In this document: positions 1-64,000 of the stretch, piece by piece
How positions within the stretch are numbered: the first letter of the stretch is position 1
Layout: every line of letters starts with the position of its first letter
Source: Fibrobacter intestinalis
GTDB lineage: Bacteria > Fibrobacterota > Fibrobacteria > Fibrobacterales > Fibrobacteraceae
Assembly (NCBI RefSeq): GCF_900167415.1
Contig: NZ_FUWU01000013.1
Location: 1-64,000 of the forward strand
Reading direction: 5' to 3'
Length of the DNA: 64,000 nt
Notes under the pieces: generated by a model
Seen by the model: the letters and a program-made list of their open reading frames with translations, nothing else
The model's database searches: none
What the model was told of the DNA's origin: nothing
Translations under genes and position numbers: made by a program

Positions 1-2
1 AA

Positions 3-440
3 ATGAAATTCGACGAGTCTAAAATTATCAACGCCCTGCACACAGACAGGGCAGTCGTAGGAAGCAAGGGATTCTTTGCGGACAAAATCATTGAGTTGAA
101 ACTAATGGTCGAAGAAGGCGATTGCATCCAAGAGCTGAAAGATGTAATCACCGAAGGATGCCCATATCCTTTCAAGTCTGACGCTGGAAACTTTTTCGAC
201 TTCTTCTACCCTGTCGAAATCGCGAAGAGAAAGAAACTGGTTTCGTTTACTTGGGAAGACCGTGAAATGCTGCGGGGGAAGTGGTATCGAAAAAAAGGCA
301 AAGAAAACGAGTATACAATAACTCTATTAAACCGCTTTTCCGATGGAACATTTGGCATTGACGCAATTCCTGCGGAAAACTTCTTAACTGATTGTGAATT
401 TCTCGACGGCTCGCCTTGCGGCAAGGAGGTGGAGGAATGA
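3..440 (+). CDS. Phage-like hypothetical protein, first gene of a coupled cluster
   Basis: 145 aa, not assigned to a named family. It starts at an ATG two bases into the window, so the start cannot be checked against an upstream ribosome site. The N-terminus (KIINALHTDRA) resembles small uncharacterised proteins I associate with phages of gut bacteria; that is a recollection, not a search. No signal peptide or membrane segment is visible. Its TGA overlaps the ATG of the next gene, so it belongs to the same translationally coupled operon as the genes up to about 2.7 kb. The function is unknown. Confidence 0.6.
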   Translation: MKFDESKIINALHTDRAVVGSKGFFADKIIELKLMVEEGDCIQELKDVITEGCPYPFKSDAGNFFDFFYPVEIAKRKKLVSFTWEDREMLRGKWYRKKGKENEYTITLLNRFSDGTFGIDAIPAENFLTDCEFLDGSPCGKEVEE

Positions 441-760
441 AGCCCGAAAAACTGAACAAGTTCATCGCCCAGATGAAAATCGAGCTTGCCGAGGCCGAGT
501 CGAAGCACCCGCACTTCGCGGACGGATTATCCGAGCGTTCAGCAGGGAACGTGAAATTTAACCTTAAAGCAATGAGGGAAAAGAACGGGAAGCCCCCCTA
601 CATGGCCGACAGAATCATTTTAGAGGAAGTCTTTGAAGCTATCGAGGCATACCAGAAAGAAGACCTAGTCCCCGCCATGCTGGAACTCGCCCAGTGCGGG
701 GCGGTGATTCTCCGCACTATGGAAATGCTGGAAAACGAAATAGAGGAGAAAGAACCATGA
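437..760 (+). CDS. Small hypothetical protein of the phage-like cluster
   Basis: 107 aa. I start it at the ATG at 437, which overlaps the previous stop as ATGA and has a strong AAGGAGGTGGA ribosome site just upstream; an in-frame TTG at 416 lacks such support. The protein is mostly helical with acidic patches. The segment IILEEVFEAIEAYQKED, followed by an Ala/Leu-rich helix, faintly recalls all-alpha nucleotide pyrophosphohydrolase (MazG-like) folds, but I see no complete EExxE...ExxD signature, so no function is claimed. It is coupled to the genes on both sides. Confidence 0.6.
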   Translation: MKPEKLNKFIAQMKIELAEAESKHPHFADGLSERSAGNVKFNLKAMREKNGKPPYMADRIILEEVFEAIEAYQKEDLVPAMLELAQCGAVILRTMEMLENEIEEKEP

Positions 761-1236
761 CAAATTACATGACCGTAAACGAAGCCGAAATATACGAATT
801 GAACGTACGTCTTTGGCGCATCAAACAGGCAATCGAAAAGCCTACAAAGGATTTGGGGTGCCCTAAACTGGATGCCGAAATCATGAAGCTGCGTTACAAG
901 GCGACAAAATTTCTTCGGGACGTTCTTTTTATGCAGCAATACGTTTGGGAATGCGCTTCGGAAGAAGAAGAAAAATCTTGGAACGACAGGACGCCAGACC
1001 CGAAAGAACTTGTCAAAGAGTTCGATTTGCCCGTCGATGAAAAGCTGGCGGAAAGCATGTATAAGGACGAACTCGATGTCTGCGGAGAATTTGGGCCAGG
1101 CAATCATTTCCTGTCTATCTACGACCCTATGGACTGGTGGAAAGATTTGCCGGATGAACGCAAAAAGGAATTTCACGAAAACGCCAAGAAGTTTCTTGAA
1201 AAATCCAGAAAGATGATGGCGGAGGGTGCGAAATGA
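757..1236 (+). CDS. Hypothetical protein of the phage-like cluster
   Basis: 159 aa, family not recognised. The start is the ATG at 757, overlapping the previous stop as ATGA with GAGGAGA upstream; a longer reading frame from 694 would bury most of the preceding gene's end. The protein is charged and soluble-looking, with an aromatic patch (DPMDWWKDLPDERKKEF) near the C-terminus that may be a short helical interaction segment. Its stop overlaps the next start in the same way, so it is probably expressed in fixed ratio with its neighbours. Confidence 0.6.
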   Translation: MTNYMTVNEAEIYELNVRLWRIKQAIEKPTKDLGCPKLDAEIMKLRYKATKFLRDVLFMQQYVWECASEEEEKSWNDRTPDPKELVKEFDLPVDEKLAESMYKDELDVCGEFGPGNHFLSIYDPMDWWKDLPDERKKEFHENAKKFLEKSRKMMAEGAK

Positions 1237-1742
1237 CCGCAATAAAAACCGAAGAGGAACGCGCACGGCTGGACGAGCTGTACGCGCTCGTGGAAGCGGA
1301 AATGGACCATTCCGCCGGAGCTGGCGAAACGCCCGAAAAAGCGGAAGCCGGAAAATGGCATGAGCCGTTCGACAACACCCGCAGCGACGAAGGAATCAGG
1401 CGGTTCAAAAACAGCTTCCCGGACAACCCGCCGAAGGATGTCGCCGTGAACGTCCGCAGCTTCATCCACAATGGACTGCTCGTGGGACGCCGAGAAAAGT
1501 ATCTCGCCGCCCATTACCTGAAACTCTACGAGGACGTGTTCCGCGGCGTAATGGGCGAGAAACGGGAAATCCGCGAGGAGCTGAACCGGCTTTCCGGTTT
1601 CGCCATGGCGGTAATTCAACGCCTCGAGAATTGCGAAAGGGCGGCGCGCGAACAGGACAACCACCACTACTACAAGATTTTCGCGGATTCCGTCCGGAAG
1701 CTCGCCGACAAATTGCAGGGGGTCGCCGATGTCGAAAACTGA
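1233..1742 (+). CDS. Hypothetical protein of the phage-like cluster
   Basis: 169 aa, predicted mostly alpha-helical, rich in Glu, Arg and Lys, without signal peptide or membrane segment. The ATG overlaps the previous stop as ATGA, and a GGAGGGTG ribosome site precedes it. No catalytic motif stands out; the central YEDVFRGVMGEKREIREEL and following helix could form a coiled coil. The gene overlaps the next one by 14 bases. It has no recognised homologue from inspection alone. Confidence 0.55.
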   Translation: MTAIKTEEERARLDELYALVEAEMDHSAGAGETPEKAEAGKWHEPFDNTRSDEGIRRFKNSFPDNPPKDVAVNVRSFIHNGLLVGRREKYLAAHYLKLYEDVFRGVMGEKREIREELNRLSGFAMAVIQRLENCERAAREQDNHHYYKIFADSVRKLADKLQGVADVEN

Positions 1743-2049
1743 CGATTTCTACAGACTTGCCGCATTGCGGGCGGCGGAAGGATTCTCTGCGAAAGCACCG
1801 GGAAAAACGAAAGACCAACGCTACTACGCCTCGCACAAGGAACAGTGCCAAGCGAAAGCGAAAGCGTACCGCGCCGCAAACAAGGAAAAGGAACGGGAAC
1901 GCCAGAGGAAATGGAAAAAGGCGCACCCCGAAAAATACAGGGAAAACCAAAGGGAATGGAATCGCAAAAACCGCGATAAACGGAACGCCTACAAGCGGGA
2001 ATGGCGACGCAAGAAAAAGGAAGCCGCCAAGGCGCAGGAGGCCGCATGA
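1729..2049 (+). CDS. Small highly basic Lys/Arg-rich phage-like protein
   Basis: 106 aa with an extremely basic, helical second half made of degenerate repeats of the type (K/Q)xYRxxNKE-ERxRxWKKxHPEKYRE-NQREW. Such 'YRExN' basic repeats are common in small phage and prophage proteins and may bind nucleic acid; here the binding is inferred from charge only. The start is the ATG at 1729, inside the previous gene and out of frame with it (14-base overlap). Its stop overlaps the next start as ATGA. Confidence 0.6.
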   Translation: MSKTDDFYRLAALRAAEGFSAKAPGKTKDQRYYASHKEQCQAKAKAYRAANKEKERERQRKWKKAHPEKYRENQREWNRKNRDKRNAYKREWRRKKKEAAKAQEAA

Positions 2050-2219
2050 CCGAAATCACCATCCAACAGGCGGCGGCATTCTTCGCTGCATTGGCCATCA
2101 TAACCGTCGCGTTCGCAGTCGGCGAAATCGTCCGCAGGAAGGCCGCCAAAAAAAAAGGCAAGCAGTCCATCTACGACGAGTGGGAACGCCGCCAAAAGGC
2201 GACGAGGGGGCGCAAATGA
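2046..2219 (+). CDS. Single-span small membrane protein
   Basis: 57 aa. The ATG at 2046 overlaps the previous TGA. Residues about 7-26 (QAAAFFAALAIITVAFAVG) form one clear transmembrane helix, followed by a strongly basic cytoplasmic tail (RRKAAKKKGKQ), which predicts N-out/C-in topology. The function is unknown; in phage-like clusters such proteins can be membrane-active factors, but nothing here distinguishes that. The stop overlaps the next start. Confidence 0.55.
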   Translation: MTEITIQQAAAFFAALAIITVAFAVGEIVRRKAAKKKGKQSIYDEWERRQKATRGRK

Positions 2220-2404
2220 TACACGAGGAAAATGCGTTCAAGGCCGAAAAGAACCGGACGGCATACAACAACGCCGTACGCCGCCTGATGGCCCGTTTCC
2301 CGTGCTGGGACTGCTCCAGATTGGGGCATTCCAACGGCGGGCTTGCCGAATGCGCAAAGGCCGGGAAGTGCCTACGCAATTTCCCCGAGAGGAAGACCAA
2401 ATGA
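2216..2404 (+). CDS. Small cysteine-containing hypothetical protein
   Basis: 62 aa, ATG at 2216 in ATGA overlap with the previous gene. It carries a CWDC pair and two later cysteines (CAKAGKC), a possible four-cysteine zinc site. The rest is basic and helical (KAEKNRTAYNNAVRRLM). Together with the next gene it gives two adjacent cysteine-rich mini-proteins. No family recognised. Confidence 0.55.
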   Translation: MIHEENAFKAEKNRTAYNNAVRRLMARFPCWDCSRLGHSNGGLAECAKAGKCLRNFPERKTK

Positions 2405-2694
2405 GCGACTACGGATTCACCGGGGCTGGCGGCTACCCGCTGAACCACGAGCCGTACGCCGTCACCATCCCGCTGTCGGATTACGACGCGACTATGGAAG
2501 AGCTGCGGAAGCTCCGAAAAGAGGCCGAGGAACTGCGGTGCTGCGCCAACTGTCGGCATTCAGGGAAGAACCTCCCCGACATTCCGGGGCACCGGTGCGC
2601 AGAATGCCACGGCGGCGAGGCGTTCTGCATCGTGGACGAGAAATTCCACGACTGGGGCGACAGGTGCATAAACTGGGAAATGAAAAACAAATAG
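2401..2694 (+). CDS. Cysteine-rich small protein, probable zinc-binding
   Basis: 97 aa from the ATG at 2401, which overlaps the previous stop; the longer frame from 2302 is rejected because it overlaps the upstream gene by about 100 bases. The N-terminal part is an ordinary alpha/beta-looking stretch with a helix (DATMEELRKLRKEAEEL). The C-terminal half holds CCANC, CAEC, and further cysteines ending in DRCINWE, a pattern seen in small phage-encoded zinc-ribbon proteins. It is the last gene of the overlapping chain; a 9-base gap precedes the excisionase-like gene. Confidence 0.6.
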   Translation: MSDYGFTGAGGYPLNHEPYAVTIPLSDYDATMEELRKLRKEAEELRCCANCRHSGKNLPDIPGHRCAECHGGEAFCIVDEKFHDWGDRCINWEMKNK

Positions 2695-2703
2695 GAGACA
2701 AAA

Positions 2704-2913
2704 ATGGAAAACATGATTGTAATAAACAACAGGCAATACATGGGAATCGACGAAGCGGCAAAGTCGCTCGGAGTCAGCGTACACCACGTCCGGCGAGAGA
2801 TGTACAGGCAAAACATCCGCTACTTCAAGCACGCAAAAAGGGTCTTGTTTTTGCCCGAATGGCTTGACGAATGGGTTGAGCGGCAAATAGTCAAGCCGCG
2901 CCCGAGGAAATAG
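2704..2913 (+). CDS. Excisionase-like helix-turn-helix protein
   Basis: 69 aa. IDEAAKSLGVSVHHVRREM is a typical MerR/excisionase-type winged helix-turn-helix, and the LFLPEWLDEWV segment is usual for the wing and C-terminus of small excisionase or AlpA-like proteins. The ribosome site is AGGAGA 5 bases before the ATG. Its place directly before the integrase (10-base gap) supports a role as recombination directionality factor or regulator of the element. The specific function is inferred from context and size. Confidence 0.7.
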   Translation: MENMIVINNRQYMGIDEAAKSLGVSVHHVRREMYRQNIRYFKHAKRVLFLPEWLDEWVERQIVKPRPRK

Positions 2914-2923
2914 GAGGTTTGCC

Positions 2924-3925
2924 ATGATAAGGCTATCGCTTTGCCAGCGTAACAAGGCACGCAAGATAATGACATGGTACGCCCGCATCTTCGACACGGA
3001 GAGCGGCAAAATCCGCTACGAGAGTCTAGGAACGGCAAAGAAGGCTGAGGCTTTTGAACGCCTTGCGGAGATGAAGGCGTCGGGCACGTTTTCCGGCGAC
3101 GGCAAAAAACGCGTGACGTTCAAGGATGCGTTCGATACGTATATAAAGCATCTGGAAAGCAGGAACGCTAGCCATCACTCGATAAATCGGGCGCAATTCG
3201 TAGCTAGGACGATGAAAAGCGTCTGGACGCTCAACATTGCGGGCGTAGAAAAGAAAGCGCTTCTTGACGCCTTTGACGAAACGAGAACGGGAAAGAAGGC
3301 TAGTTCATATAACAACGAAAAAAACATCCTTAAGACGGCTTTGAAATATGCGATAGAAGTCTTTGACCTTGACATTCGCAATCCCGCGGAAATAATCAAG
3401 AGCAGGAAAGCGCAAATGGCGGAACGCGACTTCTGGACTCCCGATCAGATTGACCGCATTCTCGATAAGGCGCCGAGACCTACTTATCGCATCGTGTGGG
3501 CGCTAATGGCATTCGCAGGCCTACGCATCCACGAAGCGATAAAGGCAAAGCCCGAAGACATCATTGACGGTCACTTGTACGTAATTGGAAAAGGCAACAA
3601 GGCGGCAAAGGTTCCTGTTTCCTCACGTCTCAAAAAAGAGATAGAGATAGCCGGAGATGCCTGGAAGCCTTACGCAATAAACGCTCAACTGAAAGTACTA
3701 AAGAAGGCGGCTGCAACGGCTATCACCGAGGGGTTCCAGGGCGAGGCGACGAACCACCGATTCCGGCATTCTTTCGCAAGCAACCTTATCAGGTCTGGCG
3801 CTAACATCAAGGCGGTGCAGCTGCTCATGCGGCATTCCAACATCCAGATGACCCTTAACACGTACTCCCACTTATTGAACAGCGATTTAACAGATGAAAT
3901 TGAAAAAATGTTCGGGAATTATTGA
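2924..3925 (+). CDS. Tyrosine recombinase (integrase)
   Basis: 333 aa with an AGGAGG site 6 bases before the ATG. The N-terminal half has a SAM-like core-binding domain (about residues 62-155). The catalytic domain holds the family residues: Arg201 (AGLRIHEA), a Lys near 226-229 (GKGNKAAKV), His278-x-x-Arg281 (NHRFRH), His304 (LMRHSN) and the nucleophile Tyr314 (NTYSH). It should cut and rejoin DNA at the element's attachment sites. It is the last gene of the element on this side, with a terminator beginning about 70 bases downstream. The attachment site should lie near 3.9-4.2 kb, but its core cannot be fixed without the other end or an empty site. Confidence 0.93.
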   Translation: MIRLSLCQRNKARKIMTWYARIFDTESGKIRYESLGTAKKAEAFERLAEMKASGTFSGDGKKRVTFKDAFDTYIKHLESRNASHHSINRAQFVARTMKSVWTLNIAGVEKKALLDAFDETRTGKKASSYNNEKNILKTALKYAIEVFDLDIRNPAEIIKSRKAQMAERDFWTPDQIDRILDKAPRPTYRIVWALMAFAGLRIHEAIKAKPEDIIDGHLYVIGKGNKAAKVPVSSRLKKEIEIAGDAWKPYAINAQLKVLKKAAATAITEGFQGEATNHRFRHSFASNLIRSGANIKAVQLLMRHSNIQMTLNTYSHLLNSDLTDEIEKMFGNY

Positions 3926-3952
3926 CGCTTTGACTGGAAACTCGTATATTTG
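3922..3952 (+). promoter_or_regulatory. Promoter-like TTG-N20-TATATTTG
   Basis: TTG at 3922-3924, 20 bases, then TATATTTG at 3945-3952. This spacing matches the Bacteroidetes-type -33/-7 promoter. It overlaps the last codon of the integrase and leads only into the terminator at 3994, with no coding sequence between. Confidence 0.45.
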
Positions 3953-3957
3953 ACATC

Positions 3958-4027
3958 GGAAAAGAACTTCATTGTTGTTCCATTATGGTAGTAACCCTCG
4001 CACATCGGTGCGGGGGTTCTTTTTTTT
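3958..4027 (+). ncRNA. Candidate small RNA between promoter and terminator
   Basis: The interval between the promoter-like site and the strong terminator would give a transcript of about 70 nt. It does not fold as a tRNA (no T-loop signature). Alternatively it may be the leftover of a chromosomal transcription unit split by integration. Family unknown; existence is inferred from signals only. Confidence 0.3.
3994..4027 (+). terminator. Rho-independent terminator
   Basis: AACCCTCGCAC and GTGCGGGGGTT form an 11-bp stem (one G-T wobble) with an ATCG loop, followed by TTCTTTTTTTT. It closes the integrase transcription unit or the candidate small RNA. Confidence 0.8.
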
Positions 4028-4089
4028 GTGCTCAAAAAAATGCTCACTTGTCCCGCAAGCATTGTAATTATTGACATTTTGCATTCCAG

Positions 4090-4188
4090 CATAGAATCAC
4101 GCGGGTTCGGAAAATCTGACGATTTTCCTGTTTTATCCAGGTTTTTCGCCAGCAAAACAGGTCCGTGTAACAATCATTCTTCCATCTT
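4090..4188 (+). repeat. Diverged ~100-bp direct repeat, copy 1
   Basis: Begins CATAGAATCACGCGGGTTCG and ends in CAATCATTCTTCCATC. About 80 percent of positions match copy 2 at 4907-5006. In one frame both copies can be read as the same peptide core (ESRGFGKSD..FPV), but no start or ribosome site supports translation. Confidence 0.75.
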
Positions 4189-4402
4189 TTTTTGGGGACT
4201 TATATATAAGTTCCACCCGATTTGTCGATGTCTATAAATACTAGAGTTTTTGCATTCTCCGAGTTTCTTGAACATTAGTGGAGAGAAAAAAAGAACCCCT
4301 ACCTAAAAAACACGACTTTTTATTTCCGCAAGGAACATGACGCCGAACGAAAAGAGTTGCAAGTCCAGGCTCTTTGCTTGCCTCAAGGATCGCGGGCTTT
4401 GC

Positions 4403-4442
4403 ACAATTCGTCTAAAGGAGCAAAGCTCCTAAAACTCATGGG
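4403..4442 (+). repeat. Dispersed hairpin repeat (ACAATTCG..CTCATGGG family), copy 1
   Basis: Contains the stem GGAGC-AAA-GCTCC between the conserved ends ACAATTCGTCTAAA and CTCATGGG. Further copies at 4603, 26712 and 26906 (reverse), 44850 and 45018. Confidence 0.8.
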
Positions 4443-4602
4443 CGGGGGATAGGGTGAAGGGGAAAGGGGGCTGGCCTTCGCAAAAGCGTGCAAGGCTAAC
4501 GTTGCGCCGCAAGCTTGCTTGCAGGCATTACTGAGCCGCAGCCGCGGACGCAACGCGTCAACTCCGAAGCCCCCTTATCCCTTCCGCCCGCCGCGGCTTT
4601 GC

Positions 4603-4643
4603 ACAATTCGCCTAAAGGAAGCAGAGCTTCCAAGGCTCATGGG
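4603..4643 (+). repeat. Dispersed hairpin repeat, copy 2
   Basis: Same ends as the copy at 4403, with the stem GGAAGC-AGA-GCTTCC. Both copies are preceded by CGGCTTTGC or CGGGCTTTGC, so the homology extends upstream. Confidence 0.8.
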
Positions 4644-4906
4644 TAGGTGAGCCTCTCGCAGTCTGCGAAAAAAAAGAAAAATCTGGAGGCGAGAGAAAGG
4701 ACAAAAAAGCCCGACTCCCCAAAAAGAAAATTTTTAATCGAGTATCTGGTGGAGGATTGTATATAATTCCCTTTTTTTGATTTGCAATTTTAAGCTCCAA
4801 GCGCTAAGCTCTAATCCCTAACTTCGATTTGACGAATGGGGAATTTGCACAAAAACGGTTTTGTTCGCTGCTTGCATTTTAAATGTTGCATAGTATTCTC
4901 CTTCCT

Positions 4907-5006
4907 CATAGAGTCACGCGGATTCGGAAAATCTGACAATTTTCCTGTTTATATAGGTTTTGCGTTGGCAAAAACAAATCCGTGTGACAATCATTCTTCC
5001 ATCCTT
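4907..5006 (+). repeat. Diverged ~100-bp direct repeat, copy 2
   Basis: Begins CATAGAGTCACGCGGATTCG. Same order of conserved blocks as the copy at 4090, 817 bases away, with substitutions concentrated in the middle. Confidence 0.75.
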
Positions 5007-5261
5007 CTTTTGATTTTGCAACTCCTCGCTCCCAACTCCTAATTCCTAAATTCAATTTGACGAAACGGAACCTGGGGATCAGTTGTCGGTTGCCGGTCGC
5101 CAGCGATCAGAACTTAAAGCTTGGAACTTAGTTTCTAGAGTCTGCAAATCGAGCTTCAAATGTTCGCAATTCTAAGCTCCAAGCTCTAAAATCCAAGCTC
5201 CGACAACTGACCGCAAACCTCCAACCACCGATTACCAACTCCCAACCCCTGACACCAATAA

Positions 5262-6142
5262 CTAAAAAGCCCTATAAAATTCGAACATCCTCCGAATCGT
5301 CTCGCAAATGGGCGTTCCACGCCAAAACTTCCGAATCCGAGAATTGTCCGCGCAAAGATAGGGAATATCAACAGGCCGCATTTTCGCCGCATCCTGCACG
5401 ATTTCAATCGGAACTTTCGCAAACCCAATAATCGTTTGCAGCAATTCCTGCATGGAGTAAGCGATGCCGGAACCGACATTGTAAACCGCCCAGGCATTAT
5501 CGTTTTCGAGCAGCATCCGATAGACATGAACCACATCTTCTACATCCGAGAAATCCCGGACGGCAGTCAAATTTCCCACATAAATTTTCCCGGGCTTTCC
5601 GCTCTTGTCGATTTCAGCGACCTGTTTGCAAAAACTGGGGAGCGCAAAAGTCGGCGTTTGCCCGATTCCCGTATGATTAAAAGAACGCGTGCAGACAATT
5701 CGCATTCCGTATTTTTTCCGATAGAGCTCAGCAAAATTTTCCTGCGCAATTTTGGTGATGCCATAAGGATTGCTCGCTTCCAGAGCGTCCACTTCAACCA
5801 GCGGAGAATTTTTGGCCGCATATTCCTCTGCACTACCGATAAGAAGGACTTTTGCCGAGGGCGCAAAACGTTGAACCGCATCGAGTAAATGCAGCGTCCC
5901 TTTGATATTGACATCCACTGTCATCACCGGATTTTTCCAGCTTTCCCCAACGGAGCTGATTGCTGCCAGATTGATAACATAATCGGGATCCGCATTTTGT
6001 ACCGCAGCATCCACGGCGGATTTTTCCAGTAGATTGAACTCCGGAAAGTTCGCCTGCACCACCTGATGACCCGCTTGAACAAGTTCACGAACCAGATAGC
6101 CGCCGACAAATCCCGATGCGCCGACAACAAGGGTTTTCGGCA

Positions 6143-6143
<1 letters not shown>
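5262..6143 (-). CDS. rmd: GDP-6-deoxy-D-mannose reductase (Rmd)
   Basis: 293 aa NAD(P)-dependent extended short-chain dehydrogenase. It should reduce GDP-4-keto-6-deoxy-D-mannose to GDP-D-rhamnose for surface polysaccharide. Visible are the nucleotide-binding GASGFVGG near the N-terminus, the active-site YGITK (Tyr-x-x-x-Lys), the RSFNHTGIGQ segment, and the C-terminal VPIEIVQDAAKMRPVDIP typical of Rmd rather than of the epimerase/reductase WcaG. The start is the ATG at 6143, overlapping the gmd stop as ATGA; an upstream in-frame ATG (6194) lies inside gmd. A related 4-reductase is possible, but adjacency to gmd and sequence favour Rmd. Confidence 0.85.
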
Positions 6144-8189
<2,046 letters not shown>

Positions 8190-8245
8190 GGCTAAAAATT
8201 AGAAAACAAAACCGTTTGTCGGCACCCTAAAAAGCAGAGAGTTCG

Positions 8246-8992
8246 TTACAAAAACAACTTGGGAAAGGTTTTCGCTTTTTCTAAAGCGGCTTCCAGCGTC
8301 ATGCCTGTAAAATTTTGCGCGCCCAGATTGCGCCCGCTGATTTTATCATCGACAAAAGCTCCAATGCAAATTCCCGGTATGACGCTGTCCGGATCATTCG
8401 GAGCCTGTGGGCCGCCCAAATCTGTGCGGCACCAGCCCGGATCCGTCAGATTGATACAAACATCCGTTCCATCCAATTTACCGGCCAAATCGAGAGTCAC
8501 TTTGTCCAAAGCGGCTTTGCTAGCCGAATAGCCGGCCTGTTCCGGCTCGTTCCGAATGCCGCTCGTCGTATTGATCACACGGCCCCAACCCCTTGCAATC
8601 ATCGGGGGAATAAACGCATAGCACAGCATCATGGGAGCAATCGTGTTGATGGCGAAACTCTGCGCATAATCTTCGGCAGGGGTTTGATAATAATCCTGAC
8701 GGTAAGCGATTTGCACGGCAGCGTCATTAAAAAGGATATCGACCGGCGTTCCTTTGGAACGGATTTCATCTATCATTTTTTGAACCTGCGACAGATCCGA
8801 AAGTTCAGCGGCAACATCGTAAGCTTCGACTCCCAGAGCACGAACTTCTTGCAAGACCGCCGCCGTATGCTCCAGAGAACGACTGTGCAAAATCAAATTG
8901 CAACCATGCTGCGCCATAAAAATGGCAATTCTATAACCGATTCCGCGATTCGCACCCGTTACAAGCGCCCATTTTCCTTTTACATTAGTCAT
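8246..8992 (-). CDS. Short-chain dehydrogenase/reductase
   Basis: 248 aa classical SDR. It has the Rossmann motif TGANRGIG (residues 13-20), an atypical NDAA in place of NNAG, the catalytic Ser in INTTSG, YSASK (Tyr-x-x-x-Lys) and the PGWCRTDLGG loop. It should reduce or oxidise a carbonyl/alcohol with NAD(P). The substrate cannot be read from sequence; SDRs of this length with a PGWxRTDLGG loop are often carbonyl reductase-like. It stands alone, with 56 bases to the DUF2279 gene downstream and a repeat spacer upstream. Confidence 0.88.
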   Translation of the reverse strand: MTNVKGKWALVTGANRGIGYRIAIFMAQHGCNLILHSRSLEHTAAVLQEVRALGVEAYDVAAELSDLSQVQKMIDEIRSKGTPVDILFNDAAVQIAYRQDYYQTPAEDYAQSFAINTIAPMMLCYAFIPPMIARGWGRVINTTSGIRNEPEQAGYSASKAALDKVTLDLAGKLDGTDVCINLTDPGWCRTDLGGPQAPNDPDSVIPGICIGAFVDDKISGRNLGAQNFTGMTLEAALEKAKTFPKLFL

Positions 8993-9000
8993 ATTTTTTA

Positions 9001-9482
9001 GTATATCCTTCCTTTGTCATGAGTTCAAGCAAATTTTTCTTTGCAAGCCGAAAATTTTAAAGGGAATCATATGCAATTCTCCACCAAGATAAACTCGGTT
9101 GTCAGTTATTAGTTGTCAGTTATTAGTTGTTAGTTATTAGTTTTCAATTCCAACTCCCAACTCCTAACCGATCCCTGCCCTTCGATAAACTCAGGGACCG
9201 TTTGTCGAAGCATGGTTGGTGTGCTTCGACAGGCTCAGCAACCGCTTGTCGAACCACTTCACCAAAGCAATTTTTAGAGGAAGCCTACAGCAACTCTTTC
9301 TACATTTTTCTGCAAAGCATCAAGCCTGAAAAGAATTAGCCTAACCTTCGTTTTTCCATAAGGCATTTCAATTCGCATCGAAAGGCAAAGGCCTCGTGGC
9401 ATTTATCGCTAAATATTGGATTTTCTTTTTATACAAAAAGAGCTCGCATTTCTGCGAGCCCTTCGCTTTGAAAAAGCGCGGA
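9001..9482. other. Spacer with short tandem and dispersed repeats
   Basis: No gene seen. 9100-9145 holds short tandem copies of GTTGTCAGTTATTA-type units, 9145-9170 the 'caactcccaactcc' text, and 9174-9265 three degenerate copies of the CCTTCGACAGGCTCAG repeat, also found at 26465. The terminator of the gene to the right lies at 9435-9460. Confidence 0.7.
9435..9460 (-). terminator. Rho-independent terminator
   Basis: Read on the minus strand, GCTCGCA-GAAA-TGCGAGC forms a 7-bp stem followed by TCTTTTT. It lies 23 bases beyond the stop of the gene ending at 9483. Confidence 0.75.
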
Positions 9483-10130
9483 TTAAGCCTGTGCTTCTTC
9501 CGTAGATTCCGGAGAATCTTCTACCGGAATTTTCTTCACGACGTTGCGACGACCATAACGAACTTTGGCCGGATCAAATTCGGCACCCAGCGTCGTTTCC
9601 ACTTCCGCAGCCGCAGGAGCAGCGGGAGCCGCAACCGGAGCTTCGGGAAGAGTCGCCTGAATTCGCGGAGGAAGAGGACGACGTCCGCCTTCTACGCGGG
9701 GAGTTTCTTCAACTGCCGGAGCCGGAACCGGATCTACAGGAGCAGACGGAACGTTATCGACAGGAGCCGCAACCTGAGTGGTTTCGGGTTGCGCAAAATC
9801 GCGACGGCCAGAACGGACTTCATTGCGACCGTTACGACGATCATTACGGCGATCGTTTCTGTCACGATTAAAAGAACGTTCCTGACGGTTCGCATTTCCT
9901 GAATTGCCACGTTCACGACGATCGTTATTCCGATTATTTTCCCGGCGGTCATTATTGCGCGCAGCCATATCCTGAGCACTGACCGGGTGACGGTTCGGTT
10001 TCAGATTCGTATCGGAAACCCGTTTGACAATCGGAGTGTGAAGCATCGTGATGAGCTTATTCACCTTGGAAAGGATAACAATCCCAAGGATAACCGCAAT
10101 AGCGGCAAGAGCGAGAGTGATATATTCCAT
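9483..10130 (-). CDS. Membrane-anchored Arg/Asn-rich low-complexity protein
   Basis: 215 aa. One N-terminal transmembrane helix (about residues 4-21, ITLALAAIAVILGIVILS), then a disordered region. Residues about 57-110 are almost only Arg, Asn, Asp and Glu (NDRRENNRNNDRRERGN), and residues 115-190 are Pro/Ala/Glu-rich with repeated APV and EAP. The C-terminus has KVRYGRRNVVKKI. The layout suggests a membrane-tethered protein with an RNA- or DNA-binding or phase-separating segment, but no domain is recognised. It is divergent from lexA and ends in its own terminator. Confidence 0.7.
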   Translation of the reverse strand: MEYITLALAAIAVILGIVILSKVNKLITMLHTPIVKRVSDTNLKPNRHPVSAQDMAARNNDRRENNRNNDRRERGNSGNANRQERSFNRDRNDRRNDRRNGRNEVRSGRRDFAQPETTQVAAPVDNVPSAPVDPVPAPAVEETPRVEGGRRPLPPRIQATLPEAPVAAPAAPAAAEVETTLGAEFDPAKVRYGRRNVVKKIPVEDSPESTEEAQA

Positions 10131-10445
10131 TTAAATTACCTCAATCTAAGGGTGGCACGAAAAGCGGCTGGAAGGACCGTAATTCTCGCGGAAGTCATCA
10201 GAAAAGGGCCATTTAATAACGCTCTAAAGAGCTCAACAGCCGTATGAAAAAGCCTCAACGGGCAAAATTCGCCAACCGGCGAAGAAGTAAATTGACTTCG
10301 ACGCCTAATTTAGATAAATCGGCGATAAAAAGGCTCTTTTTCAACATAAAAAACGACAAAAAAGCTGTAAAAAAAATTTGTGCAGTGAATATATTGACAA
10401 TTAAACAAATGTGCAGTATATTTAAAAAGAAAAACGAGGTATCAC
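10131..10445. other. Divergent spacer upstream of lexA
   Basis: Holds the lexA promoter at its right end. A 75-codon frame from 10244 overlaps lexA and lacks gene character, so it is not called. Nothing else recognised except the small hairpin GCTCTAAAGAGC near 10220. Confidence 0.6.
10380..10424 (+). promoter_or_regulatory. lexA promoter with two GTGCA half-sites
   Basis: TTG at 10394-10396 and TATATTTA at 10417-10424 are separated by 20 bases, a Bacteroidetes-like arrangement. Two copies of TGTGCAGT, at about 10380 and 10410, flank the -33 element in direct orientation. The LexA target I recall for Fibrobacter is TGCNCN4GTGCA; only the GTGCA half is clear in each copy, so autoregulation is likely but the exact operator is uncertain. 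Confidence 0.6.
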
Positions 10446-11096
10446 ATGGACAAAAAGGCACTCACCGATAGGCAAAAAGAAATTTACGACTACATCCGTT
10501 CCTGTACCGAAAAAGAAAAAATGCCTCCCACCGTCCGGGAAATCGGCGACAAATTCGGCATTTCTTCCACAAATGGAGTCCGCTCGATTCTGGCCGCCCT
10601 AATTAAAAAAGGCTACATCCGCCGCGCCCCCCGGTTGAGCCGAGGCATTGAAATTCTCGAATCAACCCATTCTCCGCAGCGTGAACCGGAAACAAAAAAT
10701 TTAAAAGACTTCGTAGAAGTACCTATCATCGGCAGAGTCGCAGCAGGGTCACCGATTCTCGCTGTGCAGAACATCGAAGGAACCGTTACGGTGGACAGGG
10801 ATTTTCTGGCAAGCCAGCCCAATGTGTTCGCTCTACATGTAAAAGGGGATTCGATGATCAACGCTGGCATTTTTGACGGGGACCTCGTTTTTGCACGTTC
10901 TCAAACCCAAGCGGAACGCGGAGAAATCATCATCGCCCAAATCAACGATGAAGCCACCGTTAAATACTACCAGCCGCAACCCGATCATATTGAACTTCGC
11001 CCGGCAAACCCCAAATACCAGCCGATTATCGTCAATGCCAACAGTAACTTTTCCATTGCCGGTAGGGTGATTGGCGTCCTGCGGAAAATCAACTAG
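10446..11096 (+). CDS. lexA: LexA SOS repressor
   Basis: 216 aa. The N-terminal winged helix ([14 protein letters not shown] ... [19 protein letters not shown]) binds SOS operators; the C-terminal S24 peptidase domain self-cleaves when RecA filament forms. The cleavage bond is Ala100-Gly101 (GRVAAGSP), the nucleophile Ser136 ([13 protein letters not shown]) and the general base Lys173 (EATVKYY), all present. The start is the ATG after ACGAGG. Its upstream region carries repeated GTGCA elements consistent with autorepression. It ends at a bidirectional terminator shared with the convergent neighbour. Confidence 0.97.
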
Positions 11097-11134
11097 CAGA
11101 AAACGATCCGACCCCGGAGGTTCTCTCTAAAAAG

Positions 11135-11164
11135 AAAACGCCACAATTTCTGTAGCGTTTTTAG
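11135..11164. terminator. Bidirectional terminator
   Basis: AAAACGCCACA and TGTAGCGTTTT form an A-rich/T-rich stem with an AATTTC loop and one mismatch. It lies between convergent lexA and the zinc-finger gene and can work on both strands. Confidence 0.7.
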
Positions 11165-11187
11165 AAAGCAAAGTTTTCAAAGGAGGA

Positions 11188-12282
11188 TTAGAGTTTATCC
11201 ATATCAGAATCGTCCAAGTCGAGGTCCTTGTCCGCTTCATCGATTTCCTCTTGAGACGGTGCTTCGCCAAAATCGTCATCGTCACGGGCTTCATCCAAAG
11301 AATCCGCTCCGAGAAGCTTTGCCTGATAACTCAAGTGGCGGGCTTCCTTGGAACGCCCAAGTCCCAAAATTTCCGCACATTCTTCGCAATAGCCCAAATC
11401 CTTGTCCACACGGTATTCCGGAGAAACGGGATTGCGGCAGCACTTTGTACAAAGCTGACGGGAACACTCCTGGGTAAAGCGGATATTTTCTTCCTGCAAT
11501 TCCGCAATCACACGCGCATAAAGTTCTTCTGGAGTTTCATCGACCAAAGAGGCTCGATGTCGCATGCTGACCGTCGGCTTTTCCCCCTCTTCCGTAGGGC
11601 CTTTTTTCCGGGAAGTCTTATCTTCCTGTTCGGCATCAATAATAAAGAATGCGCTTTTTGCCAAAACGCCCCCATTTTGCAAAAGAATGGCGTCGTCTTG
11701 AACAACAGGCTGCGTTTTTTTCGCATTAGAAGGTGTTGCGATTTTATTGCCGCCAGCCGAGCCGCTGCCCGATTTAGCGTCGTCGTTCGTTTTTGGACTA
11801 TCAACGGGCTTGGCTTGGCCGATTCCTTTTTTTCCCGGTGTTTTTGTCACTGCAGGTTCGACTTTGGCATTCTTTGTTTCCGCCGACTTTTCCGACGTTT
11901 GAAGCACAACCTTCATTTCTTCCTTTTTTGTGCCATTTTTCGTTTTGACAGCCTTTGGCGACTCCGGTTTACCTTTTTCGATTTTTTTCGTCGATTTTGC
12001 CGCCGAATTTTTGACCGTTTTTACCGCCGCTTGTTTGGCGATTTCTTTCTTGGCCTGCGTTTTCTTTGCCGGCACCGTTTTTTTTGCAGACGACGATGCC
12101 GTCTTGGACGCCGACGCTGCGGATTTTTTTACGGGTGCGGCCTTTGCTACAGCCTTTTCATTTTTTTTCGGGGAAACATTCTTTTTTGCAGAAGACGCCG
12201 ACTTTTGGGCGGATCCTACTTTTTTAACGTTCTTTTTTTCAGGAACCGATTTCTTTTTGGGCGGTTGTTTTTTAGAGCTCAT
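11188..12282 (-). CDS. Histone H1-like tail fused to DksA/TraR-type zinc finger
   Basis: 364 aa. Residues 1 to about 185 are Lys/Ala/Ser/Pro-rich low complexity (KKSAASASKTASSSAKK), like bacterial histone H1-type nucleoid proteins. After a linker, ETPEELYARVIAELQEENIRF begins a helical segment leading to LCTKCCRNP ... LGYCEEC, a Cys-x-x-Cys ... Cys-x-x-Cys zinc finger of the DksA/TraR kind. The last 35 residues are very acidic (DDDDFGEAP ... DLDLDDSDMDKL). DksA binds RNA polymerase through its secondary channel; here the long coiled-coil tip is not evident, so polymerase control is only a possibility. It is divergent from lepA. Confidence 0.75.
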   Translation of the reverse strand: MSSKKQPPKKKSVPEKKNVKKVGSAQKSASSAKKNVSPKKNEKAVAKAAPVKKSAASASKTASSSAKKTVPAKKTQAKKEIAKQAAVKTVKNSAAKSTKKIEKGKPESPKAVKTKNGTKKEEMKVVLQTSEKSAETKNAKVEPAVTKTPGKKGIGQAKPVDSPKTNDDAKSGSGSAGGNKIATPSNAKKTQPVVQDDAILLQNGGVLAKSAFFIIDAEQEDKTSRKKGPTEEGEKPTVSMRHRASLVDETPEELYARVIAELQEENIRFTQECSRQLCTKCCRNPVSPEYRVDKDLGYCEECAEILGLGRSKEARHLSYQAKLLGADSLDEARDDDDFGEAPSQEEIDEADKDLDLDDSDMDKL

Positions 12283-12369
12283 GCGCGAAAATATAATAAA
12301 ATTTCAATTTCATTTCTACTCATTCCCTTAGAACGCATCCCAAAATCCCTGTAAAAACACGCAAATAAC

Positions 12370-12377
12370 TATATTTG
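12370..12377 (+). promoter_or_regulatory. -7 element TATATTTG of lepA
   Basis: TATATTTG six bases before the lepA ATG, so the transcript would be nearly leaderless. No good TTG is seen 20 bases upstream. Confidence 0.4.
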
Positions 12378-12382
12378 CAGCA

Positions 12383-14209
12383 ATGGCCAGAACAGAAGAC
12401 AACATTCGCAATTTTTCCATTATCGCCCACATCGACCACGGCAAATCCACCCTTGCCGACCGATTGATTGAACTCACCAAAACCGTCGCCGAAAAAGATA
12501 TGCAGAACCAGCTTCTCGACGATATGGATTTGGAACGGGAGCGGGGCATCACGATTAAAGCCCACGCCATCCGCTTGCTGTATAACCGCGGAGAGCAGCA
12601 ATACATTCTTAATATGATCGATACGCCGGGGCATGTGGACTTCAGCTACGAGGTCAGCCGTTCTTTGGCCGCCTGCGAAGGGGCGATTCTTGTCGTCGAT
12701 GCTACGCAGGGTATCCAGGCGCAGACTCTTTCCAATCTCTACCTGGCAATAGAGAACGACCTCACCATCATCCCAGTGCTGAACAAAGTCGATTTACCCA
12801 GCGCCAACCCGGACCATGTAGCGCAACTCGTCGGCGATCTTCTGGGATACGAGCCGGAAAAAATTCCCCGCATTTCCGCTAAAACCGGCATCAATATCGC
12901 AGAAGTCCTGGACCGCATTGTCGATGAAATTCCCGCCCCCAAAGGCGACCCGGCTAGCAAGCTCCAGGCTCTCATTTTCGATTCGATGTACGATTCTTAC
13001 CGCGGTGTCATCAACGACATTCGCGTATTCAACGGCACGCTGCGCCCCGGGATGGAAATCCAGCTGATGGCAACGGGAGCGACCTACACCGTGACCGAAG
13101 TCGGCACATTCTCCATGAAACGCAATCCCCGAAAGGAACTTTCCGCGGGCATGGTCGGCTACGTCATGGCCAATGTCAAAACCATCAGCGATGTCAAAAT
13201 CGGCGACACCATTACCGATGCTGATGCCCCAGCAGAAACGCCGCTGCCCGGCTACAAAGACATCCAGCCGATGATTTACTCGGGCATTTACCCCATCGAC
13301 CCCGAAGACTATAAAAACCTGCGAGAGGCCCTTGAAAAACTGAAGTTGAACGATTCTGCCCTGCAATGGGAACCCGAAACATCCGACGCGCTCGGGTTTG
13401 GATTCCGCACCGGTTTTCTCGGCCTTCTGCACATGGAAATCGTGCAGGAACGCCTGGACCGCGAATTCGGTGTGAACATCATCACCACGGTTCCCAACGT
13501 CGAATACCACGTCTATCTGACCGGCGGCGACATGGTCAAGGTCTCCAGTCCGTCGAAACTCCCAGACGCGTCCCGTTATGAATGCATCGAAGAACCCTAC
13601 GTCAAGGCGCAGATTTTTACACCAAAGGATTACGTCGGAGCCATCATGAAGCTCTGCGAAGAAAAGCGCGGAGAATTCGACAACATGGAATACATCGACG
13701 AGACGAAAGTCATTCTCAAATACAATCTTCCGCTCGCCGAAATCATGTTCGACTTTTACGACAGGCTCAAGTCGATTAGCCGCGGCTATGGCGGACTCGA
13801 TTACGCGCCTCTCGGCTATCGTCCCAACAACCTTGTCAAGCTCGACATCTTGCTGAACGGCGATCCCGTCGATGCGTTTTCGGTCATCATTCACCGGGAA
13901 AAATCCGCATCTTATGCCAACGCCATTTGCGTCCGCTTAAAAGACTTGATCCCCCGGCAGCAATTCGACGTTGCCATTCAAGGTGCCATCGGCGGAAAAA
14001 TCATCAGCCGCAGCACGGTCAAAGCAGTACGCAAAGACGTTCTTGCCAAGTGTTATGGCGGCGACATCACCCGCAAGCGCAAACTTTTGGAAAAGCAGAA
14101 AGAAGGCAAGAAGCGCATGAAAAACATCGGTTCCGTCGAAGTACCGCAAAAAGCATTCCTCGCTGTGCTTTCGCTTTCCGATGCGGGAAAATCCTCTTCC
14201 GACTCGTGA
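12383..14209 (+). CDS. lepA: Elongation factor 4 (LepA)
   Basis: 608 aa, close to the usual 600. A translational GTPase that acts on ribosomes, assisting 30S assembly and back-translocation. The G domain shows AHIDHGKST (residues 15-23), the switch region [15 protein letters not shown] and NKVD. Then follow domain II, the EF-G-like domains, and the LepA-specific C-terminus ending around [20 protein letters not shown]. The start ATG is only a few bases after a TATATTTG promoter element, suggesting a very short leader. A signal-peptidase-like gene follows one base after the stop. Confidence 0.97.
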
Positions 14210-14210
14210 T

Positions 14211-15068
14211 ATGCCTGCGGCGTCGTATGCGAAAAAATTGCAAAGGGCTTCGTCCCGCAAATGGAATATCGTCCTGGGACTTGTTCTCCTTGCCGTTTTT
14301 TTGTTCAGCCTTGCATTGCGACTTTACGTCATAGAACCCGTCCGCATCGTCGGCAACGCTTTGGATTCAAGACTTTCTCCCGGAGATCTCGTCTGGGTTT
14401 GCAAGCTTCCCTTTTGCACAAACAAATTAACCCATGACGACATCGTTTTGGTTTCTTTAAACGGTCAAGATCCCATTCTTCGCTCCGTCTTTGGCTTGCC
14501 GGGCGATTCCATCCGCATCTTTCCCGATGGAAAAATCCAGTCCGGCGAAAATACGTTCCAGTGGGAAGACGAATCCGAAATCATCGTCCCCAGGGAATTT
14601 TACGTTCCCCGCCAAGGCGACAGCATTTCTTTTTCCGAATTGAACGACATCGCATTCGATTACGCCTCCCTGATTCTGCAAAACCAATTCGGCACACATA
14701 GATATTACACGCAAGCCCAGCTGCTACGCGAAAACGACACGCTGCCCCTTTCTCGGGTTGGCAGCGCACACATTTTCGGAAGGCCGGTGAGCATTCGCGA
14801 AATTCACGGTTTTCACTGGCAAGAGTACTTTATCATCAGCTTGCAAATCAATCGGGAAGAACCGGGTGCCAAGCCTGTCCGGTTTGAACGTAAAATCTAC
14901 AACGCGCTGGATTCTACAGAAATCAAAGGTTTTCGGTCACCGGACGACTTTTATTACTTGATTTGTACAAAAGGAAATCACTACGCCGATTCCCGTCAGC
15001 TCGGATTCATTGCAAAAAAACAAATCATCGGCAAGGTTGTGCGAGCGCAAACGCTTTTTCAGCACTAG
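14211..15068 (+). CDS. Signal peptidase I homologue without catalytic Ser/Lys
   Basis: 285 aa with one N-terminal transmembrane helix (about residues 20-37) and the S26A fold. In the active-site box, EPVRIVGNALDSRLSPGD aligns without gaps to the family's EPxRIPSGSMxPTLxxGD, putting Ala50 where the catalytic Ser should be. In the second box, ILRSVFGLPGD puts Arg91 where the general-base Lys should be. The third box GNHYADSRQLGF ... IIGK is conserved. It is therefore a probable non-catalytic paralogue, with a real lepB expected elsewhere. The start at 14211 follows the lepA stop by one base; an alternative ATG at 14181 overlaps lepA. lepA-lepB pairing is common in bacteria. Confidence 0.8.
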   Translation: MPAASYAKKLQRASSRKWNIVLGLVLLAVFLFSLALRLYVIEPVRIVGNALDSRLSPGDLVWVCKLPFCTNKLTHDDIVLVSLNGQDPILRSVFGLPGDSIRIFPDGKIQSGENTFQWEDESEIIVPREFYVPRQGDSISFSELNDIAFDYASLILQNQFGTHRYYTQAQLLRENDTLPLSRVGSAHIFGRPVSIREIHGFHWQEYFIISLQINREEPGAKPVRFERKIYNALDSTEIKGFRSPDDFYYLICTKGNHYADSRQLGFIAKKQIIGKVVRAQTLFQH

Positions 15069-15636
15069 CCCCGTGCAAATTCACCAAGTCGCCTTCTTGA
15101 ATAAAACGGCTCATCGCTTTGACCGCTTTGCCCGAATAGAAATGCCATGAAAGGGGATGTTCCAAGCTCTGCATTTTCTGTTCATCCACCTTCGCCACTT
15201 GCGTTTTATAAACGGGGAAATGCCGAATCTGCACTTGATTTTCAGCAGCGATTTGCTTCAAATCGGCAGCGGTTTCCAATGCGGAAATCCAAGCGACGTT
15301 TTGCACTTTTCGAATTTCTAAAAAGCGGGGAAAAGAATCCCGAGCACCTTTTTCCGTTCCCGCGGCCGCCACAGAAATTCCCTGCTGCAATAAAAAGCGC
15401 GCCGTTTGAGGTCCCGCTGTAAAAATCGGGCCTGCGAAATTTTTCAACGCTTCTTTCGCTATTGCCGCCGCACGAGGGCTTCCGACAAACGCCGAATCAC
15501 AGTCCAAAAAATCCAAAGGGATGCCCGTCGGCGCATAAGTTAGAGCGGGAATATGCAAAACCCGATTTCCCTTCTCTCGTTCCGCAGCGATAAAATCTTC
15601 CCCCGGCGCATCTATCTTCGTATAAATAACCAGCAT
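15025..15636 (-). CDS. hemD: Uroporphyrinogen-III synthase
   Basis: 203 aa, somewhat shorter than the usual 240-260. It closes hydroxymethylbilane with inversion of ring D to uroporphyrinogen III. HemD is poorly conserved; I recognise it by the two-domain alpha/beta pattern (GPIFTAGPQTARFLLQQG, then ETAADLKQIAAENQ ... FPVYKTQ, WHFYSGKAVKAMSRFI) and by position after hemC. I start it at the ATG at 15636, 8 bases after the hemC stop; the longer frame from 15726 overlaps hemC. Its 3' end overlaps the convergent signal-peptidase-like gene by 44 bases. Confidence 0.8.
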   Translation of the reverse strand: MLVIYTKIDAPGEDFIAAEREKGNRVLHIPALTYAPTGIPLDFLDCDSAFVGSPRAAAIAKEALKNFAGPIFTAGPQTARFLLQQGISVAAAGTEKGARDSFPRFLEIRKVQNVAWISALETAADLKQIAAENQVQIRHFPVYKTQVAKVDEQKMQSLEHPLSWHFYSGKAVKAMSRFIQEGDLVNLHGASAEKAFALAQPCR

Positions 15637-15644
15637 GAAAACCG

Positions 15645-16613
15645 TTACCGCTCCGATTCCCAAAAAGTCGAAATGGCTTCCGGCCCATTCGTCTCCAGCG
15701 GAAGAAGAATTCCCTGTCGTCGGCATTCGCCCATAAATTCGTCAGCAAATTTTTCCAACTTTTCTCCGGACTTCAACTCCAAAGCCGTAAAGCGTTGCGA
15801 CCGGCGCAGAAAACGACCGTCCCGCGGATCGGCAAGGTAAGCCGTAAAGCAAAACGAATTCGGTTCCGATTCCAGAACCGCTCCCATCGGGACTCGGCAG
15901 CCGCCGCCCAGCAGATTCATCCAGCGGCGTTCCGTCCGAGCGGCAATGACCGTCGCCTCATCGGAAATTCCTTCGGCAATTTCCTTTGCCCGTTTATTTT
16001 CCACGCAGGACTGCAAGGCGATAATTCCCTGCCCAATCGCCGGCGTGATTTTTTCAATCGAAAATCGCTCCGTAATCAGAGAGGACATTTCCAACCGGAC
16101 AAGCCCCGCCGCACCCAATAAAATCGCATCGCATTCCCCCGATTTAACCTTGTCGATTCGAGAGGGCAAATTGCCGCGCAAATTGACGCAATGCAAATCC
16201 GGCCGCAGCGATTTCAACTGCAAGACTCGGCGCGGCGACCCCGTTCCTATTTTGGCGCCCGGCTTCAAATCGGAAAAGCGCACGCCGCCAGAAACCAGAA
16301 CATCCCGAAAATCTTCCCGCTTCAAAAAGCCGGAAAGCTCCAACAGGGAATCCATGGAATCCGGAACGTCCTTCAACGAATGCACAGCCAAATCGATTCT
16401 CTTTTCTAAAAGGGCTTCCTCGATTTCCTTGACAAAAACGCCTTGTCCGCCAAAAGAAACCAAAGAGCGCACCCGATCTTTGTCCCCCTGCGTTTTAATC
16501 ACCTCGATTTCCACAGCGACAGACGGAAATTTCCGCACAATCAAATCCCGGGTCAAATTCGCCTGGGCCATGGCAAGCGCACTGCCGCGAGTCCCTATCC
16601 TAATCGTTTCCAT
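15645..16613 (-). CDS. hemC: Hydroxymethylbilane synthase (porphobilinogen deaminase)
   Basis: 322 aa. It polymerises four porphobilinogens into hydroxymethylbilane on a dipyrromethane cofactor. RIGTRGSALAMAQA at the N-terminus, the substrate-contact stretch HSLKDVPD, TGSPRRVLQL and the cofactor-attaching Cys239 (LGGGCRVPMGA) are all present. It overlaps the end of hemA by 14 bases and precedes hemD, giving the classic hemA-hemC-hemD operon for tetrapyrrole synthesis from glutamyl-tRNA. Confidence 0.96.
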   Translation of the reverse strand: METIRIGTRGSALAMAQANLTRDLIVRKFPSVAVEIEVIKTQGDKDRVRSLVSFGGQGVFVKEIEEALLEKRIDLAVHSLKDVPDSMDSLLELSGFLKREDFRDVLVSGGVRFSDLKPGAKIGTGSPRRVLQLKSLRPDLHCVNLRGNLPSRIDKVKSGECDAILLGAAGLVRLEMSSLITERFSIEKITPAIGQGIIALQSCVENKRAKEIAEGISDEATVIAARTERRWMNLLGGGCRVPMGAVLESEPNSFCFTAYLADPRDGRFLRRSQRFTALELKSGEKLEKFADEFMGECRRQGILLPLETNGPEAISTFWESER

Positions 16614-17889
16614 ACGAGCCTCTTTCCTGCAAATCGAACAGCCTTTCCAATATCAGGCGACTTTCCAAGCCAAGCCCCGCCGCCCCCAGATGTTTGAGTT
16701 CCGCCGAGGGACGGTGCAAAATTTTGGCAATCAATTCGTCCGCAAAACGGTGCAGACGTTCCCCTTCTTCGGGCGACACCCGATGTTCCCATTTTTGCAG
16801 CACTTCCGCCTCTATTTTTTCATGATGATTCCTCAAAGCGAGCATGAGCGGAATAACTCCCAAAGAAGCATACCATTCCGCAAAGGAATCCACCGCATCC
16901 CCGATAATTTCGCGCGCCCGTTCTGCAGAATGGCGTCGCCTGCTGCGGTTTTCTTCCACGACTTTAGTCAAATCGTCGATGCAAAAAAGCGACACGTCGG
17001 GAAGATTCGCCACTTCCGGTTCGATATTCCGCGGAACGCCAATGTCGATCAAAACCATTTTCCCAGAGTGCCGTTTGTTGCGAAACATCTCCGCGGAAAT
17101 CAGATATTCCGGAGAAGACGCCGCCGCAATCAGCAAGTCCAGCGATTCCAAATGTTCCGGCAACGCCTGCAAATCGAAAGCCTCGCCGCCAAATCGCGCG
17201 GCAAAATTCTGCGCTTTGGAAAGAGTCCTGTTGAAAAAAGAAAAACGGGACACTCCCGCAGCCGAAAGTTCCACAGAAGCGATATTCCCCATTTCGCCGA
17301 GTCCAAGAACGCCCACGCGCAGCGGAGCGAGACTTCCCAATTCCAAAAGCGCCAGCTGGACAGCCGCAAACGGAATCGAAACGGTTCCTTCGCCAATGGC
17401 GGTGTCTTCGCGGACTTTCTTTCCTAAACTCAACGCGGACTGAAAAAGATGGCTCAAGAAGAAGCCCGCCTTTCCCGCTTTCTGCGACGTCAAAAAAGCC
17501 TCTTTGACCTGCTGCAATATCTGGTTTTCACCTAGAACAAGACTGTCCAAAGACGAAACGACCGAATACAAATGCGAAATCGCTTCCGTATGCGTCAAAT
17601 AAAAGCAATGCGGAATCAGTTCGCCCACATCGATATGCGAAAATTCCGCCCACCAGTTGATCAGCGTGTCGCGCAAAGCTTCTGGATACAGGGTCGCCGC
17701 ATAAATTTCCGTCCGATTGCACGTCGAAAGGATGACCGCTTCCGAAAAACCGGGCAAATTTCCCAGACTGGAAAGCCCTTTCTCCAACTGGGATTCCGAA
17801 AAGCTCAACTTGTCCCTTAAAGCGACCGGACAGGTTTTATGGCTTGCACCTAAAACAACACAATGCGTATTTTCTTTATTTTTCATCAC
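16600..17889 (-). CDS. hemA: Glutamyl-tRNA reductase
   Basis: 429 aa. It reduces glutamyl-tRNA(Glu) to glutamate-1-semialdehyde with NADPH, the committed step of C5-pathway tetrapyrrole synthesis. The catalytic Cys57 lies in LSTCNRTE; SLVLGENQILQQVKEA and the Rossmann GVLGLGEMG are characteristic, and the C-terminal dimerisation helices are complete. Tandem starts MMKNKEN are possible; the first is used. It leads the hem operon and is divergent from the secreted-protein gene at 17986. Confidence 0.96.
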   Translation of the reverse strand: MMKNKENTHCVVLGASHKTCPVALRDKLSFSESQLEKGLSSLGNLPGFSEAVILSTCNRTEIYAATLYPEALRDTLINWWAEFSHIDVGELIPHCFYLTHTEAISHLYSVVSSLDSLVLGENQILQQVKEAFLTSQKAGKAGFFLSHLFQSALSLGKKVREDTAIGEGTVSIPFAAVQLALLELGSLAPLRVGVLGLGEMGNIASVELSAAGVSRFSFFNRTLSKAQNFAARFGGEAFDLQALPEHLESLDLLIAAASSPEYLISAEMFRNKRHSGKMVLIDIGVPRNIEPEVANLPDVSLFCIDDLTKVVEENRSRRRHSAERAREIIGDAVDSFAEWYASLGVIPLMLALRNHHEKIEAEVLQKWEHRVSPEEGERLHRFADELIAKILHRPSAELKHLGAAGLGLESRLILERLFDLQERGSYGND

Positions 17890-17985
17890 TTTTTCCCATA
17901 TCTTAAGCTAGAAAAATTTTCAGAAGCTTCCATTCAAAAAAGGATTATATATATTTAGTGCAGAATATTTTTTGGAGTTTTACGA

Positions 17986-19113
17986 ATGAAGTCCACTCTA
18001 TTTGCAATGCTCGGCTTCTTTGCCGTTACCGCACTGGCTGCCGACAATTATACCATCCAGAAATTTTCTGGCGAAGATGTCGGAACTCCCGACCAATACA
18101 TTGACGCTGAATTCGGCGGCTCCCTTAAAATTTCCTCTACAGGAACCGTGGAAAATGTCCAGGACGGTCGCTTCTACGTCCGCCAAAAATTTGAAGACCC
18201 TTTCGGAGAATCCCCCACGACATACCAACTTTACGAAGGACGGAAAGGTTCCGAAGCGGCCAATCTCAATGAATACACGCTTCCAGCCGGCATCGCCTAC
18301 GGATTCGCCATCAAAGCAAAAGCCTATTCCAGCGAAAACGCCGATGCGAATAGCGATATCGAAAAAGTCTATTTTGACGGCAAGTCCATTTTTGCCGAAG
18401 GCGTGAGCGAAATGTATATGCATCGTGGAGTCAAAACAATCGCCCTGGTTCCCGTCAATGCCACAGAACCGGCCCCGGCAGCCCCCGTCGAAGCGGAATC
18501 CTCTTCTAGCTCCTCCGAAGAAGACACTCTCGCCGCCGCTCCTGTAGCAGAAAGTTCCTCCGCCGCCGCTGACGATGAATATTGCGATGACGACGATCCG
18601 GATTGCGAAAGCGAAGACGATTACAACTACGACGTGCAGGGCGACGTTGCCGAAACCGCTAATCAGGCAAACGACGAAGATTACGCAGCTGCTTCGGCTT
18701 CTAACGATGTCACAGACAGATTCGGCATCGCCGACGAAGTCCGCAAATGGAGCGCCTGGGGTCTGGTCGGTGTCGCGGCAGCGGGAATCGGAGTTGGCGT
18801 TTACAACCAGATGCAATACAGCGATGCGAAATCCGCCCACGACGATGTGGACGACTTGATGGACACCCACAAAAAGAATATTCAAGAGGCTTGCGGCGGG
18901 AAAAACGCCTGCTACGAATCCATGGTCTGGTACGAAACGAACGACGTCGCCTATAAAAATGGAACATCTACGGAGCATTCCGCCCTCTACCTGCTGAATA
19001 CCAAAAACAAGAAGAACAAAGATGCGATGGATTCCTATTCGATGGCTCGCAATATCTGGTTCGGCATCGCCGCGCTTTCCATCGGCGGCTCCATCGTCCT
19101 CTTCACCTGGTAA
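17986..19113 (+). CDS. Secreted protein with acidic/serine linker and C-terminal membrane helices
   Basis: 375 aa. Signal peptide residues 1-18 (LFAMLGFFAVTALAA). An N-terminal domain of about 150 residues looks beta-rich and contains PEGA-like text (FDGKSIFAEGVSEMYMHRGVKTIALVPV). Residues 160-240 are a Ser/Glu/Asp linker (ESSSSSSEED, DDDDPDCESEDD), typical of Fibrobacter envelope proteins. Two hydrophobic segments follow (WGLVGVAAAGIGVGVY and NIWFGIAALSIGGSIVLFTW at the very end). Family not identified. Its stop overlaps the folB start (TAATG). A TATATTTA -7 element lies at 17950-17957. Confidence 0.75.
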   Translation: MKSTLFAMLGFFAVTALAADNYTIQKFSGEDVGTPDQYIDAEFGGSLKISSTGTVENVQDGRFYVRQKFEDPFGESPTTYQLYEGRKGSEAANLNEYTLPAGIAYGFAIKAKAYSSENADANSDIEKVYFDGKSIFAEGVSEMYMHRGVKTIALVPVNATEPAPAAPVEAESSSSSSEEDTLAAAPVAESSSAAADDEYCDDDDPDCESEDDYNYDVQGDVAETANQANDEDYAAASASNDVTDRFGIADEVRKWSAWGLVGVAAAGIGVGVYNQMQYSDAKSAHDDVDDLMDTHKKNIQEACGGKNACYESMVWYETNDVAYKNGTSTEHSALYLLNTKNKKNKDAMDSYSMARNIWFGIAALSIGGSIVLFTW

Positions 19114-19475
19114 TGGAACTCGGAAAAATAACCGTTCAAAATCTGGGCTTTGAGACAGTTCTCGGAGCCCTTCCTTTTGAACGCCAAAAACCCCAGCCGA
19201 TTCAACTCCATTTTTCTTTGTGGCTGGATTTCAAAAGCGTCGCAACAAACGACGCGCTGGATGATACCGTCGATTACGCCGAACTCGCTGAAAAAGTAAA
19301 GAGCTTTATCCAGGAATCCAAATTCCAATTGATAGAGACTCTGGTTTTTCGGACAGCAAAATTTCTGCTAACCCAATCCCCCCGCATCCAAGCCGCCTGG
19401 GTTCATGTAGAAAAACCCGAGGCCCTCCCCGGAAAAGCAATTTCTGCAGCTGAGATAAAATTGGAAAGAGACTAA
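19113..19475 (+). CDS. folB: Dihydroneopterin aldolase
   Basis: 120 aa, usual length. It splits 7,8-dihydroneopterin to 6-hydroxymethyl-dihydropterin and glycolaldehyde in folate synthesis. KITVQNLGFETVLGALPFERQKPQP matches the family start (with GALPFER for the usual G-x-x-x-xER), then DTVDYAELAEKV and the Glu-containing LIETLVFRTAKFLL, and VHVEKPEALPGKA (K-P-x-A/a-x-x) near the end. It is translationally coupled to the preceding gene and converges on comM with a four-base overlap. Confidence 0.9.
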   Translation: MELGKITVQNLGFETVLGALPFERQKPQPIQLHFSLWLDFKSVATNDALDDTVDYAELAEKVKSFIQESKFQLIETLVFRTAKFLLTQSPRIQAAWVHVEKPEALPGKAISAAEIKLERD

Positions 19476-21034
19476 CCGGCAAGGTCGGCAAAAGCCCGAT
19501 AACGCAAAGCCTCTGCGACATCCGGACATTCAATAGAAGAATCCTTGATGCCAGAAATTCCATATTGCGCAGCCCGCAAATCGGCAATTGTCCGTGCCAC
19601 TTTCAACATCCGATAATAACCCCGAGCACTTAATCGCATTTTTTCCGCTGCGGATACGGCAAAATGTTCCGTAGAAACATCCATCCGAGCAAAAATTTTC
19701 GTTTCTTCACTAGACATTTCGGCATTGGAACGACTGGAACTTTTTGCAAATCGCAAACGTTGCCCATTTCTAGCGGCAATTACCCTTTCCCTAATAGTTG
19801 CCGAAGATTCCCCGTGCGCATTTTGCATAAGGCTTTGCGGATCCGTAGAAGGTACGGCGACCTGAATGTCAATCCGATCGAGCATCGGACCCGAAACACG
19901 CTGACGGTAACGGCGAACGGCATCCGGCAGACAAGTGCAACCTCTTCTGGCATCCATCGAATACCCGCAGGGACAAGGATTCATCGCCGCGCCCATCATA
20001 AATCGGGCAGGCCATGTCACCGTGCCACAAGCCCGGCTGACACGAATAATTCCCTCTTCCATCGGTTCCCGCAAGGCTTCTAAAACGTTCCGGTTGAACT
20101 CGGGCAATTCATCTAAAAATAAAACACCGTTATGCGCCAAACTTGCCTCGCCCGGACGTAAATGAGGCCCCCCGCCAACCAAAGCGACCATGGAAGAAGA
20201 ATGGTGCGGCGAACGAAAAGGCCGGCGATTTAAAAATGTTTCCGCTCCCAAATCTCCCAAAATGCGAATAGACGAATAGATTTGCGTACATTCCAAGATT
20301 TCTTCGTCGGTCATCGGCGGTAAAATTCCGGGAAGGCAGCGGGCACTGAAAGTTTTCCCGGAACCGGGAGAACCGACGAGCAAGAAGTTATGCGCCCCTG
20401 CCGCCGCAATTTCTAGCGCCCGCTTCACCCCCTCCATCCCCACAACCGAACGAAAATTCGGCAAAGACGATTCCGTATTCCCATCCTTCCGAAAAATACC
20501 CGGCGATCGAAGCGCCTTCCTTTCGGAACCCGGAGAAATCGCTTCGATACATTCCGAAAGAGTTGAAACCCCTATCACCGAGAGCCCTTCAACAAGACTG
20601 GCTTCCGCTACATTTTCTTTGGGTACCACAAAAACATCATTCTTTTTAGAAAGGCTCATCGCCACAGAAAGAACGCCGCGAATCGCTTTTACTTTTCCAT
20701 CCAGCGAAAGTTCTCCCATAAAGACAAATTTTTCCGGGGATTCCACCTGAATTTCTTCGTTGGCAATCAGCATTCCAATCGCCAGTGGCAAGTCCAAAGA
20801 CGTTCCCTCTTTTTTTAAATCGGCAGGCGACAAGTTCACGGTCATGCGACTTCCACTCGCCGCATAACCGGAACTTCGAATACTGGAAACAACGCGTTCC
20901 CTGGATTCGCGAACCGCATTGTCCGGCAAGCCGACCAATGTGAATCCGGGAAGCCCCGCTGAGGAATCCACTTCGACATGAACTGGAATAGCTTTAATTC
21001 CCAAAAGGCAACTGGTGCGAATTCTCTGGAACAC
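19472..21034 (-). CDS. comM: ComM/YifB-family AAA+ helicase, Mg-chelatase-like
   Basis: 520 aa from a GTG at 21034 (protein begins VFQRIRTSCLLGI, the usual family start); an ATG at 21055 would overlap spoVG. It has the N-terminal ChlI-like lon-protease fold, then the AAA+ domain with Walker A GSPGSGKT and Walker B VLFLDELPEF, a PCPCGY zinc-like motif, and the Mg_chelatase_C end. ComM is a hexameric branch-migration helicase that extends homologous recombination tracts in natural transformation. The gene sits directly after spoVG on the same strand. Confidence 0.93.
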   Translation of the reverse strand: MFQRIRTSCLLGIKAIPVHVEVDSSAGLPGFTLVGLPDNAVRESRERVVSSIRSSGYAASGSRMTVNLSPADLKKEGTSLDLPLAIGMLIANEEIQVESPEKFVFMGELSLDGKVKAIRGVLSVAMSLSKKNDVFVVPKENVAEASLVEGLSVIGVSTLSECIEAISPGSERKALRSPGIFRKDGNTESSLPNFRSVVGMEGVKRALEIAAAGAHNFLLVGSPGSGKTFSARCLPGILPPMTDEEILECTQIYSSIRILGDLGAETFLNRRPFRSPHHSSSMVALVGGGPHLRPGEASLAHNGVLFLDELPEFNRNVLEALREPMEEGIIRVSRACGTVTWPARFMMGAAMNPCPCGYSMDARRGCTCLPDAVRRYRQRVSGPMLDRIDIQVAVPSTDPQSLMQNAHGESSATIRERVIAARNGQRLRFAKSSSRSNAEMSSEETKIFARMDVSTEHFAVSAAEKMRLSARGYYRMLKVARTIADLRAAQYGISGIKDSSIECPDVAEALRYRAFADLAG

Positions 21035-21044
21035 GTTACATTTC

Positions 21045-21392
21045 CTATGCGGCAATCATTTCCTGATATTTTTCCAAAACACAATTTTCAATGTGCTGCC
21101 GACATTCCCGCGTTATCGGGAAAAAAATGCTGCGGTATTCTTCCCCTTTATAGAACGGGTCAAAAGGATAACTGACAAACAGGCCGTTTTCGCCATCCAT
21201 CACGCGAAGTCCCGTCAGCTGCATTTGATCGTTCAAAACCACTTTGGCAAGAGCCTTGACGTGTCCCATATTCGCTCCATCCTTAAAAGGAAAGACTCGA
21301 ACATTGGTCACCACAAGGCAATCGTATTCCGACGCTTTGGGGGCGGCATTGTTTTTTTCTTTTTCGGTAGAAACCGTCTTTTTCATTGGCAT
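21045..21392 (-). CDS. spoVG: SpoVG-family protein
   Basis: 115 aa from the ATG at 21392, preceded by AAGGAGCG; an earlier in-frame ATG at 21470 has no ribosome site. VTNVRVFPF ... GHVKALAKVVLNDQMQLTGLRVMDG ... GLFVSYP ... REC is the SpoVG core, known as a small site-specific nucleic-acid-binding regulator in Firmicutes and spirochaetes. Here the role is probably gene regulation by DNA or RNA binding. The N-terminal 25 residues are a lysine-rich extension. It is followed by comM, 10 bases after its stop. Confidence 0.88.
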   Translation of the reverse strand: MPMKKTVSTEKEKNNAAPKASEYDCLVVTNVRVFPFKDGANMGHVKALAKVVLNDQMQLTGLRVMDGENGLFVSYPFDPFYKGEEYRSIFFPITRECRQHIENCVLEKYQEMIAA

Positions 21393-21458
21393 TTTACGCT
21401 CCTTATCATAACCCCAACATCGGGGCAGTAGCACAAATGCAAAATGCGTGCCAAAAAG

Positions 21459-21495
21459 AAAACGGCCCATTTTGCCAAAAAATGAGCCGTTTTTA
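21459..21495 (-). terminator. Rho-independent terminator of pilT-pilC
   Basis: On the minus strand AAAACGGCTCATTTTTT pairs with AAAATGGGCCGTTTT, followed by CTTTTT. It lies about 40 bases after the pilC stop and also reads as an A/T-flanked stem on the plus strand. Confidence 0.75.
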
Positions 21496-21535
21496 CAACA
21501 GGAGAAATGATTAAACGGAAAACGCTAGCGATTAA

Positions 21536-22738
21536 TCAGCCTTTGATCGCATCGGACATGCTGAACATCGGCATATACATCGCAATCATCAGGAAGCCGA
21601 CCGCACCGCCGAGAACCACCATGATAAGCGGTTCCATCATAGATGTCAGAGCGTCGATCGCCGCATCCACTTCTTCGTCATAGAAATCCGCGACTTTCAA
21701 AAGCATCGCCCCAAGCTGGCCGGTTTTTTCACCGACGCCCACCATCTGGATGACCATCGCCGGGAAAATGCCCACGTCCTTCATCGGTTCCACAATGCTT
21801 TTACCGCCCGCAAGCCCCACTGCAATTTTCATGATCGCCGCTTCGACAACCGAATTTCCCGAAGTCTTTGCCGTCACCTGCAACGCTTCCGTTACCGAGA
21901 CGCCCGCATTCAAAAGCGTTCCCAAGGTCCGACTAAAACGGGCAACGGCACTCTTGATTTGCAAATCGCCCACCTTTGGCACTTTCAGCAAAAATCGATC
22001 AAAGGCAAAATGAAGCTTGGGAACTTTCATCACGATTTTAAACGCCACAATAATGGCCACGGCTCCCAAAATCCAGAACGCCGCATAATCGCGAATAATG
22101 TCGGAAAGATCCATGACAAACTGCGTCGGCCACGGCAACTCTCCGCCGAGTTCCGTAAAAGAAGCGGCAAAGGTCGGCACCACAAAGGAGAGCATGAGAA
22201 TCACCACGACCACGGCGACGACCGCGACCATCACCGGATAAGTCAAAGCCTTTTTCACTTTGCGCACCAGACGTTCGTTCGCTTCCTGATAGTCCGCAAG
22301 ACGCAACAAAATGCCATCGAGAATACCACCCGCTTCACCTGCTGCAACCATGTTGCAATACAATTTGTCAAAGACCTTCGGATGCTGGGTCAGCGCATCG
22401 GCCAAACTGGAACCGCCACTGATAGACATGGTGAGCTTATGCACGACATCCCTCATCGCCGGATTATCCATCTGCTCTTCGAGAATCGTCAAGCACTGGA
22501 GCATGGGAAGACCCGCCGAAGTCATCGAGCTGAACATTCGGGTAAAGCGGGAAATGTCCTTGGATTTAATGCCGGAGCCGATTTGGATTTTAATTTCCAT
22601 CGGTTTGCGTTTGACGCTTTCGACCACCAAGTGCTTTCGGCGAAGCAGGGATTCCGCTTCATTTTTGTCCTTGGCTTCAATTTCCCCGTTGAACTGGTTT
22701 CCCTGGGTATTCTGCGCCTTGTATAAAAAGACCGGCAT
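21536..22738 (-). CDS. pilC: Type IV pilus inner-membrane platform protein PilC
   Basis: 400 aa, standard length for GspF/PilC. Two GspF cytoplasmic domains (start at MFSSMTSAGLPMLQCL and FSRTLGTLLNAGVSVTEAL), each followed by hydrophobic helices (VMVAVVAVVVVILMLSFVVP and LIMVVLGGAVGFLMIAMYMP). It carries the N-terminal ARC-like FLYKAQNTQGNQFNGEIEA. It anchors the pilus assembly and retraction ATPases at the inner membrane. Three bases separate it from pilT upstream, so the two are one operon; pilin and PilB genes are not in this window. Confidence 0.95.
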   Translation of the reverse strand: MPVFLYKAQNTQGNQFNGEIEAKDKNEAESLLRRKHLVVESVKRKPMEIKIQIGSGIKSKDISRFTRMFSSMTSAGLPMLQCLTILEEQMDNPAMRDVVHKLTMSISGGSSLADALTQHPKVFDKLYCNMVAAGEAGGILDGILLRLADYQEANERLVRKVKKALTYPVMVAVVAVVVVILMLSFVVPTFAASFTELGGELPWPTQFVMDLSDIIRDYAAFWILGAVAIIVAFKIVMKVPKLHFAFDRFLLKVPKVGDLQIKSAVARFSRTLGTLLNAGVSVTEALQVTAKTSGNSVVEAAIMKIAVGLAGGKSIVEPMKDVGIFPAMVIQMVGVGEKTGQLGAMLLKVADFYDEEVDAAIDALTSMMEPLIMVVLGGAVGFLMIAMYMPMFSMSDAIKG

Positions 22739-22741
22739 GGA

Positions 22742-23809
22742 TTAGACTCCTATTTTTTCAAGCTCTTTTTCGAGCTGGTTCGGATCCGGAGATTTGGCAA
22801 GAGCTTCAAAATGTTCGAGTTTTCCTTGACGGACCAATTCCGCAAGACGCATATTCATCGTGTTCATGCCGAACTTCTGGCCGATTTCAATCATCGATCC
22901 GATCTGGTGCGATTTATTGTCGCGGATAAGCGCGCGAATGGCTGGCGTCACATTCATCACTTCGTAGCACATCACACGACCCCCGCCAATTTTGGGAAGA
23001 AGCATCTGGCAGACGACGCCTTGCAGCACAAAGGAAAGCTGCGTCCGAACGGTCTGCTGTTCCCCTTGCGGAAAGGCGTCCACGATACGGTTAATGGTCT
23101 GCACCGCCGAATTGGTATGGAGAGTCGCCAATGTCAAGTGGCCCGTTTCGGCAATCGTCAATGCCGCCCGGATGGTTTCCAAATCGCGCATTTCGCCGAT
23201 GAGAACAATATCCGGATCCTGACGGAGAGCCATTTTCAAAGCCTGCGAAAAACTGTTCGTATCGTTGCCGACTTCGCGCTGATTCACCATGCAATTCTGG
23301 TGCTTGTGCAAAAATTCAATCGGGTCTTCAATCGTCAAAATATGCTCGTGCCGTTCCTTGTTGATTTTGTCAATCATCGCAGCAAGAGTCGTCGATTTAC
23401 CGCTACCCGTAGATCCCGTCACCAGAACGAGTCCCGAAGGACGGGTCGTAAACTCGGCAATGATCGGCGGCAAATCCAAATCCTTAAAAGTCTTGATTTC
23501 CAGAGGAATAATACGAAGGGCCAGAGCGACACAACCGCGCTGCAGATAGGCGTTCGCCCGGAAGCGGGCAAGATTCGCAATGCCAAATGAAAAATCGCAT
23601 TCCTTGTTCTGTTCAAACGCTTTTTTTTGGAGTTCGTTCATCAGACTGTAAGTCATGCGCATCGTCTCGTCCGGTTTCAGGGTTTCCGTTCCCATCGGAG
23701 CAAGCTTTCCCGCCAAGCGGAGCATCGGAGGAATTCCCGCCGTAATGTGCAAGTCCGAAGCACCGCGTTTCACCATTTCAGAAAGAAGATCTTGAATATT
23801 GTAAGCCAT
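22742..23809 (-). CDS. pilT: Twitching motility retraction ATPase PilT
   Basis: 355 aa from the ATG at 23809 (MAYNIQDLLSEMV, the usual family start); an earlier ATG adds only ten residues. It has Walker A GSTGSGKST, the Asp box TIEDPIEF, Walker B (PDIVLIGEMRD), the His box TGHLTLATLHT, and AIRALIRDNKSHQI as the C-terminal AIRNLIRE-type retraction motif. It hydrolyses ATP to depolymerise type IV pili for twitching and DNA uptake, which fits nearby comM. Confidence 0.96.
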   Translation of the reverse strand: MAYNIQDLLSEMVKRGASDLHITAGIPPMLRLAGKLAPMGTETLKPDETMRMTYSLMNELQKKAFEQNKECDFSFGIANLARFRANAYLQRGCVALALRIIPLEIKTFKDLDLPPIIAEFTTRPSGLVLVTGSTGSGKSTTLAAMIDKINKERHEHILTIEDPIEFLHKHQNCMVNQREVGNDTNSFSQALKMALRQDPDIVLIGEMRDLETIRAALTIAETGHLTLATLHTNSAVQTINRIVDAFPQGEQQTVRTQLSFVLQGVVCQMLLPKIGGGRVMCYEVMNVTPAIRALIRDNKSHQIGSMIEIGQKFGMNTMNMRLAELVRQGKLEHFEALAKSPDPNQLEKELEKIGV

Positions 23810-23838
23810 GTTTTGAATATAACTAAATTGTTTATACA

Positions 23839-24315
23839 ATGCTCAACTTTCAAAAAATCCTTTTAGGCGCATCCCTCATTTCGGCGCTTTTCTGTGCGGC
23901 TTGCAGCGACGCCGCCTACGACCGCATTCCGGAGAAAATCGAAGGCTACGATGGCGTGACCCTTTTCGTTTTTCATACGTCCTGGTGCGGCTACTGCAAC
24001 ATGGAATTGCCGACTCTCAAGCAGATTTACGCCGACTATTCCCCATGCGGGCTTCACGTCATCGGCATCAACGAGGACGACGACGAAAAGACGATGCGGG
24101 AATTTGTAAAAGCCAAGCAGATTCCTTATCCGGTCGAATACTGGAATTTTCAGCTGATGAAGAAATTCGGGCACCCGAGGGCCATCCCCACCCATTTTTT
24201 AATCGACAGCAGCGGAAGCATTAAACTGCGAGAAGTCGGCCCTCTGAATGACGAAATCGTCCGAAGCCAAATCGAACGGGCCTTAGGCGACGCCGCTAAG
24301 AATTGTCGTCCATAA
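23839..24315 (+). CDS. TlpA-like thiol-disulfide lipoprotein
   Basis: 158 aa. Lipoprotein signal peptide with lipobox SALFCAAC (lipidated Cys about residue 22). The thioredoxin-fold domain has the active site SWCGYC, then LHVIGINEDDDEKTMREFVKAKQIPYPV and the cis-Pro loop RAIPTHFLID, characteristic of TlpA/ResA-type periplasmic thiol oxidoreductases. It probably reduces disulfides of envelope proteins or apocytochromes. It is divergent from pilT and overlaps the convergent epmA end by 20 bases. Confidence 0.88.
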   Translation: MLNFQKILLGASLISALFCAACSDAAYDRIPEKIEGYDGVTLFVFHTSWCGYCNMELPTLKQIYADYSPCGLHVIGINEDDDEKTMREFVKAKQIPYPVEYWNFQLMKKFGHPRAIPTHFLIDSSGSIKLREVGPLNDEIVRSQIERALGDAAKNCRP

Positions 24316-25279
24316 ACAAAACGACGTCCTCGATTTTCGATTTTCCCAGAGCGAGCATAAACAAGCGATCCAACCCCATAGCGACGCCCGAAGCCGCAGG
24401 CATTCCATAGTCCAACGCGGCAAGGAAACGTTCATCCATGGTCGGCACAGGCTTATTCTGCGCTTTGCGCCATGCGATGTCGGCTTCAAAACGACGACGC
24501 TGTTCCGCCGCATCGGTCAATTCTTCGTAACCGTTGCAAAGCTCCATATTCCGGATATAAAGTTCAAAGCGTTTGGCCACCCGATCGCCCTTCGCATTCA
24601 CGTATGTCTGCGCCAAAGCCGCACAGCTTTCCGGATAATCCATTAAAAATTGCGGGGACTCCTTTCCCAAATGCGATTCCACCAGCGTCACCATCAGATA
24701 GTCCCACCAGTCTTCGCGCGTAAACGAATCGGAACCTTCCACATCGGGCACGTCGTTTTTTTTCAAAGCAAGTCTAAAATCGTCAGGGCTTCCCGTGAAC
24801 GGATCCACCTGCGCATACCGCAAATAGGCTTCCCGAAAAGTCAAGCGTTCCGCTTTTACCGAATCGCCCAAAATTTCCGAAGCCAGATCTTCGACTTCGC
24901 ACATCAATTCCTCGTAAGGCATTCCGACGCGATACCATTCCACCAGTTCAAATTCCGAATTGTGCTTGCGCCCGACTTCGTCTTGACGGAATGCGTGCGC
25001 GATTTCAAAAATATCGCCGAAACCTGCCGCCAGAAGCCGCTTCAGATGAAATTCCGGACTCGTCATCAAATAACGCGCCGGTTTGCCGACCGTTTCAAAA
25101 TAATCCAGATGCGCATCGGTTCCGCTCGCCCGCGAAAGCACAGGAGTCGAAACTTCCATCACGCCACGCGCTTTAAAAAAGGCACGAACTTTTTCGGTCA
25201 AAGCCAGCCGAGCTTTCCACGTTTCCAAAGAGCAATTCGGTTCAAAACGCACCGCACGCACTTGATTTTCGGATGACAA
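24296..25279 (-). CDS. epmA: Elongation factor P lysine ligase (EpmA/GenX)
   Basis: 327 aa if started at the TTG at 25279, matching the 325-aa length of the E. coli enzyme; the frame stays open upstream, but there it overlaps the FISUMP gene. It is a truncated class II lysyl-tRNA synthetase core without the anticodon domain: FFKARGVMEVSTPVLSRASGTDAHL (motif 1), FEIAHAFRQDEVGRKHNSEFELVEWYR (motif 2), GMPAASGVAMGLDRLFML (motif 3). It should attach (R)-beta-lysine or lysine to a lysine of EF-P. AAGGA lies just before the TTG. Confidence 0.88.
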   Translation of the reverse strand: MSSENQVRAVRFEPNCSLETWKARLALTEKVRAFFKARGVMEVSTPVLSRASGTDAHLDYFETVGKPARYLMTSPEFHLKRLLAAGFGDIFEIAHAFRQDEVGRKHNSEFELVEWYRVGMPYEELMCEVEDLASEILGDSVKAERLTFREAYLRYAQVDPFTGSPDDFRLALKKNDVPDVEGSDSFTREDWWDYLMVTLVESHLGKESPQFLMDYPESCAALAQTYVNAKGDRVAKRFELYIRNMELCNGYEELTDAAEQRRRFEADIAWRKAQNKPVPTMDERFLAALDYGMPAASGVAMGLDRLFMLALGKSKIEDVVLFMDDNS

Positions 25280-25281
25280 AA

Positions 25282-26394
25282 TCAATCCTTCACGCAGCGG
25301 ACGGAAAGCCCAAAACGCTTGTCCACGGAAGCCTTGTCCAACGCCGTCGCATCCGAGAAAAGATTGCGCACATATCCTCGGGAAGCATCTTCTTCGGTCG
25401 CTGTCCAGAAATAAGTTCCCTCGCCAGCCAAAGCGCAAATGCCATTCTGATTGAAGTAGCCGCCAAATTCCACAGTAACAGCAAAATCCGCCGCATCCAA
25501 TGGAGAAAGCGCATCAAAGTCTTCGTCCGTTGCCGCATGGAAACCCTCTGGGCAAGCGTTTTGCGCAGCAGCAAATGTATAAAGGCGGCCATACTTTTCG
25601 CAATTCAACGAATCCCCGTCGTAACACGCCGAAGAATCCGGGATGTCAAAATTCGCATTGTCAATGGTCCAGATTTTTTCCCCGAAACGTTCTACACGGT
25701 AGGAACGATTGTCCCGCGAATCCACGATGTTTCCAATTACCGGGCAGCGAACCGGAGCATTCAGAGAATCCAAGCGGGCGTTCAAAGAATCGCCATAGGC
25801 TGCGCAAAAATGGAATTTTCTGCGGGCACTGATAAAATCGGAAGGGTCTGCGGCAAGCAAGAAAGCCTGCGCCGAATCGATACTCGGAATCACCGAGTCG
25901 CCAATGGCGAGAAGCCAATTTTTAGCCAGAGAGAACGGAGAATTCCAAAACACATCCGTCGAAAGGGAGTCGATAAAATTTTTCATCGGCGACGGCGTGG
26001 GAAGGCTGATTTTTTTCGATACCAGCTTCTGCGGACGTTCTGCGCAGGCTGCGGAATCCGGAGCGTCGCTCCGCAAAAAAGAGGAATCCGTACGAGCGAC
26101 ACAAGCTTCAATGCAAGCTTCCGATTCTTTCTTTTTGCAATTTTCCCAGACAAGAGTATCGACCTTGACCATGACGGGCTTCATCATCTTCTTGTTTTTG
26201 CGCACAACGGCAAGGGTTTTGCCGTAAAGCTGGATGGCGGAAGTATCCCCCGCGCGGCCTTGCTCCGCAAGCTGAAGCAACGATTCCGAGCAAGATTTTT
26301 CTCCATTTGATTTAGAACAGGCTTTAGAAACTTTGGGGGCGGCGGCACTCACAACGCCCGCGAAAAAAAGAAGTAAGAATAGCGATTTTTTCAT
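25282..26394 (-). CDS. Secreted protein with Fibrobacter major paralogous (FISUMP) domain
   Basis: 370 aa from the ATG at 26394. Signal peptide residues 1-18 (SLFLLLFFAGVVSAAA). The first 200 residues contain small repeat-like helical segments with cysteines. The C-terminal 145 residues begin IGNIVDSRDNRSYRVERFGEKIW and include GRLYTFAAAQNACPEGFHAATDEDFDAL, FWTATEE and FGLSVRCVKD, the signature of the paralogous domain found in dozens of Fibrobacter secreted proteins. The domain's function is unknown and it is thought to act extracellularly. This gene is the best taxonomic marker in the window. Its TGA overlaps a possible TTG of epmA. Confidence 0.9.
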   Translation of the reverse strand: MKKSLFLLLFFAGVVSAAAPKVSKACSKSNGEKSCSESLLQLAEQGRAGDTSAIQLYGKTLAVVRKNKKMMKPVMVKVDTLVWENCKKKESEACIEACVARTDSSFLRSDAPDSAACAERPQKLVSKKISLPTPSPMKNFIDSLSTDVFWNSPFSLAKNWLLAIGDSVIPSIDSAQAFLLAADPSDFISARRKFHFCAAYGDSLNARLDSLNAPVRCPVIGNIVDSRDNRSYRVERFGEKIWTIDNANFDIPDSSACYDGDSLNCEKYGRLYTFAAAQNACPEGFHAATDEDFDALSPLDAADFAVTVEFGGYFNQNGICALAGEGTYFWTATEEDASRGYVRNLFSDATALDKASVDKRFGLSVRCVKD

Positions 26395-26400
26395 GCGCAC

Positions 26401-27285
26401 AATATAAAAATTTGGGACTTATATAAAATTCCACCCGATTTATTTGTTAAGGATTAGCGACTGGTGCCCTTCGACAGGCTCAGGGACCGTTTGGGAGTAT
26501 AGGAGAAACGGCATCCAGCCGTTTCTTTCTCGTTTTCGGGGGAAAGCCTGTTTCAGCGCAAAGTCGGCCTTCGTCAAATGAATCGCAAGTAGTCATAGTA
26601 CGTCATTGCGAACAAGCCGAAGCAATCTTGGCTGGCATCTCGTCATTGCGAGGCGCGATAGCGCCGTGGCAATCTGTGCGGGTTTCCCGTCATTGCGAGC
26701 CACGATAGCGGCCCATGAGCCTTGGAAGCTCTGCTTCCTTTAGGCGAATTGTCCCTTCCAGGGATACTTCAACTACGGAATCGGAGATCCCTAATTTCAG
26801 GGATACAAAGCCGAAGCAATCCTTGCTGGCACCTCGTCATTGCGAGGCGCGATAGCGCCGTGGCAATCTGTGCGGGTTTCCCGTCATTGCGAGCCACGAT
26901 AGCGGCCCATGAGCCTTGGAAGCTCTGCTTCCTTTAGGCGAATTGTCCCTTCCAGGGATACTTCAACTACGGAATCGGAGATCCCTAATTTCAGGGATAC
27001 AAAGCCGAAGCAATCCTTGCTGGCACCTCGTCATTGCGAGCAAGGCGAAGCAATCTTGTCAACAGGAAAAAAGATTGCCACACCCCCTTGGGGTTCGCAA
27101 TGACGACTGCAGCCGTTTTCACGTACACACGAGCCGAAACTTCCTGCGGCGACAAATTTTCACGTGAAAACGTGCAAAAACCGGTTTGCTTCGACTTTCG
27201 CCCTTCGATAACCGGTCCATGAGCGGCAGGCCTTCCGAACGGTAAGGGATTCGTGGTTAGAGGTTAAATTTTCTATTTTCTGCGC
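26401..27285. other. Repeat-filled spacer
   Basis: No gene. From left: a GGGACTTATATA..TTCCACCCGATTT segment also seen at about 4195, a CCTTCGACAGGCTCAGG repeat at 26468, several CGTCATTGCGAG repeats, the 194-bp tandem duplication, and further CATTGCGAG copies to 27105. The short frames in it are translations of repeats. Confidence 0.8.
26641..27028. repeat. 194-bp tandem duplication of a composite repeat
   Basis: Units 26641-26834 and 26835-27028 read identically by eye. Each holds two CGTCATTGCGAG half-elements with GGCGCGATAGCGCC, then a reverse copy of the ACAATTCG..CTCATGGG hairpin repeat and the TCCCTGGAAGGGA and GGGATCTCCGATTCC stems. A third partial unit starts at 27029. Confidence 0.85.
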
Positions 27286-28518
27286 ATGAATTATAACGTT
27301 GATGAAATCCGCAAGCAATTTCCCGTTTTGGCATTGCACGACAAAGATCCCAAGCCTTTCGCCTTTTTAGACAGCACTGCAACGACGCAAAAGCCGGAAT
27401 TCGTCATCAATGCGATGGATAATTTTTACCGCAAGCATTACAGTTCGATCAAACGCGGCGTTTACTCCATGACAGCACAAACGACAGACGCTTACGAATC
27501 CGCCCGCAAGAAAGTTGCCAAATTCATCAACGCCCAAAGCGAAAACGAAATCGTCTTTACGCGCGGCACCACGGCAAGCATCAATCTCTGCGCTTGGAGC
27601 TACGGCAGGAAATTTTTGAAGGATGGTGACGAAATCGTCATCAGCGCACTCGAACATCACGCCAACATCGTCTCGTGGCAGCTCATCGCCGAAGAACGCA
27701 GAGCAAAGCTCAAAGTGATTCCCGTAGCCGATGACGGAGACCTGATTCTCGAAAAAATCCCGGAACTTGTCATCCCCGGCAAAACGAAGATTGTCGCCTT
27801 TGCGCACATCAGCAACACGATCGGCACCGAAAATCCGGTCAAGGAAATGATCCGGACCATCCGAAAGATCGATCCGGAAATCAAAATTCTCATCGATGCC
27901 GCCCAAAGCGCCCCCCATATAAAAATCGACGTGCAGGATTTGGATTGCGACTTTCTCGCCTTCTCGGGCCATAAAATGTACGGCCCCACAGGAATCGGCG
28001 TACTTTACGGCAAATACGACATCCTCAAAGAAATGCCTCCAGTCGAAGGGGGCGGCGAAATGATCGACCAGGTGACGTTTGAAAAGACGACTTTCGCTCT
28101 TCCGCCGGACCGTTTTGAAGCGGGAACGCCTCCCATTGCCGAAGTGATTGGACTCGGAGCCGCCATCGACTGGATAAATCAGGTGGGCATTGACGCTATC
28201 TACCAACACGAACAAGAAATTTTGAAATATGCGAAAGAAAAACTGAAAGCCATTTCGGGACTACATATTTTGGGAAATCCAAAACGGCGGGGTTCCCTTT
28301 TGAGCTTCACACTAGACGCTGCGCACCCGCACGACGTGGCCACCCTTTTAGACGAAGACGGCATTGCCGTTCGCAGCGGGCATCATTGCGCACAACCGGT
28401 CATGACGCGCTTCGGCATTCCGGCGACGATTCGCGCAAGCTTTGGTGCCTACACGGAAAAATGGGAAATCGATAGGCTTGTCGAAGGTTTGCTCCGCGTG
28501 AACCGCATTTTCGGATAG
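27286..28518 (+). CDS. sufS: Cysteine desulfurase, SufS type
   Basis: 410 aa PLP-dependent aminotransferase class V. It removes sulfur from cysteine as persulfide for Fe-S cluster assembly. FLDSTATTQKP (the family usually has LDNAA) opens the fold, EHHANIVSW is present, the Schiff-base Lys230 lies in FSGHKMYGPTGIG, and the persulfide Cys368 in RSGHHCAQP, which marks the SufS/CsdA group rather than NifS/IscS. No sufBCD or sufU/sufE partner is next to it. Downstream and upstream spacers separate it from other genes. Confidence 0.94.
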   Translation: MNYNVDEIRKQFPVLALHDKDPKPFAFLDSTATTQKPEFVINAMDNFYRKHYSSIKRGVYSMTAQTTDAYESARKKVAKFINAQSENEIVFTRGTTASINLCAWSYGRKFLKDGDEIVISALEHHANIVSWQLIAEERRAKLKVIPVADDGDLILEKIPELVIPGKTKIVAFAHISNTIGTENPVKEMIRTIRKIDPEIKILIDAAQSAPHIKIDVQDLDCDFLAFSGHKMYGPTGIGVLYGKYDILKEMPPVEGGGEMIDQVTFEKTTFALPPDRFEAGTPPIAEVIGLGAAIDWINQVGIDAIYQHEQEILKYAKEKLKAISGLHILGNPKRRGSLLSFTLDAAHPHDVATLLDEDGIAVRSGHHCAQPVMTRFGIPATIRASFGAYTEKWEIDRLVEGLLRVNRIFG

Positions 28519-28696
28519 AAAACCGTTCGGAAAGAACTCTTCTGTCTTTTTCCAGCCACGCACGCCAAAATCTCCGTCCCCTTTTTTCCATCATTTCCCA
28601 CAGACATAGCCCTTTGCCGCAAGGCATCGGGCGCGAGTTTAACGTTGAGTTAGCCCTTATTCTCGTTATCTATAAACCGTAATTATCAAGCTGCAA

Positions 28697-29287
28697 CTAG
28701 ATTGTCTTTAGCAGTTGTAAAAGATTCTTGTCGGAAGATTTTGTTTTTCTTGTTCCGAATTCGACAAAATGGTTCTGTGTGCAATAAAAATTCAAAAGCT
28801 TTTCGTTGTTTTCACATTCCAAAACACAAAGAACCCCGCCGACGCTGTGCTGCATAAGTAAAATCTGCTCCATTGCAAGGGACAATAGTTCATTTCCAGA
28901 AATGGAGTCGTTTAACCCTGCCTGAAAATTTTTGCCAAGTTGTGCAATCAGGTATGCGGGGATGTTGTACACACCGTCGTCATCTAATGCACTCAAACGC
29001 GAGAGCTTTTTTTGAATGGTTTTGGAAACATTTTGCGCTTTCACAGAAATAGTTTTTATAGCTAACGAGAAGTATCCCAAGAACGCTCCGTTCGCTTGCG
29101 AAAAGACCAGGTAACTTACAGCTTGATGTTTTTTGGCGAAATCTACAGACGACTTTTTCAAGAAGCACTCGACATCTTTGTTCTGGGGACATTCGTAAAA
29201 ATTTCGAAGACGGGAAAAGTCCTCTTCCATAGGAGCTTTGTCTAGATACTCCATGATGTTAACAACAAAATAGGATTTAGAAACCAT
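28697..29287 (-). CDS. GNAT acetyltransferase, probable toxin of a TA pair
   Basis: 196 aa. The GNAT-type pattern is visible: YLVFSQANGAFLGYFSLAIKTI (beta strands 3-4), IPAYLIAQLGKNFQAG (acetyl-CoA-binding loop region), LLSLAMEQILLMQHSVGGVLCVLECEN (helix and strand 5), and NFYCTQNHFVEFGT at the C-terminus. Many such proteins downstream of a 60-90 residue basic partner acetylate aminoacyl-tRNA or are presumed to. The gene overlaps the small partner gene by 11 bases. It sits beside the hsd locus. Toxicity is inferred from arrangement. Confidence 0.7.
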   Translation of the reverse strand: MVSKSYFVVNIMEYLDKAPMEEDFSRLRNFYECPQNKDVECFLKKSSVDFAKKHQAVSYLVFSQANGAFLGYFSLAIKTISVKAQNVSKTIQKKLSRLSALDDDGVYNIPAYLIAQLGKNFQAGLNDSISGNELLSLAMEQILLMQHSVGGVLCVLECENNEKLLNFYCTQNHFVEFGTRKTKSSDKNLLQLLKTI

Positions 29288-29462
29288 TTTTTTTTCTAAG
29301 GCGAGAAAGTTTTCTTAAACCGGAAACTCCGCTTAGAAAGTCTGATTTGACCTGGCTTTTGAGAGCGGGGGCCTTTAGCGAGTGATCCACGGCTTTGATG
29401 AAGGACTCAAGTTGCTTGGTCCCTGCCACGGTAAAGTTCTTTTTTATGCTCGATGTAGCCAT
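29277..29462 (-). CDS. Small basic protein, probable antitoxin or partner of the GNAT protein
   Basis: 61 aa, MATSSIKKNF ... GTKQLESFIKAVDHS followed by a basic C-terminus (SGLRKLSRLRKKNGF). Short proteins starting MATxSIxKNF and preceding a GNAT gene are, as I recall, common in gut bacteria; the class of the partner (antitoxin or DNA-binding co-factor) is not established from sequence. It has no ribbon-helix-helix signature I can fix with certainty. It overlaps the next gene by 11 bases. Confidence 0.65.
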   Translation of the reverse strand: MATSSIKKNFTVAGTKQLESFIKAVDHSLKAPALKSQVKSDFLSGVSGLRKLSRLRKKNGF

Positions 29463-29694
29463 TCTATGTATCCTCCAGCCTAATATACATTATTAAAAAA
29501 GGAACATCAAGCCAGTTATATACTTCCATCTGCCTACATGCGAAAAGGCAGAAAGTTAGTTGCCTTTTATTTGACTGAACCAATATTCACTAATATCTAA
29601 TCTCAAAAAATCCCCTTGTCAATAGGCCCGAACGTTTTTGGCATATTATGACAACCTATTTTGTTTATATTTACATTGGAATAGTTTGGCTTTT

Positions 29695-32600
29695 ATGTCC
29701 TACGAATACAGCGAAAACATACTTGTTCAGGAAAGCGCCGGCGACCTGCTCCAGCATGAGTTGAGCTGGCGTGTTGTATTTGCGTATAATGAAGAAAAAT
29801 TAGGCGAAAACGGAACATTCGGGCGCACCTCTTACAGAGAAGTTTTGTTGCATCGGTATTTTCGCGAAGCACTTCAGAAGCTGAATCCGTGGATAACGCC
29901 TACGCAAATTGACGAAGCCGTACAAAAGTTCACGGCAACCCTCAGCACGTCATCACTGCTTCAAATCAACGAAGAAAAGTACGGCTTTATTCGCGATGGC
30001 ATTCCGGTCTCTTACAAGAAACCTGATGGAACTTCGGATGTCAAGCGGGCTCTCGTCATTGATTTTTCGAACCCGGAGAACAACGATTTTCTCGCCGTCA
30101 AGGAGATGAAAATTCACGGCGAAATTTATCGCCGCCGTACCGATATAGTCGGCTTTGTCAATGGCATCCCGCTTTTGTTTGTGGAACTCAAGCGTAACGA
30201 TGTCGCTGTGCAAAACGCCTACGATGACAACTACACGGATTACCTTTCGACGATTCCGCAACTTTTCTATTACAACGCATTTTTAATGCTTTCTAATGGG
30301 GTAGAAGCGAAAGTCGGCACGCTTGGCAGTAAGTATGATTTTTTCCACGAATGGAAACGCCTCAAGGAATCCGATGCGGGTTCCGTTGCGCTCCAGACGA
30401 TGCTTCGCGGGATTTGCAAAAAAGAAACATTCCTTGACCTGTTGGCGAATTTCATTCTTTACGATCATTCCGATGGAAATACGGTCAAGATTCTCGCCCG
30501 CAACCACCAGTATCTTGGTGTAAACGAGGCATTCAAAGCGTACGAAGACCGCAAACTTCGCAATGGCAAGTTGGGCGTTTTCTGGCATACGCAGGGGAGT
30601 GGCAAAAGCTACTCAATGTTATTCTTATCGCAGAAGATTCGCCGTTGTGCAAAAGGTTCGCCCACAATCGTCATCCTTACGGACCGTGACGAACTGAACA
30701 AGCAGATTAGCGATACGTTTGAAAATTGCGGAATGCTCGGCAAGGTAAAAGCATCCAAGTTCATTGCCACGAGCGGGAACGACCTTGTCGCAAAACTCAA
30801 GGGCAATCCGAGTTTCATCTTCACGCTGATTCAAAAGTTCAACAAGAAAGATTTGACCCCGATTTATCCGGATCACGATATTTTAGTGATGTCCGACGAA
30901 GCGCACCGCAGCCAGAATGGAATTTTTGCAGACAACATGTGTGCCTTGCTTCCGACGGCTTCGCGTATCGGCTTTACGGGCACTCCGCTTTTGAAAGATG
31001 ACAACATCACCGAAAGAACTTTCGGCGGCTACATTTCTATTTACGATTTCAAGCGAGCCGTAGAAGATGGTGCGACAGTTCCGCTCTATTACGAAAATCG
31101 TGCCGACAAAATCAAGGAACTCAAAAATCCTGAAATTACGGACAAGATTCTCAATGCCATTGAAGCCGCAGACCTTGACCTGGAACAGCAAGAAAAGCTG
31201 GAAAAGGATTTTGCCAAGGAATACCACCTGCTTACGGCAGAACCGCGATTGCGTCTGGTTGCAAAAGATTTTGCACATCATTATTCAGACCTTTGGACTA
31301 GCGGCAAGGCGATGTTTGTTTGCCTGAACAAGGTGACTTGCGTTCGCATGTACAATTACGTTCAGGAATATTGGGCCGAAGAAATCGTAGCTCTCGAAAA
31401 GCAGTTGAAAATTGCAACCCAGCAAGAAGCCCAGGAACTGGACCGCAAAATCCAGTGGATGCGCGAAACGGAAATGGCGGTCGTCGTAAGCCAAGAACAG
31501 AACGAGCAACAGACTTTTGCCAAGTGGGGCTTGGACATTACTCCGCACCGCACCAAGATGGAAAAGCGAGAATTGGACAAGGAATTCAAGGACCCCAAAA
31601 ATAAATTCCGCGTTGTGTTCGTTTGTGCCATGTGGCTCACCGGTTTCGATGTCAAGTGCCTCAGTTGCCTTTACTTGGATAAACTGTTGAAAGCGCATAC
31701 GCTGATGCAGACGATTGCCCGTGCGAACCGTGTGAACGAGGGCAAGAGCAACGGCCTGATTGTGGATTATGCTGGCATCGTAAAGGCGTTGCGCAAGGCT
31801 CTCGCCGATTATACGAATAATGTAAGCGGCGGGCGTGCCGACCCGACAATCGACAAGTCGGAATTGCTGAATCGCATTATCGAAGTCATTGCGAAAACGG
31901 AAGCATTTTTAGGCGGCCTCAACGCTCCCCTTGCAAAGGTTGTTGAATCCAAGGGCTTTGATAAGATTGCCGCAATCCAAGACACCGCAAATGCAGTCTG
32001 TTCTTCGGCAGAAAACAAGAAGACCTTCTCCACATACGCCGCCGAACTTTCTCGCCTGGTACGCTACACGAACCGCGAAGACGTCACAGCCGAAAATCGC
32101 GACAAGATAAACGCGATTGACGCGGTCGCCCGCAACATGAAGGCAAAACGCCGTCATGTGACCAATGTGGATTTGATGGTGGAACTGAACAAGATTGTGA
32201 ACGAATACGTTCAGATGGACGTAGGCGGTAAAAAGAACCCCAAGCAGTTCGACATCAGCAAGATTGATTTTGAATTGCTCGGCCGGGAATTTGCCAAGGC
32301 GAAGCACAAGAACCTTTTGCTCCGCGATTTGGAAGAACTGTTAAAGGAGCGACTTTCTTTGCTGTTGGCGACCAACTCCGGCAGAATCAATTTTTATGAG
32401 CGTTACCAAGAAATCATCAATGCTTACAATAGCGAACAGGACCGTGCGACCATCGAAAAGACCTTTATGGACTTGATGGATTTGGCTTCGTCCATGGATT
32501 CCGAACAACAACGTTTTGTCCGTGAAGGTTTCAAGAACGACGAAGAACTCTCCATGTATGACTTGCTTTTCAAGGACAACTTGAGCAAGCAGGACATCAA

Positions 32601-32820
32601 AAAATTGAAAACCGTCGCCGTAGAATTGCTCGAAAAGATAAAGGCAAAAATCGAAAGTCTGGACCACTGGACCGACAAGCAAGAAACCAAGGCTGCGGTG
32701 GATACCCTCATTCGCGACACGCTCTGGAAAGAGCTGCCCGAAAGTTACGACGACGTGGCCATCAACATGTATCGCGCCCGCGTTTACGAATACGTTTACA
32801 CCCATTATAGAGTAGCATAA
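29695..32820 (+). CDS. hsdR: Type I restriction enzyme, R subunit (HsdR)
   Basis: 1041 aa from the ATG at 29695 (MSYEYSENILVQESAGDLL); an upstream TTG start is unlikely. It cuts DNA after ATP-driven translocation when the HsdMS sites are unmethylated. The nuclease domain has DIVGFVNGIPLLFVELKR (PD-(D/E)xK, about residues 147-166). The SF2 motor has HTQGSGKSYSM (near 300), DEAHRSQ (near 400), SRIGFTGTPL and a C-terminal motif VI region (MQTIARANRVNEG). The last third is the HsdM-binding helical domain. It opens a cluster of seven same-strand genes. Confidence 0.96.
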   Translation: MSYEYSENILVQESAGDLLQHELSWRVVFAYNEEKLGENGTFGRTSYREVLLHRYFREALQKLNPWITPTQIDEAVQKFTATLSTSSLLQINEEKYGFIRDGIPVSYKKPDGTSDVKRALVIDFSNPENNDFLAVKEMKIHGEIYRRRTDIVGFVNGIPLLFVELKRNDVAVQNAYDDNYTDYLSTIPQLFYYNAFLMLSNGVEAKVGTLGSKYDFFHEWKRLKESDAGSVALQTMLRGICKKETFLDLLANFILYDHSDGNTVKILARNHQYLGVNEAFKAYEDRKLRNGKLGVFWHTQGSGKSYSMLFLSQKIRRCAKGSPTIVILTDRDELNKQISDTFENCGMLGKVKASKFIATSGNDLVAKLKGNPSFIFTLIQKFNKKDLTPIYPDHDILVMSDEAHRSQNGIFADNMCALLPTASRIGFTGTPLLKDDNITERTFGGYISIYDFKRAVEDGATVPLYYENRADKIKELKNPEITDKILNAIEAADLDLEQQEKLEKDFAKEYHLLTAEPRLRLVAKDFAHHYSDLWTSGKAMFVCLNKVTCVRMYNYVQEYWAEEIVALEKQLKIATQQEAQELDRKIQWMRETEMAVVVSQEQNEQQTFAKWGLDITPHRTKMEKRELDKEFKDPKNKFRVVFVCAMWLTGFDVKCLSCLYLDKLLKAHTLMQTIARANRVNEGKSNGLIVDYAGIVKALRKALADYTNNVSGGRADPTIDKSELLNRIIEVIAKTEAFLGGLNAPLAKVVESKGFDKIAAIQDTANAVCSSAENKKTFSTYAAELSRLVRYTNREDVTAENRDKINAIDAVARNMKAKRRHVTNVDLMVELNKIVNEYVQMDVGGKKNPKQFDISKIDFELLGREFAKAKHKNLLLRDLEELLKERLSLLLATNSGRINFYERYQEIINAYNSEQDRATIEKTFMDLMDLASSMDSEQQRFVREGFKNDEELSMYDLLFKDNLSKQDIKKLKTVAVELLEKIKAKIESLDHWTDKQETKAAVDTLIRDTLWKELPESYDDVAINMYRARVYEYVYTHYRVA

Positions 32821-32857
32821 ATCTGGAGGCCCAGCGCGTATAGAAGATATTCTCGCT

Positions 32858-34354
32858 ATGGAAGAATCCCAGACTTTTGACCGCAAGAGCGTAAACATTG
32901 CTCCGAAGGATTTTTCTAACCATGTGTGCGCTTTTGCAAATGCCGACGGGGGAATCATCGTTGTCGGCATTTCTGATAAAAATCGCCGCATCGAGGGTGT
33001 TGACCATCGAGAAAAAGATGTCAATGAACTCTTGCGTGTTCCGATGGATTATTGTTCACCGACGGTTCCGTTTGCTCATGAACTTGTGGAATGCGTTGAT
33101 GCCAAAGGCAAGCCGAACCATGTGCTGGTATTCCACATAGAGGCAAGCCCCTTTGTTCACGAAAACCAGGCGCATGATGTTTATATGCGTGTGGGCGACA
33201 AGTCTAAGCTCCTTTCTTACGATGACCGTTTGACGTTGACCCTCGACAAAGGGTTGCGTTCCTTTGAAGATTTTCTTGTTCCAGACTCCAGCTACGAAGA
33301 TATAGAGGAATCTTATCTCAAAGAATACTTGAGCTTAATCGGATATTCTAAATCCCCACGAGAATATTTGCTACAGAATAAGAACTTCGCAAAAGAGAAA
33401 GAGGGCGAATTGCAACTCAGCGTTGCTGCAATCTTGCTGTTCGGCAAGAAACCCCAGTCGTTTTTCCCGAGGGCCCGAGTCAGGTTTATCCGTTACGAAG
33501 GTACAGAAGAAAAGTTCGGCACCGAGATGAATGTTATCAAGGATGTGACTTTTGAAGGTCGCATTTTGGAGCAGGTTCGTCAGGCGGTTGCCTACATCCA
33601 AACGCAGATCAAGGAACGTACCTATTTGACTGCGGGCGGAATCTTTACCACCGAACTAGAATATCCAGAATTTGTGCGTACAGAACTGGTCGTAAATGCG
33701 GTAACCCACAGGGATTATTCCATTCGCGGAACCGAAATCCAAATCAAGATGTTCGATGACCATTTGGTAGTTGAATCTCCGGGGAATTTGCCCAGTCAAG
33801 TGAAAATCAACAAGATTCGTAATTCCCACTTTGCCCGCAATTCCCATATCGCGGAATACTTGAAAGATTACAAGTACGTGAAGGATTTCGGCGAAGGTGT
33901 GGACCGTATGTGCCGGGAAATGGAAGCGCAGGGGCTGCCCAAGCCGGAATACAAACAGGACTCCTTTATTTTGAAGGCCATTATTCGAAATTCGGGTTAT
34001 GTTTTAAAAAAGGTTGACTTTGCTTCGGAAAAGGTTGACTTTAATCCTAAAAAAAGTGGCTTTTCTCCGAAAAAAGTTGACTTTGGCCCGCAAAAGCTTA
34101 ACTTTGAAAAAATGGTAGACGCTTCAACGTACAATATAACGATGAAAAGGCACATGAAGGCAATGATTGCCGAAGTTGGGTTGCAACAGGTTTTTGGAGC
34201 CAAGTATGTTGCCAATTCCCTTAAGGTTAGCAAAACTGCCGCAATCGGAATTATAAAGAAAATGTTTAGTTTGGGCGTTATAAAGCCCGTGCAAGGAAAT
34301 GGCAAAGGGAAATACATACTCAATCAAGAAACTAGCAAGGACCAAAATGGATAA
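32858..34354 (+). CDS. AlbA_2 (Schlafen-like)/GHKL ATP-binding protein with KVDF repeats
   Basis: 498 aa. N-terminal AlbA_2 domain (FDRKSVN ... FANADGGIIVVGISD), then a GHKL-type ATP-binding domain (ELVVNAVTHRDYSIRGTEI, near residue 280, and ESPGNLPSQV). Residues 385-419 are five 7-residue repeats of the form KVDFxPK. The C-terminus ends in a helix-turn-helix-like stretch (VANSLKVSKTAAIGIIKKM). Such genes are frequent inside hsd operons, role unknown. The frame stays open upstream as ARIEDILA, which looks like the usual family N-terminus but lacks ATG, GTG or TTG, so the true start is uncertain. It overlaps hsdM by 8 bases. Confidence 0.85.
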   Translation: MEESQTFDRKSVNIAPKDFSNHVCAFANADGGIIVVGISDKNRRIEGVDHREKDVNELLRVPMDYCSPTVPFAHELVECVDAKGKPNHVLVFHIEASPFVHENQAHDVYMRVGDKSKLLSYDDRLTLTLDKGLRSFEDFLVPDSSYEDIEESYLKEYLSLIGYSKSPREYLLQNKNFAKEKEGELQLSVAAILLFGKKPQSFFPRARVRFIRYEGTEEKFGTEMNVIKDVTFEGRILEQVRQAVAYIQTQIKERTYLTAGGIFTTELEYPEFVRTELVVNAVTHRDYSIRGTEIQIKMFDDHLVVESPGNLPSQVKINKIRNSHFARNSHIAEYLKDYKYVKDFGEGVDRMCREMEAQGLPKPEYKQDSFILKAIIRNSGYVLKKVDFASEKVDFNPKKSGFSPKKVDFGPQKLNFEKMVDASTYNITMKRHMKAMIAEVGLQQVFGAKYVANSLKVSKTAAIGIIKKMFSLGVIKPVQGNGKGKYILNQETSKDQNG

Positions 34355-36221
34355 CAAGAGCTTAAAGAAACTTGAAGCCGATTTGTGGGAATCTGCGGAC
34401 TTGCTCCGTGCCGATTCCAAGTTGACATCGAATCAGTATTGCATGCCTGTTTTGGGGCTTTTGTTCTTGCGTTACGCCTATGGCCGTTTCAAAAAGGTCG
34501 AAGCCGAAATTCTCAAGAACCGCCCGAGTCGCGGTGGCCGCGCTCTCCCTGTTGAACCTAGCGATTTTGCGTCCAAGAGTGCTTTGTTCCTCCCGAAAGA
34601 AGCGCAATTTGATTACCTGGTGAACTTGCCCGCAAATATTGCATCGGCAAAACTCAAGAACGCGCACGGACAGCCGCTCAACAGCCTTGGCGAAGTGGTG
34701 AACAATGCCATGGAGCTGGTGGAATCCCAGAGTGAAAAGCTGAAGGGGGTATTGCCCAAGACCTACACCGATTTCAAGGACGAACTGCTTGCCGAACTTT
34801 TGCGCACCTTCAACAACAATGCCCTCGACGATGTGGGCGGCGACGTGATGGGCCGCATCTACGAATACTTCCTCAGTAAATTTGCCAAGAATATCGCTAG
34901 CGACGATGGCGTGTTTTTTACGCCCAAGTCCTTGGTGAAAATGATCGTAAATGTGCTGGAGCCCGCTTATGGCGTGCTTTTGGACCCTGCCTGCGGAAGC
35001 GGTGGCATGTTCGTGCAGACCGGCGACTTTGTAAATGCGGCGGGCATGGCAAGCAACGAAACCATGACCTTTTACGGCCAGGAAAAGGTGGAATACAACG
35101 CCCAGCTTTGCCAGATGAACATGGCGGTGCACGGACTTACCGGTGTCGTAAAATCGGGCGACGAGGCGAACTCTTTCTATCGCGATGCGCACAACCTTGC
35201 AGGCGAATGCGATTACGTGATGGCGAACCCGCCCTTCAATGTGGATAAGGTAAAAGCGGAAAGCTGCCAGAATGCCGGGCGACTCCCCTTCGGGCTCCCT
35301 GCGGTAAACAAGGACAAGGAAATCGGCAACGGAAACTACCTGTGGATTTCTTACTTCTACAGTTACCTGAACGAAACCGGCCGCGCGGGCTTTGTGATGG
35401 CTGCCTCTGCGACAGACAGCCAGAGCAAGGACAAGGACATCCGCGAAAAGCTGGTGGCTACGGGACACGTGGATTGCATGATAAGCGTGGGCAACAACTT
35501 CTTTTATACCAAGAGCCTGCCGTGCACCCTTTGGTTCTTTGACAAGGGCAAAAAGAAGAAAATTCAGGACAAGGTCCTGTTCATCGATGCCCGCAACTAT
35601 TACACCGTCGTGGATCGCACCCTGAACGAGTGGAACGAATGGCAACTCAAGAACCTGAACGCCATTGTTTGGCTCTACCGCGGCGAAACGGACAAGTATG
35701 AATACTTGCTTGTGGAATACCGCAACGCCTTGCTTGCCTACGCCGACACCACCGAAGACAAACAACTCGAAAAGATTCTCCGCAAGTCCGCAAAGATTGC
35801 AAAAATATTCGCGGAACTCAAGGAACACCGCGAGACGCTCCGTGTGCAGACGAAAATCGCCGTAGAAGCCGCCGACAAAAAGAGCAAGAAGAAAACCCAG
35901 GAAGAATGGGACGCCCGCCTTGCGGAACTCGACGAAATCATCGGAATCGCCAAGGAAGCCGACTGGCTCTACGAAAAATTCGGTGACGGCAAGTACAAGG
36001 ATATTCTTGGGCTCTGCAAAATTGCCTCCCGTGCCGAAATCGCCGAAAAGAACTACAGCCTGACCCCTGGCGCATACGTCGGAGTCGCCCCTGTAGAAGA
36101 TGACGGCGTAAATTTTGCTGAACGCATGACCGAAATCCACGCGGAACTCCTGAAACTCCAGGACGAAAGCAATACGCTCATGAAGACCATCTCCAAGAAC
36201 ATGAAGGAACTCGGCTTGTGA
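34347..36221 (+). CDS. hsdM: Type I DNA methyltransferase, M subunit (HsdM)
   Basis: 624 aa from the ATG at 34347. N6-adenine methyltransferase of the type I complex; it uses S-adenosylmethionine to protect the sites chosen by HsdS. It has the N-terminal HsdM helical domain (LESADLLRADSKL-type start, here EADLWESADLLRADSKL), the AdoMet motif LDPACGSGGMFV (near residue 211), the catalytic NPPF (near 294), and a Lys/Glu-rich helical C-terminal extension (DKKSKKKTQEEWDARLAEL). It overlaps the AlbA_2 gene and is followed after 90 bases by the DUF4143 ATPase. Confidence 0.96.
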   Translation: MDNKSLKKLEADLWESADLLRADSKLTSNQYCMPVLGLLFLRYAYGRFKKVEAEILKNRPSRGGRALPVEPSDFASKSALFLPKEAQFDYLVNLPANIASAKLKNAHGQPLNSLGEVVNNAMELVESQSEKLKGVLPKTYTDFKDELLAELLRTFNNNALDDVGGDVMGRIYEYFLSKFAKNIASDDGVFFTPKSLVKMIVNVLEPAYGVLLDPACGSGGMFVQTGDFVNAAGMASNETMTFYGQEKVEYNAQLCQMNMAVHGLTGVVKSGDEANSFYRDAHNLAGECDYVMANPPFNVDKVKAESCQNAGRLPFGLPAVNKDKEIGNGNYLWISYFYSYLNETGRAGFVMAASATDSQSKDKDIREKLVATGHVDCMISVGNNFFYTKSLPCTLWFFDKGKKKKIQDKVLFIDARNYYTVVDRTLNEWNEWQLKNLNAIVWLYRGETDKYEYLLVEYRNALLAYADTTEDKQLEKILRKSAKIAKIFAELKEHRETLRVQTKIAVEAADKKSKKKTQEEWDARLAELDEIIGIAKEADWLYEKFGDGKYKDILGLCKIASRAEIAEKNYSLTPGAYVGVAPVEDDGVNFAERMTEIHAELLKLQDESNTLMKTISKNMKELGL

Positions 36222-36311
36222 GAAAATGGAAAAACGGGCAAAAATATTGTAAAAATAGTTGGAAAAACGGACAAAATTAGTTATTTTAAGGTTGGATAAA
36301 CGGAAAAACTG

Positions 36312-37736
36312 ATGATTCAACGTAAAATCGACAACTATTTGGCTGATTTCTATGCAAAGCACAAGAACGCGTTGCTTGTGACCGGTGCCAGGCAAATCGG
36401 CAAGACCAGTTCCATTCGGGAGTTCGGAAGGACGCATTTCAAGCGTTTTGTAGAAATCAACTTCCTTGAATCTCCGTCTGCCAAGTCCGTATTCGAGGGT
36501 GCCAATAGCTCGAACATCCTTTTACGCCTGTCGGCCTACGCCGAAACAAAATTGGTCAAGGGCGAAACCCTGATTTTCTTGGACGAGATCCAGGAATGCC
36601 CCGATGCGGTTACCGCAATCAAGTTTCTGGTCGAGGACGGGTCTTACCGTTATATTCTGAGCGGTTCGCTTCTTGGTGTTGAACTCAAGGACATCCGTTC
36701 CCTTCCTGTCGGTTTTTTGACCATCAAGGAAATGTTCCCTCTGGATTTTGAGGAGTTTGCAAGGGCGGTGGGCGTTCAGGCCGAGGTCCTGGATTCGGTA
36801 CGAGCCGCTTTCGAGAACAAGGTGGAAGTTGATTCTGTCATCCACGAAAAAATGATGGAGATTTTCCGCCTATACATGGTTGTGGGCGGCATGCCCGCTG
36901 CAGTTGCCGAGTATCTGGAATCGAATAACATCCAAAACATATTGGAAATCCAGCAAGGCATCATCGAGTTGTACAAGAAGGACATTGCCAAGTACGACCC
37001 AGAAAACAAACTTTACCTGAACGAAATTTTCGACCTGATCCCGCCGGAACTGAATAACCAGAACAAGAGATTCATTCTAAAAAAATTGAACGAGAATATC
37101 AAATTTTCCCGTCATGAAAATTCCTTTATCTGGTTGAAAGAAGCAGGGGTGGCTCTTCCCGTTTACAATGTAGATGAACCTAAAATCCCCTTGCTCCTTT
37201 CGCGTTCGCGCAACTTGTTTAAGCTGTTCTTGAACGATGTCGGACTCCTTACTTGCCAATACGCGAACGGAATACAACTGAAAATCTTGAATGGTGAAAA
37301 CGCCATCAATTTCGGTTCCGTTTATGAAAACGTGGCTGCAATGGAATTGAGAGCGCACGGATTTGACCTTTATTATTTCAATAGCAAAAAACAAGGCGAA
37401 CTAGATTTTGTCATTGAACGGAATGGGCGTGTTCTCCCCATAGAAATCAAGTCGGGCAAAGATTACAAACGACACAATGCCTTAAAAAATGCCTTGGAAA
37501 CGGTAAATTACGCCATTCAGGAAGCCGTCGTTTTCTGCAACGATAATGTTTGTGTCAAAGAAAAAGTCTTGTATTGCCCCATATACATGCTGATGTTCCT
37601 GGAAAATGAAAAAATTAATTTAGGAACATACAAAGTAAATTTACGCGGACTGACCGAACATGCCAACCACGGCAAATCAAAGCGAAGAAATAAGAGTGGA
37701 GTAAAAGAACCTTCCAATGCGTCATTGCGAGCGTAG
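36312..37736 (+). CDS. AAA ATPase with DUF4143 domain
   Basis: 474 aa. Walker A GARQIGKTSS (near residues 24-33), Walker B LIFLDEIQE (near 91), then the winged-helix and the C-terminal DUF4143 part with ELDFVIERNGRVLPIEIKSG, a PD-(D/E)xK-like nuclease fold motif. Proteins of this family are widespread and often near restriction or mobile genes; their substrate is unknown. It splits hsdM from hsdS. The last residues (SNASLRA) and the stop codon are supplied by a dispersed CGTCATTGCGAGCG repeat, so the original C-terminus was probably altered. Confidence 0.88.
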   Translation: MIQRKIDNYLADFYAKHKNALLVTGARQIGKTSSIREFGRTHFKRFVEINFLESPSAKSVFEGANSSNILLRLSAYAETKLVKGETLIFLDEIQECPDAVTAIKFLVEDGSYRYILSGSLLGVELKDIRSLPVGFLTIKEMFPLDFEEFARAVGVQAEVLDSVRAAFENKVEVDSVIHEKMMEIFRLYMVVGGMPAAVAEYLESNNIQNILEIQQGIIELYKKDIAKYDPENKLYLNEIFDLIPPELNNQNKRFILKKLNENIKFSRHENSFIWLKEAGVALPVYNVDEPKIPLLLSRSRNLFKLFLNDVGLLTCQYANGIQLKILNGENAINFGSVYENVAAMELRAHGFDLYYFNSKKQGELDFVIERNGRVLPIEIKSGKDYKRHNALKNALETVNYAIQEAVVFCNDNVCVKEKVLYCPIYMLMFLENEKINLGTYKVNLRGLTEHANHGKSKRRNKSGVKEPSNASLRA

Positions 37737-37984
37737 CGAAGCAATAATCTAAAAAGGATTTAAGATGGCTTGGGAAAAAGCATTTTTAGATGAAATGTCG
37801 TGTCATTCTGAGCGAAATCGAAGGATCTATCGTCGCTGTCATTCCCGACTTGATCGGGAATCTTCTAACACGTCATTGCACAAAGTGCATGACTGGTTCG
37901 CCTCGGCAATAGAAATGCAGGCATTTCTGCTGCTCTCGGCTCCCACGTCATTGCGAGGGCGAAGCCCGTGGCAATCCAAGGAGG
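37720..37984. repeat. Mosaic of dispersed repeats between DUF4143 gene and hsdS
   Basis: In order: GCGTCATTGCGAGCGTAGCGAAGCAAT (37720-37746), GTCATTCTGAGCGAAATCGA (from 37801), GTCATTCCCGACTTGATCGGGAA (from 37838), CGTCATTGCACAAAGTGCATGAC and CGTCATTGCGAGGGCGAAGCCCGTGGCAATCC (to 37979). At 37765 ATGGCTTGGGAAAAAG precedes this, a near copy of the hsdS start. Confidence 0.8.
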
Positions 37985-37994
37985 ATGTTTTCTG

Positions 37995-39155
37995 ATGGCT
38001 TGGCAGAAAGTGAAATTAGGCGATATTGCAATTGTTACATCGAGCAAAAGATTTCATTTGTCAGAAAGAAGTGATTCTGGTGTTCCCTTTTATTGTTCAA
38101 AGCAGATTATTCAAAAAGTCAGAGGGGAACTTGTCTCGGACTACGACTATATTCGTGAAGAATTTTACGAAAACGTAAAGAAGCAATATGGAGTTCCAGA
38201 ACCAGGTGATTTGTTGATAACCACACGTGGCTCATATGGAGTTCCTTATATTTATAAAGACAACGATAAATTTTACTTTGCAGATGGAAATTTGACATGG
38301 TTGAAGGATTTCAAAGAAGACATTGATGTTAGATTTCTTTATTATTGGATTTGTTCATATGAAGGTCAAAAGAAAATAGATGCTATAGCAAAGGGGACCG
38401 CTCAAAAAGCCGTAACGATAGATGGTATAAAAAATTTAGAGATTTCTGTTCCGTCTTTTAAAACGCAAAAACGCATTGCCGACATCCTTTCCGCCTACGA
38501 CGACCTGATTGAAAACAACCAGAAGCAAATAAAACTCCTCGAAGAAGCCGCCCAACGCCTCTACAAACAATGGTTCATCGACCTCCGCTACCCCGGCCAC
38601 GAAACCACCAAAATCGTAGATGGATTACCCAAAGGATGGAGAAAAGGAATTGTCGGTGAAATTGCTGAATTCAAACGAGGAAAAGTTATTACGAAGGCAC
38701 AAGTCGCCGAAGGAAATGTCCCTGTTGTAGCTGGAGGATTAGAACCCGCATATTACCATAATACGGCTAATACAACTGCCCCCGTTATTACAGTAAGTGG
38801 CTCTGGAGCGAATGCAGGTTTTGCTCAACTCTACAATGAAAATGTCTTTGCTTCGGACTGCTCTTTCGCTGACATAAATACAACCCCGTATGTGTATTTT
38901 GTCTATTGCCTTTTAAAAGACAAGAAAACTGAACTTGACTCCCTTCAAAAGGGTGCTGCGCAACCCCATGTCTATGCAAAGGATATCAATGCCCTTGCAA
39001 CATTGATTCCGCCTGAAGAGATGTTGAAACTTTATACAAAGTATGCATCTCCATATTTTGAAAAAATCAAGGCCTTAAAGGAACAAATTAAGAATTTAAC
39101 CCAATCCCGCGATCGTTTACTACCTAAACTCATGAATGGGGAATTGGATGTATAA
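37995..39155 (+). CDS. hsdS: Type I specificity subunit (HsdS)
   Basis: 386 aa from the ATG at 37995, with AAGGAGG 12 bases upstream. Two target-recognition domains (about residues 1-150 and 210-340), each followed by a conserved helical spacer: KTQKRIADILSAYDDLIENN ... RLYKQWFIDLRYPG in the middle and KIKALKEQIKNLTQSRDRLLPKLMNGEL at the end. Each domain reads one half of the bipartite DNA target. The recognition sequence cannot be predicted. Both recognition domains are AT-rich while the central conserved segment is not, which points to domain exchange. Confidence 0.94.
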   Translation: MAWQKVKLGDIAIVTSSKRFHLSERSDSGVPFYCSKQIIQKVRGELVSDYDYIREEFYENVKKQYGVPEPGDLLITTRGSYGVPYIYKDNDKFYFADGNLTWLKDFKEDIDVRFLYYWICSYEGQKKIDAIAKGTAQKAVTIDGIKNLEISVPSFKTQKRIADILSAYDDLIENNQKQIKLLEEAAQRLYKQWFIDLRYPGHETTKIVDGLPKGWRKGIVGEIAEFKRGKVITKAQVAEGNVPVVAGGLEPAYYHNTANTTAPVITVSGSGANAGFAQLYNENVFASDCSFADINTTPYVYFVYCLLKDKKTELDSLQKGAAQPHVYAKDINALATLIPPEEMLKLYTKYASPYFEKIKALKEQIKNLTQSRDRLLPKLMNGELDV

Positions 39156-39156
39156 C

Positions 39157-40377
39157 ATGGAAAACGAAATACTAAAAGAAATAATAAAATGGATTGTCAA
39201 TAATAAGGAATGGCTTTTTTCAGGATTAGGAATCATTATATTGGGGGGAGTCGTAAAAAAATTCTTTTTCAAAAATGAACCAACGTTGATTCATAAACAA
39301 AATGTGTCGGAAAATGGAATGGCCGTTCAAGCCGGCAGAGATGTAATTATAGGCATAGATGAAAAAAGAGCTAGAGAAATTAATGCCGAATCGCTAGCCA
39401 TTGCAAAAAAGGATTTCTCGTATGAAGCAGAGCAAAAAGTAGCGGATCGAGTACAAAAACTTGAAGATCGGGTAATGCCACGGTTATATCGTATTGAGGG
39501 GGCTTTACAAAATTTTGCAGACCCCTCGTTTCAAGTTTTCTTGACAAAAGCGAATAAAGCTGCTGCATGCACGGATCGAGAGTCTGATTATGATTTATTA
39601 TCAGAATTACTAATTCACCGAATAGAAAAGAAGGATTCAAGGAAAGATCAAATTGGATTAAATAAAGCCGTTGAAATTGTTGACCAAATAACGGATGAAG
39701 CATTGAGCGGATTGACTATATTCTTTGCGGTATCACAGTATAGTCCTGTGGCTGGCTTCCTAGATCAGGGACTTTCAATATTGGATAATCTATATAACAA
39801 ATTGCCACTAACGAATTTACCTGTTAGCAAGGATTGGTTAGAAGAACTTGATGTGTTGGATGCCGTTCGAGTATCTTCCATGGGAACATTAAAAAAGTTA
39901 GAGCAATATTGGTCTGAAAAATTTACGGGATTTGTGACTGCCGGGATAAAGAAGAATGGAGATAAATGGAATGACATCTCAAATATGTTAAACAATTGTG
40001 GCTTATCAGCAAATTTTTTAATCACCAATACATTATTGGATGATTATGTTTTGATTCCTGTAGTTGATGAAAATGCCATAGATTCTTTTGTGCAAACAAG
40101 AATTGTCGTTCCTGAAGGGAGGATGGACTTTTGTCCATTTTCCGACGAACAAAAACAAGTCCTGCATCAAATCTTTTCAATGTATGATAAGTCACCAGAT
40201 TTGTTGAATAAAGTGAAAAATGCTTTTGTAGAAAAACTTGATTCTTTTGAAGCCATCAAAACAGTGAGACTTTGGTGGAATTCGATCCCTCATGCAATCA
40301 CAGTTACCGCTGTTGGCCGTGTGTTAGCCCATGCGAACGCCAAAAGATGCGACCCGTCAATACCGAATTTGAATTAA
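39157..40377 (+). CDS. Membrane-anchored protein linked to type I RM (LPO_1073/Vpar_1526-like)
   Basis: 406 aa from the ATG one base after the hsdS stop. One N-terminal transmembrane helix (about residues 19-35, EWLFSGLGIIILGGVV), then KQNVSENGMAVQAGRDVIIG, a linker type seen in membrane-tethered defence proteins, a coiled coil (SYEAEQKVADRVQKLEDRV), and an all-alpha soluble domain of about 300 residues. It resembles the uncharacterised LPO_1073/Vpar_1526 family as I recall it, without proof. The gene is AT-rich compared with hsdM. With the DAC-like gene 10 bases downstream it may form a signalling module; whether it responds to a nucleotide is inference. Confidence 0.7.
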   Translation: MENEILKEIIKWIVNNKEWLFSGLGIIILGGVVKKFFFKNEPTLIHKQNVSENGMAVQAGRDVIIGIDEKRAREINAESLAIAKKDFSYEAEQKVADRVQKLEDRVMPRLYRIEGALQNFADPSFQVFLTKANKAAACTDRESDYDLLSELLIHRIEKKDSRKDQIGLNKAVEIVDQITDEALSGLTIFFAVSQYSPVAGFLDQGLSILDNLYNKLPLTNLPVSKDWLEELDVLDAVRVSSMGTLKKLEQYWSEKFTGFVTAGIKKNGDKWNDISNMLNNCGLSANFLITNTLLDDYVLIPVVDENAIDSFVQTRIVVPEGRMDFCPFSDEQKQVLHQIFSMYDKSPDLLNKVKNAFVEKLDSFEAIKTVRLWWNSIPHAITVTAVGRVLAHANAKRCDPSIPNLN

Positions 40378-40387
40378 AGGAGAATAT

Positions 40388-41644
40388 ATGGATGCAAAAA
40401 CAAAAAAGATTGAGCAACAGTTTGAAAAAATAATTGTTGAGTATATACTTCCTTTATTTCCTGGGGCAGAAATAGCTGAAAAGAATGAAGTAAAAGCTCC
40501 ACCCAAAGGACAAAAACATTGTTCTATTCTTCAAGGAAATACTTTTTTGGCCATAAGAAAGGAGTTATCTTCTTTCCCAATTATCATTAAGCGGCATCAA
40601 CCCTTTACCGGTGAAGATTCTGGAATTGTAGAATCATTTGTAGCAATGATATGTAAATTTCAAAAGTCGGAAAAAATAGGAATACTGTATCAAGATGTGA
40701 TTGCTAAAAGATGTTTGGAAATGAGCATCTTTAATACCTTGTCTCAAGGCTATCCGAAAGTCTTGTTTTATGTAACGAACATTCTTTATTATTGGCAAAA
40801 TAGAACATATGAAGGAAATAAAGTTGCTCTGTCTATAAAAATTAAAAATGCAACTCTAAATTGTAATGATGGGAAAAAACTTGTAGAGAAAGAAAAACTT
40901 TATGAGCAGGATTTTTTTGCTTCCATAACTAATGGAATAAGCGACTGTATTGAAATAGATGAAAATCTTGATATAATTGGATATAAAGAACTAAAAAAAT
41001 CATCTAATGTCAATGCTTACGCACCTATTAAATTTATAGACTTTTGCGATTCATCGCGAGACTCCATTATACTAGCACTGACTAGAGCGAATGAAATACT
41101 TTGTTTCTCTAAAGGTGCTTTAAAATTGGCCAAACGAGGTAATCTTTGGACTCTTTATCAACACGATGCTGCAATAAAGCAATTAGCTGGTGGAAAGAAA
41201 AATTTAATTCCTATAAAAATACGAACTGCTTTGTATCAGACAGCCCTTGATGTCAGTTTTTCGAAAACTGGAGGATTGCTGGTATGCATTGATAAGAAAA
41301 AGTTAAGTGACGCATCTGTAACAGAAGTATTCAAAGATGATGATTTGCGAACATCAACAAAAGAACGTAATGAAGTTTTTAAAAGTATTGTTGCTAATCA
41401 AAAATTTCAGGATTTGCCAAGAACATTACGAGCAGAATTAGCCGCAATCGATGGTTCACTTATTATTGATACTGATGGAAACGTTTTGGCAATAGGTGCG
41501 ATTGTTAAACTGAATGGCGGAAGTTCTTCTGGCGGGCGAAAAGCAGCAACATTGGTGCTTTCCCATTTTGGCCTTGCAATTAAAATCTCAAATGATTCAT
41601 ATATAGAAGGCTATATGGATGAAAACCTTCTATGCAAAATTTAA
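40388..41644 (+). CDS. Protein with C-terminal DisA/DAC-like (diadenylate cyclase) domain
   Basis: 418 aa, AAGGAG site before the ATG. Residues 1 to about 270 are an unrecognised, probably sensor, region. From about 277, IRTALYQTALDVSFSKTGGLLVCID fits the first helix and strand of a DAC domain; D355-G356-S357 (AAIDGSLIID) stands where the family has DGA, and GGRKAATLVLSHFG (R384) where it has RHRAA. The order and spacing match DisA-type cyclases, which make c-di-AMP from two ATP. The motifs are degenerate, so altered product or loss of activity is possible. AT-rich, last gene of the hsd-linked cluster. Confidence 0.7.
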   Translation: MDAKTKKIEQQFEKIIVEYILPLFPGAEIAEKNEVKAPPKGQKHCSILQGNTFLAIRKELSSFPIIIKRHQPFTGEDSGIVESFVAMICKFQKSEKIGILYQDVIAKRCLEMSIFNTLSQGYPKVLFYVTNILYYWQNRTYEGNKVALSIKIKNATLNCNDGKKLVEKEKLYEQDFFASITNGISDCIEIDENLDIIGYKELKKSSNVNAYAPIKFIDFCDSSRDSIILALTRANEILCFSKGALKLAKRGNLWTLYQHDAAIKQLAGGKKNLIPIKIRTALYQTALDVSFSKTGGLLVCIDKKKLSDASVTEVFKDDDLRTSTKERNEVFKSIVANQKFQDLPRTLRAELAAIDGSLIIDTDGNVLAIGAIVKLNGGSSSGGRKAATLVLSHFGLAIKISNDSYIEGYMDENLLCKI

Positions 41645-41736
41645 CAACTTGTTGGGAGAGAATTTTCTATGTCGCCTAGGTCGGACTAATTCAACTAAGA
41701 AATCAATTTTTCTGTTGGAAAAAGTGAACCACTTTA

Positions 41737-41754
41737 CTCGCTAACCTTAGCGAG
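41737..41754. terminator. Perfect stem without strong T-run, weak terminator candidate
   Basis: CTCGCTAA-CC-TTAGCGAG lies between the convergent DAC-like gene and gtrA-like gene. No U-tract of more than three follows on either strand, so termination is uncertain. Confidence 0.35.
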
Positions 41755-41757
41755 AAA

Positions 41758-42147
41758 CTACTTCGCTTTAAAAACCCAAAAGCGATACAATATATAGCTG
41801 ACCACGATATAAGCCAAATTCGCCAAAACATTGGCGGCATAGCCCGCGCTAAAATGATTTCCCACTGCCGGCACCGCTTCTTTCAGCGATTCCAGAACAA
41901 ATAAATTCACCAGATAGGCACACAAAAAGACGACGGCAAATCGAAGCATTTCTCTGGATTTTCGATTTTTGCTTTTAAAATTCCACGAGCGATTCATGAT
42001 ATAAGAATTGATACCGCCCGCGACAAAACCCAAAAAATTGGAAAGTTCCAAATTCCAATGGAAACATTCATACAAAATCCAAACGACAACAAAAGTAATC
42101 GCCGTATTGACGATTCCAATGAGATTATAACGAATAAAATGCCGCAT
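41758..42147 (-). CDS. GtrA-like four-helix membrane protein
   Basis: 129 aa with four transmembrane helices (IGIVNTAITFVVVWILY, LSNFLGFVAGGINSYIM, FAVVFLCAYLVNLFVLE, YAANVLANLAYIVVSYILY). RYNLIGIVNT at the start, NRSWNFKS in the loop and YRFWVF at the end are GtrA-family marks. Family members move or help move lipid-linked sugars for surface polysaccharide glucosylation. It is 8 bases after the amidohydrolase gene in the same operon; no glycosyltransferase partner is adjacent. Confidence 0.88.
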   Translation of the reverse strand: MRHFIRYNLIGIVNTAITFVVVWILYECFHWNLELSNFLGFVAGGINSYIMNRSWNFKSKNRKSREMLRFAVVFLCAYLVNLFVLESLKEAVPAVGNHFSAGYAANVLANLAYIVVSYILYRFWVFKAK

Positions 42148-42155
42148 ATTTTCGC

Positions 42156-43406
42156 CTAGGAACGCGAGGAAAAACGATTGCGGAAATCGCGTTCGATTTC
42201 TTCCGAATCCGAGATTTCACGATGGCGCATCAGCAATTCCCCGTCACAAATAACGGTGTCGATGACCGAGGAATTTGCCGCATAAACCCAATTGGAAACG
42301 ACATCTCCCGTCGCAAAACACGGCGCATCCAAATTCAGCAAAAGCGCATCGGCGAGTTTTCCTTCGGCGATAACGCCGGCATTCAGTCCAAAGGCTTCTG
42401 CACCATTCCGCGTGGCCATTTTCAAAGTTTCCGTCGCCGAAAGAACCGTCGGATCGCCCGAAGTCATTTTAGCGAGCAGCGATGCGAATTTCATTTCTTC
42501 CCGCATATCCAAATTGTTGTTCGACGCTGCACCGTCCGTCCCCAACGCGACGCGAATACCGTGTTCCAAAAAGCGTTTCATTTGAAATGTTCCGCTGGAA
42601 AGTTTCATATTGGAGCAAGGATTGTGCGCACAAGTCGCTTTGCGTTTTGAAAGGATTTGCAAGTCTTTTTCCGAAACGTGAACCAGATGCGCCGCCACCG
42701 TCCGCTCCGAAATCAATCCCAAGGAATCCAGATATTCCACCGGAGAAAGTCCGTTTGTCGGCGTAACGCTGCGATTTTCTTCGCCAACCGTTTCGGCGAC
42801 GTGAATGTGAAGCGGCAAATGGAAACGCTCCGAGTACTCCGCGCAGCGTTTCAGGGATTCTGCGGAATTCGTATAGATGGCATGGGGCGCCACCGCAAGG
42901 CGGATCCTGTCCGAATACGCCGAGATGTTTTCTTCGATAAAACGGAAATTTTCATCGGAATCCTTTTTGAGAACGTCGGCAAAAGTCACGCCGATGCAAG
43001 CCCGAACGCCCATTTCGCGCGCCGCCCGAGCCGTTTCCGTCCGATGCCAATACATATCGGCAAAGAACACCGTACCCGAACGGATCATTTCCAAAATGGC
43101 AAAGCGAGAGGCGACATAGACGTCTTCGGCAGAAAGCTTCGCCTCCCGCGGCCAGATATACTTTTCCAACCAGACCTGAAGAGGAACGTCGTCGGAAAGT
43201 CCGCGGCAAAAAGTCATTGCCGCATGGGTGTGCGTATTGTAAAAAGCGGGAACGATTGCCCGATGCGAACCGTCGATTACCTGCAAACCCGGCATTTTTT
43301 CTGGAAGGGTTCTCGCCGGAGCGATTGTTTTAAATAATTTATTCTCAATCAGAACATCGCAAGAATTCCCATCGAGAAGTACCGATTGTATCAGAATCTG
43401 ACCCAT
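42156..43406 (-). CDS. mtaD: Amidohydrolase, S-adenosylhomocysteine/methylthioadenosine deaminase type
   Basis: 416 aa metal-dependent hydrolase of the ATZ/TRZ group. NTHTHAAMTFCRGL (metal His pair), LHIHVAET, HLVHVSEKDL and GTDGAASNNNLDM give the zinc/iron ligands and catalytic residues. The pattern fits MtaD enzymes that deaminate 5'-methylthioadenosine and S-adenosylhomocysteine, but closely related guanine or N-ethylammeline-type hydrolases share it, so the substrate is probable rather than sure. The start follows the M50-like gene stop by one base. Confidence 0.82.
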   Translation of the reverse strand: MGQILIQSVLLDGNSCDVLIENKLFKTIAPARTLPEKMPGLQVIDGSHRAIVPAFYNTHTHAAMTFCRGLSDDVPLQVWLEKYIWPREAKLSAEDVYVASRFAILEMIRSGTVFFADMYWHRTETARAAREMGVRACIGVTFADVLKKDSDENFRFIEENISAYSDRIRLAVAPHAIYTNSAESLKRCAEYSERFHLPLHIHVAETVGEENRSVTPTNGLSPVEYLDSLGLISERTVAAHLVHVSEKDLQILSKRKATCAHNPCSNMKLSSGTFQMKRFLEHGIRVALGTDGAASNNNLDMREEMKFASLLAKMTSGDPTVLSATETLKMATRNGAEAFGLNAGVIAEGKLADALLLNLDAPCFATGDVVSNWVYAANSSVIDTVICDGELLMRHREISDSEEIERDFRNRFSSRS

Positions 43407-43407
43407 T

Positions 43408-44058
43408 TTAATTTACCGCCAAAAGAGTCCATCGTTTGATTGTTTCAAAGCCGGAGACGCACCAAGATTGCACAGAAGAAAATCCCCCGGAGCAAAGCTT
43501 CACCGTCAGAGGAATCCAAAAAATGTTTGAAAATAAAATCGCCGAATAGGAAAACGCATAGCCGTAAAGCTGCAAATCCGTTTGATACGGTCGTGCCGTC
43601 CGCAAGACGACCACCAGATGAAATGCCAAAAAGAAGCCGACAAAAACACGAGCCACAAGACGGGCTTCTGGAATCAAAATCAGCGAAAGTAGAGAACAGG
43701 TAAAAGCAAAGAGCGGAAACGAATAAGGGGAAAGCGCTATGACGGGATTCAAAACGCCTTCAAAAGTGACAAGTCCCCCTTTTTGAGCGTGAGCGGAGAA
43801 AGATTCCACTTTATGAAAGCAAAGTACGGCAAAAAACGTATGGTTTAATTCGTGATAAAAGGTTTCCGCAAATTCCAGCGTTCGCCCTAAAAACAAAAAA
43901 AGAATCCGGAGTGCGACATAGAGTGCCACACCGATTCCTTCAAAATAATACAGCGAGTAATTTATTTTCGAGGAAACATCATGCCACAAGGCGCAGCCGA
44001 ACGCCGCCGTCAGCAAAAGAAATAACGCCGAAGAACTGTAAAGAATCAACGTCCGCAT
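43408..44058 (-). CDS. M50B-like membrane metalloprotease homologue
   Basis: 216 aa with about five to six hydrophobic helices. HELNHTFFAVLCFHKVESF contains the zinc motif HExxH (HELNH) at about residue 69, as in M50 site-2-protease-like families, followed by NPVIALSPYSFPLF in place of the usual NPDG-type second ligand motif. It may cleave or merely bind membrane proteins. It overlaps the upstream lipoprotein gene by one base and precedes mtaD, all in one operon. Confidence 0.65.
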   Translation of the reverse strand: MRTLILYSSSALFLLLTAAFGCALWHDVSSKINYSLYYFEGIGVALYVALRILFLFLGRTLEFAETFYHELNHTFFAVLCFHKVESFSAHAQKGGLVTFEGVLNPVIALSPYSFPLFAFTCSLLSLILIPEARLVARVFVGFFLAFHLVVVLRTARPYQTDLQLYGYAFSYSAILFSNIFWIPLTVKLCSGGFSSVQSWCVSGFETIKRWTLLAVN

Positions 44059-44264
44059 CAGGGATTCATATCCAGCGAATCCAATTCCTTTTTCAGCATT
44101 TCATCGACGGCTTTCAGACTGTCCATTTCGGCATTCACCTTGTCTATTTGCGTTTGAATTTGCTGCAATTCATTTTGTTTGCGAACGATTTCCTTTTCCG
44201 CTTCTTTGTCGGAGCAAGCGGACAAGCAAAGCAAGCCCGCAAGAACGAATAAAATTTTACGCAT
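44058..44264 (-). CDS. Small coiled-coil lipoprotein
   Basis: 68 aa from the ATG at 44264 (an ATG one codon upstream is equally possible). Signal peptide with lipobox LCLSAC, lipidated Cys near residue 17. The mature part is one coiled coil (EKEIVRKQNELQQIQTQIDKVNAEMDSL), ending in a short Leu-rich tail. It is too short for an enzyme and is probably a structural or accessory lipoprotein. It begins the four-gene operon ending in the GtrA-like gene. Confidence 0.75.
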   Translation of the reverse strand: MRKILFVLAGLLCLSACSDKEAEKEIVRKQNELQQIQTQIDKVNAEMDSLKAVDEMLKKELDSLDMNP

Positions 44265-44524
44265 CATCAAATCCTCGTCCAAAAAATTTAAACAATTCTG
44301 CGCAGAAAGTAACCGGAGGTCTATGCTCAATGAGGAGAAGCGCGCTTTGCTCGCAATGACGGGATGGCTGCAAAGATTGCTATGTCGTGGGGAGGGATTG
44401 TGTACGGGACAGCCTGATCGCTTGCGTTCCTTGTGCAGGCTGTTGTTTTTACGTCATTGCGAGCCTGCCTAGGAGAAAATCAGCCGTATTTGAAAGCGAC
44501 AGTCACCCCGAACCCCAAAGGGGT

Positions 44525-44679
44525 TATACGACACTTGTCAATTTATTGACTTAGTGGAGTTATCCTCTATGTGGATATACGACACTTGGTAACTTTGTTA
44601 CCTTAGTGGAGTTATACTCTATGTGGATATACGACACTTGGTAACTTTGTTACCTTAGTGGAGTTATACTCGAAGTGTA
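44525..44679 (+). repeat. Three-unit 51/52-bp tandem repeat with conserved hairpin
   Basis: Units start at 44525, 44576 and 44628 with TATACGACACTT. Each holds CACTT-stem-TTAGTG. The inner stem is GTCAAT/ATTGAC in unit 1 and GGTAAC/GTTACC in units 2 and 3, so both arms changed together. The third unit ends in divergent sequence after about 44670. Confidence 0.85.
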
Positions 44680-44849
44680 GAAGCAATCCTTTTTTTGCAG
44701 ACAGGATTGCCACGGTGCTATCGCGCCTCGCAATGACGTACCGCTGGCTTGGATTGCCACGGTGCTATCGCGCCTCGCAATGACGTACCGCTGGCTTGGA
44801 TTGGAAACTAGGAATCTCTGATTTCATAGTTGAAGTATCCCTGCAAGGG

Positions 44850-44888
44850 ACAATTCGTCTAAAGAAACAAGTTCCCAAGACTCATGGG
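44850..44888 (+). repeat. Dispersed hairpin repeat, copy 5
   Basis: ACAATTCGTCTAAAG ... CTCATGGG, with the diverged stem GAAAC-AA-GTTCC. Preceded by the TCCCTGCAAGGGA stem. Confidence 0.75.
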
Positions 44889-45017
44889 GCTTTGCTCGCA
44901 ATGACGGGAAACCCGCACAGATTGCCACGACGCTATCGCGCCTCGCAATGACGTACCGCTGGCTTGGATTGGAAACTAGGAATCTCTGATTCCGTAGTTG
45001 AAGTATCTCTGGAAGAG

Positions 45018-45056
45018 ACAATTCGTCTAAGGGAACAAGTTCCCAAGACTCATGGG
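45018..45056 (+). repeat. Dispersed hairpin repeat, copy 6
   Basis: ACAATTCGTCTAAG then the perfect stem GGGAAC-AA-GTTCCC and CTCATGGG. Upstream sequence GAATCTCTGATTCC and TCTCTGGAAGAGA matches the 26.7-kb copies in reverse. Confidence 0.8.
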
Positions 45057-45442
45057 CAGGCGAGTACCTCGCGGCCCGCGAGAAGAAATTCACCTTGTGA
45101 AAGAGAGTTCCAGTTTGAAAAAAAATTCCCCCTTTGAAAAAAATGCTTGTGAAAGTTTAGCGTAGGATTGTACATAATTCCCATATTTTTGCCGCCCCAA
45201 AAGCGCACTCTTCATTTCTCCGCTTTTTCCATTCATCCAGCGGGGCGATAAATGTGGGTGATTTTTGCGTGAGGGATAGTGACCCGAACGGGCGGAGACG
45301 CGAAGGAGCGGCTCCGTTGCACTTGGCGATATCCCGTGCGCATTTATTTTTCCGATTTGTCGCTTAGTGCAATATAGCCCGACCCGGCGGAAATTCACGT
45401 TCCGCATTGTTTCTAGCCGGGGCACGCCCAAAAATTTGCGCT

Positions 45443-46384
45443 TTATTTTGAAGAATTCGCCGTCATGTAGCCGACATCCATTCCGCGAACCGGATAGAGG
45501 GAAATGCCGTTTTCGCTTTGCACAATCGCGACTCCCGAAAGATAATTCGCCCAACGTCCGCTTTCATAAAATCGCAAGTCGATTTGCCGATTCGTCGCAT
45601 AGACCAGCAAGGGTTCCAAAAGCACGTCGTGAGAAACCAAGACGCTGACGCGTTTCCAATCGGGAATGTTCGGGACGATATTTTCCTGAACAAATTGCGC
45701 GCCCCGTTCAAACAAATCGTAAAAATGCGCATTGACAAGCGACGCCAAATTTTCGTTCATTTTCGGATCCGCATACGCCCAGCGGGAAATGATTTTCCAG
45801 GTCCCGCCGCGATTTTTGGCAAACTTGTCCAAGCTGTCCGAAGAAACTTTCAAAAAATAACCGCCGTCGATGCCTTCCCAAGTCTGCGCTTCTGCATCCG
45901 ATTCGCCACGGCCCAAAGCGATTTGCCGGCAGGTTTCGCGGGTCCGCACAAAATCGGTCGATGCGTAGAAAAAACTTTCCGATTCGCCGACGAGTTTTTC
46001 TCCTAAAGAGCGAGCCGCCGCTTTGCCATTTTCCGTCAAATCCGAAAGTCGCCCAAGGCTGTCTTCCCGCTCCGCATGGCGAATGACGAAAACGATTTTG
46101 CTCGTTGCCGGGGTAGCCTTGTAAATTTCTTCCATCGCATAAAATCCATCAGCATCGGGAACTATCGGCAAAGCATCCGGCGACGAGGCGGAACTCCATT
46201 CGCCTTCCGATTCCGAAGAAGCGGGAATTTCTGCCGACGAACTTTCCAATACAAACGAGGATGAAGAAAAATCCGATGTCTGCGACGAAGAGAACGGCAA
46301 ATTTTCATCCGAAGCCGAACTGGAAGAATCTCCGCACGCAGCTAAAAACACAAAAGGAAAAATCAAAATTCCGATTTTACGCAT
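45443..46384 (-). CDS. Lipoprotein with histidine phosphatase domain
   Basis: 313 aa. Lipobox FLAACG (Cys about residue 17), then a Ser/Glu linker to about residue 70 (SSSSASDENLPFSSSQTSD), the style of Fibrobacter surface lipoproteins. The phosphatase fold has VIRHAERED (the RHG-type motif with catalytic His; Ala replaces Gly), TDFVRTRETCRQIALG and LVSHDVLLEPLL (second His). It should dephosphorylate a small molecule or sugar outside the inner membrane. Its substrate is unknown. It is divergent from the U32 gene. Confidence 0.87.
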   Translation of the reverse strand: MRKIGILIFPFVFLAACGDSSSSASDENLPFSSSQTSDFSSSSFVLESSSAEIPASSESEGEWSSASSPDALPIVPDADGFYAMEEIYKATPATSKIVFVIRHAEREDSLGRLSDLTENGKAAARSLGEKLVGESESFFYASTDFVRTRETCRQIALGRGESDAEAQTWEGIDGGYFLKVSSDSLDKFAKNRGGTWKIISRWAYADPKMNENLASLVNAHFYDLFERGAQFVQENIVPNIPDWKRVSVLVSHDVLLEPLLVYATNRQIDLRFYESGRWANYLSGVAIVQSENGISLYPVRGMDVGYMTANSSK

Positions 46385-46554
46385 AAGTTTCCTTTGACGT
46401 TAAAGAACATTGGCAATATAAATTCATTCGGCACGGGCGTTCTGTTGGCAAAGTCGAAAACAAGCCGCCAAACTCCCGCCATATATCGCTCCGATTTTTG
46501 AAAATGAATTTTGCAAAGTCGCCAGTCGTCAAATTTTTCTACTTTCCTTTGCAA

Positions 46555-49014
46555 ATGCGAAATTCTCCAAAATTCGAACTGATGCTCCCCGTAGGCGACA
46601 AGGATATGTTTTACGCCGCTGTGAAAAATGGGGCGAACGCCGTCTATCTGGGGGCTCCTCGCTGGAACGCCCGCGGACGTTCTCTGGATTTTTCGTTCGA
46701 TGATTTGCGGGAAATGATTCGCTATGCGCGCATTCGCCGTGTCCGCACCTTCCTCGCCATGAACATCCTCGTCTTCGAAGACGAAATTGACGCGCTGACA
46801 GAGTACATCGAAAATCTCGCCGCTCTGGAACCCGACGCCATCATCATTCAGGATGTCGGATTGATGCGGCTTTTTCAATCCATCGCCCCCGAAATGGAAA
46901 TCCACGCTTCCACGCAAATGACCATCGCCTCTGCCGAAGGGGTCGAAATGGCAAAGCGACTGGGTTGTACAAGGGCGGTTCTCGCTCGGGAACTCTCCCT
47001 GGAAGACATTCGGAAAATCGCCGGACGCACATCTTTGGAACTGGAGGTTTTTGTACACGGCGCACTCTGCGTTTCCTTTAGCGGGCAATGCCTGACCAGT
47101 GAAAATATCGGTGGACGTTCCGCCAATCGCGGGCAATGCGCTCAAAGTTGCAGACTCCCCTATCAAATGATTGTCGATGGGAAAAAGCAAAATTCATACG
47201 GGAAAAATTACCTGTTCAGTCCCAGAGACCTTTCCGCTCTCGACGACATGGACGAGCTAAAATCCATCGGCATCAAGGCTTTTAAAGTGGAAGGGCGACT
47301 GAAAAGCCCGGAATACGTAGCTGCTGTCACTCGGGCTTTCCGAGAAAAAATCGACGGCGGCAACGTCCGCCCGGAGCTGCGTGAACCGTTGGAAGTCCTA
47401 TTTTCCCGCGGGCTCGGCCCCGGCTGGCTCCACGGCGTAGATCAGCAAAATCTGGTCAATGGTTTTTTTTCAAATCATCACGGGCAATTCCTTGGCAACG
47501 TGAAACGCGTCGATCACAAACACGTTTTCGTGGAAGGCAACCACCATCTTGAAGCGGGCGACGGCATTCTTTTTGAAAATCCGGGAGAAGAAAATTCCGT
47601 TGGCGGACGCCTGTTCGCCCATCAATCCGTAAACGGCAGCACCCGAATGGAATTCGGCAACGCTTTTGATTTGCGCCGCATTCAAACAGGGATGAGCGCC
47701 TTCCGCAACGACTCGCCCGCTATCGAAAAAAGGCTGGGCAAGACTTTTGCAAATCGGGAAAACGAACGGCAATTCCCCATCCGGATTCGTCTTTGCGGCC
47801 AATTCGGGAAGCCTCTGACCCTGGAACTCCAAGACGACGAAGGCAACACTGCGCAAGCGCAATCCGAAGGTCTTCTTGAAAGAGCCCAAAACCCGCGGGA
47901 CAACGTCGAAGCACTGCAAAAGGAACTTTCGGCATTGAGCGGCACCGCCTACTTTGCAGAGAGCATCCGTATCGAAATCCCCAGCGACGCCTTTATACTC
48001 AACAAGGAAATTCGGTACCTGCGAAAAGAAGCCGTCGAAGCGCTTGACCGTAAACGCCTTCACAGCCAGCCGCCCAAAGCCTCTGCCGACGACGGAAAAT
48101 CCTTACTTTCTCACGCCCGCCGTGCGCACCAATCCGCCCCCCAAAGCAGAGCGCAAATCACCGTTCTCATCCGACGTCCGCAACAGCTCCACGATTTGGC
48201 GGGCAAAGACATCGACCGCGTCATTCTCGATCTGGATTGGGGAGTGGACTGTCAAAAGCCCATGGAACTCGCCCGCTCTTTCGGATTCCAAGTGGGAATC
48301 GCCACCATCCGGGTACTCAAAGAAGGCGAAACGCGAAACTTAAAAAAAATCGTAGAGTTCAAGCCGGACTTTATCCTTGTCCGCAATCCAGGCGCACTAC
48401 TCTACCTGCAATCTTCCGGAATACCGCTGGAAGGCGATTACAGCTTGAACATTTCCAACGTCCTTTCGGCGGAGTGGTTTTTGGAACAAGGGCTGCGCTC
48501 CCTGCACCCGTCCCTGGATTTAAATGCGAAGGGAACCGAGCGGCTGCTCGAAAACTTCGGCGGTTCCCATTTTGAACTTTCGGTTTTTCTCCACTTGCCC
48601 GCTTTCTATATGGAGCATTGCCTTTACGCCGCCCATCTGACGGAAGCGATTCGCTTTCCCTATTGTAAACAGGCCTGCGCCAAGCACCACATCGACATCG
48701 TGGATCACAAGGGGGCCCGCCATTCCCTCGTTCCCGACGCGGAATGCCGCAATACGCTCTATTTGGAACAGCCGCAATCCGCCCTAAATCTGGTCTCCCT
48801 ATTTGCCAAACGGGGAGTCTATCGATTTCGGTTGGAAATACTCGAAGAAAGCTCCTCCGAAACCGCAGACAAGATCCGCCTTTATACAGAAGCCATCCGG
48901 GGAAGGCTTCCCTTCGATACCGCCGCAAAACTCATCGACGCCGAAGAAAAATACGGAGTCGCCCAAGGGCAGCTTTTTCACACCGACGTATGGCAAAACC
49001 GAAAAAAAGCGTAA
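46555..49014 (+). CDS. U32 family peptidase-like protein
   Basis: 819 aa from the ATG at 46555; an ATG at 46498 is less likely. The U32 core opens with FELMLPVGDKDMFYAAVKNG and AVYLGAPRWNARG, and has the signature EVFVHGALCVSFSGQC ... NRGQCAQSCRLPY with its clustered Cys (an Fe-S-like site). In E. coli, U32 paralogues (RlhA, TrhP, UbiU/V) act in RNA hydroxylation or ubiquinone synthesis rather than as classic proteases. The length, with a DUF3656-like extension and a second barrel-like half, points to the RlhA/TrhP group, but the specific target is not decided. Confidence 0.88.
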   Translation: MRNSPKFELMLPVGDKDMFYAAVKNGANAVYLGAPRWNARGRSLDFSFDDLREMIRYARIRRVRTFLAMNILVFEDEIDALTEYIENLAALEPDAIIIQDVGLMRLFQSIAPEMEIHASTQMTIASAEGVEMAKRLGCTRAVLARELSLEDIRKIAGRTSLELEVFVHGALCVSFSGQCLTSENIGGRSANRGQCAQSCRLPYQMIVDGKKQNSYGKNYLFSPRDLSALDDMDELKSIGIKAFKVEGRLKSPEYVAAVTRAFREKIDGGNVRPELREPLEVLFSRGLGPGWLHGVDQQNLVNGFFSNHHGQFLGNVKRVDHKHVFVEGNHHLEAGDGILFENPGEENSVGGRLFAHQSVNGSTRMEFGNAFDLRRIQTGMSAFRNDSPAIEKRLGKTFANRENERQFPIRIRLCGQFGKPLTLELQDDEGNTAQAQSEGLLERAQNPRDNVEALQKELSALSGTAYFAESIRIEIPSDAFILNKEIRYLRKEAVEALDRKRLHSQPPKASADDGKSLLSHARRAHQSAPQSRAQITVLIRRPQQLHDLAGKDIDRVILDLDWGVDCQKPMELARSFGFQVGIATIRVLKEGETRNLKKIVEFKPDFILVRNPGALLYLQSSGIPLEGDYSLNISNVLSAEWFLEQGLRSLHPSLDLNAKGTERLLENFGGSHFELSVFLHLPAFYMEHCLYAAHLTEAIRFPYCKQACAKHHIDIVDHKGARHSLVPDAECRNTLYLEQPQSALNLVSLFAKRGVYRFRLEILEESSSETADKIRLYTEAIRGRLPFDTAAKLIDAEEKYGVAQGQLFHTDVWQNRKKA

Positions 49015-49145
49015 GTTTTTATTTTCCGGCACCTCTATTTAGAGAGAATCTTCATTTAAAATCTTTGTTTTTGCGCCAAAATCGGCATTTTTTGACTTTT
49101 TTAAATTAATTTGTGTTCAAACGACGGATTTTTCAAAATTCTTTC

Positions 49146-49153
49146 TATATTTG
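49146..49153 (+). promoter_or_regulatory. -7 element TATATTTG of rpsP
   Basis: TATATTTG 30 bases before the rpsP ATG. The -33 element is not clear. An AGAGG ribosome site lies at about 49171. Confidence 0.45.
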
Positions 49154-49183
49154 CGGGCGTTAATCAAACAAGAGGTATCTTCA

Positions 49184-49591
49184 ATGTCCACAGTTATCCG
49201 TCTCGCTCGTTTTGGCAAGCGTCACCACTCTGTTTATCGCGCCGTCGTCATCGACAACCGCAAAGCGCGCAACGACAGTTTTATCGAACAGGTCGGCTTC
49301 TACGATCCGAACCTCAAGCAGCCCAACATCTCTTTCGATCAGGAAAAAGTTTTGAAGTGGCTCAAGACCGGTGCGCAACCGTCTGACACCGTCCGTTCCC
49401 TTCTGAAGAAAGTCGGCATTCTCGATCTCTTCCACGAAATCAGGGCAGGCCGTTCCATTGAAGGCAAGACCGCGACTCCTCGTCCGGACAAGCAGAAAAA
49501 AGCCAAGCTCGGTCCTAAGGCAAAAGCCCGTATCGAAGCGGAAAAGGCCGCCAAGGAAGCTCCTCAAGCCGAAGAAGCTCCGCAGGCTTAA
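49184..49591 (+). CDS. rpsP: 30S ribosomal protein S16
   Basis: 135 aa, start at MSTVIRLARFGKRHHSVYR; an upstream TTG frame is rejected. The S16 core (about 80 residues) is followed by a Lys/Ala/Glu-rich tail (KAKARIEAEKAAKEAPQAEEAPQA), longer than in E. coli, a kind of extension common in the FCB group. It assembles into the 30S body. It heads the rpsP-rimM-trmD-rplS operon, with an intrinsic terminator or attenuator after it. Confidence 0.95.
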   Translation: MSTVIRLARFGKRHHSVYRAVVIDNRKARNDSFIEQVGFYDPNLKQPNISFDQEKVLKWLKTGAQPSDTVRSLLKKVGILDLFHEIRAGRSIEGKTATPRPDKQKKAKLGPKAKARIEAEKAAKEAPQAEEAPQA

Positions 49592-49611
49592 TTTTTTCAA
49601 CTTCAAGGCAG

Positions 49612-49646
49612 AACCCTGTGCCGCAATTCGCACGGGGTTTTCTTTT
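49612..49646 (+). terminator. Terminator/attenuator between rpsP and rimM
   Basis: AACCCTGTGC and GCACGGGGTT form a 10-bp stem (one wobble), followed by TTCTTTT. It stands only 8 bases before the rimM start, so some readthrough is needed for rimM-trmD-rplS. Confidence 0.7.
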
Positions 49647-49653
49647 GAAGAAT

Positions 49654-50196
49654 ATGGCAAACGTTATCGACAACAAAGATTTGGTCGTCATCGGACACTT
49701 GATGCGCCCCCACGGATTCAAGGGCGAAATCAAATGCGCTCCACAAACGCACGACCTGCAACGCTGCAAACGGTTGGCAACGGTTTATGCGCTTGCCCCC
49801 AAAGCGGTTCTCCCTATTGAAGTCGAAAACGTGCGGTTGGCCGGAAACATCTGGATTTTCAAATTCAAAGGCTACGATTCTTCGGAATCCCTGAAAGAAC
49901 TTGTCAATGCAGACATCGGCGTCCCGATGAGCGAACGCATTCCCGCGCCCGCCGGCCAGTATTATTTTTCGGATCTGGAAGGTTTCTCCATTATCGGAGA
50001 CGCCGGTCAGGAAATCGGAAAAGTCCTTTCGGTGGAATCCCTCCCCAGCGTAAACGCCTTTCGTTTTACATATAAAGGAAGCGAAATCCTCGCCCCATGG
50101 ATTAACGAATGCGTCCGCGAAATCGATGAAAACGGCAAGAAAATCCGCATTTCGGAAGAATTCCTTGCCAAGCTTTTCGACATGAGGGTGAAATGA
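49654..50196 (+). CDS. rimM: 16S rRNA maturation factor RimM
   Basis: 180 aa from the ATG at 49654. VVIGHLMRPHGFKGEIKC is the RimM N-terminal signature, and the C-terminal PRC barrel has LSVESLPSVNAFRFTYKGSEILAPWI. It binds S19 and the 30S head during maturation. GTG and TTG alternatives upstream fall in the terminator. Its stop overlaps trmD by four bases. Confidence 0.94.
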   Translation: MANVIDNKDLVVIGHLMRPHGFKGEIKCAPQTHDLQRCKRLATVYALAPKAVLPIEVENVRLAGNIWIFKFKGYDSSESLKELVNADIGVPMSERIPAPAGQYYFSDLEGFSIIGDAGQEIGKVLSVESLPSVNAFRFTYKGSEILAPWINECVREIDENGKKIRISEEFLAKLFDMRVK

Positions 50197-50897
50197 AAAT
50201 CGACTGCATCACCATTTTCCCCGAAATGTTCTCCCCGCTGGAGCACTCCATTGTCGGCAGGGCGCAAAAGAACGGACTGTTCTCGTTTCATCCGATATAC
50301 CTTCGGGACTTCGCCATCAACGACTACGGTCAAGTGGACGATTCTCCCTACGGAGGCGAACCGGGCATGGTGCTCCGACCAGAACCGCTGGCTGCAGCCA
50401 TCCGAAGCACTCGGGTCAAAGAAGATGGCGGCAAAGTCATCTACCTGACGGCGGACGGAGTCCCCTTTACGCATCAGATGGCAGCGGCTCTTTCTCAAGA
50501 AGAACACCTGACGCTGGTTTGCGGGCATTACAAGGGAATCGATGAGCGCATCCGCGAAAATTATGTCGATATGGAAATTTCCATCGGCGATTTTGTGGTC
50601 AGCGGCGGCGAAATTCCGGCGATGCTCCTTATCGATGCGGTCGTGCGCCTGCTTCCCGGAGCCCTCGGTCACAAGGAATCCGGCGAAACCGACTCCTTCG
50701 CGCAAGGTCCCCTGGGCTGGCCCGTCTATACCAGACCCGAAGTTTTTGAAGGCAAATCCGTCCCCGAAGTGCTCCTTTCTGGGCACCACAAGCGGATTTC
50801 CGAGTGGAGAAGGGCGAAATCTTTAAAAAGAACGCAAGAAAGACGCCCCGACATCTACGAAAAACTGCAAATAGATACTAAATTTGGCACACAATAA
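50193..50897 (+). CDS. trmD: tRNA (guanine37-N1)-methyltransferase
   Basis: 234 aa SPOUT methyltransferase that makes m1G37 and prevents +1 frameshifting. IDCITIFPEMFSPLEHSIVG, YGGEPGMVLRPEPL, LVCGHYKGIDERI and SIGDFVVSGGEIPAMLLID are the conserved trefoil-knot and AdoMet segments. It overlaps rimM and is followed 15 bases later by rplS. Confidence 0.97.
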   Translation: MKIDCITIFPEMFSPLEHSIVGRAQKNGLFSFHPIYLRDFAINDYGQVDDSPYGGEPGMVLRPEPLAAAIRSTRVKEDGGKVIYLTADGVPFTHQMAAALSQEEHLTLVCGHYKGIDERIRENYVDMEISIGDFVVSGGEIPAMLLIDAVVRLLPGALGHKESGETDSFAQGPLGWPVYTRPEVFEGKSVPEVLLSGHHKRISEWRRAKSLKRTQERRPDIYEKLQIDTKFGTQ

Positions 50898-50912
50898 CAG
50901 AGGTCACATCTT

Positions 50913-51272
50913 ATGTCCCTTAACATTCAAACGATTCAGCAAGAAAACAAGAAAACGGATATTCCGGAACTCCGCGCCGGCGATACCATCACGGTGAACG
51001 TGAAAGTTATCGAAGGCACCAAAGAACGCATCCAGCCGTTCAAGGGTGTCATTATCCAGCAGAAGAATACCGGAATCGGCGAAACCGTCACTGTCCGTAA
51101 AATGACCGATGGCGTTGCAATCGAACGTATTTTCCCGCTGCACAGCCCGCGTATCGCTTCCCTCGAAGTAAACCGCAAGGGTAAAGTTCGCCAAGCTCGC
51201 ATCTACTATATGCGCAAGCTTTCTGGCAAGGCTGCCCGTATCGAAGAACGCGTCGAGAAGCAAAACGCTTAA
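50913..51272 (+). CDS. rplS: 50S ribosomal protein L19
   Basis: 119 aa, usual length. LRAGDTITVNVKVIEGTKERIQPFKGVIIQ and SPRIASLEVNRKGKVRQARIYYMR are conserved L19 text. It lies at the 30S-50S interface. AGAGGT precedes the ATG. A terminator stem follows at 51327, inside the next reading frame. Confidence 0.97.
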   Translation: MSLNIQTIQQENKKTDIPELRAGDTITVNVKVIEGTKERIQPFKGVIIQQKNTGIGETVTVRKMTDGVAIERIFPLHSPRIASLEVNRKGKVRQARIYYMRKLSGKAARIEERVEKQNA

Positions 51273-51290
51273 TTGCTGCGGCGGTGTCCC

Positions 51291-52208
51291 GTGAATCCGG
51301 GCAATCCCGATACAAAAAAAAACGTTCCGCTTGAGCGGGTTTCCGTCCAAGCGGGTTTTTTGCTTTTTAAAAAAGGGCAAAAGGCAGCCGAGATGCTCTA
51401 TGTCGAAGAAGGCGAACTCGAAGCTTTCGACAACGAAGACATTTTGTACAACATCCCTCAAGGCTCCCTTATCGGCGTTTCCTCTGTGATGGAAGGGAGC
51501 GCTTTTGCTTATTCCGTCCGAGCGGGAAAACCCTCGACCATTATTAAAATCGGTCCAAGTTCCATGGCGCAAGTACTCAAACAGGTTCCGCCCTGGATGC
51601 TCGCGACAATCAATTCCCTTTCCCAAAAAGCAAAGCAGCAAAAGGCCGCCGCCCAACAGCCGCTGTTTTCAAGTACGCTGGAAAGCCTTGCCTTGTTCCT
51701 CGCCGTCAAAGCCAACGGAAAGCCGCTCGATACAGAGCCGACCCTTCAGGAATATCTCTGGCAGTCCCGCGCCAATGCCGACAAAACGAATCAAGCTTTT
51801 AAAGAGCTTATCCGGCGCAAATTCGTCAAGCTGGAAGCGGGAGAAAACGGAGAACAAAACGCCAAAATGCGCCTGGTCAAGCCGAAGCTGTTCCGCATTC
51901 TCGTAGAATATCTGCAATCGGAACGCCGAGGGGAAACCTACCCCGCTTACGGACTTTCCAAAAGGGAGCGAGCCTGCCTAGAATTTTTAGGGCTCGAAAA
52001 TTCCCTTTTTACGCGGACCCGCGACGAATGGATTCAATACTTGAAAATCTCCTGCCCCGACGCCGACATCATTATCGTCATCAAATTTTTGGAACTCGGC
52101 ATTTTTTCGGAAATTCCGGAATCCCCAAAGCTTTTCCTGGAGACAAGCGTCCTGGATAAATACCTGAACGCCATCCACGGAGAGCACAATATCCGGGGGC
52201 TTCTATGA
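51291..52208 (+). CDS. Cyclic nucleotide-binding-domain protein, copy 1
   Basis: 305 aa from a GTG at 51291; a TTG at 51273 directly after rplS is also possible. The N-terminal cNBD fold reads VSVQAGFLLFKKGQKAAEMLYVEEGELEAF ... IPQGSLIGVSSVMEGSAFAYSVRAGKPSTIIKIG. The canonical phosphate-binding cassette (GE...RAA) is not seen, so ligand binding is doubtful. A helical region follows (NSLSQKAKQQKAAAQQP) and winged-helix-like segments, but no clear Crp helix-turn-helix. Its stop overlaps the next paralogue as ATGA. The role may be regulatory and linked to translation genes. Confidence 0.75.
   Translation: MNPGNPDTKKNVPLERVSVQAGFLLFKKGQKAAEMLYVEEGELEAFDNEDILYNIPQGSLIGVSSVMEGSAFAYSVRAGKPSTIIKIGPSSMAQVLKQVPPWMLATINSLSQKAKQQKAAAQQPLFSSTLESLALFLAVKANGKPLDTEPTLQEYLWQSRANADKTNQAFKELIRRKFVKLEAGENGEQNAKMRLVKPKLFRILVEYLQSERRGETYPAYGLSKRERACLEFLGLENSLFTRTRDEWIQYLKISCPDADIIIVIKFLELGIFSEIPESPKLFLETSVLDKYLNAIHGEHNIRGLL
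51327..51361 (+). terminator. Terminator-like hairpin inside the start of the cNBD gene
   Basis: CCGCTTG and CAAGCGG pair across a 14-base loop and are followed by GTTTTTT. It lies 54 bases after the rplS stop and within the first codons of the next gene, so it could attenuate readthrough. Confidence 0.55.
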
Positions 52209-53167
52209 GAAAAAAATTGCAACCGCGAGACATTCTGGTCAAAGAAGGCGATGCGGGAGAGAAGCTCTACATTGTCCTCAAAGGGGAATTGCAAATTCAA
52301 AAAAAAGAAGGGACCAAGCTCCAAAACTATGGATTTTGGGGTCCGCGCTCCATCATCGGCGAAGAGGCTCTGTTGAGCAAAATGCCCTACGCATATACGC
52401 TCCGCGCAACCGAACCCGTCGAAGTCTTGGAAATCACTCCCGAAAATTTGCAAGAGGCTTTTGACAAGCTCCCCGTCTGGTTTCCTCCGCTGTTGCGTTT
52501 TATGGACAGGCATGCGCGAAAATTGGAGCATAACCGGAAAAAACTGGCCAAGATTTACGCCCTGCCCGCGCTCCTGTTTCTGTGCGCAAAATATGCCCAA
52601 AAAAGCGAAGACGGCACCTTCCCACTAGCCCCTTTAATCGAAGACCTCGGCGTCATCCATGGACTCGGTCATAACGACGCTTTTGAACTGCTCCGCGCAC
52701 TCTGCGACCTCGGCACCGCCAAGCTCATTCCAGGCGACCTCACACAAATTCACTTTTACCGCAAAAATCTGCCGTCGCTCCTCTATCGCACTCTTCTCGC
52801 TCGAAAAAAGAGCAAAAACATTCCGCGATCCCTGCTTTCGGCAAACGACCAGACGATTCTCACCGTATTCGTGTCGGTCGCCAAAACAAAGGGGCAAGAA
52901 AAGCAAGGTACCACGTTTATCCACCAGAAAGATTTTGTCGCCAAATACAAGGAATTATTTCCCGGAGTCAAGCTGACGCACCGCGCTTTTGAAAATCTGG
53001 TACAATGCGGCTATCTGTTTTCCGTTCCCGAATTCCTATCGACACCCAATTTCAAGGACATTTCACAATTCTACGCCGACAAAGAAGCGGTCAAGGATTT
53101 GCTGGAGCTGAACCGAGTCTATCCCCTTTTGGACAAGAAGCTCCTCGAGTCGATGGAAAGCCAGTAA
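52205..53167 (+). CDS. Cyclic nucleotide-binding-domain protein, copy 2
   Basis: 320 aa, starting in ATGA overlap with its paralogue. The cNBD fold is clearer here: LQPRDILVKEGDAGEKLYIVLKGELQIQKKEGTKLQNYGFWGPRSIIGEEALLSKMPYAYTLRATEPVEVLEI, including GEEALL ... YTLRA at the place of the phosphate-binding cassette (GE-x-AL...R-A/T). A helical second half follows, with KIYALPALLFLCAKYAQ and a possible winged helix. The target and ligand are unknown. It ends the ribosomal operon; a spacer of 348 bases follows. Confidence 0.8.
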   Translation: MRKKLQPRDILVKEGDAGEKLYIVLKGELQIQKKEGTKLQNYGFWGPRSIIGEEALLSKMPYAYTLRATEPVEVLEITPENLQEAFDKLPVWFPPLLRFMDRHARKLEHNRKKLAKIYALPALLFLCAKYAQKSEDGTFPLAPLIEDLGVIHGLGHNDAFELLRALCDLGTAKLIPGDLTQIHFYRKNLPSLLYRTLLARKKSKNIPRSLLSANDQTILTVFVSVAKTKGQEKQGTTFIHQKDFVAKYKELFPGVKLTHRAFENLVQCGYLFSVPEFLSTPNFKDISQFYADKEAVKDLLELNRVYPLLDKKLLESMESQ

Positions 53168-53515
53168 AGCGGCTCCCACCCGTCCGAAAGTCTGGCGGTG
53201 TGCGAAAGAAGTTTATACCAACTCCGACATTCCACTCCCCCTCGGAAAAGCAACGCCAAGCGGCGAGCCGCCGCTTCTCCTAAAAGCGTGGCGTCCACTT
53301 CGAGCATCCTTCACACTAAGGAAACAAAGTTTCCCTTTCCCAAAAAAATACCCCTTATGCCAATAGACGGTTCGTGTGAAACATTGTATATAAATCCCGA
53401 AAAAACAACCAAGCACCCCGCCATCGGCTTTTCGAAAAGGAATTTTCTGGAAGCGCCTCATCTCGCCCATTATTTTTCTAAATTGAACGCAACATTTTTT
53501 TCAAAAGGATTCTCT
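53168..53515. other. Spacer upstream of yajC
   Basis: No gene. It includes the stem AAGCGGCG-AG-CCGCCGCTT at about 53257, resembling AAGCGGCG-GGA-CGCCGCTT near 62985, and TTGTATATAAATCCC near 53384, similar to text at 4753 and 45165. A promoter for yajC is expected at the right end but not obvious. Confidence 0.6.
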
Positions 53516-53884
53516 ATGAAATTTTCCGCCTTTTTTGCCCTCGCACTTGCCGTATCCGCTTTTGCACAGGAAGCCGCTCCGGAACAGCAGGGATCTCCCC
53601 TTATGGGATTTCTCCCGTTCATCCTGATGTTCGTCGTCATGTATCTCTTTTTCATCATGCCGAAACAAAAGGAAATGAAGAAGCTCGACGCGATGCGCAA
53701 GGCTTTGAAAAAGGGCGACCAGGTTCTGACCGCCGCAGGCATTATCGGCACCGTCATGAGCGTGGAAGGCAACATCGTCTCTGTCAAAACCGGCAGCGAC
53801 ACGCGTCTTGATTTTGAACAAAGCGCTATCGTCCGCGTCTTGAACGCCGAAGACAAAAAAGCAGAAACGAAAGCGGCAAAATAA
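53516..53884 (+). CDS. yajC: Preprotein translocase subunit YajC
   Basis: 122 aa. Unlike most YajC, it starts with a cleavable-looking signal (KFSAFFALALAVSAFAQEAA), then the usual single transmembrane helix (LMGFLPFILMFVVMYLFFIMP) with QKEMKKLDAMRKALKKGDQVLTAAGIIGTV, which is the YajC signature. It associates with SecDF-YidC. The ribosome site is AAAAGGA. Three bases separate it from def. Confidence 0.92.
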   Translation: MKFSAFFALALAVSAFAQEAAPEQQGSPLMGFLPFILMFVVMYLFFIMPKQKEMKKLDAMRKALKKGDQVLTAAGIIGTVMSVEGNIVSVKTGSDTRLDFEQSAIVRVLNAEDKKAETKAAK

Positions 53885-53886
53885 AA

Positions 53887-54429
53887 ATGGCCATATTGGA
53901 TCTTACCATCTACGGGAATCAGGCTCTGCGCGTCAAGTGCAAACCGGTTTCGCAAGTAACGCCGGAACTCGTCGCTTTGGCGCACGACATGCTCGAAACG
54001 ATGTACGACGCTGGCGGAGTCGGACTTGCCGCTCCTCAAGTCGCCAAAGACATTCGGCTGGTTGTCATCGACCCGGCCAGACCCGACGAAGACGAAAAGC
54101 CCGAACCGCGGATTATTTTCAATCCGGAATGGGGAGAAGAACCCGATTCCGAAAACGTCCCTTACGACGAAGGCTGCCTTTCGGTTCCCGACATTTTCTG
54201 CAACGTCTATCGGCCGGGAAAAATCTGGATCCGCTACATGAACGAAAACGGAGAGACCGTCGAAGAACACAACGTCGAAGGCCTCCTTTGCCGCTGTTTC
54301 CAGCACGAAACGGATCATCTGGACGGAAAACTTTTCGTCGATATGATTTCGACTGCGGACAGGGAACTCAACCGTTCCAAACTGCGCGACATGGCCAAAA
54401 AATCCAAAAAGGCGAACTCTAAAAGATGA
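53887..54429 (+). CDS. def: Peptide deformylase
   Basis: 180 aa. It removes the formyl group from new proteins. The three metal motifs are present: GVGLAAPQ (residues 44-51), EGCLSVP (metal Cys97) and the HExxH in QHETDHLDG (His140, Glu141, His144). It overlaps the next gene by four bases and belongs to the yajC-def-spoIID-like-mtaB operon. Confidence 0.96.
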   Translation: MAILDLTIYGNQALRVKCKPVSQVTPELVALAHDMLETMYDAGGVGLAAPQVAKDIRLVVIDPARPDEDEKPEPRIIFNPEWGEEPDSENVPYDEGCLSVPDIFCNVYRPGKIWIRYMNENGETVEEHNVEGLLCRCFQHETDHLDGKLFVDMISTADRELNRSKLRDMAKKSKKANSKR

Positions 54430-55832
54430 ATCGTTTTTCGCTGCTCTTCCTTGCGGCTGGACTTGTCAGCTGCGCACCTCTGCCACCGCTTGTTACAGAC
54501 CCGCCCCAAGAAGCACAGCCCGCGGAAGAAGCTGCCACAGCCACTCCGCAAAACGATTCCTCTACCGCCACCGAAACGGTCGCCGCAAAAACGGCTCACT
54601 CCGAAGTCGCCGAAGCAGAAAGCCCGGATTCCCTCTCCAAAGAAAACTTTGAACCAATAGCTCCGGCAAGCAACCCCGAAGCATCCCGGCAAAATTACCC
54701 AACTTGGACTCTTCCCGCGGAAGCGCAACGCGATTTTCGAGTAGGCATTCAAGTCGGCGTCTCCAAAGCGGAAATTTCCGGAAGCCATTACACCATCGAA
54801 CTCCACGGAAAAGGCGAAAAGCTTTCCGATCAATCGGGAACGATCAAAATATCCGCCAGCGGCTCCAAAATCGCCGTCAATTCCGAGAAAGCGGACTCGG
54901 TCTGCATCACTCCAGCCGAAAATGCGCACCTGTCCGTGGACGGGCGTGAATACCGAGGAAAAATTCTGGTCATCAACCGATCCAAAAAACTGACCATCAT
55001 CAACATTCTGCCCATCGAAGATTACCTCAAAGGCGTCGTGCCCAATGAAATCGGCAAACTCGATTCCAGCATGTTCGAAGCGCTCAAAGTGCAAGCCGTC
55101 GCCGCCAGAACCTACGCCTACCGCCACTACAATTCCCGCAGTTCTCTCGGCTTTGATGTTTACGCCACCGTGCAGGATCAGGTGTATAACGGCTGCGCAA
55201 ACGAATCCGCCCTCCCCAGCGCGGCCATCGACTCCACAGCGGGAATCGTCCTCACCTTTGAAAACGAACTGATCGAAGCGTATTACCACTCCACTTGCGG
55301 CGGCGCAACGGAAGGCGTGGAAACCTGGGGAATATCCCCCGTCTCCTATTTAAAAAGCCAAATCGACAAGAAAAATGTGGATTCCTCCTGGTGCATTGCC
55401 AGCTCCTATTCTTCTTGGAAAAAAGTTTATAGCGAAAAAGAACTCGTCTCCCTATTCCAAAAAAATTTCAAGGACGCACGCGCCAATGGAAAATCGGGAT
55501 TCAGCAAAATCCAGCAAATCCAAATACGGACCACCCTTCCCGGCGGACGCATCGACACCCTTGAAGTCCTTACCGATAAAGGCATCTTTACCGTCCAAGG
55601 CGACAAAATCCGATTCCTTTTTAAAGAAGGTTCCAAAATTCTCCCCTCTTCCCGCTTTACCATCGAAAAGAACGGCAAGGCGTGGGTTCTTGACGGTTCG
55701 GGTTTTGGACATGGAATCGGCATGTGCCAGATGGGAGCCCGGGCGCGCGCCAAAGCCGGCCAAAGTTTCCAGGAAATTCTGCAAGCCTACTACCCGGGGA
55801 CATCTCTCCAATGCGTTCACAGCGAACAGTAG
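54426..55832 (+). CDS. SpoIID/LytB-domain lipoprotein
   Basis: 468 aa. Lipobox LAAGLVSCA (Cys about residue 16), a Pro/Ala/Glu/Ser-rich linker to about residue 90, then a SpoIID domain: INILPIEDYLKGVVPNEIG, LKVQAVAARTYAYRH, ITEST-like segment YYHSTCGGATEGVETWG, and the end GSGFGHGIGMCQMGARARA. SpoIID in sporulators is a lytic transglycosylase acting on denuded glycan; in Gram-negatives the role is probably cell-wall remodelling. The Glu of VVPNEIG is the likely catalytic acid. Its 3' end overlaps mtaB by 22 bases. Confidence 0.9.
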   Translation: MNRFSLLFLAAGLVSCAPLPPLVTDPPQEAQPAEEAATATPQNDSSTATETVAAKTAHSEVAEAESPDSLSKENFEPIAPASNPEASRQNYPTWTLPAEAQRDFRVGIQVGVSKAEISGSHYTIELHGKGEKLSDQSGTIKISASGSKIAVNSEKADSVCITPAENAHLSVDGREYRGKILVINRSKKLTIINILPIEDYLKGVVPNEIGKLDSSMFEALKVQAVAARTYAYRHYNSRSSLGFDVYATVQDQVYNGCANESALPSAAIDSTAGIVLTFENELIEAYYHSTCGGATEGVETWGISPVSYLKSQIDKKNVDSSWCIASSYSSWKKVYSEKELVSLFQKNFKDARANGKSGFSKIQQIQIRTTLPGGRIDTLEVLTDKGIFTVQGDKIRFLFKEGSKILPSSRFTIEKNGKAWVLDGSGFGHGIGMCQMGARARAKAGQSFQEILQAYYPGTSLQCVHSEQ

Positions 55833-57106
55833 CCATTCTCAGCGAAGGCTGTGCGGCGAACTTTGGGGACGGAGAAAAGATCGGGGAACGCTTCGCCCAA
55901 GAGGGATTCGCCGTCCAATTTGAAATGCCCTCCGCACCTCCCGACGCGATAGTCCTGAACGCCTGCACGGTCAAGGGCATCTCCGGGGCGGTCAAGCTCG
56001 CCAAAAAAATCCGTTCGACATTTCCGGCACCCGTATGGGTTACGGGCTGCGCCACCGAAGACCTGAAAAGGGAACTCGCCCGCCTTTATCCCGACTTCTG
56101 CTTTGGCCCCAAGGATGCGCACAAAAACGAAGACGCCTTCCAGGAATTTCTTTCCAGAGTGGATTCCGCAGCAGGACTCGGCGAAAAGCCGAACGCGACA
56201 CCTTCCTTGTTCTGCCATGCGGGAATCGGGCTGGTGAATATCGAAGAGGGCTGTCTGGATTCTTGCAGCTACTGCTCGACCCATCTGGTGAAAGGCACGC
56301 TGCAAAGCATCCCCGCCGAAAGGATTGTCCGCCGGGTGCAGCGCAAAGTGGAAGACGGCGCCAAGCAGATTTTTTTGACGGGGCAAGACACCAGCTGCTA
56401 CGGATTCGACCTGAAGACGAACCTAGCTGAACTTTTGCAAAAAATACTCGTCCAAGTCCGGGGAGATTACAAAATCCGGGTCGGTATGGGAAATCCGCGT
56501 CACGTGCTGCGCTATCTGGACGCCCTGCAAGAAACTTTTCACGACGACCACCTGTATAAATTTTTACACATTCCCGTTCAAAGCGGAAGCGACCGTATTT
56601 TAAAAGCGATGAACCGCCGCCATTCCGTCGCCGAATATTTTCAAATCGCCGACGCTTTCCGCAAGCATTTTCCCGACATGGTTTTGGGAACGGATATCAT
56701 CGTCGCATTCCCCGGCGAATCGCCCGCCGATTTCCAGGCCAGCGTAGAACTCGTCAAAGCGACCCGTCCATCCATCTGCAATATCACCCGATTTGTTCCG
56801 CGCGAAGGCACACGGGCATACCTCTTGCCGAACGACATTCCCCCTAAAGAGCGCAACACCAGGTCCGCGGAGCTTTCCCGCATTTTTCAGCAGATAGCTC
56901 TCGAAAACAACCAGAGCCTTATCGGGCAAACGGAAACCGTTGTCGTCGAAAAGCCGGGGCAACGAGTAGGAACGACGATTGCTCGCGACCATGCGTATCG
57001 CCCCATCGCGCTGGCCGGGGACTACCCCGTCGGCAAATCGCTAACCGTGAAAATCGTTCGCGCCGAAGCGTTTGCGCTGATAGCGGAACATTGTTATGAC
57101 AGTTGA
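55811..57106 (+). CDS. mtaB: tRNA-t6A37 methylthiotransferase, archaeal/eukaryotic (e-MtaB) type
   Basis: 431 aa from the ATG at 55811. Radical-SAM enzyme that thiomethylates t6A37. The first Fe-S cluster uses Cys14 (SEGCAAN), Cys52 (LNACTVKG) and Cys80 (VTGC); the radical-SAM cluster Cys148, Cys152, Cys155 (GCLDSCSYC). KGTLQSIPAERIV, LTGQDTSCYGFDLKTNL, RVGMGNPR, FLHIPVQSGSD and the TRFVPREGTRA segment match archaeal and CDKAL1-like enzymes better than the bacterial YqeV type. A TRAM domain follows (about residues 370-430). It is the last gene of the yajC operon. Confidence 0.88.
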   Translation: MRSQRTVAILSEGCAANFGDGEKIGERFAQEGFAVQFEMPSAPPDAIVLNACTVKGISGAVKLAKKIRSTFPAPVWVTGCATEDLKRELARLYPDFCFGPKDAHKNEDAFQEFLSRVDSAAGLGEKPNATPSLFCHAGIGLVNIEEGCLDSCSYCSTHLVKGTLQSIPAERIVRRVQRKVEDGAKQIFLTGQDTSCYGFDLKTNLAELLQKILVQVRGDYKIRVGMGNPRHVLRYLDALQETFHDDHLYKFLHIPVQSGSDRILKAMNRRHSVAEYFQIADAFRKHFPDMVLGTDIIVAFPGESPADFQASVELVKATRPSICNITRFVPREGTRAYLLPNDIPPKERNTRSAELSRIFQQIALENNQSLIGQTETVVVEKPGQRVGTTIARDHAYRPIALAGDYPVGKSLTVKIVRAEAFALIAEHCYDS

Positions 57107-57683
57107 TTCTCGTCATTGCGAGCGGCAGCCCCACGTCATTGCGAGCGAAGCGCGGCAATCTGGACGCACACGAAGATTGCTTCACCCTAAAGGGTTCGCA
57201 ATGACGATAATGACCGCCACGCTTCCCGGGATGACGAAAACAACATTGCAAGCGGCAGCCCCACGTCATTGCGAACGTAGTGAAGCAATCCTTTTCTAAA
57301 GCCGTCGTCATTGAATAATGCTTTCGTATAAATCTACCCATTCCGTATTGCTTTTTTCAATCCATTCAATTTTCTTTTGTCGGGAAGCCAGCCTTTAATT
57401 GTTTTTCTCTCTAAATGGCCTTTGTCACATTATAACGTTTTGTAAACCCTTCAAACAATTTGTTTTTATGTTCATAGACTCTGTAAAACAACTCTGAAAT
57501 TCGCGGTTCTCACGGCAAAAAAGATTGCATCGTCGCTTCGCTCCAGCAAAGACGAATGCCCCTTTGGGCAAGTAACGCAAAGCGGCAGGACTCTTGTGAA
57601 AAGCTCTTCCCCCACACGAAGCTCTAAACTCTAAGCTCTTTATCTCCGCGCCTAGAGATAACGAACTCTCCACAATCCCCCTT
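57107..57683. other. Spacer with CATTGCGAG repeats
   Basis: No gene. Four CGTCATTGCGA(G/A)CG copies in both orientations between 57112 and 57310, with GGATTGCTTC/GAAGCAATC arms. The rest to 57600 is plain AT-rich text with one more 'agctctaaactc' stretch (57610-57640). Confidence 0.75.
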
Positions 57684-60600
57684 CTAAAGCTCCACCTTGG
57701 GCAATGCCTTTACGATTTTCACGGTTTCGAGGCTTACGGTGATGATGCGGAGGATCAGGTTGAAAATGTAGGCCGGGTCACCGTGTTCGATGGCCCAGTC
57801 GTTGGGGTCGTTCACGATGCCGCTCGCCTTGTCGGTGGTGACGGCGTAGCGTTCCATGAGCCATTCGATGGCGGATTTGCCGTTGACGACGTATTCGTAG
57901 GCCTCAAGGGGAATGCTTGCGATGGTGAGCTTTTCGTTATAGACGATGCGGGTCTTGTCGTCAACCTTTTTGGCTTTGCCGTTCCTGTCCTTGCCGTCGA
58001 TTTTGGGGAAACGCATTTGGCGAACTTGATACAAAGTTTCGGGAGGCTCGGCGCTGTAGCTTGTGCGGACGTCGGCAACTTTGGATTGGAAGAGCGGGAG
58101 CGATTCGGCGGCGGCGCTGGAGGAGACGACCATGGCGTTGTAGGGTTCGGCGGTTTCGTAGTTCAGGTGGAGCTGAGCAAGCTTTTTGCCGGCGCAGCTG
58201 AATGACCGGAAGTCGCCTGCGCTTTCGACCAGCGGGATGCGGGGGAGCATTTTCTTGAGGTCCGCGCTGAATGCCTCCCGGTATTCTGGGGAATGGAGGA
58301 AACCATAGACGTAATAGAAGATGTCTTCTTTCTTGATTTTGGGGTCGGCGTATTGGCTGCGGGCCTTTTTCAAAATGTAGTCGCTGACGGCATCCTTGCG
58401 GGTGAATTTTTCCGTGGCGGCAAAAAGGCTGGATTCGTCGGTTTCTTCGTAATAGTAGAGGGGGAAAATTTTGCTGTCGCCAACAGAATGATAATCCGCA
58501 AAAGTATTCACCAACAAAGTGGACAACTCTTTAGTGGAACCTTCACAAGAAATGCAAATCACCAGATTTTTACATTCCGATGTAGGGAATAATTGATTCC
58601 ACAACCCTGGAGATTCAATAAAAGGCTTATCGTAATACAAATGTTCCTTGCAATAAGGACGATAGCATCCTTCTACAAATAAATCCGAGTTGAAATTGTG
58701 CGAAACATTTTTTTCGGCATCTCTTTTCAACGCTCTTGTCCAGCTGATATTCGTTGTTGAAAGAGTTAGTTCCGAAATGGAGCCTTCATTCAGTTTTATT
58801 CGTTCGTTGTTATAAAACCGAATCATCTTTTCCATATTTCCACTTACTTTCTCTTTTGAAAATCCATAAACCCAGGCATCTCTTCCTGTTGCTACTCCAA
58901 CGGCATTAATTACAAACCAGCTCTTGCTTTTCTCGTCGAACTTTTTCTCCGGTTCTATCGGCGTCCACTTTCCAAAAGCCTCGTTCCGCTGGTTTATCCA
59001 GTCGCCGTGCGCGTTCGGGTGCAGAACGGTCATCTCCAAATGCGTTACGCTTTCGGCGGCCCGGATTTTTTCGAGCTTCTGTTCGCGGGAAAGGTAGTCG
59101 CCAATGTCGTAATACTTGATGACCGCCTTTTGGATTGCTTCGTCGCCTGCGGCTCCTCGCAATGACGGAACCCGACTTCCGCTCCTCGGAGTGGCGTTTT
59201 CCGCACCCGTCTCTCCGAAACCCGATGTCGCACCCGTCTCTCCGACCCCCGAAACAGCATTCGTCATTGCGAACCCCGAAGGGGTGAAGCAATCTTGACC
59301 GCTTTCGGATTGCTTCGTCGCTACGCTCCTCGCAATGACGGTTTCGTCACCCGCGGCTGCCGGCTTCTTGACGAGGATGGTTATGGCCACCGGGGTTCTC
59401 GTTCCCACGCCAAAGACATTATCCTTTTCTTTTCGGCGTTGTTCGCCACTGGTGCGCGCATTCCCCCGCAGGTTAAAGACGTAGATTTTGGAAAATTCCT
59501 TTTCCAGGCTCTTGCGGAATCCGTCCAATCCGTTGGAATCGATCCAGCTGCCGTTGGTGATGAAGCCTATCACGCCGCCGCTTTTCTTGTCAATCCGGTC
59601 GGTCGCCCAGCGGAAAGCCTTGATGTAGCTGTCGTAAGCAGCCTTGTTCAAATTCGCTTCGCTCGTTTGCACATAATGGCGGTCGATGCGGGAATCCAAA
59701 TCCGGGTATTTCTGGTTTTGCGCGTTGTCGTTGGCGCTCTTCTGCCCCACCGAGTAGGGAGGGTTCCCAATCACCACCTGGATGGGCACTTTCTTCTGTT
59801 CCCGCGCCCGGGGCCCGTTCACCGGGAAAACATCCTCGCCAAAATCCTCCTGTTCCGCGTGTTCGCTGAGTTGGAAACTGTCCGTAAGGCAAATTCCCTT
59901 GAAGGGCGTGTATTCCTCGGCGGCCATGGCGTCGTGGTAGGCGTTCTCGATGTTCACGCTCGCAATGTAATAGGCCAGCAATACGATTTCGTTGGCCTTG
60001 AGTTCTCTCTCAAACTTGCGGGGCAAATCCTTTTTGGCGATGAGTCCGCTCTGGATGAGGCGCGTGATGAAAGTTCCCGTGCCGGTAAACGGGTCGATGA
60101 TGTTCACGTTCTCGTCGGTGAGCTTGCGACCGAATTCCCGCTGCAACACGTCGTTCACGCTGCGGATGATAAAGTCCACGCATTCCACCGGGGTATAGAC
60201 GATTCCCAGCTTCTCCACCGTCTTGGGCAAGGCACTTTTGAAGAACTTGTCGTAAAGCTCGATGATGATTTTCTGCTTGCCCTCGGCACTTTCCACGCCT
60301 TCTGCCCGGAGTTTCACGCTCTGGTAGAATTTTTCCAGGCTCCGTTTGTCCACATCGTCGCTGGCGTCTTCCACCAGGTCGATAATCCGCTGGAGCGCTT
60401 TGGAAACCGGGTTGTTCTGCGAAAAGTCGTAATTTTCAAAAAGTGCTTCGAATACGGGTTTTGTAATCAGGTGCTGGGAAAGCATTTCTATCGCCTGTTC
60501 CGCGTCCACGCCCGGATTCAGGTTCTTTTTAAGTGCTTTCAAGAATCGCTCGAATTCCCTTTTGGGCTTCCCTTCGGTAGCGATGAGTTTCCGAATGCGC

Positions 60601-62837
60601 TCTTCGTGGCGCATGGCGATATCGGCCACGTCCTTCGCCCAGTCTTCCCAATAGCGGCGGCTCCCCACCTTTTCCACCATCTTGGCGTAAATCGCCCCCT
60701 GGAGTTCCTGGAACTTGAGTTCCATCTGCTCCTGGAGTTCCTTCTGCTTCTGGCTGGCTTTCGGGTCCACGTGTTCCACGCCACCGGGATTTTGCCCGTT
60801 GGAAACGCCGATGCGTCCGCCGGTGAGGCCCTGCCCCGGCTTGGCGGTGCAGAACTGGATCTTGTTCACCATGGCGTTGAAGCGGTCGTCGTGGGCGCGG
60901 AGCGCGTTCAGGATTTTCCACACCACTTTAAAACGGTCGTTGTTGTCCAGCACCTTTTCGGCCTTTTCGCCCGAAGGCACGAGAACCGGGATGATGATGT
61001 AGCCGTATTTCTTGCCGGGAGCGGTGCGCATCACACGGCCCACGCTTTGCACCACATCCACTTCGGAATCCCGGGCGCTGAGGAAAAGTACCGCGTCGAG
61101 GCTCGGCACGTCCACCCCTTCGGAAAGGCAGCGGACGTTGTTCAAAATGCGGCATTCGCCCTCTTCGGTCGTCCCCTTGAGCCAGGCGAGGCGTTCTTCG
61201 CGGGCGGAAGAACCCATGCCGCCGTCGATGTGCATCGCCGAAACCCGCACTGTTTCTTTTTGCGCTTCAGGCTTGAGTTTTTCGTAGTAGGATTCTTTCA
61301 TCCTATTGATTAAATCCACAATTTCCTTGGAAACCTTGATGTTCTGGGAAAACGCCACGGCGCGCTTCATGGGGAGCGGGTCGGTTTCTTTCAGCTGGTG
61401 GTCGTCCACCAGCGTGATTTTCGAAAGGGCGTTAAAGCAGCCTACGAGTTTCGCTTCGTCGTCCGAGAGCATTTCGCCGGAGTCCGTAGCAAGGGACTGT
61501 TGCAGACTTTCGCTCATGGCCATGGGGTCAATGGTCAGCACAAGCACCTTGTAATCGGAAAGGAGCTGCTTTTCCACGGCCTCGCCGAAACCGATGCGAT
61601 ACATTTCTTCGCCGTATTTGGAAACGTCGTCCATGGAGCAGATTTCGATGCTGTTTTCTTCGGCTTTCTTTTTGCTGCTCTCGCTGTAAAGGCGTGGTGT
61701 CGCCGTCATGTAAATGCGCTTTTTCGCCTGGAGGAATTTGTCGTCGTGGACTTTGACAAAGTTGGATTCGTCCTTCCCGGCAAGGGTCACGCCGGTGGTG
61801 CGATGCGCCTCGTCGCAAACAATCAAATCGAATTCGAAATCCTTGATTTGCTTTTGAGCTTTGGAAATCACCTCGATGGACTGGTAGGTGGAAAACACGA
61901 CCGTCATGCCGCCCTTTGGGCCGCTTTTCTGCCGAGCATATTCCAGTTGCTTCACAATGGAACTCACGTCCGTAGAGGCGGGGAGCGCTAAGTCTGTGAC
62001 GCTGTAGCCGTCGCCTTCTTCGTCGTTTTTCCGCACGGCTTTGGAAACGCTGGAATCCGAACAGATGCAAATCGGGTGGATGGGTTCCTGGGCATCCGCC
62101 GTCCATTCACGGAGGGTCTGCCCCAAAAGGGCAATCGACGGCACAAGGAAAAGAATCGTTCCCCGGCTCTGGGTCTCGTTTTCGGCGATACATAGGGCTG
62201 TGTAGGTCTTGCCCGTGCCACAGGCCATGACGAGCTTTCCGCGATCGTGGGCGGCTTCCTGAAAATATTCGTGAACTTTCTGGATGGCTTCCTTTTGGTG
62301 GTCCCGCGGGGATTTCTTCTTCTGCTGCGCCTTTTCGCCGACGGCTCCCTTGTCCAGCTTTTCCCAATCCACTTTGGCGTTTTCGAGTTCGAGGAGTCCC
62401 ACCCGGTGGAATTCCGGGTCCTGATTTTCGAGGGAGTTGAGTGCTTCGCTGTTAAAGCCCAACTCAGTGGTGTCTAGCCACAGGCGGAACGCGAAACGGA
62501 CCTTTTTGCCTTCGCGGTCCTGGAACGTCTTTCCCGATGTGGAAAGGAAGGTATCCACCGCGGGCTTGTCGATTTTCGTGTCGGCTTTATAGCATTTACA
62601 TTGAATAGCCCAGAAGTCGCCTCCGCTGGTTTCCGCCACCAGGTCGATACCCACGTCCTTGCCGCCGAACTGGTCCTTGGCGAAAAAGTCGTTCCACAGC
62701 CAGACATTTTCGAGCGTCCCTGCATACGTCGGGTCCGTTTTCAGGTAACGGAGCATTAAAAGTTCGAACTTGTTGCCCTTGTCGCGTTCGGAGAAGCTTT
62801 CCGTGCGGTATTTGTCGAGAATTTGGGAGAAATCCAT
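57684..62837 (-). CDS. Single-chain type ISP restriction-modification enzyme
   Basis: 1717 aa from the ATG at 62837 with AAAGGA upstream; an ATG 45 codons earlier is weak. It combines an N-terminal Mrr-like PD-(D/E)xK nuclease (GGKDVGIDLVAETSGGDFWAIQCKCY), an SF2 helicase/translocase (MACGTGKT near residue 204, DEAHRTT near 340), an N6-adenine methyltransferase (DPFTGTGTFITRL near 910, NPPYSVGQ near 1022) and a C-terminal target-recognition part. Such enzymes methylate one strand and translocate before cutting. Inside the reading frame near 59.13-59.35 kb are about 70 codons made of dispersed repeats (protein text VIARSVATKQS, ending before IKYYDIG). The frame is intact. Confidence 0.93.
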   Translation of the reverse strand: MDFSQILDKYRTESFSERDKGNKFELLMLRYLKTDPTYAGTLENVWLWNDFFAKDQFGGKDVGIDLVAETSGGDFWAIQCKCYKADTKIDKPAVDTFLSTSGKTFQDREGKKVRFAFRLWLDTTELGFNSEALNSLENQDPEFHRVGLLELENAKVDWEKLDKGAVGEKAQQKKKSPRDHQKEAIQKVHEYFQEAAHDRGKLVMACGTGKTYTALCIAENETQSRGTILFLVPSIALLGQTLREWTADAQEPIHPICICSDSSVSKAVRKNDEEGDGYSVTDLALPASTDVSSIVKQLEYARQKSGPKGGMTVVFSTYQSIEVISKAQKQIKDFEFDLIVCDEAHRTTGVTLAGKDESNFVKVHDDKFLQAKKRIYMTATPRLYSESSKKKAEENSIEICSMDDVSKYGEEMYRIGFGEAVEKQLLSDYKVLVLTIDPMAMSESLQQSLATDSGEMLSDDEAKLVGCFNALSKITLVDDHQLKETDPLPMKRAVAFSQNIKVSKEIVDLINRMKESYYEKLKPEAQKETVRVSAMHIDGGMGSSAREERLAWLKGTTEEGECRILNNVRCLSEGVDVPSLDAVLFLSARDSEVDVVQSVGRVMRTAPGKKYGYIIIPVLVPSGEKAEKVLDNNDRFKVVWKILNALRAHDDRFNAMVNKIQFCTAKPGQGLTGGRIGVSNGQNPGGVEHVDPKASQKQKELQEQMELKFQELQGAIYAKMVEKVGSRRYWEDWAKDVADIAMRHEERIRKLIATEGKPKREFERFLKALKKNLNPGVDAEQAIEMLSQHLITKPVFEALFENYDFSQNNPVSKALQRIIDLVEDASDDVDKRSLEKFYQSVKLRAEGVESAEGKQKIIIELYDKFFKSALPKTVEKLGIVYTPVECVDFIIRSVNDVLQREFGRKLTDENVNIIDPFTGTGTFITRLIQSGLIAKKDLPRKFERELKANEIVLLAYYIASVNIENAYHDAMAAEEYTPFKGICLTDSFQLSEHAEQEDFGEDVFPVNGPRAREQKKVPIQVVIGNPPYSVGQKSANDNAQNQKYPDLDSRIDRHYVQTSEANLNKAAYDSYIKAFRWATDRIDKKSGGVIGFITNGSWIDSNGLDGFRKSLEKEFSKIYVFNLRGNARTSGEQRRKEKDNVFGVGTRTPVAITILVKKPAAAGDETVIARSVATKQSESGQDCFTPSGFAMTNAVSGVGETGATSGFGETGAENATPRSGSRVPSLRGAAGDEAIQKAVIKYYDIGDYLSREQKLEKIRAAESVTHLEMTVLHPNAHGDWINQRNEAFGKWTPIEPEKKFDEKSKSWFVINAVGVATGRDAWVYGFSKEKVSGNMEKMIRFYNNERIKLNEGSISELTLSTTNISWTRALKRDAEKNVSHNFNSDLFVEGCYRPYCKEHLYYDKPFIESPGLWNQLFPTSECKNLVICISCEGSTKELSTLLVNTFADYHSVGDSKIFPLYYYEETDESSLFAATEKFTRKDAVSDYILKKARSQYADPKIKKEDIFYYVYGFLHSPEYREAFSADLKKMLPRIPLVESAGDFRSFSCAGKKLAQLHLNYETAEPYNAMVVSSSAAAESLPLFQSKVADVRTSYSAEPPETLYQVRQMRFPKIDGKDRNGKAKKVDDKTRIVYNEKLTIASIPLEAYEYVVNGKSAIEWLMERYAVTTDKASGIVNDPNDWAIEHGDPAYIFNLILRIITVSLETVKIVKALPKVEL
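59132..59340. repeat. Three CATTGCGAG repeats inside the restriction gene
   Basis: GGATTGCTTCGTCGCCTG..CTCGCAATGACG at 59132-59166 and again at 59307-59340; the opposite orientation CGTCATTGCGAACCCCGAAG..GAAGCAATCTTG at 59263-59298. They are separated by a short GGAGAC/GTCTCC-containing tandem (CACCCGTCTCTCCGA twice). Confidence 0.85.
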
Positions 62838-62887
62838 CGTCGTTCCTTTTGCAAGACACCCCTTCCCAGGGATTTTTATGTTACCCT

Positions 62888-62895
62888 CAAATATA
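62888..62895 (-). promoter_or_regulatory. -7 element TATATTTG of the type ISP gene
   Basis: On the minus strand TATATTTG lies about 51 bases before the ATG at 62837. No TTG is seen at the expected -33 spacing (TTTCG instead). Confidence 0.4.
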
Positions 62896-63076
62896 ATTTT
62901 AAAAGCGGATGGAACGAAAACTTGACGGGAATGGCTTTTCCCCAAAAAATCCGACATTCCTTTCCCGCGCAAAAGTGCAGCGCAAAGCGGCGGGACGCCG
63001 CTTCCCCTGTACCGCCAATACGAACAGGCAGTTTATGCCCGGAGACGGTCGGGAGACCGTCCCTCCTTGCCCCCAA

Positions 63077-63102
63077 CAAAAAAATCCCGGCGGACCGGGA
63101 TT
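63077..63102 (-). terminator. Rho-independent terminator of the DUF6261 gene
   Basis: On the minus strand AATCCCGG-TCCG-CCGGGATT is followed by TTTTTT. It starts about 24 bases after the stop at 63126. Confidence 0.8.
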
Positions 63103-63125
63103 CCGTGAATAGAGGCGGGTTCGGG

Positions 63126-63839
63126 CTACTCCACGCTAGGAGAGGGCGCGCCGTCCTTCTTCCGCTTCCCCACCGTTTCGTTCATCTTGGCGATTTCGGC
63201 TTCCACATGGCGGACGAAATTGCCATATTTCTCCCCGTCCACCATCGCCATCGTGTTCAGGTAGGGGACGAGCCGGTCGTTTATCGCCGAAACGAGCGGC
63301 TTTTTGACACTCGTCGCGCTTTCCACCTTGGAAGAGGCCGCCCGCGTGTATTCCACGTTCGCCACGGAGAACGCGTCCTGCGCCGCGCGGATTTCCGCAA
63401 GGCTCTCCGCCACGCCGGGGAGGTTCTGGATGTCCGCCCCGTCCGCCTTGGCAAAGTCTTCCAGCAAGCTCTTGATCAGGGCCGATTCCGCCGTATAGTT
63501 CGCAGACGTTATCGACTTTCCGTATTTGCCGAATACCGACAAGAGTTTTTGCGCCGAAGCCCTTTTCCCCGCGAGCGGGATCGCCGCATAGCCCTCCAGA
63601 AGCGTGCCGAGGCTTTTCACCGCGTTGTCGCGCACGGTGTCCGCCTCGTCCAGGCCGCTCACCGCCCTGTCCTGCCGGATGGCCGCCGTGATTTTCGCCG
63701 AAAGGGCTTCCACCTCCGCCATCACTCCCGAAAGGAAGGCGTCGCCATTCAGGCCGGACTCGTTTTTGTAGTGCGCCACAATCGAATCGGCAAGGCCGTT
63801 GATTTCGGCGATGCGAAGGGTGCTGATCACTTTTTTCAT
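63126..63839 (-). CDS. DUF6261-like helical protein
   Basis: 237 aa from the ATG at 63839, preceded by GGAGGTAAAA; an ATG four codons upstream is part of that site. All-alpha: repeated helices such as LADSIVAHYKNESGLNGDAF, VEALSAKITAAIRQDRAVSGLDEADTVRDNAV, LLSVFGKYGKSITSANYTAES. The C-terminal end is a basic tail (VGKRKKDGAPSPSVE). This matches the DUF6261 group known from Bacteroidetes and Fibrobacter as I remember it; no function is established. It has its own terminator and a tandem repeat array upstream. Confidence 0.75.
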   Translation of the reverse strand: MKKVISTLRIAEINGLADSIVAHYKNESGLNGDAFLSGVMAEVEALSAKITAAIRQDRAVSGLDEADTVRDNAVKSLGTLLEGYAAIPLAGKRASAQKLLSVFGKYGKSITSANYTAESALIKSLLEDFAKADGADIQNLPGVAESLAEIRAAQDAFSVANVEYTRAASSKVESATSVKKPLVSAINDRLVPYLNTMAMVDGEKYGNFVRHVEAEIAKMNETVGKRKKDGAPSPSVE

Positions 63840-63865
63840 TTTTACCTCCATGTTTTTTCGGCTTC

Positions 63866-64000
63866 CGTAAAAATTACGTTTGCCGGTTTTGTTTTTGGTT
63901 TGCGGGAAAACTACGTTCGTTCCCCTGCACTTGGGCGGTCTGCGGAATTATTACGTTTGCCGTCCAAACGTCCGGGCGGCCCGCGGAATCATTACGTTTG
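63866..64000. repeat. Degenerate tandem repeat array, open at the window edge
   Basis: Four units with the core (A/C)(A/C)N(T/C)TACGTT(T/C)G preceded by TGCGG(G/A)A at 63866, 63903, 63942 and 63983; TACGTT starts at 63875, 63912, 63952 and 63993, so the period is 37-41 bases. The array continues beyond 64000. Confidence 0.7.

Follow-up and report, generated by a model that had tools for sequence, protein, structure and literature searches.

Introduction

The described systems that come closest to the locus treated here join nucleotide signalling to phage defence. DS-2 is a variant of CBASS that has been validated by experiment, and mutating the predicted catalytic residues of its diadenylate cyclase (DAC) abolishes defence (PMC13092281). 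The RHR motif is lost in this DAC, with RYNS in its place; in DacA of Mycobacterium tuberculosis, replacement of RHR by AAA abolishes both ATP binding and activity (PMC3328451). In Panoptes, a dinucleotide made constitutively holds a Cap15-like effector off, and the system thereby detects phage anti-CBASS proteins (PMC12657218, PMC12657230). Validation of DACs in phage defence is recent (DS-2) and has come with CBASS only. Among the papers searched, none joins diadenylate cyclase, type I restriction and defence; an earlier mention in the Galperin 2023 survey of DACs is possible.

Here we describe P0004, a protein of 418 aa encoded behind the hsdS gene of a restriction cluster in Fibrobacter intestinalis. 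The DNA analysed, which we call the window, is a 64,000-nucleotide stretch of contig NZ_FUWU01000013.1. An earlier note on it had suggested that P0004 and the membrane protein encoded just upstream, P0005, could form a cyclase-effector pair, a signalling module held in reserve for cases in which restriction has failed or is inhibited. Relatives of P0004 recur in restriction operons and beside CBASS, which suggests that the protein is probably a nucleotide-handling add-on for phage defence. From our analysis its most likely role would be that of a nucleotide-signal synthase serving as a defence accessory, that of a dead nucleotide sensor being nearly as likely.

Collection of relatives

Relatives of P0004 were gathered from plasmids, from 84,980 genomes, from a sample of 385 alphaproteobacterial genomes and from viral contigs. 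There are 26 in total, found via conserved peptide patterns; alignment-based search of the 84,980 genomes gave 20 loci, and the viral contigs gave two relatives. A pattern search of genome contigs with P0004 as the single protein returned nothing, neither the protein nor the profile matched any sequence in the PDB, and a viral fold search was likewise empty. P0004 alone has no meaningful match in Pfam, PADLOC or PHROG, and its best match in NCBIfam is the DS-2 model NF053872 at 12.7 bits (cut-off 630). The family is rare and mobile, and lies outside current curated models. Linkage counts given below refer to the 25 relatives with an informative neighbourhood, as collected with one set of conserved peptide patterns and one class sample.

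The defence island and its restriction cluster

A defence island of 13.2 kb (28519..41757) is inserted between sufS on one side and a GtrA-like gene and an amidohydrolase gene on the other. Four genomes of the same genus (G141, G142, G143 and G144) have the empty site, with a gap of 417-430 bp from sufS to the amidohydrolase gene; in a fifth (G140) the same hsd backbone adjoins sufS. The restriction genes of the window all lie on the forward strand. They are hsdR (29638..32820; PADLOC REase_I, E=1.1e-160), the gene of a Schlafen/AlbA_2 - RecG-C protein that is part of the hsd backbone (32858..34354; Pfam PF04326, E=1.6e-19, and PF13749), hsdM for the methyltransferase (34299..36221; Pfam N6_Mtase, E=9e-73, and HsdM_N) and hsdS for the specificity subunit (37968..39155; Pfam Methylase_S, E=3.8e-28). 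With hsdR, hsdM and hsdS clustered in this way, the restriction cluster itself is an ordinary type I system. Between hsdM and hsdS is a gene for an AAA_14/DUF4143 ATPase (36312..37736; PADLOC candidate PDC-S01, E=5e-200), present in the window copy of the island only. A gene of the AlbA_2/RecG-C type is also found within the hsd operon of one locus bearing a P0004 relative (L018).

The hsdR-AlbA_2-hsdM backbone is 96-99% identical across species (window 29638-39155; L085, L084, L087), with AlbA_2 partly truncated in L084. From hsdS onward the copies differ throughout, and hsdS and the cargo slot appear to have been exchanged together among them. Comparison of G140 with the window gives the same 96-99% identity for hsdR, AlbA_2 and hsdM, 52% for hsdS, and entirely different genes behind hsdS; the slot behind hsdS therefore holds exchangeable cargo. 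Composition shifts along the cluster, from a GC content of 47-52% in hsdR and hsdM to 39.7% in hsdS, 36.6% in P0005 and 33.3% in P0004, against 49.2% for the whole window, in line with the AT-richness noted earlier for the last two genes.

In the window both ORFs behind hsdS are intact. The hsdS stop at 39155 is followed 1 bp on by the start of P0005 (39157..40377, forward strand), and P0004 (40388..41644, forward strand) begins after a further gap of 10 bp, with an AGGAG site before it. P0005 belongs to the LPO_1073/Vpar_1526 family (NCBIfam NF045477, E=1.1e-28, 100.5 bits with a cut-off of 45), which is named and uncharacterised. By hydropathy its sole hydrophobic segment is an N-terminal membrane helix at residues 19-38 (39211-39270, forward strand), as the earlier note had it. 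G105 and G117 carry the closest relatives of P0005 (64% identical). In G105 the gene follows the hsdS of the same backbone, and in G117 it has an hsdS nearby; each time another member of the family stands in tandem with it and there is no DAC gene. These relatives lack the membrane helix, which is optional within the family. Searches of plasmids and of viral contigs returned no relative of P0005.

These data bear directly on the proposed pair. P0005 and P0004 are neighbours separated by 10 bp, and other membrane proteins are encoded directly upstream of the DAC gene in L020 (SLATT_5) and L071, which makes exchangeable effectors conceivable. However, the flanks fetched for 23 DAC relatives, of up to 8 kb, contain no homologue of P0005, and P0005 relatives occur without a DAC and without the helix. 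Homologues lacking the membrane partner are the outcome that the earlier note had itself named as refuting its proposal. On these grounds we reject the pair: P0005 is not the partner of P0004 and occupies the hsdS slot as cargo in its own right, and a cyclase-effector pair responding to failed restriction is highly improbable.

Two Fibrobacter-group defence islands carry long and short LPO_1073-family genes in tandem near hsdS (L057:5028-6977 and L058:5389-7335), those of L058 adjoining an HATPase gene. Such tandems are possibly a two-protein defence unit of their own.

Fold and pocket of P0004

P0004 can be divided into an N-terminal region with no recognised fold according to the secondary structure of its model (residues 1-117; 40388..40738), a degenerate DAC-like domain 1 (residues 118-268; 40739..41191) and a DAC domain 2 with a conserved, altered pocket (residues 269-418; 41192..41641), all on the forward strand. 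HHalign relates the C-terminal domain (residues 265-418) to the canonical CdaA of Fibrobacter relatives at E=2e-5 over 108 columns, and domain 2 more closely to the DS-2-type DAC domain (E=4e-6). The Pfam DAC model PF02457 is matched by five of the 21 aligned relatives (best E=2.3e-5) and, in one relative, at E=7.6e-4; P0004 itself does not reach it at the Pfam cut-off. An AlphaFold2 model built with 21 sequences has a pLDDT of 85 and a pTM of 0.87, and Foldseek gives DACs for its top 18 PDB fold matches, all with probability 1.00. The DAC fold with altered catalytic motifs that had been read from the letters of P0004 is thereby upheld, with only DACs at the top of the structural search.

The same order of helices and strands occurs twice in the model. 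Folded alone, residues 118-268 reach a pLDDT of 82, and their top eight PDB fold matches are all DAC chains (probability 0.91-0.99, E 6e-3 to 4e-2), after which come unrelated proteins at a probability of 0.16 or less. Judged from these models, domain 1 is a second, sequence-degenerate DAC fold, one that sequence profiles alone did not detect. The supposed 270-residue N-terminal sensor of the earlier note thus contains a degenerate DAC that had been missed, and about 117 residues remain before it. We also compared domain 1 with the Pfam domain DACNH; HHalign gave no support for homology (E=0.07), and only the YEG motif is in common. DACNH, named as a sensor domain, shares YEG with the DAC-fold domain 1 (L008:6015-7772, L060-L068) and may itself be a degenerate DAC domain; HHalign gave this no support.

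Three motifs mark the pocket of domain 2, the first two at the positions where they had been placed before. The DGA motif is represented by DGS (residues 355-357; 41450..41458), and its Asp and Gly are kept as DG(A/S/T) in 27/27 aligned sequences. In the place of GTRHRAA stands GGRKAA (residues 382-387; 41531..41548), G(G/A)RxxA in the family, in which the first Arg stays and the His and second Arg are gone. In the place of VSEE stands KISND (residues 399-403; 41582..41596), K(I/V)SxD in the family. Its Lys, Ser and Asp do not vary, and the position of the SEE Glu is taken by N, A, Q or E; this applies to the full-length relatives, the plasmid copy L003 being truncated at this site. All three are on the forward strand. 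Of the 150 columns of domain 2, 21 are invariant; the figure for domain 1 is 7 of 151, and for the N-terminal region 1 of 117. D355, R384, K399, S401 and D403 are fixed across a family with about 28% identity. As far as the alignment goes, two acids and two bases held constant would fit a retained ligand or catalytic site in domain 2.

RHR is reduced to R-x-A in the family, within GGR(K/T/L)AA, which together with the DacA result (PMC3328451) makes ordinary c-di-AMP synthesis doubtful: P0004 has the fold of a DAC and, lacking RHR, falls outside the canonical diadenylate cyclases. The same genome also encodes a canonical CdaA as a separate protein. We also considered a split active site, with a conserved RH supplied by domain 1, and rejected it; RH (as CPWRH) is found only in a subset of relatives, mostly from Alphaproteobacteria, and not in the window.

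It is quite possible, and we take the prospect seriously, that P0004 is a dead DAC which, by binding a nucleotide in domain 2, would sense for or switch the defence system linked to it; the signal might be, for example, c-di-AMP, the level of ATP or dNTPs, or a nucleotide pool altered by phage. The His and second Arg of RHR and the conserved SEE Glu are lost while other pocket residues are invariant, domain 1 has already degenerated, some relatives are in pure restriction operons with no adjoining effector, and the CdaA of the same genome can supply c-di-AMP. Yet the sister DAC of DS-2, which lacks RHR as well, depends on its predicted catalytic residues for defence, and two invariant acids with two invariant bases exceed the needs of a simple ligand site.

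Genomic neighbourhoods of the relatives

The attachment to defence genes suggested by the window proved to be recurrent. Four of the 25 relatives are in type I restriction operons, usually directly after hsdS, and the window is a fifth case; the hosts are Alphaproteobacteria, a deltaproteobacterial/Myxococcota MAG and Fibrobacter. Gene order is hsdM-hsdS-DAC-hsdR in L016 and L073 (the latter from the independent sample of 385 Alphaproteobacteria), hsdM-hsdS-DAC-AlbA_2-hsdR in L018, and hsdS-DAC-hsdR in L019, whose contig starts at that point. In L016 and L019 the stop codon of hsdS and the start codon of the DAC gene share an ATGA, which suggests translational coupling of the two genes; about 1 kb separates them in L073. 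No nucleotide effector adjoins the DAC gene in L016, L019 or L073. On the tree, the restriction linkage requires four changes, at least three of them forced by well-supported branches; the branch of the window protein is long.

Nine of the 25 are at most 4 kb from a CD-NTase gene (L002, L008, L010, L013, L015, L017, L022, L023 and L024), and genes for Cap15-like cyclic-dinucleotide receptors are found with seven of these nine. Several such CBASS loci exceed a minimal CBASS by one synthase-like and one Cap15-like gene. The order on one strand in L013 and L015 is Cap15-like, patatin, CdnE, DAC. These two loci (L013:5425-9242 and L015:5437-9254) combine two effector types (Cap15-like and patatin) with two synthase-like genes (CdnE and the tandem DAC), and L008:4087-9209 has patatin, CdnE, a DACNG/DACNH protein and a tandem-DAC protein, that is, two DAC families in one CBASS locus. 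On a viral (prophage) contig, L071:6949-9017, the gene immediately before that of a divergent tandem-DAC protein encodes a hydrophobic protein of 223 aa, and the other strand carries a KAP NTPase gene.

The remaining neighbourhoods include ten relatives with no adjoining recognised defence system, six of them Hymenobacter genes among housekeeping neighbours. These ten, the GC content of P0004 (33%) and the variation of the slot after hsdS among sister strains that share a nearly identical backbone would all suit a mobile orphan that lands in whatever defence island or cargo slot is at hand and is functionally unconnected with the restriction system. Against such a passenger, separate lineages have the DAC gene set inside the operon, between hsdS and hsdR and with the ATGA overlap, and two types of system are linked to it far more often than by chance. 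The 18 host genomes, 88.8 Mb in all, hold eight PF21654 CD-NTases, of which four adjoin a gene of the P0004 family where 0.017 would be expected by chance, and HsdM is beside such a gene twice where 0.019 would be expected. We therefore regard mere passage as unlikely.

A possible role in defence

Fold, tandem arrangement, conserved altered pocket, mobility and recurrent linkage are the properties of the P0004 family that we regard as established. The reading that we prefer, with somewhat less than even confidence, takes the family as undescribed, rare, horizontally moving tandem DAC-fold proteins that are defence accessories and whose domain 2 is a nucleotide synthase. In such a protein, the degenerate domain 1 would probably pack on domain 2, so that a single chain would reproduce the head-to-head dimer of canonical DACs. 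Domain 2 most likely would keep a metal-dependent nucleotide chemistry, and its product may be a dinucleotide, cyclic or linear, distinct from ordinary c-di-AMP or under different regulation. In CBASS loci the messenger might act on, or restrain, membrane effectors (Cap15-like, patatin), as can be compared with OptS in Panoptes and the DAC in DS-2; in type I restriction operons, a DAC made together with HsdS could give the locus a second guard, one based on signalling.

Several observations speak against the preferred reading: RHR is only R-x-A and the SEE Glu is not conserved, RHR being essential in DacA (PMC3328451), the restriction loci L016, L019 and L073 are those with no adjoining nucleotide effector, and six Hymenobacter relatives are found among housekeeping genes.

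A bolder form of the preferred synthase reading, which we consider rather doubtful, is that nucleotide signalling is built into some type I restriction systems as an additional arm, in which a tandem DAC co-translated with HsdS would make a non-canonical dinucleotide and so guard the locus or trigger a second response to a phage that overcomes restriction. CBASS would share the module, there coupled to Cap15-like effectors in what would amount to a Panoptes built on a DAC. If true, the P0004 family would link restriction with nucleotide signalling. The arrangement hsdM-hsdS-DAC-hsdR would then offer a small, cloneable system for direct tests, and the hsdS slots of restriction loci would be worth mining for signalling cargo.

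Comparison with known systems

With canonical DACs (CdaA, DisA and CdaM/DacM; PF02457) P0004 has in common the DAC fold and the position of the DGA motif. It differs from them in having two DAC folds per chain and altered RHR and SEE motifs, and has neither the DNA-binding part of DisA nor the membrane part of CdaA.

Panoptes (OptSE) is resembled by the CBASS loci that carry the P0004 family, in that these loci have an extra synthase-like gene together with an effector of the Cap15/S-2TM-beta type. The synthase of Panoptes is an mCpol, whereas the synthase-like fold of the P0004 family is a DAC, and no ORF of the window is Cap15-like or S-2TM-beta; P0004 is not Panoptes.

The DAC of DS-2 (NF053872; DACNG-DACNH-DAC, PMC13092281) has the closest C-terminal DAC domain of those compared. 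It and the P0004 family both have lost RHR, have YEG before the DAC domain and are found beside CBASS. P0004 is nevertheless not DS-2. The window has no CBASS, and neither a CD-NTase nor a patatin, the genes to which DS-2 is linked, is among its ORFs. Proteins of the P0004 family are shorter (about 420 aa), neither P0004 nor its relatives match the Pfam domains DACNG or DACNH, and the family has GGRxAA and KxSxD where the DS-2 DAC has G(S/A)RYNS and SED(D/G). Unlike DS-2, the P0004 family also resides in type I restriction operons.
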